Under the pieces are notes generated by a model that worked only from the letters and a program-made list of their open reading frames with translations, had not been told where the DNA came from and made no database searches. A stretch of DNA of 36,500 bases from the NCBI GenBank assembly GCA_027063595.1, contig JAMORJ010000052.1, forward strand, positions 1 to 36,500. Direction: 5' to 3'. Below are positions 1 through 36,500 of this stretch, piece after piece (positions within the stretch are counted from its first letter, which is position 1; every line of letters begins with the position of its first letter). The DNA comes from Nautiliaceae bacterium. Lineage in GTDB: Bacteria > Campylobacterota > Campylobacteria > Campylobacterales > Nautiliaceae. Made by a program: the position numbers and the translations under genes.

Positions 1-22
1 CATAAGCTGCCTCTAAAAACAT
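1..22 (-). CDS. Partial CDS, first seven codons of the next operon gene
   Basis: On the minus strand a GGGGAGAT Shine-Dalgarno sequence (positions 23-30) precedes an ATG at 22-20, and the frame reads M-F-L-E-A-A-Y before leaving the window. It begins 9 bases after the stop of the preceding small gene, so it is probably the next gene of the operon that starts at 1709. Too little is visible to assign a family. The start rests on the strong ribosome binding site and the co-directional spacing. Confidence 0.5.
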
Positions 23-31
23 ATCTCCCCT

Positions 32-349
32 TTACCAATCGTTCCAAGAGTGAACTTTTTTAATAATTTGAAGTCCATCAATTTCGCTAATTGCAGAAAA
101 ACCCACATCTTGAAGATACTCTTCATTAAATCTTACAAGAGAAATAATATAACCCCCATTTCTAAGAGCCCTAAAATATGGTTTAATATCTTCTTTTTTA
201 TCGAGAATAATAAAATGAAAATATCTTTTATAATTAACTTCATTATCAATTAACTCGGCATCTCTAAAAATTTCTTTATTTGTTGTAGCAATTATTGGAT
301 TATCGCCTTTAGCTACACTATCAATAATTTGATTAATTAACTTTTCCAT
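32..349 (-). CDS. Small protein of unknown function
   Basis: This 105-residue soluble protein has no signal peptide, membrane segment or cysteine cluster. I do not recognise a family with confidence. The middle section (residues about 45-75, with F-R-A-L-R-N-G-G-Y-I-I-S-L) faintly resembles the late strand region of Rossmann-like methyltransferases, but no SAM-binding glycine loop is present, so that is not a call. The ATG at 349 follows an AGGAG at 6-base spacing that overlaps the stop of the upstream gene. It is the fourth gene of a tight minus-strand operon with two FTR-like iron-sulfur proteins, which is the only functional clue. Confidence 0.7.
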   Translation of the reverse strand: MEKLINQIIDSVAKGDNPIIATTNKEIFRDAELIDNEVNYKRYFHFIILDKKEDIKPYFRALRNGGYIISLVRFNEEYLQDVGFSAISEIDGLQIIKKVHSWNDW

Positions 350-358
350 TCTAAACTC

Positions 359-649
359 CTAAATCGTACCGTAAGAATAAAGTTCTTTAAACAAAAACGC
401 TTCAACTATTTCGTTTATACTCATTTCTCTTGGAGTTATTAAAGGCTCAGCTCCCATTTCCAAAAAATCAAAAACATATTCTTCCTTTGGAGTTATAAAA
501 AAATGAACATTTCCAAGCAAATCCTCACGAGTTTTAACATATTCTATTTTTTTAATTTCTCCATTTTCCAAAAACACTTTGGCAAACTTTTCAGCATCAC
601 TACTTGGAACGCATATTTCATCCTTTATAGGAATTCCCAATACAAACAT
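359..649 (-). CDS. Small protein, possibly NifX/NifB-cofactor-domain-like
   Basis: The longest ORF starts at a TTG (661), but the ATG at 649 has a textbook GGAGGGGG directly upstream (651-658), so the protein is 96 residues beginning M-F-V-L-G-I-P-I. The layout (IPI strand followed by a short basic/acidic segment, then a late M-G-A-E-P-L strand and an S-I-N-E-I-V-E-A-F helix) is reminiscent of the dinitrogenase iron-molybdenum cofactor (NifX/NafY-like) fold, whose members bind metal clusters. That resemblance is judged by eye and is weak. It lies 12 bases downstream of the FTR-rhodanese fusion gene and is surely co-transcribed with it. No cysteine-rich motif is visible apart from a single Cys near the N terminus. 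Confidence 0.65.
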   Translation of the reverse strand: MFVLGIPIKDEICVPSSDAEKFAKVFLENGEIKKIEYVKTREDLLGNVHFFITPKEEYVFDFLEMGAEPLITPREMSINEIVEAFLFKELYSYGTI

Positions 650-661
650 ATCCCCCTCCAA

Positions 662-1375
662 CTATCCTCTTTCTATTTCTCCAAAATAATCAGCTATACC
701 ATAAGTTAAATTTCCTACTTTATCAAATCCCAATTGCTGTTGTAAAACCCTTTGTAAATACCCGCTTCTACTGCCAACATGACAATAAATTATAATTCTT
801 TTATCCTTAAGTTTCATCCACTCATCCAGTTCAAATTGAACTCTACTTATTGGAAGCAATTTATCAGTTCCCTTAATTCTCATCATTTGATGCTCAAACG
901 GTTCTCTTATGTCAATTAATTCAAAATCAACAAGTCCTTTTTCTCTTGCTTTAAGAAGCACTTCAAGTTCCTCTCCTAATAATTGATCTTTTTTTAACAA
1001 ATCTTGAATGTTACTATCTATTTCAATTTTATTTTCTTTTTTATTTCTAGATTTATCTAAATAATCTTTAGAGCAAAAAAGCCCACAATGACAAACTCCC
1101 TCATTCGGAATTTCAATTTCTATTGCCTGTTTACAAGGACAAATCCTATTATCTACGCTCTTATATTTTCCATCAACTTCTTCTACTACAAAACAAGGAC
1201 AAAAATATCTGCCATATTTAATTTTATTAACCGTTAATCCTTTTAAAACTCTCTCTACTACCTCTTCGTTTGGATTAAATTCCCAACCAAATTGTTTTAA
1301 AACTTTATGCGCAAATTTTTCGGTCTTTACAAATTCTTGCTGAAACTCAGGAGAATTTACATCAACCGTTTTCAT
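662..1375 (-). CDS. FTR catalytic-subunit-like domain fused to rhodanese
   Basis: Residues 1-105 form a ferredoxin-thioredoxin reductase catalytic (FTRc) domain with the family cysteine signature CPC (59-61), CPC (79-81) and CHC (95-97), plus an extra Cys101. In characterised FTR these cysteines hold a [4Fe-4S] cluster next to a redox-active disulfide. After a Lys-rich linker (about 105-130), residues 130-237 form a rhodanese domain with the active-site loop C-H-V-G-S-R (Cys198), expected to carry a persulfide. The fusion suggests electrons from an iron-sulfur disulfide reductase acting on a sulfurtransferase persulfide or disulfide; that is inference. The ATG at 1375 has AAGGAG at 6 bases and overlaps the stop of a single-domain paralogue by 14 bp. 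No FTR variable subunit is present nearby. Confidence 0.88.
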   Translation of the reverse strand: MKTVDVNSPEFQQEFVKTEKFAHKVLKQFGWEFNPNEEVVERVLKGLTVNKIKYGRYFCPCFVVEEVDGKYKSVDNRICPCKQAIEIEIPNEGVCHCGLFCSKDYLDKSRNKKENKIEIDSNIQDLLKKDQLLGEELEVLLKAREKGLVDFELIDIREPFEHQMMRIKGTDKLLPISRVQFELDEWMKLKDKRIIIYCHVGSRSGYLQRVLQQQLGFDKVGNLTYGIADYFGEIERG

Positions 1376-1709
1376 TTAGCTCCTTTTTTATCTCTTCGCA
1401 TTTATTCGGATTACAAAAAATTCCACAATGACAACATCCTTCTTTTACTTCATGTTCGATTGCTGGTTTACAAGGGCAAATTCTATCATCTTTATCTCCC
1501 ATTGGAATAAAACAAGGACAATATCTTTTACCATACATTAATTTATTTCTCGTAAGTCCCAAAACTATTGCATCATACACTTCTTTATTTGGATTTATGC
1601 ACCATCCAAATTGCTTTACTACTTTTTCTACAAATTTTTTAGTTTTTTCTTCTTCAAGCTTAAATTCTTCAGAATTCATATCAACTTCAGCTCTTTTTGG
1701 CTCTAACAT
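1362..1709 (-). CDS. Ferredoxin-thioredoxin reductase catalytic subunit-like protein
   Basis: This 115-residue single-domain protein is clearly paralogous to the N-terminal half of the following gene: both share the Q-F-G-W ... N-P-N helix region and then CPC (64-66), CPC (78-80) and C-CHC (92-95), with a further Cys99. The family (FTRc/FTRB) reduces a disulfide through a [4Fe-4S] cluster using ferredoxin in chloroplasts and related donors in other bacteria. Spacing between the cysteine pairs differs from the plant type (11 and 12 residues here against 16 and 8), so partner specificity is probably different. It is the first gene of the minus-strand operon, with an ATG at 1709, AAAGGAG upstream and a -10 box at 1730-1735. 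Confidence 0.88.
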   Translation of the reverse strand: MLEPKRAEVDMNSEEFKLEEEKTKKFVEKVVKQFGWCINPNKEVYDAIVLGLTRNKLMYGKRYCPCFIPMGDKDDRICPCKPAIEHEVKEGCCHCGIFCNPNKCEEIKKELNENG

Positions 1710-1729
1710 TTAGTCTCCTTTTTTATTTG

Positions 1730-1735
1730 ATTTTA
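1730..1735 (-). promoter_or_regulatory. -10 box, FTR-like operon promoter
   Basis: On the minus strand the hexamer TAAAAT is followed by six bases and then an A-tract merging into AAAGGAG and the ATG at 1709. No clear -35 is visible, as is usual for Campylobacterota housekeeping promoters. The predicted leader is under 20 nt. Confidence 0.5.
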
Positions 1736-1849
1736 CCAAAAATTTAGAAAAAAGAAAATTTTTATTTATTAAGCAAAATTTCATTGTTAAACTGTTTAGT
1801 TTTTAATCAATACATCAAAAGTTAAAAAACTACTTGTTGAGGTTTTTGT

Positions 1850-1855
1850 TATAAT
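1850..1855 (+). promoter_or_regulatory. -10 box, NtrC-like gene promoter
   Basis: TATAAT, six bases (TTCATC), then AAAAAGG, which is the Shine-Dalgarno sequence of the ATG at 1874. A T-rich stretch with TTGTT-like elements precedes it. The start of transcription should fall in or just before the A-tract, giving a leader of about 12 nt. Confidence 0.6.
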
Positions 1856-1873
1856 TTCATCAAAAAGGTGATT

Positions 1874-2545
1874 ATGTTTTTAGCAAAATCCTCTTATCTT
1901 CAAAAAATAAAAAATATAGCCAATATGTGTAAAGAAATGAAAATTAATGTATATATATGGGGAGAGAGAGGAGTTGGAAAAACTTTTTTGGCAAAATATA
2001 TCTCTCCAAATGCTATTATAAATCCCAAAACTCCCACCATAAAACCTATAATAATCGAAGATTTTGACAAAAATCCTTTTATCGAAACAAAAAACTCCTT
2101 TATAGTGGCTACTGGCTCAAAGCCACTTAGCAAGGAAAAACTAAAAAAATATTTTATTATGGACATAGAACTAAAACCTCTAAAAGAACACCCAGAAGAT
2201 ATAGAAGAATTTATAAAACTCTTTAGCAAACAGGCAAAAAAGGAATTAAAAATAGACAAAGAAATAAAAATATCAACTCCAGATATTAGCGAAAATTTAA
2301 ATTCCCTAAAAAGACAAATCTACACTCAGTTATTAATGCCTCAAAGCAAAAAAGAAATTTTTAAACTTCTACAAAATTTTTATGCACAAAGCGAAAACAT
2401 AACATATGAAGAAGAAATAAACAATTTCGAAAGAGCTCTTTTTAGCGCAATGAAAATAAAATACAAAAGCAAACTTCAAATTGCCAAACAAATAAAAATA
2501 AATAGAGTAACTCTTACAAAAAAAATGAAGGCTTTGAATGTTTGA
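1874..2545 (+). CDS. Truncated NtrC-like AAA+ ATPase with Fis-type HTH
   Basis: The longest ORF starts at a GTG (1868), but that codon sits inside the Shine-Dalgarno AAGG; the ATG at 1874 is correctly spaced, giving 223 residues. A Walker A loop G-E-R-G-V-G-K-T lies at about residues 30-37, and the C terminus (about 190-223) looks like the Fis-type helix-turn-helix of NtrC proteins. The AAA+ core is much shorter than the usual 240 residues: I cannot find the GAFTGA loop that contacts sigma-54, nor a receiver domain. It may therefore be a regulator that no longer activates sigma-54, or a partner ATPase. Its stop overlaps the start of the PAS protein by 8 bp, so the two are translationally coupled. 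Confidence 0.75.
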   Translation: MFLAKSSYLQKIKNIANMCKEMKINVYIWGERGVGKTFLAKYISPNAIINPKTPTIKPIIIEDFDKNPFIETKNSFIVATGSKPLSKEKLKKYFIMDIELKPLKEHPEDIEEFIKLFSKQAKKELKIDKEIKISTPDISENLNSLKRQIYTQLLMPQSKKEIFKLLQNFYAQSENITYEEEINNFERALFSAMKIKYKSKLQIAKQIKINRVTLTKKMKALNV

Positions 2546-3200
2546 ATTCTGGTGCGAATGGGACATTAATCCTCTAATAATTTTTGACGAAAAAGGAAAT
2601 ATTAAATACTGTAATCAAGAAGCCGAAATTTTTTTATCCTACATTAACAAAAAAGAAGTTTATCAATTTGTCATTACAAACGCTCCAAATAAAAAAGGAA
2701 TAAAAACCAAATTTGAAACAGTAAAATTTAAAGATTTCGAATTTATGGGATATAGCATAGGATATCAAAACAACAACGAAATTGGAGTCAGATTTTTTAT
2801 AAACACAAATCTAAAAATAATAGAACCTACCAATCTAGAAAAAATAGAGCTTCCAAAACTTTTAAACTTTATAAACGAATACATAAATTTAAAGCAAAAT
2901 ACCAAAATCTCCATGATATTTGACCCATCTATTCCGCCAATTATGGCAAATAAAAAAGAAATTCTAAATACAATCTTCGAAATACTCGAAGATCAAAAAG
3001 AAGCAAAAATTTCAACCAAAATTCAAATTGGAGAATATATAAAAATAAAAAGTAAAAAATATCCCATTATAGAAATAGAAATAAATACACCACTTAAAAA
3101 GAAAATAAAATCTCCCTTTTTTGAGATAATAAACAAAGAAAACGGATACATTTTAAAAATTCCAATGATTAAGGAAGACAATGAAACTAATAATTCTTGA
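2538..3200 (+). CDS. PAS-domain protein resembling a decayed sensor kinase
   Basis: Residues 10-90 look like a PAS domain (P-L-I-I-F-D-E-K-G-N-I-K-Y-C-N). Residues about 100-215 follow the length and strand/helix order of an NtrB-like dimerisation plus ATPase region, but I find no conserved phospho-acceptor histidine with its E/D neighbour and no N, G1 or G2 boxes. Catalytic activity is unlikely by sequence; a sensory or scaffolding role with the upstream ATPase is inferred. The gene overlaps its neighbours on both sides (8 bp with the ATPase, 20 bp with the exonuclease). AAGG at 2527-2530 serves the ATG at 2538. Confidence 0.65.
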   Translation: MFEFWCEWDINPLIIFDEKGNIKYCNQEAEIFLSYINKKEVYQFVITNAPNKKGIKTKFETVKFKDFEFMGYSIGYQNNNEIGVRFFINTNLKIIEPTNLEKIELPKLLNFINEYINLKQNTKISMIFDPSIPPIMANKKEILNTIFEILEDQKEAKISTKIQIGEYIKIKSKKYPIIEIEINTPLKKKIKSPFFEIINKENGYILKIPMIKEDNETNNS

Positions 3201-4062
3201 TACGGAAACAACTGGAAATAAAGAAAAAGATAGAATTTGCCAATTAAGCTATATAGTAATGAACGAAAATTTCGAAATAGAAGAAATACATAATGATCTT
3301 GTTAAACCTCCAGTGCCAATTTCGTTTGAAGCAATGGCAGTTCATCACATAACAAATGAAATGGTTGAAAATAAACCGGAAATTAAATCAACTACATCTT
3401 TTAACAAATTAAAAGAATTAAACTCTAGCAATAATATAGCAATTATTCACAACTCAGCTTTTGATTTGGATATGCTAAAAAAAGAAGATTTTAACCCAAA
3501 TTTTAAATTAATAGATACTTTTAGAGTTTTAAAACACTTATTTCCCGAAGGGAAATACTCTCTTCAATACAATAGATACGCCTTAGGGCTTTATAAAAAA
3601 GAAGAAAAAATTTGTAAAAAATACAATATCCAAATAAATCCTCACGATGCTCTTGGAGATGTAGTAGTTTTAGCGCTTTTAGTAGAATACTTAATAAAAG
3701 AAATGAACAAAAGCATAGAAGAATTAATTGAACTTACAAAAAAACCTATAATTTACGACAAATTCTATTTTGGTCAATACAAACACAAAAAAATTAAAGA
3801 AGTTATCATTCAAAACCCAGACTATATAGAATTTTTATTAACAAGCGCAGATATAGAGCCAGACGTGAGATATTCTATAGAGCATTATTTAAAAAATTTA
3901 GATGAACCTATGCAATTTAGATTTAGAAATGGAAAATATAAAGGAATGCTTGTAGAAGACGTAGCGGCTATCGATATGCCATATCTTTCGTGGGCTTATC
4001 ATAACATGAAAATGGGCAAATGGATGAGAAAAAGAATTGGAGAAATACTTGGTAAAAACTAA
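3181..4062 (+). CDS. DEDDh 3'-5' exonuclease, DnaQ/ExoX-like, with two C-terminal repeats
   Basis: The N-terminal 175 residues are an RNase T/DnaQ-type exonuclease with all three Exo motifs: D-T-E-T-T-G (Asp7, Glu9), H-N-S-A-F-D (Asp95) and H-D-A-L-G-D (His155, Asp160). The C terminus holds two copies of a short module, around 195-225 (F-G-Q-Y-K-H-K-K) and 246-278 (F-R-N-G-K-Y-K-G-M), matching the small exodeoxyribonuclease X C-terminal type, F-x-x-G-K-Y-K-G followed by P-x-Y-L-x-W. This is unlike a polymerase III epsilon subunit and more like a repair or cleanup nuclease. It is the last gene of the plus-strand trio, with SD AAGGAAG, and its 3' end overlaps livF on the opposite strand by 4 bp. 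Confidence 0.88.
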   Translation: MKLIILDTETTGNKEKDRICQLSYIVMNENFEIEEIHNDLVKPPVPISFEAMAVHHITNEMVENKPEIKSTTSFNKLKELNSSNNIAIIHNSAFDLDMLKKEDFNPNFKLIDTFRVLKHLFPEGKYSLQYNRYALGLYKKEEKICKKYNIQINPHDALGDVVVLALLVEYLIKEMNKSIEELIELTKKPIIYDKFYFGQYKHKKIKEVIIQNPDYIEFLLTSADIEPDVRYSIEHYLKNLDEPMQFRFRNGKYKGMLVEDVAAIDMPYLSWAYHNMKMGKWMRKRIGEILGKN

Positions 4063-4757
4063 CCTCCAAGATATTTTTTCTTAACTTCTTCGCTTTGAAG
4101 CAACGCTTTTGCATTATCTTCAAGAACTATTTTTCCATTTTCCATTACATACCCGCGATGAGCGATTTTTAAAGCGGCCGCTGCGTTTTGCTCTACTAGC
4201 AAAATCGTTACATCTTCTTCCTCATTTAATCTAATTAAAATTTCAAATACTTCTTTGACAATTTTTGGGGCAAGCCCTAAACTTGGCTCATCAAGCACAA
4301 GCATCTTAGGCTCACTCATTAATGCTCTTGCTATTGCAAGCATTTGTTGTTCACCACCGCTTAAACTTCCTCCAAAAGTATTTCTTTTTTCTTTTAATCT
4401 TGGAAACATTTCATACATTTTATCTCTTAAAATTTCAAAATTTTCATCATTTAAATAAGCACCTATTCTTAAATTCTCTTCCACCGTCAAGTTAATAAAA
4501 ATTTTCCTACCTTCTGGTACTAAAGAAAGTCCCCTTTTTACAATTAAATGAGTAGGAAGTTTTGAAATATCCCCTTCTACAAATTCAACAAATCCTTCTT
4601 TTTTTACTAAATTAAATATAGCATTTAAAGTTGAAGTTTTTCCAGCCCCGTTAGCTCCAATAATAGTTACAATCTCTTTTGCTTTTACATCAAAACTAAT
4701 CCCTCTTACGGCTTCAATTACTCCATATTTTACTTTTAAATCTTTAACCTTCAACAT
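4059..4757 (-). CDS. livF: Branched-chain amino acid-type ABC transporter ATPase LivF
   Basis: This 232-residue ABC ATPase has Walker A G-A-N-G-A-G-K-T (34-41), the signature L-S-G-G-E-Q-Q (about 133-139) and Walker B L-V-L-D-E-P. The V-P-E-G-R-K-I-F motif after the Q-loop is a hallmark of LivF. In the family it pairs with LivG and membrane proteins LivH and LivM to import leucine, isoleucine and valine or related substrates such as urea or amides. Here it follows livG with a 14 bp overlap, but no permease or binding protein lies in the window, so the substrate is open. The ATG at 4757 has AGGAG at 7 bases. Confidence 0.9.
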   Translation of the reverse strand: MLKVKDLKVKYGVIEAVRGISFDVKAKEIVTIIGANGAGKTSTLNAIFNLVKKEGFVEFVEGDISKLPTHLIVKRGLSLVPEGRKIFINLTVEENLRIGAYLNDENFEILRDKMYEMFPRLKEKRNTFGGSLSGGEQQMLAIARALMSEPKMLVLDEPSLGLAPKIVKEVFEILIRLNEEEDVTILLVEQNAAAALKIAHRGYVMENGKIVLEDNAKALLQSEEVKKKYLGG

Positions 4758-5511
4758 CGATATCTCCTAAATAAGCCTTAATTACCGCCTCATCTTTCAT
4801 CATATCCGATGGTTTTCCTTCAAAAATAGTTTTACCATAATCTAACACAAGTACTCTATCGGCAATCTTTTGAACAAATTTCATATCATGCTCAATAAAA
4901 AGAATGGTTTTTTCTTTTTCTTCTCTTAAAGCAAATACGGTATCGGCAAGTTCATCAGTCTCTTTTGGATTCATACCGGCTGCTGGTTCATCAAGCAAAA
5001 GCAAATCAGGCTCTGTCGCTAAAGCTCTTGCTATTTCCACTTTCCTTTGATTTCCGTAACTAAGAGCGGTTGCGGGATAATTAGCATATTTTTCTATTTT
5101 TAAAAATCTTAAAATCTCATAAGCTTTTTCTTTATAAAGCGCTTCTTCTTTAAAAAATCTCGGGAATCTAAACATTGCTTCAAAAAAGTTATACTTATAA
5201 TGATTATGAAATCCTATCAATACATTTTCAAGAACGCTCATACTTTTAAAAAGCCTAATATTTTGAAAAGTTCTCGCTATTCCTTTTTGCACGATTTCTA
5301 CAGGCGAAAGTCCCGTAATTTCTTCGTCTTTAAAATATACATGTCCGCTTGTTGGTTTAATAACGCCGGTTATAATATTAAATAAAGTAGTTTTACCCGC
5401 TCCATTTGGTCCTATAAGCCCAAAAATCTCAAGCGGTTTTACCTGAAAACTAACATCTTTAATAGCCACTACTCCACCAAACTTTTTAGTAACTTTATCA
5501 ACCTTTAGCAT
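4744..5511 (-). CDS. livG: Branched-chain amino acid-type ABC transporter ATPase LivG
   Basis: This 255-residue ABC ATPase has Walker A G-P-N-G-A-G-K-T, the [12 protein letters not shown] block typical of LivG, signature L-S-Y-G-N-Q and Walker [14 protein letters not shown]. Length and motifs fit LivG rather than LivF, so the two genes together supply the heteromeric nucleotide-binding pair. Upstream it overlaps a flavoprotein gene by 14 bp instead of livM, so the cognate permeases must be encoded elsewhere. The ATG at 5511 follows AAAGGAA. Confidence 0.9.
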
Positions 5512-6577
5512 TTATTTCCTTTAAAAATTTTTCTCCTTCGCGCCTTGCCCATTTTATAAAAAGTCTTTTACTATCAAGTATTCCTAAATCTTTATTTTCC
5601 AAAATATGATTTTTTAAAGCTCTAGCACAAACAACTGCATTTGAAAATCCTCTTGCCCCCATTCCATTAATTACATAAAGCCCATCAACATAATCAAATT
5701 CTTTTGGAATTTCACCCTTTACTATATGCTTATGTTCTAACAACATTTCAATGTTTATTATTTTACCAATAACAGGAAAATAATCAATACTAGAAGCTCT
5801 AAATCCTCCTTTTATGTCCTCTATTTCAAATTCCTCTATTTTTATTATTTCGTTTGCTTTTTTTATAAGTTCATACGCTTCTTCTAAATTTTCCCTACAT
5901 TCTAAACAATCTCTTTTATGAGTGGCCCCAATTTTTAATACTCCATCAATTTCTCCAACCGAACAATTCTTATGATAAAAAATATCCAAATTACCATCTG
6001 CTTTATAATTACTACTTTCTATTCTCTCTCCCCAAATAGGACGAATCTTAATATAAGGAATATCAATTACACTTTCATATCCCGTAGCTAAAATCAAATT
6101 TTTTGCTTCAAGTTCATCATTTATTATCCAATTTTTTCTTTTATAAATTTTTTTAACTTCCATCTTTTTAAAATTTACTTTTATCTTTTCTCTAACTTCA
6201 GATGGATCAACTACGCTTCCTATCTCAAAGAAAAATCCACCATCCATCTTTTTAAAAGGTAAAGTAATCTCTTTTTCATATTTTTTAAATTTTTCAATAT
6301 CTCTTTTATCTCTTGGTAAAATCAAAACACCTTTTGTATTTGTATTAATTCCAACGCTTTTATAAAAATTTACAGCTTCCACTATACCACTATTTATAAA
6401 TTCCGTATATTTTGTATTAAAGCCTACTTTTGGAAACAAAAACGCTCCAGCCGCTCCGCTTGCTTTTTTTAAAATACCTTCTTTATCAATCAACAAAGTA
6501 TTAAATTCTCCTAATTCATATGCCATCAATAATCCGGCAATTCCTCCACCAATTATTACAAAATCAAAACACTTCAT
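5498..6577 (-). CDS. FAD-dependent oxidoreductase, MnmC oxidase-domain-like
   Basis: This 359-residue flavoprotein starts with the dinucleotide-binding loop G-G-G-I-A-G within the first 15 residues and has the DAO fold order. The C-terminal part (G-F-R-A-S-S-x-D-Y-F-P-V-I-G, then G-L-Y-V-I-N-G-M-G-A-R-G-F-S-N-A) closely resembles the FAD domain of MnmC, which oxidises carboxymethylaminomethyl-uridine at tRNA position 34. The MnmC methyltransferase half is absent. A generic DAO such as glycine oxidase remains the alternative. It is translationally coupled to the lipoprotein gene upstream (14 bp overlap) and to livG downstream. The Shine-Dalgarno sequence is weak (GAAG), consistent with coupled initiation. 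Confidence 0.72.
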   Translation of the reverse strand: MKCFDFVIIGGGIAGLLMAYELGEFNTLLIDKEGILKKASGAAGAFLFPKVGFNTKYTEFINSGIVEAVNFYKSVGINTNTKGVLILPRDKRDIEKFKKYEKEITLPFKKMDGGFFFEIGSVVDPSEVREKIKVNFKKMEVKKIYKRKNWIINDELEAKNLILATGYESVIDIPYIKIRPIWGERIESSNYKADGNLDIFYHKNCSVGEIDGVLKIGATHKRDCLECRENLEEAYELIKKANEIIKIEEFEIEDIKGGFRASSIDYFPVIGKIINIEMLLEHKHIVKGEIPKEFDYVDGLYVINGMGARGFSNAVVCARALKNHILENKDLGILDSKRLFIKWARREGEKFLKEINAKG

Positions 6578-7028
6578 CGTAAACTTCTTTTAATTTTTTA
6601 TCGGTTTTAAACAGAGATAAAAACTCTTTTTTAAAATTCTTCTTATTAACTTTAGCTCTAACATATAACACACCATTTGAATACCAACTTCCATCTTCCA
6701 TTGAATTTATTATTACATAACTTTTTATAAATTCTTTTATCTTTTGAATATTTTTCTTATCGTTTATACCAATTTTTCTTACAAATTCAGTAGCTTTTAA
6801 AGTAAGTTTATTAATAAGCTTATTTATTGCTATGGAATAAGCTTCTTCCTGTTTTAAAAAGGTAACCTTTTTTACTTTAAGTTTAACCACTGCTTCAAAA
6901 GGGGATTGATAACAAACCCACGAAGGAGCTTGAATACCTTGAATATAACAATCAATTTTTTTAATGTTATTGCTTAAAACGCCACATCCAATAATAACCA
7001 AATAAAAAACAAATAAAAACTTTTTCAT
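6564..7028 (-). CDS. LPP20-like outer-membrane lipoprotein
   Basis: The longest ORF starts at a TTG (7055) whose next codons are the -10 box, so it cannot be the start. The ATG at 7028 with AAAAGG upstream gives 154 residues. The N terminus is a lipoprotein signal: Lys-Lys, a hydrophobic stretch and the lipobox I-I-G-C, with the lipidated Cys at residue 15. The mature part has an A-P-S-W-V motif followed by an A-I-N-K-L-I-N-K-L helix, as in LPP20/FlgP-type lipoproteins; that assignment is by eye. Those families include motility-associated outer-membrane lipoproteins of Campylobacterota. First gene of the operon leading to livGF. Confidence 0.7.
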   Translation of the reverse strand: MKKFLFVFYLVIIGCGVLSNNIKKIDCYIQGIQAPSWVCYQSPFEAVVKLKVKKVTFLKQEEAYSIAINKLINKLTLKATEFVRKIGINDKKNIQKIKEFIKSYVIINSMEDGSWYSNGVLYVRAKVNKKNFKKEFLSLFKTDKKLKEVYDEVF

Positions 7029-7046
7029 AAAAAGCCTTTTAAAAGA

Positions 7047-7052
7047 ATTATA
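7047..7052 (-). promoter_or_regulatory. -10 box, lipoprotein-livGF operon promoter
   Basis: Minus strand TATAAT followed by six bases and AAAAGG, then the ATG at 7028. The same spacing recurs across the window. It shows that the upstream TTG-initiated reading is promoter DNA. Confidence 0.6.
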
Positions 7053-7110
7053 CAAAAACTATACAAAATTTTAATCATAAAAATTTTTAAAAGTCAATTT
7101 TTTTCTTTTA

Positions 7111-7123
7111 AGTGACAGGCACT
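7111..7123. repeat. Short palindrome AGTG-ACAGG-CACT in AT-only spacer
   Basis: A 4-bp inverted repeat with a 5-base loop, partly extended by flanking TTTAA/TTAAA, lies in the roughly 125 bp between the rpsI stop and the lipoprotein start. It stands out as the only GC-containing element there. No U-tract follows on either strand, so it is not a standard terminator. The rest of this spacer is A/T-rich and shows only the lipoprotein promoter. Confidence 0.45.
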
Positions 7124-7154
7124 ATTTAAAAACAAAAAAGAAAAAGAAAAAAAA

Positions 7155-7553
7155 TTATCTTTTTGAGAATTGAGGAGATTTTCTTGCTTTCTTTTTCCCG
7201 TATTTTTTTCTTTCTACTACTCTTGCATCTCTTGTTAAAAGCCCAGCAGGTTTTAATATACTTCTAAGTTCAGGAGCATATTCTACCAACGCTTTCGAAA
7301 TTCCATGTTTTATAGCATCAGCTTGAGCTGCAAAACCACCGCCGAATGTTTTTACTTCAATATCAAAGTTATTCTCTTGTTTTGTAAGTTTAAGAGGCCA
7401 AATTACTCTAAGTTTAAGAGCTTCTCTTCCTCCAAGAAATTCATCTAAAGTTTTTCCATTGATAGTAATATTACCGCTTCCATTTTTAAGCCATACTTTT
7501 GCTACTGCAGTTTTTCTTTTCCCAGTTGCGTAAATTCTTCCGTGCATTTTCAT
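7155..7553 (-). CDS. rpsI: 30S ribosomal protein S9
   Basis: 132 residues with the S9 N-terminal [13 protein letters not shown] block, the [15 protein letters not shown] centre and the basic C terminus ending S-K-R, whose tail reaches the P-site tRNA in ribosomes. Full length. The ATG at 7553 overlaps the rplM stop (TAATG) and follows AAAGGG, so translation is coupled in the usual rplM-rpsI order. Confidence 0.98.
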
Positions 7554-7975
7554 TAGTTACCCTTTATTTGAGCTGTATGTGGATGATTTTCACCAGCATA
7601 AACTTTCAATTTTTTAAGCATTTTTCTTCCAAGTTTAGTTTTTGGAAGCATACCGCGAGTTGCTAATTTAAATAATTTTTCAGGATTATTTTTTAAAAGT
7701 TTCTCAACCGTTTCTTCTTTTACATGTCCAAAATAACCAGTATGTTTATAATATTTTTCATCAAGTTTTTTTGCTGTAGAAAACTTAACCTTATCAGCAT
7801 TAATTACAACTACATAATCACCGCAATCTACATGTGGAGTATAATAAGGTTTATGTTTACCTCTTAAAATAGTAGCTATTTCAGTTATAAGTCTACCGAA
7901 AATTTTATCTTTAGCATCTATTAATATCCAATCTCTTTTAACCTCTTCAGGTTTTATTGATTTAGTAAATTTCAT
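7553..7975 (-). CDS. rplM: 50S ribosomal protein L13
   Basis: The protein is 140 residues from the ATG at 7975; the longer reading from GTG at 7981 is rejected because the AAAGG Shine-Dalgarno abuts that GTG and is properly spaced for the ATG. It carries the L13 blocks [31 protein letters not shown] and [10 protein letters not shown], with the C-terminal H-P-H-T-A-Q. L13 is an early 50S assembly protein that binds 23S rRNA. It has its own promoter (8008-8013) and is co-transcribed with rpsI. Confidence 0.98.
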
Positions 7976-8007
7976 TATCACACCTTTTGTGAATTTTTTG
8001 GTATGAA

Positions 8008-8013
8008 ATTGTA
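8008..8013 (-). promoter_or_regulatory. -10 box, rplM-rpsI promoter
   Basis: Minus-strand TACAAT, followed by TTCATACC and an A-tract, lies about 32 bases before the rplM ATG. The leader is longer than for most genes here. T-rich DNA lies upstream and no -35 is obvious. Confidence 0.45.
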
Positions 8014-8058
8014 GTTTTTAAAACTTAAAAAAAACTTAATTTAAGTAAATTTTAAGCT

Positions 8059-8526
8059 TTAGAGATTTGCAAATTTTACTATTAATTCAATTTCGCCAGC
8101 AGGTATTCTAAGCTCTCTTGCTATTTCTTCAATTGAATACCCGCTTTTATAAAGGGCTATTACTTTTTCTTCCTCGTGTTTACTTAAAGTAGATACGCTT
8201 GGAATAGAATTCTTTTTTATTAAAGAATTAATTTTAGCAATTTCCAATTCAATTTTTTCGTAAAATTCTTTATTTTTCTCATCTATTACCCTAACATCAT
8301 CAACGATACTTTCAATTATTCTCTCAAGTCTTTCCAGAGTTTTTATAGTATCTGAATTTTTTATCTGTTTTTTTAACAAAAAGACTTCTTTATTTAATTC
8401 CTCTAAACTAATCTCCATTGCCGAAAATTTTTGTTCAATAATTTTTTCAAGCTTTAATATATAAAAAAACAAAAACAACATAAAAGCACTAAGCCCAACA
8501 AAAATAGCTATATTTAACATACTCAT
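8059..8526 (-). CDS. Membrane-anchored coiled-coil protein with C-terminal HTH-like segment
   Basis: 155 residues: one N-terminal transmembrane helix (about 4-23), a long charged coiled coil (about 27-110), and a C-terminal segment (about 115-155) resembling a resolvase or sigma-70 region 4-type helix-turn-helix (E-K-V-I-A-L-Y-K-S-G-Y-S-I-E-E-I-A-R-E-L). This is an epsilonproteobacterial-style protein of unknown function. The HTH could serve protein binding, since it would sit near the membrane. It overlaps the upstream gene by 4 bp (ATGA), and the Shine-Dalgarno is weak, in keeping with coupling. A second Met two codons on is an equally possible start. Confidence 0.72.
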   Translation of the reverse strand: MSMLNIAIFVGLSAFMLFLFFYILKLEKIIEQKFSAMEISLEELNKEVFLLKKQIKNSDTIKTLERLERIIESIVDDVRVIDEKNKEFYEKIELEIAKINSLIKKNSIPSVSTLSKHEEEKVIALYKSGYSIEEIARELRIPAGEIELIVKFANL

Positions 8527-9026
8527 TTTTTTGCTTTCATTTCTCTTATTATTGCTCTTTCTCTTGCCGTAATAAATGAATTATAATCTTTTTCATCTCT
8601 TTCATGAAGATGTATAATTTTAGCTAAATTTTTATCAATTGCTTCAAAAATTACAGGCACTTTTCTTGGAGGAAACACAGGAAGATCCATTCTACCATAA
8701 TATTTTTCTCCAATTTCAAACAAATTATCTTTTATCATAAAATTATCAAATCCAACCTTTACAATCTCGCTTTTAAATTTAAGAGGCAAAAATTCTTTTT
8801 TTTCGTTCTTAACGATAGAAGCCAACTCATCCACTTTTCTATGAAGAGCTATTAAAAGTTCCAATAAAACCGGATCAGTATCTTTAGTCTCTCCTCTTGC
8901 TTTTGCCATTTTTATATATTGCCCAATTGGATCTTCGCTCTCCCCACCAAGTTTATCAAATTCTTCTTTAGTTTTTTCGTTTAATTTATCAAATTCAATC
9001 TCTACATATGCTGGAATTAACCTCAT
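8523..9026 (-). CDS. Conserved protein, possibly an atypical PilZ-type c-di-GMP receptor
   Basis: 167 residues, cytoplasmic. A heptad-like helix (L-L-E-L-L-I-A-L-H-R-K-V-D-E-L, about 53-67) precedes a beta-rich half with I-G-E-K-Y-Y-G-R-M-D-L-P-V-F-P-P-R, ending in E-R-D-x-x-D-Y ... R-E-R-A-I-I-R. The order of a helical heptad region and then a PilZ-like barrel is similar to tetrameric PilZ proteins, but the RxxxR and D/NxSxxG c-di-GMP motifs are not evident, so the call is tentative. It overlaps mqnP and the membrane coiled-coil gene by 4 bp each. Confidence 0.65.
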   Translation of the reverse strand: MRLIPAYVEIEFDKLNEKTKEEFDKLGGESEDPIGQYIKMAKARGETKDTDPVLLELLIALHRKVDELASIVKNEKKEFLPLKFKSEIVKVGFDNFMIKDNLFEIGEKYYGRMDLPVFPPRKVPVIFEAIDKNLAKIIHLHERDEKDYNSFITARERAIIREMKAKK

Positions 9027-9868
9027 TTTATTGCCTTATCTAAAATTATTAATATCAAAAATACGATACCCAAAAATCCATTAACATCAAAAAAAGCTTT
9101 TGGAATATTTTTAAAATCCTTATCTACCAATTTATGTTCATAATATAACATAATAGCAGCAATAATTACCCCTAGCCATCCAAAAAACCCAAGGTTTGCA
9201 TAAGCGGCAAAAAGAGCCCAAAAAATCACAGCAAAAACATGAAACATTTTAGAAATAAAAACCGCGCCTTTTTCTCCAACAAGTGCGGGAATTGAATGAA
9301 GCCCTTCTTTTTTATCAAATTCAATATCTTGAAGTGAATACAAAATATCAAACCCCGCTACCCAAAACATTACTCCAAGTGCCAAAAAAACACTCCAACA
9401 AGGAATGGAATTGCTTATGGCTATTGCACCAGCTATTGGAGCAAGTCCCAAAGAAATTCCTAATACTAAATGCGCAAACTCGCTAAAACGCTTAAAATAA
9501 CTATATCCGCCAAGAACAATAAGTATTGGAATTGAAAGTTTAAAAGCTAAATCGTTTATTAAATAAGCGACTCCTACAAAAATCAAAGCATTTGCCAATA
9601 TAAAAATTTTCATTTCAACTTCACTAACTTCTCCCGTAACCGAAGGTCTATTTTGAGTTCTTGGATTTTTAGCATCAAATTCCCTATCTAAATATCTATT
9701 AACCGCCATTGCAAAATTTCTTGCACTAACAGCGGCTAAAATTCCAAGAAACAACAATTTCCATCCAAACCAACCATCAGCCGCTACAATCATAGCGATC
9801 AAAATAAAAGGCAAACTAAAAATCGTATGAGAAAATTTAACAAGTTCAAAATATTTTCTAATATTCAT
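9023..9868 (-). CDS. mqnP: UbiA-family prenyltransferase, probably menaquinone (futalosine pathway) MqnP
   Basis: 281 residues with 7-9 predicted membrane helices. Both Mg-prenyl-diphosphate motifs are intact: N-R-Y-L-D-R-E-F-D (about 57-65) and D-I-E-F-D-K-K-E (about 181-188). UbiA enzymes attach a polyprenyl chain to an aromatic ring. Campylobacterota make menaquinone by the futalosine route, where MqnP prenylates 1,4-dihydroxy-6-naphthoate, so this is a better guess than ubiquinone UbiA; the sequence alone does not settle the acceptor. Menaquinone would be the natural partner of the nuo complex nearby. ATG at 9868 with AAAGGAGG, first gene of a five-gene run down to rpsI, though rplM has its own promoter. 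Confidence 0.85.
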   Translation of the reverse strand: MNIRKYFELVKFSHTIFSLPFILIAMIVAADGWFGWKLLFLGILAAVSARNFAMAVNRYLDREFDAKNPRTQNRPSVTGEVSEVEMKIFILANALIFVGVAYLINDLAFKLSIPILIVLGGYSYFKRFSEFAHLVLGISLGLAPIAGAIAISNSIPCWSVFLALGVMFWVAGFDILYSLQDIEFDKKEGLHSIPALVGEKGAVFISKMFHVFAVIFWALFAAYANLGFFGWLGVIIAAIMLYYEHKLVDKDFKNIPKAFFDVNGFLGIVFLILIILDKAIK

Positions 9869-9883
9869 TTAGCCTCCTTTTAG

Positions 9884-9893
9884 TATAATTGTA
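9884..9893. promoter_or_regulatory. Overlapping divergent -10 boxes for miaA (+) and mqnP (-)
   Basis: On the plus strand TATAAT is at 9884-9889, then TGTATC, then AAAAAAGG leading to miaA. On the minus strand TACAAT is at 9893-9888, then TATACT, then AAAAGGAGG leading to mqnP. The two hexamers share two base pairs and the whole core is nearly palindromic. Both start codons lie within 21 bases of their -10. Confidence 0.6.
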
Positions 9894-9909
9894 TCAAAAA
9901 AGGAAAAAT

Positions 9910-10761
9910 TTGTTTGCTTTAATTGGACCAACAGCAAGCGGCAAAAGTGATTTAGCACTTAAACTTGCAAAAAAACTAAACTACGAAATATTATCTTTAG
10001 ATAGCTTAAGCATTTACAAAGAAATAGACATAGCTTCAGCAAAACCTTCCAAACAAGATTTAGCACAAGTAAAACACTACGGCGTTAACGAAATATATCC
10101 AAATGAAAAATTTGACGTTATGAAATTTATAGAAATCTATAAAAAAATTCCTCATAAAAACATAATTATAGTAGGAGGAACGAGTTTTTACTTAAAAGCA
10201 ATGATAGATGGAATTTCACAAATGCCGACAATTTCAAAAGAAATAAAAAAAGAAGCAAAAAAATTTACATACGAAGATATAAAAAAAATAGATCCTATTT
10301 TTGCTTCTAAAATATCAAAAAACGATACTTATAGAATATCTAAAGCTGCTGAAATTTTTCTTGCCACAAAAACACCTCCAAGCGAATACTTTAAAAAACA
10401 TCCTCCAATTCCGATTATTCCCAATATTCCAATATTTGAAATCCAAATAGATAGAAATCATCTTAAAGAAAAAATAAAAAAAAGAACAAAAAAAATGTTT
10501 GAAATGGGATTGATAGATGAAGTAGCCTATCTTGAAAAAAAATATAAAGATAGAAGACTTCCTGCTCTAAAAGCTATCGGAATAAAAGAAGTATTGGATT
10601 ATTTTAACGGGATTTACAACAAAAACGAACTTTTTGAAAAAATAGTAACAAACACTTCAAGACTTGCAAAAAGACAACAAACTTTTAATAAAACTCAATT
10701 TAAAAACAAAATATCAGCTCCCATAGACAAATTATATGAAATCATTTTAAAAAAGATTTAA
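9910..10761 (+). CDS. miaA: tRNA dimethylallyltransferase
   Basis: MiaA transfers a dimethylallyl group to N6 of adenosine-37 in tRNAs reading UNN codons. From the TTG at 9910 the protein is 283 residues and starts M-F-A-L-I-G-P-T-A-S-G-K-S, with the P-loop at 6-13, followed by L-D-S-L-S-I-Y-K-E-I-D-I-A-S-A-K-P, I-V-G-G-T-S-F-Y-L-K-A and L-K-A-I-G-I-K-E-V. The longer reading from TTG at 9889 would translate the promoter; AAAAAAGGA at 9896-9904 fits the TTG at 9910. The 3' end overlaps pflA on the other strand by 15 bp. Confidence 0.93.
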   Translation: MFALIGPTASGKSDLALKLAKKLNYEILSLDSLSIYKEIDIASAKPSKQDLAQVKHYGVNEIYPNEKFDVMKFIEIYKKIPHKNIIIVGGTSFYLKAMIDGISQMPTISKEIKKEAKKFTYEDIKKIDPIFASKISKNDTYRISKAAEIFLATKTPPSEYFKKHPPIPIIPNIPIFEIQIDRNHLKEKIKKRTKKMFEMGLIDEVAYLEKKYKDRRLPALKAIGIKEVLDYFNGIYNKNELFEKIVTNTSRLAKRQQTFNKTQFKNKISAPIDKLYEIILKKI

Positions 10762-12990
10762 AGCATCCTTACAAAGACCTTTCCACAAAGTTGAATCTTT
10801 TATCTTCAAACACTCGTTTAAATATTTTTTATCTCGAGTTAGATTAGCAAGCATAAACAATGCTCTTGCTTTATCTTCTCCTCTAACTCTTGGCAATAAA
10901 TTTTTTAATACTCTTATCGCTTCTTTTTTATTTTTAGTATATTTTGCAAATACAAACTCAACAAAAGGAGAATAAGGATAAGCTTTAAATTCATTTTGTA
11001 AATCTATTATTTTTTTAGCGTAAGTAGCCGCCAACAAGTAATTATTGTTTTTTATAGCCCAGCGAACTATTTTAATAAAAGCATCTGTATTTTTTATATT
11101 TTTAAATTTATCAAGTTTTTTAGCAATTTCCAAAGCTTCTTTATATCTTTTCAAACGCCATAAAGCTTCAAATTTTAAAAGCAAATAATCATAACAATTC
11201 TTTTTCATTACGCTACACAAATCATCTACTGCATTTACGATATTTTTATAATCTCCTAAACCTTTAAGAGCTTCTATTTTTCTTTTCATCCATTTAATAA
11301 ATACTTTATCATCGGGCGAATCCAAATACTTATTACAAACTATCGAAGCCACCTTATAATCTTTTGCTTTAATTGCACATTCATACAATAAATCATCATA
11401 TTTCTTCTCAAGAACTATCTTATATTTTTTTATTAAATCAATAGCTCTAAAACATTCATGATTTTTCAAAAGCTTAATTGCATATTCTTTTAAAACTTTT
11501 TTAATAAACTCTTTTTTTTCTTTAAAAATACTATCTGGAATATTCTTTATCTTATCAAGCATTTTTACTATCTCATCATATTTTTTCATTTTATAAAGAA
11601 TTTTAACTTTCTCCACTATTGCCTTTTGCCTAATATCCCCTTGATAGTTTTTAATAATGTTTTCAATATATTGTAACTTCTTAGTTAAATTACTCTCAGG
11701 CAAATTAAATAAAATTTTATCTCTTAATATTTTAGCAGCATCTGAATAATCTCCAAAAGGAAATTCTTTTAAATACTTATCTATAAAATACAACGCCTCT
11801 TTATAATTTCCATTTTCATATGACCACTGCGCTAAATTATACAAAAGAGGCTCATACAAATCATCTAATTTTTTAAGTCTTTTTAACAAATCTTTTCCAA
11901 TATCAATTGCAAGCTTATACATTCCGTGACTAGCAAGCATTTTTGCAAGTTCATAAGCTTTTTGCTTATCTTTTAATAAAAATTCTTTATTAGCCTTATA
12001 AATTTTTTCATAATATTCTACTGCCTTTTTAATATTCCCTTTATCCATATATCTTTGGGCAAGTCTTGCTGCAGCTAATGAAGCAACGTCAAGATCGGTA
12101 GTCGAATATAGAGCTTTCTCATAAAGAGCAAACGCTTTTTTCTCATCGCCCATCGAATATAATTGATCTGCAAGATAAATCATCGCAAGATAAGCCCATT
12201 TGGTATTAGGATAGTCGTTAATTATTCTATTGTAATAATAACTTGCATCGCTTACAAAACCTTCTTTTGCATAACTTCTACCAATCATTAGCAATACTTC
12301 TGGCATCTTATCAGAATATGCGTATTGTTTTATCCATTTTTTCCCAAGAGATATTACCTCATTAAATTCATTATTCTTTTCAAGCAATTTAAGTTTTAAA
12401 TACAACACATCCGGTAAAAAAATAGAATTTGGATATTTTTTTATAAAATCTTCAATTTCAGGCAAAACATCTTGATGATTTTTATAAGCTTTTAATATTT
12501 CAAAATATTTCAATACATCGGCATTGGTTTTTATCTTCACAGGATTTAAATTTTCATCAATCGCTCCAATGTAAGGATAAACAGTATGGTGATAATAAAA
12601 TTTTAATCCTTTAATATCATTTCTTAAAAATTCCTCGTTTGCAATTATTACCCATTTTTTAGCTTTTGTAAGTTTAAAAGGAGTTATAAGAGGGTTATTA
12701 TATAAATTCTCTTTAAATGCATAAAATTTATAAGGAGTATTTACCTTTATTTCTATAATAAAAGCATTTTTTAAAAATTTAGGATTGATTTCAAAATATC
12801 TAGATTTATCTTTAAACACGGGCGTTTTTGGAATTTTTCTAAATCTACACTCTATTATATTTTTATTTTTTACGCATACAAACGGCTCTTTGTTATATAA
12901 AGTTAAAACCTCATAAGGCTTTTTGGCTACTCCATAATCTATGTTTAAACTAAGAGCAAATAAAAATAGTGGGAAAAAAAGAAAAAACAA
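10747..12990 (-). CDS. pflA: PflA-like periplasmic TPR protein of the flagellar motor
   Basis: 747 residues. A hydrophobic signal peptide (1-14, ending F-A-L-S) is followed by N-I-D-Y-G and a beta-rich domain to about 150, then tetratricopeptide-type helical repeats to the C terminus (for example K-K-A-V-E-Y-Y-E-K-I-Y). In Campylobacter jejuni PflA is a periplasmic scaffold that helps hold the motor stators. Size, layout and its place just after nuoN, the same order I recall for C. jejuni and H. pylori, support the call. The start is a TTG with AAAGGGTAGGG immediately upstream; no other start exists near the signal peptide. A promoter lies in the 33-bp gap to nuoN. Confidence 0.78.
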   Translation of the reverse strand: MFFLFFPLFLFALSLNIDYGVAKKPYEVLTLYNKEPFVCVKNKNIIECRFRKIPKTPVFKDKSRYFEINPKFLKNAFIIEIKVNTPYKFYAFKENLYNNPLITPFKLTKAKKWVIIANEEFLRNDIKGLKFYYHHTVYPYIGAIDENLNPVKIKTNADVLKYFEILKAYKNHQDVLPEIEDFIKKYPNSIFLPDVLYLKLKLLEKNNEFNEVISLGKKWIKQYAYSDKMPEVLLMIGRSYAKEGFVSDASYYYNRIINDYPNTKWAYLAMIYLADQLYSMGDEKKAFALYEKALYSTTDLDVASLAAARLAQRYMDKGNIKKAVEYYEKIYKANKEFLLKDKQKAYELAKMLASHGMYKLAIDIGKDLLKRLKKLDDLYEPLLYNLAQWSYENGNYKEALYFIDKYLKEFPFGDYSDAAKILRDKILFNLPESNLTKKLQYIENIIKNYQGDIRQKAIVEKVKILYKMKKYDEIVKMLDKIKNIPDSIFKEKKEFIKKVLKEYAIKLLKNHECFRAIDLIKKYKIVLEKKYDDLLYECAIKAKDYKVASIVCNKYLDSPDDKVFIKWMKRKIEALKGLGDYKNIVNAVDDLCSVMKKNCYDYLLLKFEALWRLKRYKEALEIAKKLDKFKNIKNTDAFIKIVRWAIKNNNYLLAATYAKKIIDLQNEFKAYPYSPFVEFVFAKYTKNKKEAIRVLKNLLPRVRGEDKARALFMLANLTRDKKYLNECLKIKDSTLWKGLCKDALNLF

Positions 12991-13008
12991 CCCTACCCTT
13001 TTTAATGA

Positions 13009-13014
13009 ATTATA
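13009..13014 (-). promoter_or_regulatory. -10 box, pflA promoter
   Basis: Minus-strand TATAAT, six bases (TCATTA), then AAAAGGG and the TTG start at 12990. It lies between the nuoN stop and pflA, so pflA can be transcribed independently of the nuo operon. Confidence 0.55.
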
Positions 13015-13023
13015 TCAAAAAGG

Positions 13024-14352
13024 CTAAGGTAAAGTAGCATTAAATACATCTGCTCCAATAATTCCAAAATAAATAGTACCAGCAAGTAAAATAAGCTGAC
13101 CTATTAAACTTCCTGTAGAAATTGAAATAGTTTCAAAATTATTTGGCTCATCCATATAAATATGCTTTATTATCCAAACATAATAAGCTACAGCAAGAGC
13201 TGAATTAAGAAGAGCAATTAAAACAACCCACCAAAGTCCAACATCTACCCCAGCATAAAACGCTACCGCTTTAGCTAAAAATCCAGCAAGCAATGGAATT
13301 CCAGCAAGAGAAAACAGTTGAATTGTAAAGAAAAGAGAATGAATAGGAGCTTTTTTATAAAGTCCTTTTAAATCTTCTAAATATTTAACTCCAAGTTCTC
13401 TTCTTAAATCATTAAGAATTAAAAATACGCTCGTTTGCATAAAAATATAAGCAATTGCATAATACAAAATTCCAGAATAAGAATAAATACTTGTAGCCGC
13501 TGCAAATGGAATTAGAGCATATCCACTATGTGCAATTGAAGAATACGCCAAAATTTTAGAAATTCTTTTTTGCCAAAGAGCCATAAAGTTTGCAAGAGTC
13601 ATCGTAATAATCGCAAAAAAGGCAAAAATAAGTACTGTTGCAAAAGGATAAGTGATTAAAAATTTATAAAAAGCTTTAAATGTTGCAAATAAAACTACGC
13701 TTTTAATCACCCCACTTAAAATTCCAGCTGCTGCGTGATTTACTTGAGAATAAGCATCGGCTGCCCATCCATGCATCGGAACAACAGTTAACTTATAAAA
13801 AATTCCAGCAAGCATAATAGCAACGGCAATTAAAGTAAATTTCCCATGCACATTCATATCAATATAAGCAAAACTTGTAGTTGTAAAACTATAAAGAGCA
13901 AAACCAAGCAAAATCACCCCACTTGCTACAGCTCCTGCAATAAAAGCTTTTATGGCACCTTCTGCGTTATAAAAATTTCTAATGTTTGCAACCAAAATAT
14001 AAGAGATAATCGCTATTACTTCAAATAGCACAATAAACAAGAAAAAGTTTGCACTCTCTAAAAATGCTATGCTTGCTCCAGCCAAAAAAAGCATTTGAGC
14101 AATAAGAGGCCTTTCAAATCCGGTTAAAGAAAACGTTACCGCCGCTAAAGTCACTAACAACACATATTCCATCAATTTAGTAGCACTATCCACTGCAAAA
14201 CCAGGGAAAAGCCCTACCAAACTTTGTCCTTGGTAAATAAAAAACATCGATAAAATAAATGCGGAAATTGCTATAAGCTTAGCAATTATAATATTGTTTC
14301 TATAAAATACTGGTACCAAAAGTCCCGCTGCAATTAAAATTATAAAACTCAT
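13024..14352 (-). CDS. nuoN: NADH-quinone oxidoreductase subunit N (antiporter-like)
   Basis: 442 residues of almost continuous membrane helices, one of three Mrp-antiporter-like proton-channel subunits. The functional acidic residue sits in L-F-E-V-I-A-I-I-S-Y, and the helix-7 lysine in F-Y-K-L-T-V-V-P-M-H-G-W-A-A-D-A-Y. Last gene of the nuo operon. The ATG at 14352 overlaps the nuoM stop (ATGTAATG) and follows AGGAGG. Confidence 0.95.
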   Translation of the reverse strand: MSFIILIAAGLLVPVFYRNNIIIAKLIAISAFILSMFFIYQGQSLVGLFPGFAVDSATKLMEYVLLVTLAAVTFSLTGFERPLIAQMLFLAGASIAFLESANFFLFIVLFEVIAIISYILVANIRNFYNAEGAIKAFIAGAVASGVILLGFALYSFTTTSFAYIDMNVHGKFTLIAVAIMLAGIFYKLTVVPMHGWAADAYSQVNHAAAGILSGVIKSVVLFATFKAFYKFLITYPFATVLIFAFFAIITMTLANFMALWQKRISKILAYSSIAHSGYALIPFAAATSIYSYSGILYYAIAYIFMQTSVFLILNDLRRELGVKYLEDLKGLYKKAPIHSLFFTIQLFSLAGIPLLAGFLAKAVAFYAGVDVGLWWVVLIALLNSALAVAYYVWIIKHIYMDEPNNFETISISTGSLIGQLILLAGTIYFGIIGADVFNATLP

Positions 14353-15779
14353 TACATTCCTCCTAACCAGCTAAAAGCTTGATTTGCTAAATCGAAAATT
14401 GGCTGAGGATTTACTCCAAAATAAACAATTAAAAACGCATAAACAGCTAAAGCAAATTTTTCCGGCAAACTCATAGAAAAATCTGCTTTTTCAACTACAG
14501 GACTCATAGGTCCATGAATTGCACGTCTAACCGACCAGATAATATATCCTGCGCTAATAAGCCCAGCCAAGGCAATTACAGCAATCCACCATCCATACGC
14601 CTTAACAGCCGAAATTATAATTGTAAGTTCTCCTACAAATCCCATAGTTCCAGGAAGTCCAAGAGCAGCCATACCAGCTAAGATAAAAATAGCACTCGCA
14701 TAAGGAGCTTTTTTCATAATTCCACCCATCTCGTCCATATACCATGTATGAGTTTTATGATGTAACCATCCAGCAATCAAAAAGAGAGGAGAAATCACAA
14801 GAGCATGCCCAATCATTTCGTATAAAGCCGCACTAAGCCCATCATAAGTCATAGTAGAAATGGCTACTACCACAAGTCCCATGTGCGAAATTGAAGAATA
14901 CGCAACCATTTTTTTAATATGTCTTTCATAAATTGCTAAAAATCCAGCAAAGAAAGTAGTTGCAAGCCCAAACCCAAGCATCCAAGGAGCAAAATGCATT
15001 GTTGTAATTGGCATCAATTCAACTGTAAATCTAATAAGCCCATACGCTCCCATTTTCAAAAGAACACCCGCTAAAAGCACAGAAATACTGCTTGGCGCTT
15101 GAACGTGAGCATCAGGAAGCCAAGTATGAAACGGAAATACTGGAAGTTTAGCTGCAAATCCAATAAACATCAACCACCAAATAAGAGCAGGAGTAACAAG
15201 AGCCGTTTCTTTAATTAAAGTTAAATCCCAATATCCAGTTTGTTTATAAAGAAGATAAAACCCTACAAACATAAACATCGCAAATACGTGAGTGTATAAG
15301 AAAAATTTTATTGCCGCATAAATTCTATTTTCTTCTCCCCAAATTCCTACCAAAAAGAGCATCGGCACAAGAGTTAATTCCCAAAACATAAAAAACCAAA
15401 GAACATTTGTAGTCATAAATACCCCAAAAATAGGACCACTAAACATTATAAGTAAGCTAAAATAAGCCCCTTGCTTTTTTTCATTCCAAGAAGTAAATAC
15501 AACTAAAATCAACAAAGCCGCTGTTAAAAGAAGCATCGCCACGCTTAATGCATCAATTTGAAGCGTTAATTCAAATCCAAATTGAGGTACGCTTAAATAA
15601 TTTCCCAAAAATAACCAACCATCTTCAGGAAGTTGATGATACCAACTAAGTGCTATTATAAACAAAACGATAAACCATCCAAGCGCAATATACTTTGCAA
15701 ATTGTTCAGCCCCTCTGGTAAAAAAATACACCAGGGCTGAAAAAACTATCGGCGCAAAAATAATATCTACAGCAACCAT
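14352..15779 (-). CDS. nuoM: NADH-quinone oxidoreductase subunit M (antiporter-like)
   Basis: 475 residues, polytopic. The key charged residues of the proton half-channels are intact: Glu in F-W-E-L-T-L-V-P-M, and Lys in A-A-K-L-P-V-F-P-F-H-T-W-L-P-D-A-H-V-Q-A-P. It sits between NuoL and NuoN in the membrane arm. ATG at 15779 immediately after the nuoL stop, with AAGGGG upstream. About 30 residues shorter than E. coli NuoM, within family range. Confidence 0.96.
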   Translation of the reverse strand: MVAVDIIFAPIVFSALVYFFTRGAEQFAKYIALGWFIVLFIIALSWYHQLPEDGWLFLGNYLSVPQFGFELTLQIDALSVAMLLLTAALLILVVFTSWNEKKQGAYFSLLIMFSGPIFGVFMTTNVLWFFMFWELTLVPMLFLVGIWGEENRIYAAIKFFLYTHVFAMFMFVGFYLLYKQTGYWDLTLIKETALVTPALIWWLMFIGFAAKLPVFPFHTWLPDAHVQAPSSISVLLAGVLLKMGAYGLIRFTVELMPITTMHFAPWMLGFGLATTFFAGFLAIYERHIKKMVAYSSISHMGLVVVAISTMTYDGLSAALYEMIGHALVISPLFLIAGWLHHKTHTWYMDEMGGIMKKAPYASAIFILAGMAALGLPGTMGFVGELTIIISAVKAYGWWIAVIALAGLISAGYIIWSVRRAIHGPMSPVVEKADFSMSLPEKFALAVYAFLIVYFGVNPQPIFDLANQAFSWLGGM

Positions 15780-17630
15780 CTACAGCCCCTTTATAATTAT
15801 TAAAATAAGAATAACAATAATTGCAACTCCAAGCACAAATTGTCCCATATATGAACCAATTTGACCTGTATGTCCTCTTTTGAAGATATTATAAACCCAT
15901 TTTGTCATATCAACCGTTTTATTTACCACATAATCAATTACGTAAGTATCAAACCATCTTGCGCTTGCCGCTATAGCCCCAACTACGATATTTTTTGAAA
16001 TCCAACTAATCATAGCTTCTACATAATAACCATTAAATAGAATTTGATGAATCGTCTGAACAAAATGATGAGAACCAATTTTATATAGTAAGTTAAGTCC
16101 TTTTACATAAAGTCCTACAACTATTAAGAAAATAATAAGCATAGCCGTTAGCATAAATGCCGCAAGACCAGCTACGTGAGGTTCAACTACTTCATCTCCT
16201 ACGATATAATGAATAATGTCAGATTGCCAAATTGAAATAAATAGCGTAGTAAATGCCAAAATTCCAAGAGGCAATCTCATCCATAAATTACTTGGTTTAT
16301 GAACACTTCCTCCTATCTCTTCATGTCTTGGCTCGCCAAGGAAAATTAAGATCCAAAGTCTAGTAATATACGCAATTGAAAGAAGTGCCGCAATCGTTAC
16401 AAAAGTTTTTGTAAATCCATTACCCCACTCCCAAGCAGCTGCTACAACCATTTCTTTACTAAAATATCCACTAAATGGAGGAACACCTGCTAAAGAGAGT
16501 GAACCCATCGCCATAAATAACGCTACAAAAGGTGCTGTTTTAATAAGACCTCCAAGTTTCCAAGCATCTTTTTGATGATGAGCAATATAAATAACCGCTC
16601 CAGCACTTAAGAAAAGCAATGCTTTAAAAATAGCATGATTTACAAGATGTAGCATACCAGCTGCTAAAGACCCTACTCCAAGACCTACAAATGCAATAGA
16701 TAAATGAGACATTGTTGAATATGCCAAAATCTTTTTAATCTCTTTTTGAACAAGAGCCGAAGTTGCACCAATGAAAGCTGAAAGCGCCGCTACATTAGCA
16801 ACCACATATAAAGCATCAGTATAGCTAAAGAAATCAAACAATCTTGCAACGATATAAATACCACTATTAACCATCGTCGCACCATGAATCAAAGCAGAAA
16901 CAGTTGTTGGACCTTCCATAGCGTTCATAAGCCATGGATAAAGAGGAAATTGTCCAGATTTTCCAATTGCTCCCATGAATATAAACAAAGCCGCTACAAG
17001 AGCAACCGTCTTATTAAGTTCTCCCGTATTTGCCATTTCATTAAGTTTTATTAAATCTATGGTTCCAGCATAATAAAATAGTATTGCAATTGCTGCTAAA
17101 ATGAAAATATCACCAAATCTCGTATAAAGAAAAGCTTGCATACCAGCAGATGCGGCTGAATGTTTGTAATACCAAAAACTAATTAAAAGATAACTTGCAA
17201 GACCCATAAACTCCCAACCAACAAACGCTCCAATCAAATCTTTAGTAATTACGAGTAAAATCATACCTCCAATAAAGAAAAGAACTTTTGCATAATACCT
17301 TGGCTGATCAGGATCTTCGCCCATATAATCGTGTGCAAAATGAATATCTAAAAACCCAAGACCCGTTGCTATAAGAAGCATGACTATCGATAAGTGATCA
17401 ATATATATTTTCATTGGAATTTCGATATCTCCATACTTAATCCAAGGCAAAGTAATATCAATTGGAGAATCCGAATATTTAAAAAATATTACCAAACTCG
17501 CCAAAAACAGTATACCACCAACTACTTCAGCCACCCAAAAAGCAAGCTCTTTTTTTGCCTTTCCTAACACATACGCAAGCACCGCCCCAATAAATGGCAT
17601 ATACATTAAAATCATTACTGCATTATTCAT
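15780..17630 (-). CDS. nuoL: NADH-quinone oxidoreductase subunit L (antiporter-like)
   Basis: 616 residues. It has the distal antiporter subunit motifs G-W-E-F-M-G-L-A-S-Y-L-L-I and G-K-S-G-Q-F-P-L-Y-P-W-L-x-x-A-M-E-G-P-T-x-V-S-A-L-I-H, including the TM5 Glu and TM7 Lys. Length and the C-terminal segment are compatible with the long lateral helix plus final transmembrane anchor of NuoL. Overlaps nuoK by 8 bp. Confidence 0.96.
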   Translation of the reverse strand: MNNAVMILMYMPFIGAVLAYVLGKAKKELAFWVAEVVGGILFLASLVIFFKYSDSPIDITLPWIKYGDIEIPMKIYIDHLSIVMLLIATGLGFLDIHFAHDYMGEDPDQPRYYAKVLFFIGGMILLVITKDLIGAFVGWEFMGLASYLLISFWYYKHSAASAGMQAFLYTRFGDIFILAAIAILFYYAGTIDLIKLNEMANTGELNKTVALVAALFIFMGAIGKSGQFPLYPWLMNAMEGPTTVSALIHGATMVNSGIYIVARLFDFFSYTDALYVVANVAALSAFIGATSALVQKEIKKILAYSTMSHLSIAFVGLGVGSLAAGMLHLVNHAIFKALLFLSAGAVIYIAHHQKDAWKLGGLIKTAPFVALFMAMGSLSLAGVPPFSGYFSKEMVVAAAWEWGNGFTKTFVTIAALLSIAYITRLWILIFLGEPRHEEIGGSVHKPSNLWMRLPLGILAFTTLFISIWQSDIIHYIVGDEVVEPHVAGLAAFMLTAMLIIFLIVVGLYVKGLNLLYKIGSHHFVQTIHQILFNGYYVEAMISWISKNIVVGAIAASARWFDTYVIDYVVNKTVDMTKWVYNIFKRGHTGQIGSYMGQFVLGVAIIVILILIIIKGL

Positions 17631-17931
17631 CGTCCACCGCCTTATTTAGGTTATCTGGAATAATTTTTCCTGTAATTCTATAAGCCAATATAAAAATCAA
17701 AACTCCAGCCGCCGCTTCAAGAGTAGCTATTACGATAATAACATACGCAATAGCAAGCCCATGAGTAAATCCAAAATTAAACGCCGCACTTGCTAATAAC
17801 AATATAACAGCATTTAAAAGCATTTCAAGAGAGAAAAGTATTTTTAAAAAATCACTCTTACTTGTTACTCCATAAAGTCCTACGGCAAAAAGAATAATTG
17901 CAGCAATCGCATCGATATAAAAATGAACCAT
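17623..17931 (-). CDS. nuoK: NADH-quinone oxidoreductase subunit K
   Basis: 102 residues, three membrane helices, related to MnhC. Both conserved glutamates are present: in L-F-S-L-E-M-L-L-N-A (helix 2) and I-A-T-L-E-A-A-A-G (helix 3), corresponding to E. coli Glu36 and Glu72 of the proton path. AAAGGA precedes the ATG at 17931. Confidence 0.95.
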   Translation of the reverse strand: MVHFYIDAIAAIILFAVGLYGVTSKSDFLKILFSLEMLLNAVILLLASAAFNFGFTHGLAIAYVIIVIATLEAAAGVLIFILAYRITGKIIPDNLNKAVDDE

Positions 17932-17933
17932 CG

Positions 17934-18401
17934 TTATTCCTTTCCATGTTTTAGAGTATGAAGCATTCTAATGCTTCCATACAACACACTTGCGGCTACA
18001 ACGCTCATAAATATTGCGATTTCAGCATAAAAATCGGTAAATATTTTAACTTGATCTTTTAAAGGAATCGCTTTACCTTCATAAGGGATAATTGGTAATA
18101 AAAACGGAACTATAATCATTCCAATTACAACTATAGTTACTACCGCATAAGCCCAAGGTCTAATTTCATATTTTGGAAACTTAGCTCCAATAACCGTTAC
18201 ACCAAAAAGCGTTAATACTACTATTCCTCCAGTGTATACGAAAATTTGAAAAAGTCCAAGAAGTTTTTCATCCATAGTAATATAATAAATCCCAAGCAAA
18301 AACATCATCATAACAAATGAAATCACAGAAGGAACGGTATTTTTTTGAGTTAAAGACAACACCGCTAAAATAATTGCAATAGCTAAAATTAATACGCTCA
18401 T
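17934..18401 (-). CDS. nuoJ: NADH-quinone oxidoreductase subunit J
   Basis: 155 residues, five predicted membrane helices. The third helix contains the NuoJ motif Q-I-F-V-Y-T-G-G-I-V-V-L-T-L-F-G-V, whose pi-bulge is linked to conformational coupling. Overlaps nuoI by 4 bp and is separated from nuoK by 2 bp. Confidence 0.95.
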   Translation of the reverse strand: MSVLILAIAIILAVLSLTQKNTVPSVISFVMMMFLLGIYYITMDEKLLGLFQIFVYTGGIVVLTLFGVTVIGAKFPKYEIRPWAYAVVTIVVIGMIIVPFLLPIIPYEGKAIPLKDQVKIFTDFYAEIAIFMSVVAASVLYGSIRMLHTLKHGKE

Positions 18402-18913
18402 TTTTCCTCTCCTTTAGCCTCTTGCTTTTTAAGCTCGGCTTCTCTTTTTTTCTTTTCCATCATTTCACGTTTTTTTCTAGCTTTTTCCTCTTCTTCACGT
18501 TTTTTTTGCTCTATCCATTCCTCTGGAATATCCACTCTAACCCAAAAATCCTCCAAAGTTTTATGAGTACCATCTGGAGCAATTATTTCTATATCGCCAC
18601 CACTAAGCTTAATCGCTTTTGGTTTAGTAGGGCAAACATCTTCACAAAGCCCACAAAAAATACAAACTGCTAAATTCACTTCGGGCACCATTCTTGGCTT
18701 TTTTAAAGGAAGAGGTTTCATTTTTATAGCATCTACCGGACAAATTTTATTACAAGCATCACATCCAATGCAAAATTCATAATGAATTTCATGTCTTCCT
18801 CTAAAAATAGGCGATTTATGAGCTGGCTCTTTTACTATATCTTTAATTGCGATTCTTGGCTCCGTAAAAGCCTTCATTACCCTTATTATTTTTTCTCCAA
18901 TTTCAAAAATCAT
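18398..18913 (-). CDS. nuoI: NADH-quinone oxidoreductase subunit I, 2x[4Fe-4S], charged tail
   Basis: 171 residues with two ferredoxin-type cluster motifs: Cys48-51-54-58 (C-I-G-C-D-A-C-N-K-I-C-P) and Cys84-87-90-94 (C-I-F-C-G-L-C-E-D-V-C-P). These pass electrons to the NuoB cluster next to the quinone site. The C terminus (about 133-171) is an extension made almost entirely of Lys, Glu and Arg and predicted to be a free charged helix. With no NuoG in the operon, NuoI would be the exposed electron entry point, and the tail may help dock a donor protein; that is inference. SD AGGAG, ATG 18913. Confidence 0.94.
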   Translation of the reverse strand: MIFEIGEKIIRVMKAFTEPRIAIKDIVKEPAHKSPIFRGRHEIHYEFCIGCDACNKICPVDAIKMKPLPLKKPRMVPEVNLAVCIFCGLCEDVCPTKPKAIKLSGGDIEIIAPDGTHKTLEDFWVRVDIPEEWIEQKKREEEEKARKKREMMEKKKREAELKKQEAKGEEK

Positions 18914-18914
18914 T

Positions 18915-19886
18915 CTATGCTCCTAATAAATATAATCTTGCAAAAATTATCCATACCAAATTTAAAACGGCAAGCGGAGTCAACCAACTCCAACAAAATT
19001 TAAGCATTTGATCAAGTCTAAGTCTTGGATTAGACGCTCTAATGGCAACTATAATAAGAGCAATTAAAGCAACTTTTAAAAATAACCACCAAAAACTATC
19101 AAAAAACAATCCCCTATATCCTCCAAAGAAAAGCACAACGGCTGCCGCACTTACTACCAAAATTTCGGTAAATTCAGCAAATTTAAGCAATGTATAGTTA
19201 GTCCCAGCATATTCTGTATAAAATCCATACACTATTTCTTGTTCGGCATCCGGAATGTTAAATGGAGGTTGTTCTAAAATACCAAGCATCGCAATAATGT
19301 AAATTATTGCTCCAGGAAGCAATATTAAACTCGTAAGCCAAGTACTATTTTGCATAATTTCATACAAATTCATCGTTCCAAATAAAAGAGCTGGAGAAAG
19401 TGCCGCCAAAAAGAAAGGAGCTTCCATTGAAAGCATTTGAGCCAAAATTCTCATCCCTCCCAAAAACGAATATTTATTATTACTTCCAAATCCAGTCAAA
19501 AACAATAAAAACGGCTCAACGCCAATTAAAACTACAAGACCAAGAACTCCATACTCTGTATCTAAAATAGCTCTTCCATCGTTAATTAAAGGAGTCCAAG
19601 GAATTAAAATTACAGGCAAAGCCGCTATTATTGGAGTAATAATTGGAATAATGTTAAAAAGATACGGATCTGCTGATTTTGGAGTAATAGACTCTTTTGT
19701 TAAAAGCTTAAAAATATCCCAAACAGTTTGAAGCGATCCAGCAGGTCCATTATAATGAGGACCAACTCTTTTATGAAGATAAGCAAGAGTTTTTCTTGCA
19801 AAATAAAACACAAAAAACGTCCATAAAAGCAAAAACAAAAGACCTGGAAAAACAAAAATGTAAAAAAGCATACTACCTACACTCAT
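18915..19886 (-). CDS. nuoH: NADH-quinone oxidoreductase subunit H
   Basis: 323 residues, eight predicted membrane helices. It has NuoH signatures H-K-R-V-G-P-H-Y-N-G-P near the N terminus, and E-Q-P-P-F-N-I-P-D-A-E-Q-E-I-V-x-G-F-Y-T-E-Y in the cytoplasmic loop lining the quinone cavity. Directly follows nuoCD, where nuoE, nuoF and nuoG would stand in most operons; only 9 bp separate the two genes, leaving no trace of a deleted gene. Confidence 0.95.
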   Translation of the reverse strand: MSVGSMLFYIFVFPGLLFLLLWTFFVFYFARKTLAYLHKRVGPHYNGPAGSLQTVWDIFKLLTKESITPKSADPYLFNIIPIITPIIAALPVILIPWTPLINDGRAILDTEYGVLGLVVLIGVEPFLLFLTGFGSNNKYSFLGGMRILAQMLSMEAPFFLAALSPALLFGTMNLYEIMQNSTWLTSLILLPGAIIYIIAMLGILEQPPFNIPDAEQEIVYGFYTEYAGTNYTLLKFAEFTEILVVSAAAVVLFFGGYRGLFFDSFWWLFLKVALIALIIVAIRASNPRLRLDQMLKFCWSWLTPLAVLNLVWIIFARLYLLGA

Positions 19887-19895
19887 CTTCTCTCC

Positions 19896-21569
19896 TTATC
19901 TATCTAAATCACCCTGACATATATGCATACTTCCATAAAGCAATGGAATATCAGATAAAGTATGCCCTGGTAAAAGATTTTCAAGCATCATCGTATGATT
20001 AACGCTTGGTGTTTTTATTTTTAATCTATAAGGCGAAGTCGCTTTATCTTGAGTTACAAGATGCATAAGTATCTCTCCTCTTGCCCACTCAATTCTTCTA
20101 ACCGATTCTCCCGCTGGAAGTTTTTTTGGCATTTTTATTAAATGATCTTTTGATGGATTCATTTCACCTTTTTCAATTCCTTCTCTTATTTTTTCAATAG
20201 CCTGTTTAATTAAACCAATTGATTGATCCACCTCTTTTACGATAATATAAAGCCTATCTCTTGCATCTCCATTTTCACAAGTTACATAATCCATCTCAAG
20301 ATCAGCATATCCAGCATAAGGTTCATCTATTCTCACATCAATCTTAGCTCCGCTTGCTCTTGCTACTGGACCTGCTAAGAAATATTCTTCTACATCTTCT
20401 AAAGTAAATACTCCCGTATTTTTCGCTCTTTTTGTCATAAGAGGATTTTTTAAGAAAATGTCTTCAATATCAGGTTTTACTTTTTCCCATTTTTTAATCG
20501 CTTTGTCTATTTCATTAAACCAAGCTTCAGGATCTGGTAAAGGATATCTAACACCTCCAGGTTCAATACAAGAAGTTGCAATTCTTGCCCCAGAATAATC
20601 TTCTAATACATCAAGAAAATACTCTCTTACATCCAAACACCACATTAAAAACGTTTGAAGCCCCATTGTTCCAAAAAAGCTTCCCATTGAAATAAGATGC
20701 GATGCTATTCTTCCAGTTTCGCCTAAAATAACTCTCATATATTTAGCAAAAGGAGTAATTTCCTTTCCTGCAATTTCTTCTACCGCTTCTGAGTAACAAA
20801 TCATAGGATTAGGATTATCCATAAAACAAATTCTCTCAACCGCAACAATGGCTCCAATAAAATCTTTTCTTTCAACCAAATTCTCCAAAGCTCTCCAAAC
20901 ATACCCAATATCTGGTTCTACTTTTTCAATTATTTCTCCATTAGTAAATACCTTAAGTCTAATCGGTCCGCTTGCAGGATGAGTTGGTCCCCAATGAAGA
21001 ACAGTTCTACTTCCCTCATGTCCGATAGTTTTTTCATGCTCTTCAAATTCTTCTAAAAATTCATCCGTAATAGCATTAATGTTTTCAATCAAATTCTTCT
21101 CATGCTCTTTAAAATCAAAATCTTTTCTAAATGGAAATTTTCCATAATAATCTCTACTAATTAGAAAATATCTTAAATTAGGATGACCTCTAAATTTTAC
21201 TCCAAAAGTAGAATATGCTTCAAGTTCATGGTAATTAGCGCTTGGCATTATTGGAGTAATCGAATCAATTTCGCAATTTTGCAAATCTCTATCCAAATCC
21301 ACTTTTAACCAAACATTTACTTTCTCTTCTTCTTTAGAAGACTTAGTCGGATTTAAATTTTCAAGAAAATAATTAACTTCAATTCTATTTTCATCGATAA
21401 AATCGGTAGGAGATACGGTTGAACAAGATTTAACTCCGGCTTTTTTTAATTCTTTTATTAAAGGCAAAAGATCTTCTTTGTTTTTTAACTTTGCTTTTAC
21501 CCAAGATCTATAATCTTCAATGTATTCTACATCATATCTACCAATAATTTCTTTTAATTTTTCTCTCAT
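19896..21569 (-). CDS. nuoCD: Fused NADH-quinone oxidoreductase subunits C and D, atypical NuoD
   Basis: 557 residues from the ATG at 21569; the earlier ATG at 21575 touches the AAGGG Shine-Dalgarno. Residues 1-155 are NuoC (S-A-N-Y-H-E-L-E-A-Y-S-T-F-G-V ... G-H-P-N-L-R), and about 180-557 NuoD. Aligned by eye without gaps to Thermus Nqo4, the quinone-site Tyr87 position is Phe249 and the preceding Asp is Cys248. The P-S-T-H-G loop that holds catalytic His38 reads H-P-A-S-G, one residue shorter. Against group 4 [NiFe] hydrogenases, the N-terminal CxxC reads C-F-M-D (248-251) and the C-terminal CxxC reads C-Q-G-D (551-554). It still groups with complex I by context. SD overlaps the nuoB stop. 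Confidence 0.92.
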   Translation of the reverse strand: MREKLKEIIGRYDVEYIEDYRSWVKAKLKNKEDLLPLIKELKKAGVKSCSTVSPTDFIDENRIEVNYFLENLNPTKSSKEEEKVNVWLKVDLDRDLQNCEIDSITPIMPSANYHELEAYSTFGVKFRGHPNLRYFLISRDYYGKFPFRKDFDFKEHEKNLIENINAITDEFLEEFEEHEKTIGHEGSRTVLHWGPTHPASGPIRLKVFTNGEIIEKVEPDIGYVWRALENLVERKDFIGAIVAVERICFMDNPNPMICYSEAVEEIAGKEITPFAKYMRVILGETGRIASHLISMGSFFGTMGLQTFLMWCLDVREYFLDVLEDYSGARIATSCIEPGGVRYPLPDPEAWFNEIDKAIKKWEKVKPDIEDIFLKNPLMTKRAKNTGVFTLEDVEEYFLAGPVARASGAKIDVRIDEPYAGYADLEMDYVTCENGDARDRLYIIVKEVDQSIGLIKQAIEKIREGIEKGEMNPSKDHLIKMPKKLPAGESVRRIEWARGEILMHLVTQDKATSPYRLKIKTPSVNHTMMLENLLPGHTLSDIPLLYGSMHICQGDLDR

Positions 21570-21578
21570 TGCCATCCC

Positions 21579-22052
21579 TTAAAACTTCATTTGTTTCCAA
21601 AGTCCGCCTTGGCTTGACGCCGAAGGTTCGCCTCTTTTAATTTTTTCTTTAAGTTCCTCAAGCCCCGCAACAATCGCCTCTGGTTTTGGAGGACATCCAG
21701 CCACAAACACATCCGCTGGAAGAATTTCTGTCATATTTTTAATAACGCTTGGAGAATCATTATAAGGTCCACCATCAAAAGCACAAGCACCAATTGCAAC
21801 TACATATCTTGGCTCTGGCATTTGCTCATAGGTTCTAAGAAGAGCTGGTAAAATTTTTTTACTAACAAGACCCGTAATAAAAATAATATCTGCTTGTCTT
21901 GGAGTTGGAGTCATTACATATCCATATCTTTCCCAATCGTATCTTGGTCCCATAGCCGCTAACATCTCTAAAGAACAGCACCCACTACAAAAATGCACTA
22001 TCCAAGGAGAACGACTTCTTGCATAGTTAAAAAAATCAAGAATTTTCAGCAT
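21579..22052 (-). CDS. nuoB: NADH-quinone oxidoreductase subunit B, N2 cluster
   Basis: 157 residues with all four ligands of the terminal [4Fe-4S] cluster N2: the tandem Cys pair in C-S-G-C-C-S-L-E, Cys in G-A-C-A-F-D-G-G, and Cys in G-C-P-P-K-P-E-A. The A-A-M-G-P-R-Y-D-W-E-R-Y-G helix forms part of the quinone pocket. The tail (R-G-E-P-S-A-S-S-Q-G-G-L-W) is short. Starts inside nuoA (17 bp overlap) with AAGGAG at 7 bases. Confidence 0.96.
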   Translation of the reverse strand: MLKILDFFNYARSRSPWIVHFCSGCCSLEMLAAMGPRYDWERYGYVMTPTPRQADIIFITGLVSKKILPALLRTYEQMPEPRYVVAIGACAFDGGPYNDSPSVIKNMTEILPADVFVAGCPPKPEAIVAGLEELKEKIKRGEPSASSQGGLWKQMKF

Positions 22053-22374
22053 TTCTATACTCCTTCATACTAACTGTAATAGCCACAAATAACAATATTC
22101 CAAAAATCATAGCCCAAGTAAGCGCTTGAGGATTATCGGCAAATACAAACAAACTAAAAAAAAGTCCTGCCATATCAAAAACAATAAAAGCAATCGCAAA
22201 TATAAAATAGTTAAAATTTGCCTTCATTGGAACTTCGCTACTTGGAGGAAGACCACATTCAAAATGATCGTTTTTAATTTCTCCGGGATTAAAAGGTGCA
22301 ATAATAATTCCTAAAAAATAAAGAAGCAATACACCAGCTAACAATCCAGAAGTATATATCAAAATAGTTTCCAT
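22036..22374 (-). CDS. nuoA: NADH-quinone oxidoreductase subunit A
   Basis: 112 residues from the ATG at 22374 (the adjacent TTG at 22377 is too close to AAGGAG). Three membrane helices and the loop F-E-C-G-L-P-P, whose Cys marks the quinone-site loop of NuoA/ND3. In helix 2 the family motif F-D-V/M-E is F-D-M-A here (residues 66-69): the acidic residue equivalent to E. coli Glu81 is Ala. First gene of the nuo operon. Confidence 0.93.
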   Translation of the reverse strand: METILIYTSGLLAGVLLLYFLGIIIAPFNPGEIKNDHFECGLPPSSEVPMKANFNYFIFAIAFIVFDMAGLFFSLFVFADNPQALTWAMIFGILLFVAITVSMKEYRNAENS

Positions 22375-22403
22375 CAATTCTCCTTAGGATGCTTTTTTAA
22401 TTT

Positions 22404-22409
22404 ATTATA
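22404..22409 (-). promoter_or_regulatory. -10 box, nuo operon promoter
   Basis: Minus-strand TATAAT, six bases and an A-tract, then CATCCTAAGGAG and the nuoA ATG at 22374. The leader is about 25 nt. T-rich DNA lies upstream. Confidence 0.55.
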
Positions 22410-22452
22410 AGTAAAATTTATATTCAAACAAAAATTAAAAGGAAAAGAAATT

Positions 22453-22475
22453 AAAAAAAAGTTACTGGAAGTAAC
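22453..22475 (-). terminator. Rho-independent terminator after the AAA ATPase gene
   Basis: Read on the minus strand, GTTACT-TCC-AGTAAC forms a perfect 6-bp stem with a 3-base loop (22475-22461) followed by eight T (22460-22453). It lies 10 bases beyond the stop of the AAA gene and upstream of the nuo promoter, insulating the two. It is the only convincing intrinsic terminator in the window. Confidence 0.75.
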
Positions 22476-22485
22476 GAATGGTAGT

Positions 22486-24186
22486 TCATAATTTAAAACC
22501 AACTTCATAACTCGAATCAAATGCATTTTGTTTTTCTTTTATTATCTCTTTTTCAAAATCTTCTACTTTAAAAACAGGTTTTTTCTTCATAGCTACTTTT
22601 ATAGCCGTATTTTTAATTACAAGCTCTATTTGAGCTCCGGTTAATTCGTATTTTGCAAGTTTTTTCACATCAAAATTTTCTTCAAATTCGGCATTTTTAG
22701 GTAATTTTATTTGCCAAAGTTTAACTCTCTCCCTAAAAGAAGGTTTAGTAAATTCGATTTTATAATCAAATCTTCTTGAAAAAGCACTATCAATCGTCTC
22801 TAGCAAATTGGTAGTAGCTATTAAAATCCCATTAAATCTTTCAAGCTGTTCAAGAAAAATATTTTGCATTTGATTGTGCATTTTATCCGCACTGTTAAAA
22901 CTTGAAGTAGTTCGTGTAGATAAAAACTGATCAGCTTCATTTAAAAGAAGAACGGGTTTTGTTTTTATTTTTTCGCTTATTTCGTAATATTCTTCAAAAA
23001 GCCTTCTTACGTTTTTTTCGCTCTCTCCTACATACATCGATAATATTTTACTTGAATCTAAAGACAAAATCGGTTTATTAAGTTCTTTTGCTATTGAATA
23101 AGCCGTTAAAGTTTTACCGGTTCCTGGGAAACCATAAAAAAGTATCTTTGCTTCTATCTCTTCAGAATTTTTTATCCCCCATTTTTTTAACAAATTCAAA
23201 ACTCTTTTATCAATTTGCTTTAAAAGAGCATTTAGCATCTCTTGAGTTTTTTTAGGAAGTACTACTTCTTTTAAAGAAACTTTTGGCTCTATTAAATCAA
23301 ACAAAGTATCTTTTATTATATGCTCAATTTTATGTTTTTTTCTTGGATGAATAAGCTCGTTTAAAATTTCCTCGTTTATAAAATAAATTCTTGTATATCC
23401 TCCAAATCCTCCAAAAATTTCATCGTAATCCAAAATACCTTCACTTACTAATTTTGAATTTTCATCAAGCAAACTTCGATTTTTAATCCTTTCAATTTCA
23501 TCAGTGCTAATTAAACTAAGCAAAAAATTTAGCTCTCTTAAATTTTCGTTTGAATGCATATACTCTTCTTTTAACAAAGCCAAAAATATTAATCTTTCTT
23601 TTTCGCTAAGCTCGTGTTCATTCATAAAGTTAAGTACTGGCAAATCGATAGTAGTTTTTTTTATCTTTTCCTTAATCGTATTTTCAATTAAAATAAGTTT
23701 ACTTTGAAGTCTTTTTATAGATGCTGATTCAGTAGAATAGTTTTTTCTTAAATTTACAAGCTGTTCATAAATCTCGATTCTTAAAAATTCATCGTGCAAA
23801 TACTCCAAATGATCTTTATAAGGCTCACTTGAAGGTATCGAAAAATCAAGCTCTCCCTTTTCAAGGAGTTTTAAAAACGAAACCGATAAAGAAATATTAG
23901 AATTTAAAAGTTCAAGCGTAGTAAGTTCGGAACTTTTAATACCAAGAGATAAAACTATCCACCCCTCTTCTATCAAGTTTTTTACAATCTCTACTTTTTC
24001 AAAAATTTCTATTATTTCCTTATTATAAATCTCTTTTAAAAGATCTCTCACTTTAACATCTTCTTTACCTTCTAAAAATAAGACTAAAAGATTTTTTAAA
24101 ATTTCTATTTCTTCGTCTTTTAGATTCAATATTTCATATACCTTGCTCTTTTTAGGATTAGATAAAAACTTCTTAACTTCGCTCAA
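22486..24186 (-). CDS. AAA+ family ATPase with long helical N-terminal region
   Basis: 566 residues. The AAA module occupies about 300-560: Walker A G-F-P-G-T-G-K-T (352-359), Y-V-G-E-S-E-K-N-V-R-R-L-F pore-loop region, Walker B L-L-L-N-E (Asn416 in place of the usual Asp, catalytic Glu417 kept), sensor 1 A-T-T-N, and Arg finger region F-S-R-R-F-D. The first 290 residues are mostly charged helices of unknown fold. It resembles the FtsH/Cdc48-type AAA branch but has no protease domain or membrane segment. It may be a remodelling ATPase; the substrate is unknown. The start is TTG (24186) with AAAAAGGAG at 5 bases; divergent from rsmE. Confidence 0.85.
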   Translation of the reverse strand: MSEVKKFLSNPKKSKVYEILNLKDEEIEILKNLLVLFLEGKEDVKVRDLLKEIYNKEIIEIFEKVEIVKNLIEEGWIVLSLGIKSSELTTLELLNSNISLSVSFLKLLEKGELDFSIPSSEPYKDHLEYLHDEFLRIEIYEQLVNLRKNYSTESASIKRLQSKLILIENTIKEKIKKTTIDLPVLNFMNEHELSEKERLIFLALLKEEYMHSNENLRELNFLLSLISTDEIERIKNRSLLDENSKLVSEGILDYDEIFGGFGGYTRIYFINEEILNELIHPRKKHKIEHIIKDTLFDLIEPKVSLKEVVLPKKTQEMLNALLKQIDKRVLNLLKKWGIKNSEEIEAKILFYGFPGTGKTLTAYSIAKELNKPILSLDSSKILSMYVGESEKNVRRLFEEYYEISEKIKTKPVLLLNEADQFLSTRTTSSFNSADKMHNQMQNIFLEQLERFNGILIATTNLLETIDSAFSRRFDYKIEFTKPSFRERVKLWQIKLPKNAEFEENFDVKKLAKYELTGAQIELVIKNTAIKVAMKKKPVFKVEDFEKEIIKEKQNAFDSSYEVGFKL

Positions 24187-24207
24187 ACGATCTCCTTTTT
24201 ATAATAT

Positions 24208-24215
24208 AATATAAT
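24208..24215. promoter_or_regulatory. Overlapping divergent -10 boxes for rsmE (+) and AAA ATPase (-)
   Basis: The run ATAATATAATATAAT contains TATAAT on the plus strand (24210-24215), spaced six bases from AAAAAAGGAG of rsmE. On the minus strand it contains TATATT (24213-24208), spaced seven bases from AAAAAGGAG of the ATPase gene. Only 49 bp separate the two start codons, so the two promoters occupy the same DNA. Confidence 0.6.
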
Positions 24216-24235
24216 TTTATCAAAAAAGGAGATTT

Positions 24236-24892
24236 ATGCAATTTATCTATTTTGAAAACCCTTCAAACCAAATCGTTATAACCGGAGATGAGCATAAATA
24301 TCTTTTTAAAGTAAGAAGAATCAAAAAAAACGAATTAATAAAGGTAAGGAATTTAAAAGACGATTATCTTTACATTTATGAATTAAAAGAAATCAACAAA
24401 AAAGAAGCAATAGCGAATTTAAAGGAAAAAATTCTCCTTCCTCAAAAACCGCATACCTTTTTACATCTTATATGGTGTATAATCGATCCAAAAAACATTG
24501 AAAAAGCGCTGCCAAGTCTAAATGAAATTGGAGTTAGCAAAATAAGTTTTGTTTATTGTGATTTTTCGCAAAAAAATTTTAAATTAAAACTTGATAGAAT
24601 CAAAAAAATATTAATCAATTCAAACCAACAATGTGGCAGAAGTGATTTAATGCAAATTGAAATAATTTCCTCCACTAAAGAAGCTTTTAAAAAATACAAA
24701 GACTTTATAGCTCTAGATTTTGATGGCAAAGAAATAGAATGTAAAAATATTAAAAAACCTATTCTAATCGGTCCCGAAGGAGGTTTTAGCGAAGAAGAAA
24801 GAAAACTATTTAAAGAAAAAATAAAACTAAAAGGATTTATTTTAAGAAGTGAAACGGCAGCTTGCGCTATTAGTTCTAAAATTTTATTGTAG
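24236..24892 (+). CDS. rsmE: 16S rRNA m3U1498 methyltransferase
   Basis: 218 residues, SPOUT-class methyltransferase that N3-methylates U1498 of 16S rRNA. It has an N-terminal PUA-like region with H-K-Y-L-F-K-V-R-R, then the SAM-binding knot with I-G-P-E-G-G-F-S (178-185) and the C-terminal L-R-S-E-T-A-A (203-209). A Q-C-G-R-S motif (132-136) corresponds to the family Q-C-x-R block. ATG with AAAAAAGGAG. Its end overlaps rdgB on the other strand by 17 bp. Confidence 0.93.
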
Positions 24893-25466
24893 TTAGAATT
24901 ATTTTCATTAACTCCAACGCTTTAAAACGATGAGAAATTTTTTGCTTTATACTTTCATCAAGTTCCCCAAGCGTTTTGTCAAACCCTTTTGGAATAAACA
25001 TAGGATCATATCCAAAACCTTTATTTCCTCTTGCTTCATCAATAACTTCGCCTCTCATAAACCCATGAGTTGTAAATACTCCATAAGGAGTAGCAAGAGC
25101 AGTAGCTGCAGTATAAAAAGCTTTTGTTCTTTTAAGACCTCTTTTTTTAAGCTCATGAATAAGTTTATTTAAATTATCCTTATCACTTGCATTATCTCCA
25201 GCATATCTTTTAGAATAAATTCCTGGAGCGTTTTTTAAAATTGGCACGCTAATACCGCTATCATCAGCTAAAACGAAATATTTTCCATTCAACTTATCAT
25301 AAACGGCTTTTGCTTTTATTATTGCATTTTCCTTAAAAGTTTTTCCATTTTCTACTATTTCAAAAGGTTTAATTATTTCAGAATAAGGAATTACTTCAAA
25401 ATCTCTTAAAATATCTCTAATTTCTTTTACTTTTCCTATATTTCCACTTGCCAATACTATTTTCAT
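24876..25466 (-). CDS. rdgB: Non-canonical purine NTP pyrophosphatase (RdgB/HAM1)
   Basis: 196 residues. It hydrolyses dITP, dXTP and ITP to monophosphates, keeping them out of nucleic acids. Family motifs are [20 protein letters not shown] (catalytic acidic pair), [19 protein letters not shown] and the C-terminal S-H-R-x-K-A-L. Follows the GGDEF/EAL gene with a one-base overlap of start and stop. Confidence 0.95.
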
Positions 25467-27532
25467 TAATTCTCCTTAATATCCGGAAGAGGTGGAGAGA
25501 AATAATATCCTTGATAATAATCAACTCCCATCTCTTTTAATTTTTCAAAGATTTCTTCATTTTCTACAAATTCAGCTACTACTTTCATCTCTACTTTATG
25601 AGCAAAATCAATAATAGATTGCACTATTAACTCATTATTTTTGTTGGTTAAAATATCTTTAATAAGACTACCATCAATCTTTACTCCATTAGGAGAGAGT
25701 TTTAATAAATAATCAAAATTTGCATATCCGCTACCAAAATCATCTATATAAATTTCGGCTCCATTTTTTTGTAAAATTTTCAAAAATCCTCTAAGGTCGG
25801 TAGAATTTCTCACATCTTCACTCTCTACTACTTCAAAAGTAGCTTTTACGTTAAAAGAATGAAGCATTCTAACAATAAATTCTCTAATTTCAATAGATTC
25901 AATATCGTGTAAATCTAAGTTAATAGAAACTCCTATGTCTTTATTATTGAATTTTTCAAACGATTTTTGAATAATTCTTTTTGTAATTTCAAAGTAATTT
26001 CTTGTTTTTTTAGCCACTTCCAAAAAGAAAAACGGAGATATAACTTTTCCATCTTCATCTATCATTCTAACCAGCGCTTCGTATTTTACGATATTTTTAT
26101 TTTTATCTACTATTGGTTGATAAAAAGGCACAATCTTATCATTTTCAAGAGCGATTTTTAATTTCTTAAACCATTTCAAATTGTTTTTATATTGATCCTT
26201 ATCTTCTATTATTTCTGAACCAAATACAATATCCCTTCTTAATTCTTTTGCTTTTTCTTGAGCAACTTCGGCTCTTAAATAATCTTTTTTATAATAAGAA
26301 ACTCCTACCCTCACCTTAATCATAATTTCATTATCGTCAATAATATATGGTTTTTCAAGCACTTTAATTAAATTTTCAAGCCTATTTTTTAACTCTTCAA
26401 TAGTAATCTTATCGTCAAACAATAAAACAAATTTATCTATATCGATGTGATAGATTTTAAAATTATATTTATTTGATAGTTCTTTTAATCTTTTTACAAT
26501 TTCTAAAATAAGCTTATCAGCTATCTTAAATCCAAAAAACATATTAATATCTTTAAACTTATCAATATCCAAAACAACCACTATTTCATTTTTATGATCT
26601 TCAAAAAATTTAACTCTATTTGGAAGTTCGGTTAAAGGATTAAAATATAATTTTTTATAAAGTTCTTGTTGATAAGAAGCAATCTTATTGATAGTACCGT
26701 TAATTTCCTCTCTTAAAATTTCAAATTCCTCCAATTTAAATTTAGAATTTAAAGATTCATATTTTCCATGCTCAACTTTTTCTTTAAAAAAACGAATAAT
26801 TTCTTCGATAGATTTTTCTATATGCATAGTAATTTTCCAAAACACAAAAGCACCTATTAAATATCCCAAAAGGATAATTAAAGCCAAAACCCTAAAAACC
26901 TCAAAAATTTCATTTTGAACATTTGAAAAAGGAATAACAATTGAAATAATACCTCTTAAATCTCCAATACGATAATTAAAAGCTTTATTACCATAATATT
27001 TTACGATCAACTTATAAAGCTTTGGAGGAACATCTTTATTTGGCTCCCCGTGACATTTCAAACAACTCTTTTCTACATATAAAGGTTTTACATAAAAAAT
27101 ATGAGGGCTTTTTTCTATCAAAGAAGAGCCAGGATGAGGTTCATGTATTTGCCAAAATTCCTTTTCTTTATGTTTTTTAAAAAATTCTATAGCTTTTAAT
27201 TCAAAAAAATTAGGTTTATCTTTTGGATTTCTTGGTCTATCGGAAACTTGTCTTAACAAATAATGTTTCTGATTTTTTATGATTTTTGCGACTTGATTTA
27301 CCGTATAAGCTGGAGTACAGGCAAAAGGATAAACATTTTCAGTCTTTACATGAGGAGCTACCGTAGATAAATAGTGCCTAAAATCAATTATAGTATCGGC
27401 TAACAACCTTGCTTTTGAAACTTCTTGATTTATTAAAAAATCATTAATTTTAAGATACATAAAATATAAAACAGCCAATAATCCAACACCACTAAAAATA
27501 ACGGCATATTTTATTTGAGATTTTATAGACAC
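25466..27532 (-). CDS. Heme-binding sensor with degenerate GGDEF and intact EAL (c-di-GMP phosphodiesterase)
   Basis: 688 residues. Transmembrane helix (about 7-27), periplasmic domain of the DUF3365/Tll0287 type with a c-type heme site C-L-K-C-H (157-161), second helix (about 210-232), a HAMP-like linker, GGDEF domain (about 290-440) and EAL domain (455-688). The GGDEF signature is D-I-D-K-F (364-368), so cyclase activity is unlikely. The EAL domain keeps E-A-L (485-487), I-N-L (537-539), I-D-D-F-G (596-600), V-K-I-D and Y-Y-Q-G-Y, so it should hydrolyse c-di-GMP. Redox or gas sensing through the heme is inferred. GTG start with GAGATAGAGG, own promoter at 27556. Confidence 0.9.
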
Positions 27533-27555
27533 CTCTATCTCTTTTTTTTTGTTTA

Positions 27556-27561
27556 ATTATA
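27556..27561 (-). promoter_or_regulatory. -10 box, GGDEF/EAL-rdgB promoter
   Basis: Minus-strand TATAAT, six bases (TAAACA), then a run of A and GAGATAGAGG before the GTG start at 27532. T-rich DNA lies upstream; the RND gene stop is only 20 bp further. Confidence 0.5.
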
Positions 27562-27580
27562 ACAAAAAGAAAAAAGAAAA

Positions 27581-30500
27581 TTAAATCTCTTCAAGCCCGT
27601 ATTTAACCTTTTTCTCTTTTTTCTCCTTAGAAATCAAATATCTCCAATAAAGCACAGGAACTACTACTACAGAAAGTAAAGTAGAAGCTAAAACTCCAAA
27701 AATAAGAGCCACCGCAAGCCCCTGCCATACTGGATCAAGCACAATTACCAAAGAAGCAAGAATAATTGCAAGAGCCGTTAAGATAATTGGTCTAAATCTT
27801 GTAGCAGCAGCTTCAATAATCGCTTCGTTTATGCTTCTTCCTTGTTTAAGCAAATCGTTTGTAAAATCAATAAGTAAAAGAGAGTTTCTAACAACAATAC
27901 CAGCAAGCGCAATAAATCCAATCATACTCGTTGCCGTAAAATAGGTTTTTGAGTTAAAAAACGTAAGAGTAATCCAATTCATTAGAGCATGACCCGGCAA
28001 TACTCCAATAAACGTTAAAGGAACCGCCGCTAAAACGATTCTTGGAACCCTAAAGTTTTTATAATAAGCAACCATCAAAAGATAAATTAAAACTACCGCA
28101 ACTCCAAACGCGCCTCCAAGATCTCTAAATACATCAAACGTAAGTTCCCACTCTCCTCCCCAGATTAAATCATATTCTTTTCCAGTTTTTAAATCAATTG
28201 CTTTTAAATTAAGTCTTGGATTTCCATCATAAATAATTTTATATCCAGGAATTCCTTTATCTTTTAAATAGCTAAACACATCAAGAAGCGCGTATAAACT
28301 TCCTCTTTTATCCATTTCACCCGTTACCATTACCATCGGACGTAAATCTTTGCTTGTAATCATTCCATCAAAAGGAGCTACTACTACTTTTACAACTTCT
28401 TTTAAAGGTACTAATTTTCCAGTTTTACTCATCAATTTGATTTTATCAAGAGCTTCTATTGAATTTCTTGCATTTTTTTCAAATCTTATAAAAATTCCCA
28501 CTTGCTCTTTTTCGTTTGGAATATGAGCAACGCTTACTACCGCTCCTTTTATACCCATTGCAAGAATTTTAGCTATTTGATCGGTAGTAATTCCAAGCTC
28601 CATTGCTTTTTGAGTATCGGGAACAATTTTATATTTTACAATTTGCCTATCTCTCATAATGTCAATATCAACTACTTTTGGAGTTTTTTTATAAATCTCT
28701 TCAATATAGTTAGCTAATTTAAGTCTTCCCTCTTCATCACCTCCAAATACTTGCATTAAAAGAGTAGCAATCACTGGTGGTCCTGGAGGATCTTCTACAA
28801 GTTTAATGTTAGCTCCATACATACTACATTTACTTTGAATAATTGGTCTTAGGCGAGAAACCATATCAATTGAAGATTCTTTTCTACCTTTTTCTTTAGG
28901 ATAGAGATTTACCCTAATTTCTCCATAGTTTTCGCCTTGTTTCATCGAAGAACCTCTAAGAAGCCCGTTAAAATCAACTACTCCGCTAATTCCTATAAAT
29001 TGTTCAAAATCGTGAATTTCTGGTTCTTTACTTAAAACTTTAGCAATACAATTGCTAACTTCTTCTGTCGATTCAATACTACTTCCCTTTGGAAGATCAA
29101 TAGTAATATTAAAAGTATTTTTATTAGCACTTGGCAACATTTTAAAAAGAACTACTTTAAATGCAGGCAAAGCCAAACTTCCAACAAACGCAATTAACAA
29201 TACGCCAAAAAATAACGCTCTTTTAAAAGCAGAATTTAATAGTGGATCAAGAATAGAATGGAATATTTTAAAAGTTTTTGTTTTTCTAATATCAAATGGC
29301 TCTTTTTTACCTTTATGTTCAGGTAAAAATCTAATCGCCGCCCAAGGCGTAAATATATAAGCAACTACTAACGAGGCAATCATAGCAACGGGAACGTTAA
29401 ACGGAATAGGTCTCATATAAGGACCCATCATACCCGTTACGAAAAACATCGGTAAGAATGCCAAGATAATTGCCAAAGTAGCAATGTTTGTCGGATTACC
29501 AATTTCGTTCGTTGCATAAATTGCCGCATATTCTCTTGGTTTATCCCCAATTTCAAAATGTCTGTGAATATTTTCAATAACTATAATCGCACTATCTACA
29601 AGCAATCCTAAAGAAAGAATTAAAGCAAATAACGTAATTCTATTAATAGTTTGACCTGCAAGCATACCAATAAATAAGGTAATCGAAAGAATCAAAGGCA
29701 CGGTAAACGAAACAATAAGAGCCTCTCTCCATCCAAGCATTACTACAAGCAAAATTACGATAATGCCAAGAGAAATAAACAAGTGATAAATAAGTTCGTT
29801 TACGGCATGATTTGCTTTTTCTCCATCATTTCTAGTTACATAAATATCAACATCTTTTGGAAGATATTTTTTAAGCTCTTCTACTTTTTTTAATACATCG
29901 TTTGCCACAAATACCGCGTTAGAACCTCTTTTTTTACCAATAAAAATAGTTACCTGATTTAGTTTTTCCCCCACTGGATATTTATTAACTTCTTTTCCAG
30001 TTAAAAGAGAATCTTCATAAAACGCTTTTCCGCCTTCAAAATAAGTTTTGTGTTTATTTTGAAAATCGATACCATCAACTACTTTTGCTATATCTTTTAC
30101 ATAAATTACTCTTCCCATGTAATTTGCAACTACTAAATTCTCAACATCTTTTGTAGATTTAATAAATCCATCGAATTCTACTGGAATTGAATACTTTTTA
30201 TTTTCAGTCCCTCCAAGAGGATAATCTACATTGGCAGCTTTTAAAGCCATTGCTACTTGACCAAGAGAGAGATGATAAGCCGCTAACTTTTGAGGATCTA
30301 CTATAATATTAAATTGTCTTTTATGTCCTCCTTTAATTCCCACAATACTTACGTTTTTAACCTCAGCAAGAGGAGATAAAAGCCTTTGGGCAATCCTGTA
30401 AAGCTCAGCATCCGAATACTTTTTGCTCGATAGTGCCAAAGTAACAATTGGAACTTCATCTATATCTATCGGTTTTACAAGAGGAGGCATCACTCCTTTT

Positions 30501-31069
30501 GGAAGTTTATCGAGATTTTGCATTACTCTATCATAAAGTTTTGAAATACTTCTTACTTTATCTTCTCCTATTTTAAATCTAACCGTTACAACTCCAACGC
30601 TATTCATAGCCATACCATAAACATGTTTAACGCCAGTCATAGCTTTTAAAATTCTTTCTAAAGGATCAACTATAATATTTTGAACTTCCTTACTACTCGC
30701 TCCGGGATATACTACAATTACGTTTGCTGCCGGAACGTCAATTTGAGGATTTTCTTCTCTTGGAGTAAAAAACACCGCAATTATTCCCATAAGCAAAAAT
30801 ACTATAGCAAGCACTGGAGTGAGAGGATTTTTAAGAAACGTTCTTGCAAGTTTTCCAGCAATATTTAATTCAAGTTCTTCTTCTACATGCTTTAATTCCT
30901 CTTCTTTTTCTTTAATTTCTTTTTCAATGGCGTTAAATTCTTTTTCGAGATTTTGAATTTCTTTTTCTAATTTTAAAGATTCATTAATATCGCACCCTTG
31001 AGCTCTTTTGTTTTCAAGCTCTTCTTTTTTGGCTTTTATAAGTTTTTTTAACTTCTCAAGTCTTTCCAT
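27581..31069 (-). CDS. RND-superfamily efflux pump with N-terminal coiled coil
   Basis: 1162 residues from the ATG at 31069, which has GGAGGAG at 4 bases (the frame is open 24 bp further back but lacks a site). It has two RND halves with twelve expected membrane helices and large periplasmic loops. Helix 4 carries L-L-V-D-S-A-I-I-V-I-E, with one of the usual Asp pair; helix 10 carries V-V-R-N-S-L-L-L-I-D-F, with Arg where AcrB has Lys940. The pump works by proton antiport together with the adaptor and TolC-like genes upstream. An unusual cytoplasmic coiled coil of about 70 residues precedes the first helix. Substrate (drugs, organics or metals) is not determined. Confidence 0.92.
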   Translation of the reverse strand: MERLEKLKKLIKAKKEELENKRAQGCDINESLKLEKEIQNLEKEFNAIEKEIKEKEEELKHVEEELELNIAGKLARTFLKNPLTPVLAIVFLLMGIIAVFFTPREENPQIDVPAANVIVVYPGASSKEVQNIIVDPLERILKAMTGVKHVYGMAMNSVGVVTVRFKIGEDKVRSISKLYDRVMQNLDKLPKGVMPPLVKPIDIDEVPIVTLALSSKKYSDAELYRIAQRLLSPLAEVKNVSIVGIKGGHKRQFNIIVDPQKLAAYHLSLGQVAMALKAANVDYPLGGTENKKYSIPVEFDGFIKSTKDVENLVVANYMGRVIYVKDIAKVVDGIDFQNKHKTYFEGGKAFYEDSLLTGKEVNKYPVGEKLNQVTIFIGKKRGSNAVFVANDVLKKVEELKKYLPKDVDIYVTRNDGEKANHAVNELIYHLFISLGIIVILLVVMLGWREALIVSFTVPLILSITLFIGMLAGQTINRITLFALILSLGLLVDSAIIVIENIHRHFEIGDKPREYAAIYATNEIGNPTNIATLAIILAFLPMFFVTGMMGPYMRPIPFNVPVAMIASLVVAYIFTPWAAIRFLPEHKGKKEPFDIRKTKTFKIFHSILDPLLNSAFKRALFFGVLLIAFVGSLALPAFKVVLFKMLPSANKNTFNITIDLPKGSSIESTEEVSNCIAKVLSKEPEIHDFEQFIGISGVVDFNGLLRGSSMKQGENYGEIRVNLYPKEKGRKESSIDMVSRLRPIIQSKCSMYGANIKLVEDPPGPPVIATLLMQVFGGDEEGRLKLANYIEEIYKKTPKVVDIDIMRDRQIVKYKIVPDTQKAMELGITTDQIAKILAMGIKGAVVSVAHIPNEKEQVGIFIRFEKNARNSIEALDKIKLMSKTGKLVPLKEVVKVVVAPFDGMITSKDLRPMVMVTGEMDKRGSLYALLDVFSYLKDKGIPGYKIIYDGNPRLNLKAIDLKTGKEYDLIWGGEWELTFDVFRDLGGAFGVAVVLIYLLMVAYYKNFRVPRIVLAAVPLTFIGVLPGHALMNWITLTFFNSKTYFTATSMIGFIALAGIVVRNSLLLIDFTNDLLKQGRSINEAIIEAAATRFRPIILTALAIILASLVIVLDPVWQGLAVALIFGVLASTLLSVVVVPVLYWRYLISKEKKEKKVKYGLEEI

Positions 31070-31070
31070 T

Positions 31071-32114
31071 CTACTCCTCCACTTTTTGACCATCGACTAA
31101 ATTTGCAGGCGGATAAAGAATAACTTTTGTATTCGCTTTAATTCCTTCAACCGCAATATTGTCTCCAACTTGAGCTATTTGTTTTACTGGAGTAAAATGA
31201 GCAATATCGTTTTCATCCACTACGAATACTCCTACAATTCCTCCCCTTGTAGTTAAAGCGGCAAAAGGAACAAATATAGCTTCTTTTTTCCCAACTACAA
31301 CTTCAGCTTTTGCATACATTCCAGGAAGAAGACCTTTATGATTTTCAAAAGTATATTTAACTACAAAAGAATGAGTAAAGTTATCTCCTGCTGGGATAAT
31401 AGTAGAAACTTTTGCTTTATAAGTTTTTTTAATTGCAGGAACTTTTATGATAACTGGCATTCCTATTTTAAATTTATCAACATCGCTTTCTTTTACTAAA
31501 CTTTTTGCTTTAATGGAATTAATATCACTTAAAACTATTACTGGATATCCCGGTAAAGCCATCTCGGCTACTTTTTTCATTTTCATAGTTACCACACCCG
31601 TAATAGGAGAAGTAACTTTTGCGTATTTTAATTGAGCTCTTGCCCTCTCAAGCGCAGATTTAGCTTGTTTTAACATACCTTTTGCCATATCGACTTGTTT
31701 TTTTCTAATATCCATCATAAGTTTCATTTTTTCAAAATCTCTTTTGCTAACGGCTCCGTTTTTATATAAATTTTTAAATCTCAAATAATCTTTTTTAGCA
31801 TCCGCATATGCCATCTCAGCCATTAAAACTCCGCTTCTTGCTTGAAGAACCGCTCCTCTTGCTTGATTTAACATAGAATAAATATCAGCAGGATCAACTT
31901 CAAATAACATTTCTCCTTTTTTTACTAAGTCTCCTTCTTCTACGCTCATTTTTTTAATATACCCCATAAGTCTTGTTGCAACCATAACTTGTTTTGGCGA
32001 ATAAATATCCGCTACATAAGTTTTTTTAATATCCAATACACCTTTTTTAGCAACGGTCATCTCAAGCGCAAACAAACTAACAATACATGCTCCTAACGCT
32101 AATATTTTCTTCAT
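31071..32114 (-). CDS. Periplasmic adaptor (membrane fusion protein) of the RND pump
   Basis: 347 residues with a signal peptide (M-K-K-I-L-A-L-G-A-C ... S-L-F-A). The architecture is lipoyl half (G-Y-I-K-K-M-S-V-E-E-G-D-L-V-K-K-G), alpha-helical hairpin (about 75-160), second lipoyl half (V-T-S-P-I-T-G-V-V), beta-barrel and membrane-proximal domain. It links the RND pump to the outer-membrane channel. One base separates its stop from the RND start, and it overlaps the TolC-like gene by 4 bp. A Cys at residue 10 lies inside the signal and lacks a good lipobox. Confidence 0.92.
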   Translation of the reverse strand: MKKILALGACIVSLFALEMTVAKKGVLDIKKTYVADIYSPKQVMVATRLMGYIKKMSVEEGDLVKKGEMLFEVDPADIYSMLNQARGAVLQARSGVLMAEMAYADAKKDYLRFKNLYKNGAVSKRDFEKMKLMMDIRKKQVDMAKGMLKQAKSALERARAQLKYAKVTSPITGVVTMKMKKVAEMALPGYPVIVLSDINSIKAKSLVKESDVDKFKIGMPVIIKVPAIKKTYKAKVSTIIPAGDNFTHSFVVKYTFENHKGLLPGMYAKAEVVVGKKEAIFVPFAALTTRGGIVGVFVVDENDIAHFTPVKQIAQVGDNIAVEGIKANTKVILYPPANLVDGQKVEE

Positions 32115-33535
32115 TTACTCTCCTTTACTAAATCTCCTAACGCTTCTTTAAGTTTAGCAGCAGCAATCGCTTCATCGTATCTTGCTTTAATAAGCTCGGC
32201 TCTTGCTTTTCTTAAATCTGCTTCTTTCATAAGCAAAATTGGCATAGAAATCATTCCTTGCTTATACATAAATTCATATTTTTTCAAAATAGCCTCAGCA
32301 AGTTCTTTATTTTTAATTTTTTCTTTAATTATCGCCCTTTTAGCTTTATAATCAAGATATGCTTTTTCTACTTCAAGAGCAATACCTTTTTTCATATATC
32401 TATAATAATTTTCGGTTTGAAGCGCTCCTATTTTTGATTCTTCCACTTTGGCATCTACGGATTTATCAAAAACTTTCCAATTCATTCCAGCAGCTACTAA
32501 ATAATAATCTTTATCGGATGAAAGCGTTAAAGTATTATCATTCCATCCATACTCAAAATGAGCCCCTATCATTGGATATTTATCAGCTTTATCGAATTTT
32601 ACTTTTGCTTTCATAGTCTCCACATTTTCTCTCATCCATTTCAAATCGCCTCTATTTTGAAGAGCTATTTTTTTAAGCTCATCCAAAGACTTATTATTAA
32701 ATTTAATTACCTCAAAATCTCCAACATCGCTTATTGAATTATCATCGCTTAAAAATCTTAAATAAGCTAGTGCCAAAGCATATTTATTTTTTGCTTCAAT
32801 AAGCATCGCACTAACTTGAGCGTCTCTTTTTTCAACTTGAAGCAAATCACTCTCAGTTGCCATGCCTTCTTTATAAAAAGCTCTTACCATATTTATAAAA
32901 GCGGTAGTAGTTTCTTTAGCCTTTTTAAGAGCATCTATAAAATATTTAGCGGCTACAGCTCCGTTATAAGCTTTTAAAACTTCAACGGCAAGTTTGTTTC
33001 TATCTTGAGAATATTTATATTTATTGGCCAATACTTGAAGTTTTGCCATTTTTTTAGCGTAAGTAATTTTAAAACCCGTAAAAATCGGAAGTTCATATAC
33101 AAGCTTTGTTTTAAAATTAGTTCTACTTCCTGGATAATTCAAATCTTTTGGTTCCACATCAAGCAAAGATCCCATTCCCCTTAATTTTTGCGCGGCAGCG
33201 GCATTATTGTTAGCCGCTAAATCAGCCAAAATACTTCCCAAAGGAGACAAAAAATCGGCAAATCCAAAATCTCTAAAAGTAGCCTCTCTAGATTCAAGTT
33301 TCATCCCAAATACATATAAAGCATTGTTTGTTCTACTAATTTCTTCAGAAAAAATAAATTTTCCCCAATCCATTCCTTTAGCTTGTTTTAATTTAGCCTC
33401 TGCCTTGTCGATATTTAGCTTTTTAGCTTTAAGTTCAAGATTGTTGTTTAAAGCTTCTTTTAAAACGGTTTTAAAATCAACCGTTTTAGAAAAAACAAAA
33501 CTCGACAAAGCGGCAATCAACAAAAATTTTTTCAT
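32111..33535 (-). CDS. TolC-family outer-membrane channel
   Basis: 474 residues with signal peptide (F-L-L-I-A-A-L-S-S-F-V-F-S). Two related halves of long helices (E-A-L-N-N-N-L-E-L-K-A ... Y-K-Q-G-M-I-S-M) are typical of outer membrane factors that form the trimeric exit duct. First gene of the efflux operon. ATG at 33535 with AAAAAAAGGAG. Repetitive Ala/Lys-rich helices in the C-terminal half match the family's periplasmic tunnel. Confidence 0.9.
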   Translation of the reverse strand: MKKFLLIAALSSFVFSKTVDFKTVLKEALNNNLELKAKKLNIDKAEAKLKQAKGMDWGKFIFSEEISRTNNALYVFGMKLESREATFRDFGFADFLSPLGSILADLAANNNAAAAQKLRGMGSLLDVEPKDLNYPGSRTNFKTKLVYELPIFTGFKITYAKKMAKLQVLANKYKYSQDRNKLAVEVLKAYNGAVAAKYFIDALKKAKETTTAFINMVRAFYKEGMATESDLLQVEKRDAQVSAMLIEAKNKYALALAYLRFLSDDNSISDVGDFEVIKFNNKSLDELKKIALQNRGDLKWMRENVETMKAKVKFDKADKYPMIGAHFEYGWNDNTLTLSSDKDYYLVAAGMNWKVFDKSVDAKVEESKIGALQTENYYRYMKKGIALEVEKAYLDYKAKRAIIKEKIKNKELAEAILKKYEFMYKQGMISMPILLMKEADLRKARAELIKARYDEAIAAAKLKEALGDLVKESK

Positions 33536-33556
33536 ACCGCTCCTTTTTTTAACGAA

Positions 33557-33562
33557 ATTCTA
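33557..33562 (-). promoter_or_regulatory. -10 box, efflux operon promoter
   Basis: Minus-strand TAGAAT, six bases (TTCGTT), then AAAAAAAGGAG and the ATG at 33535. Two palindromes lie directly upstream, in the spacer and -35 region. Confidence 0.55.
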
Positions 33563-33568
33563 ACAAAG

Positions 33569-33598
33569 ATATCGATATTTTTCCTTAGATATAAGGAA
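33569..33598. promoter_or_regulatory. Two adjacent palindromes, candidate operator of the efflux operon
   Basis: A perfect 10-bp palindrome ATATCGATAT (33569-33578) and an inverted repeat TTCCTTA-GATA-TAAGGAA (33581-33598) lie 6 and 18 bp upstream of the -10 box. The second covers the expected -35 position. No U-tract follows the larger one on the minus strand, so a terminator for typA is less likely than a repressor site. No regulator gene is adjacent. Confidence 0.5.
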
Positions 33599-33623
33599 AT
33601 CTTATAAAGAAAAAAAGAGAAGA

Positions 33624-35435
33624 TTAATCCTTTTTAACCCTTGAAGCTCTTTTTCTATCTACTGGATTTAAATATTTTTTTCTAACTCTAATTGATTTTG
33701 GAGTAACTTCCACAAGTTCATCATCTTCAATCCACTCAAGCGCTTTTTCTAGCGTCATTTCCACTGGAGGCACTAGTTTAATCGCTTCATCACTCCCAGC
33801 AGCTCTAACGTTTGTTAAATTTTTTCCTCTAATAGGATTTACCTCCAAATCATTGCTTCTATTATGCTCTCCTACTATCATTCCATTATATACTTTATCG
33901 CCCGGTTTTATAAACATTTTTCCTCTATCTTGAAGATTAAAAATGGCATATCCAGTAGCTACCCCATCTTCCATAGAAACTAAAGCTCCATTTTTCCTTT
34001 TATAAGGTTTAGTAGTAGCTGGGCGAAAATCAAGAAAACTACTATTAAGAACTCCTTCTCCTTTTGTATCGGTTAAAAACTCTCCTCTATATCCAATAAG
34101 CCCACGAGCTGGCATTTCAAATTCAATCCTAACGCTCCCATCAGACAAAGGGATCATATTTTTCATAACTCCACCACGAATTCCAAGCTTTTCAATTACA
34201 GCCCCACTATACTCTTCTGGCACATCTACAACTACATATTCATAAGGCTCAAGTTTTACTCCGTTTTCTTCTTTTATAATAACTTCAGGGCGAGATAAAC
34301 TAAATTCAAAATCCTCCCTTCTTAAATTCTCAGCTAAAATAGCAATTTGAAGCTCTCCTCTTCCGCTAACTTTAAATTTTCCTTCCCCAAGTTCTTCGAT
34401 TTTCATAGCAACATTTGTTTTTATTTCTTTAAAAAGTCTATCTCTAAGCTTGGTAGCAGTTACGTTTTTCCCTTCGGTTCCGGCAAGAGGAGAATCGTTT
34501 ACGCTTAAAATTACGCTTAAAGTAGGTTCTTCTATATGAAGCGGATCAAGAGCTATAGGATTTTCTCTATCAGCTATCGTATCTCCAATGTCCAAAGCTT
34601 CAAACCCGGCAACAGCTACGATATCTCCTGCTTGAGCTTTATCTATTTCAATTCTATCAAGTCCCAAAAATCCAAGGAGTTTTGTAATTTTTCCATTAAT
34701 TCTTTCTCCATTTGCCTTAACTAAAGTAACGTTATCTCCTTTTTTTACTTCACCATTAAATATTCTAGCAATCCCTATTCTTCCAACGTAATTATCGTAA
34801 TCGAGAGTAAAAACTTGCATTTGAAGAGGAGCTTTTTCATCTCCGCTTGGAGAAGGAATATGTTTTATTATGGCTTCAAAAATCGGCGTCATGTCTTTAT
34901 TGTCATCTTCAAGATTCCATTTTGCAATTCCATGTTTTGCCGCCGCATAAATTATTGGAAAATCCAATTGCTCATCACTTGCTCCAAGACTAACAAACAA
35001 ATCAAAAACTTCATCTACCACCCTATCAGGATCAGCTCCTGGTTTATCTATTTTATTTACCACTAAAATTGGTTTAAGTCCTAAAGAAAGAGCTTTTTTT
35101 ACTACAAATTTAGTCTGAGGCATAACTCCTTCTTGAGCATCTACAAGAAGCAACACGCCATCTACCATTTTTAAGACCCTCTCAACCTCTCCACCAAAAT
35201 CGCTGTGCCCCGGAGTATCTATAATATTTATTTTATAATTTTTCCATTTTATTGCCGTATTTTTAGAAAGAATCGTAATACCTCTTTCTTTTTCTAAATC
35301 ATTACTATCCATAACCCTTTCATCAATTTCTTTTCTACTATCAAGAGTTCCAGATTGTTTTAGAAGCTCGTCTACTAAAGTAGTTTTTCCATGATCGACA
35401 TGGGCAATAACAGCTATGTTTCTAATATTTTTCAT
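33624..35435 (-). CDS. typA: Ribosome-associated GTPase TypA/BipA
   Basis: 603 residues, full length. G-domain motifs A-H-V-D-H-G-K-T-T (G1), R-G-I-T-I (G2), D-T-P-G-H (G3) and N-K-I-D (G4), then domains shared with EF-G and the BipA-specific C terminus ([12 protein letters not shown]). TypA binds 70S ribosomes and supports 50S assembly and stress adaptation. Single gene with its own promoter (35455-35460), divergent from the fliK-like gene. Confidence 0.97.
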
Positions 35436-35454
35436 AAATTACCTTTTTGCTGAA

Positions 35455-35460
35455 ATTATA
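35455..35460 (-). promoter_or_regulatory. -10 box, typA promoter
   Basis: Minus-strand TATAAT, six bases (TTCAGC), AAAAAGG, then the ATG at 35435. It follows the common short-leader layout and lies back to back with a sigma-54 element on the other strand. Confidence 0.6.
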
Positions 35461-35469
35461 TCCAAAAAA

Positions 35470-35483
35470 GGAATAAAATTTGC
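35470..35483 (+). promoter_or_regulatory. Sigma-54 promoter upstream of the fliK-like gene
   Basis: GG at 35470-35471 and GC at 35482-35483 are separated by exactly ten bases, within AAAAGGAATAAAATTTGCTT. This agrees with the RpoN consensus used by Campylobacter flagellar genes (GGAA, then TTTGC). Transcription would start near 35495, just before the AAAAAGG Shine-Dalgarno, giving an 11-nt leader. No sigma-70 -10 is evident on this strand. Confidence 0.65.
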
Positions 35484-35505
35484 TTTTTTATCAAAAAGGC
35501 AATTG

Positions 35506-36500
35506 ATGCTAAGTAAAATATTATTAATTCCAGAAAGTAAAACAAACATAAAACTAACAAAAGCCCAAGAAAATTTTTTGCTCTTTTTATTAAAAAACCA
35601 TAACCCTTTAGCAAAAGATTTAATAAAAGATTTAAAAATTCCAAAAGAAAAAATTTTAGAACTTATAAAAAAAGAACCAAAAGAAGTTCAAAAAGAAATT
35701 TTAAAATTTTTAAAAGACATAGGCAAAGATTCAAACATCCATTTAAAAAATAAACTTTCGCCAATTAAAACTAACAATAAAACCGATAAAGAAAGTACTC
35801 AAAAAGAAATAGAAAAAATATCAAATGTTCAAGAAATAATAAATTTTCTCTCTCAAAAAATCCCTCAAAATACTCAAACCTCAAAGATACAACCCAAAGA
35901 AAAAACCCACATAGTCGAAATTATAAAAAAAGAAATTCTCTCAAAAAACGAATTAAAAAATTTTATTACAACTCAAAAAGAAATCAAGCAATTTAAAGAA
36001 ATAAAAACGTTTAAAGAATTAATTGCTTTTGCTAATCAAAAAGGTCTTAATTTAAAAAACATTAAAATTTCCAAAACAACTAAAGAAAAAATTATCTCAA
36101 TCATAAACAACTCTCAACAACCAATCATACATTCAAAAATAGCACCTAAAATTATTTTTCACAAAAAAACAATTCAAAACACTAAAGAAGACATTAAACA
36201 ACCAAAATCAATCATCACTCAATTAATTACTCCAAAAAAAATAAAACAAACAAGCAACGAAAACCCTAAAATTACAAAAACAATTACAAACACAAAGATT
36301 CAAACGCAAAAATTAGAAAACGAAAATATTAAAAACGAACAAAAAAACCCAATAAATATAAAAACATCTCCCAAAGAAACTACCAAAAAAGAAGATCATA
36401 AAATAATTCAACCTCAACCAAACTTAACTCATACAGTAAAGCAAAACATCATAAAAGCAAAAGAAAGCATAAAACACTTCTCCAACAACCTTAAAGAAGC
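35506..36500 (+). CDS. FliK-like hook-length control protein, N-terminal part (runs off the window)
   Basis: An open frame of 331 codons from the ATG at 35506 (AAAAAGG at 35493-35499) continues past the right edge without a stop. The visible part is Lys/Asn/Gln/Thr-rich, low in hydrophobics and largely disordered. An ordered section around residues 140-180 includes E-L-I-A-F-A-N-Q-K-G-L-N-L-K-N-I, similar to the 'lia.a...gLNl..I' element I recall from epsilonproteobacterial FliK proteins. FliK measures hook length and switches type III export specificity; its N-terminal half is typically long and disordered. The sigma-54 promoter supports a flagellar role. The diagnostic FliK C-terminal domain lies outside the window, so the call is tentative. 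Confidence 0.6.
   Translation, partial: MLSKILLIPESKTNIKLTKAQENFLLFLLKNHNPLAKDLIKDLKIPKEKILELIKKEPKEVQKEILKFLKDIGKDSNIHLKNKLSPIKTNNKTDKESTQKEIEKISNVQEIINFLSQKIPQNTQTSKIQPKEKTHIVEIIKKEILSKNELKNFITTQKEIKQFKEIKTFKELIAFANQKGLNLKNIKISKTTKEKIISIINNSQQPIIHSKIAPKIIFHKKTIQNTKEDIKQPKSIITQLITPKKIKQTSNENPKITKTITNTKIQTQKLENENIKNEQKNPINIKTSPKETTKKEDHKIIQPQPNLTHTVKQNIIKAKESIKHFSNNLKE

Follow-up and report, generated by a model that had tools for sequence, protein, structure and literature searches.

The 36,500-nucleotide stretch of Nautiliaceae DNA analysed here (the window), a single contig from a 1.41 Mb genome, encodes a complex I of the ferredoxin type in which the substrate site of the NuoD subunit has been rebuilt: judged by its residues, the predicted pocket finds its closest match in MBS, the sulfane-sulfur reductase of Pyrococcus furiosus, while the complex lacks both two of the defining features of MBS and the residues that define a canonical quinone reductase. 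We tentatively regard it as a subclass of ferredoxin-type complex I with an MBS-like pocket, for which we infer donor, acceptor, direction and coupling.

The genes are arranged on the minus strand in a compact cluster, nuoA-nuoB-nuoCD-nuoH-nuoI-nuoJ-nuoK-nuoL-nuoM-nuoN, that runs from 22377 to 13024: nuoA (22036–22377), nuoB (21579–22052, 157 residues), the nuoCD fusion (19896–21575, 559 residues), nuoH (18915–19886), nuoI (18398–18913, with two [4Fe-4S] motifs), nuoJ (17934–18401), nuoK (17623–17931), nuoL (15780–17630), nuoM (14352–15779) and nuoN (13024–14352). The conserved proton-pumping Lys and Glu residues of NuoK (both conserved Glu), NuoL and NuoM are retained, and the subunits A, B, C, D, H, I, J, K, L, M and N, encoded together in a single cluster, are those of an 11-subunit ferredoxin-type complex I. 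No nuoE, nuoF or nuoG is present in the nuo cluster of the window; the genome-wide profile search covered NuoF, with NuoE and NuoG being judged from the content of the cluster, and NuoF did not exceed the cut-off in any of the 21 Nautiliaceae genomes, the sole match being a 16.8-bit fragment in one of them. NuoI is presumed to be the point at which electrons enter from ferredoxin; the protein also exhibits a long, highly charged, Lys/Glu-rich tail of about 30 residues beyond the second Fe-S motif, and NuoI differs in overall length among relatives. A 2009 account of the partial Nuo of Nautilia profundicola already reported that nuoE, nuoF and nuoG are absent and proposed reverse electron flow; it also lists nuoK as missing (PMC2628731), unlike in the window, where nuoK is found. 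The cluster is flanked by an AAA ATPase gene upstream (22486–24186) and a TPR-protein gene downstream (10747–12990), neighbours that are conserved in Nautiliaceae and absent beside the cluster in other carriers.

A first-pass annotation of this DNA had proposed that the NuoD domain carries CxxD at both [NiFe]-ligand pairs, Phe at the position of catalytic Tyr87 and an HPASG sequence in place of the His38 loop, and all three claims were borne out by alignment with HMMER and MAFFT. At these sites NuoCD reads GPTHPASGPIR, VERICFMDNPNPM and GSMHICQGDLDR. The motifs C250-F-M-D253 (20817–20828, minus strand) and C553-Q-G-D556 (19908–19919, minus strand) align exactly on the CxxC pairs of group-4 [NiFe] hydrogenases: C250 and C553 correspond to the first Cys of each pair (Cys1 and Cys3; ERVCSLCS, DPCISC), with D253 and D556 occupying the second-Cys columns (Cys2 and Cys4) of group-4 large subunits from the same family. 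The motifs had been correctly identified, though numbered 248–251 and 551–554, two lower than in the 559-residue ORF, due to counting from the third codon (21569). F251 lies in the Tyr87 column of complex I (mouse NDUFS2 drlDYvs against ericFMd). The His38 loop, H199-P-A-S-G203 (20967–20981, minus strand), is one residue shorter than in complex I (GPTHPA-SGPIR against GPQHPAAHGVLR), the deleted residue being His38 itself; equivalents of Tyr87 and His38 were sought elsewhere in the domain and none were found. Asp139, the partner of His38 in complex I, is replaced by T303 (20667–20669, minus strand), with Thr, Asn, Ser or Ala at this position across the clade. NuoCD thus lacks the His38 and Tyr87 of a canonical quinone site, and it also falls below the cut-offs of the canonical NuoD profiles TIGR01962 (249.8 of 459.35 bits) and NF004739 (311.2 of 360 bits). 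Of the two Asp residues that had been singled out, D253 deserves the attention, but D556 is less special: ordinary NuoD proteins also have an acidic residue, Glu, at this position (GELDR, GEVDR). The window NuoD stands out by its two Cys, by D253 and F251 and by the missing His. Near N2, Ala333 occupies what we take to be the redox-Bohr His position of complex I, and ordinary NuoD proteins of Campylobacterota likewise have no His there. H551 (19923–19925, minus strand) stands at the position of the canopy Asp (NDUFS2 D458, HycE D529), a residue described as strictly conserved across the superfamily (PMC9474812); clade members have His or Tyr there, ordinary Campylobacterota NuoD proteins Asn. 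An AlphaFold2 model of NuoCD (13 rows) reached a pTM of 0.79 overall, with pLDDT values below 50 at residues 197–204, 224–251 and 554–559, and hence the geometry of the site was left out of the analysis; the best Foldseek matches were ordinary complex I NuoCD chains, which are uninformative at the site.

The residue pattern is invariant in approximately 38 orthologs sharing 54–88% identity. In the conservation alignment of 39 clade rows, no substitution occurs at C250, F251, M252, D253, N254, the HPASG loop or R499 in any of the 38 rows that cover them, nor at C553 and Q554 in the 36 that do, and the single deviating residue at D556 belongs to an ortholog with a frame-broken C-terminus (L048); His38, Tyr87 and Asp139 are lost without exception throughout the clade. 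Among the Cys residues of the D domain, C250 and C553 alone are invariant (C260 varies), and their synonymous codons are mixed (C250: TGT 22, TGC 14; C553: TGT 25, TGC 10). Since two carriers (G001 and G277) are single-contig genomes, an assembly artefact is excluded.

All 21 Nautiliaceae genomes possess the gene, with its motifs intact wherever the contigs reach. Comparison of NuoD proteins over 298 Campylobacterota genomes, as had been suggested, separated the profile scores into two groups, the clade at 825–1217 bits and other NuoD proteins at no more than 232 bits; the Cys and Asp residues were absent from every ordinary NuoD inspected, and ordinary Campylobacterota NuoD proteins keep His38, Tyr87 and Asp139. 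Further carriers are 14 of the 175 genomes (~8%) of one Campylobacterota family (f4), spread over 4 of its 11 genera, Ca. Thiovulum imperiosus, one Helicobacteraceae MAG, two Nautiliales-type MAGs and two MAGs of gammaproteobacterial sulfur oxidisers (2 of 63 genomes of their order). A second, ordinary NuoD is found in the four f4 carriers from the 298-genome comparison, in Thiovulum, in the Helicobacteraceae MAG and in both gammaproteobacteria. Nautiliales, Thiovulum and Thiomicrospira-type bacteria are known for sulfur metabolism, and the patchy spread of the gene suggests horizontal transfer. The order of the nuo cluster is identical in all carriers and no further gene is constantly attached to it; one gammaproteobacterial copy (L046) is flanked by housekeeping genes, by eye lptF/G, folA, thyA and lgt. 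In the same locus, small ORFs resembling toxin-antitoxin genes (by eye) are inserted between nuoK and nuoL (L046 12778–13845), and an apparent NuoB-NuoCD fusion was dropped as an artefact of an N-gap. Two candidates for a common need of the carriers found no support: nitrogen fixation, as just 2 of the 19 carriers have nifH above its cut-off, and the reductive TCA cycle, with pyruvate:ferredoxin oxidoreductase essentially absent in the two gammaproteobacteria. Neither this enzyme nor nifH gave a real match in the two gammaproteobacterial carriers, which makes a ferredoxin role there less certain.

Four features had escaped the first-pass annotation: the close MBS match, a companion Cys in NuoB, the lost Asp139 and the uneven occurrence among sulfur bacteria. 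MbsL is without His38 and Tyr87, and of the four NiFe cysteines only C85 and C385 are kept, as seen by cryo-EM (PMC7684303). The MbsL stretches RICVPEPDVPEAIYSMAVDEI and SLDNCPPDIDR align with HMMER under ERICFMDNPNPMICYSEAVEEI and SMHICQGDLDR of the window, such that C250 corresponds to C85 and C553 to C385, with an acidic residue three positions later in each case; the MbsL motifs C85-V-P-E (RICVPEPDVP) and C385-P-P-D are of the form CxxE/CxxD, and MbsL (GPQHMATENFS) exhibits the same one-residue deletion that removes His38. Both motif alignments were obtained with unmixed window queries, and the whole MbsL domain was aligned by using an MbsL/window hybrid query. Among PDB matches, MBS ranks first for the stretch with the C-terminal motif, second and no more than 0.3 bits behind for the N-terminal stretch, and joint first for NuoB (144.9 bits). 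NuoB carries the N2 ligands C25, C26, C90 and C120 together with an extra Cys in the motif C22-S-G-C25-C26 (21975–21989, minus strand), and F-C22-S-G-C25-C26, in some cases with Thr for Ser, is present in every aligned clade sequence: the reading FCSGCC compares with F-C25-T-G-C28-G (FCTGCG) in MbsJ and with FGTACC in ordinary NuoB. With four N2 cysteines including the complex I tandem CC and the additional MBS-type Cys, the clade thus combines both NuoB patterns. Judged by its residues, the predicted cavity beside N2 is composed like that of MBS and unlike that of a quinone reductase.

In order to place the protein phylogenetically, a NuoD tree with hydrogenases as outgroup was built, in which the clade is monophyletic (100/100) with a stem of 1.2. 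In the best tree it branches before MbsL plus NuoD (99/96), a stem position consistent with the earlier suggestion of an intermediate between hydrogenase and quinone reductase; AU tests rejected neither the clade joined with MbsL (p 0.10) nor the clade joined with NuoD (p 0.11), so that the intermediate position is not proven. This deep position is provisional, as the tree took in one MbsL and no FpoD and contains long branches; viral contigs scanned for FpoD-like sequences yielded nothing useful. In the NuoB tree, the branching of MbsJ, the clade and complex I was not resolved. Two relatives were observed alongside: a HycE-like protein of a Nautiliales MAG (G315) lacks the CxxC cysteines (ERISGNESIAYQ), sits at the end of a very long branch and is probably an energy-converting-hydrogenase-related subunit, and the single-contig Nautiliaceae genome G001 encodes a second large subunit of the group-4 hydrogenase type, which is divergent (33% identity to the query) and has Leu instead of His in its GPFH loop (GPFLASLEEP).

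In the mechanism that we consider for a complex I with an MBS-like pocket, low-potential electrons from ferredoxin or a similar carrier would enter at NuoI and reach N2 of NuoB through the Fe-S chain, a small acceptor, most likely sulfane sulfur or polysulfide, would be reduced in the cavity and the complex-I-type membrane arm would couple this reduction to proton translocation; in sulfide oxidisers the direction may be reversed, with sulfide and proton-motive force driving the formation of reduced carrier. A different acceptor had already been raised as an option and is plausible given the lost quinone-site residues and the MBS-like pattern. It gains support from the fact that these residues are missing in carriers with menaquinone (genes in 20 of the 21 family genomes) and in a gammaproteobacterial carrier with UbiG alike, which fits a shared substrate other than quinone. 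Several observations count against a sulfur acceptor: NuoB keeps four N2 cysteines compared to the three-Cys cluster of MBS, the carriers have quinones, Nautilia possesses PsrABC as a further system for polysulfide (PMC10092268), there is no recognisable constant gene partner and the clade stands apart from MbsL in the best tree. Furthermore, the sulfur chemistry of MBS has been attributed to its three-Cys cluster with an open Fe, and C85A/C385A mutants of MbsL are still active (PMC7684303); the clade cysteines may hence be relics without a catalytic role. The most specific version, a bacterial proton-pumping ferredoxin:polysulfide (in reverse, sulfide:ferredoxin) oxidoreductase with a full complex I membrane arm, being either a stem intermediate or a convergent return to sulfur chemistry and having spread horizontally among sulfur bacteria, is rather doubtful as a whole.

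Nearly as likely as a sulfur acceptor is a modified quinone site: the complex could still be a ferredoxin:quinone oxidoreductase that binds the head group in a differently built pocket, with Phe251, no His or Tyr and other proton donors such as H551 or D253, suited to low-potential menaquinone and with the cysteines left over from hydrogenases. The 11-subunit complex I is thought to feed menaquinone from ferredoxin (PMC11238625), the menaquinone genes of the family are at hand, the N2 ligands and the membrane arm are intact, and Campbell et al. proposed quinone-linked reverse electron flow for the Nautilia Nuo (PMC2628731). Set against this, His38, Tyr87, Asp139 and the canopy Asp are jointly absent in every member, although the ordinary NuoD proteins of Campylobacterota, themselves menaquinone users, retain the first three, and most of the non-Nautiliales carriers checked have a second, ordinary NuoD.

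That C250, D253, C553 and D556 bind a metal such as Fe or Zn in a catalytic or structural two-Cys two-Asp site is improbable. All four residues are invariant and lie on the hydrogenase ligand columns, but complex I has an acid at the Cys4 position without a metal, no metal is described for the CxxE/CxxD of MBS (PMC7684303) and the AlphaFold model is unreliable there. A metal site of the [NiFe] type, which had been one of the options, is unlikely: two of the four Cys are gone and HypD is absent from 8 of the 19 carrier genomes searched, three of these eight being at least 94% complete, and therefore the NiFe(CN)2CO cofactor is excluded in the carriers without HypD; HypD is present in the genome of the window, which has other hydrogenases. 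Lineage drift, also suggested at first, would mean the neutral decay of a NuoD, which the small genomes and the long stem branch could accommodate; this is very unlikely and was rejected, as the residues are invariant across two phyla despite mixed synonymous codons, the 10-gene cluster is intact and the patchy spread speaks for transfer. A group-4 [NiFe] hydrogenase, or a reversion to one, can hardly be entertained and was likewise rejected: same-family group-4 paralogs align at 27–33% identity and the canopy residues S292-H293 and R499 are hydrogenase-like, but the second CxxC cysteines are missing everywhere, which already refutes it, the C-terminal processing extension is absent and so is HypD in the eight carriers.

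MBS, with its Mrp-type arm, is the proposed intermediate in the still unsettled conversion of the hydrogenase [NiFe] pocket into the quinone pocket of complex I. The clade complex, at home in hydrothermal-vent bacteria and occurring now and then in other sulfur bacteria, may represent a surviving step between hydrogenases and complex I, and its combination of a complex I membrane arm with an MBS-like pocket makes the transition testable in cultured bacteria, e.g. Nautilia. Its electrons may go to an acceptor other than quinone; should this be the case, the complex would add a route by which energy is conserved from sulfur chemistry at vents, or by which that chemistry is reversed, and the annotation as NADH-quinone oxidoreductase would be wrong for donor and acceptor alike.

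A literature search, covering papers outside subscription, found no prior description of the residue pattern. The partial Nuo of Nautilia profundicola appears to be the same kind of complex, without nuoE, nuoF and nuoG, and the accessible part of its account does not mention an altered active site (PMC2628731). The 11-subunit ferredoxin-type complexes I (Desulfitobacterium Nuo, NDH-1, Fpo-like) have the same subunits without E, F and G, a comparison made by subunit set, with FpoD and Desulfitobacterium NuoD sequences outside it; the window complex differs in its replaced quinone-site residues and in the extra Cys of NuoB. The bathyarchaeial Hfo, an 11-subunit Fpo-like [NiFe] hydrogenase of subgroup 4g, combines a complex-I-like set with hydrogenase features in its D subunit and is, like the window complex, a proposed evolutionary link, but has all four NiFe cysteines compared to two in the window clade (PMC7886697). 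With MBS (PDB ID: 6u8y; MbsL, MbsJ) the complex shares one Cys per former NiFe motif with an acid three residues on, the deletion of His38, the absence of Tyr87 and Asp139, the extra Cys of the small subunit (FCxGC) and the lack of an NADH module. MBS is known to reduce sulfane sulfur, whereas the window complex is known here from its sequence; the two also differ in the form of the motifs (CxxE/CxxD in MBS, CxxD/CxxD in the window clade), in the ligands of the proximal cluster (three Cys in MBS, four in the window NuoB including the tandem CC), in the fusion of a NuoC domain to NuoD in the window and in the membrane arm, which is of the Mrp type in MBS and of the complex I type (NuoA, H, J, K, L, M and N) in the window.
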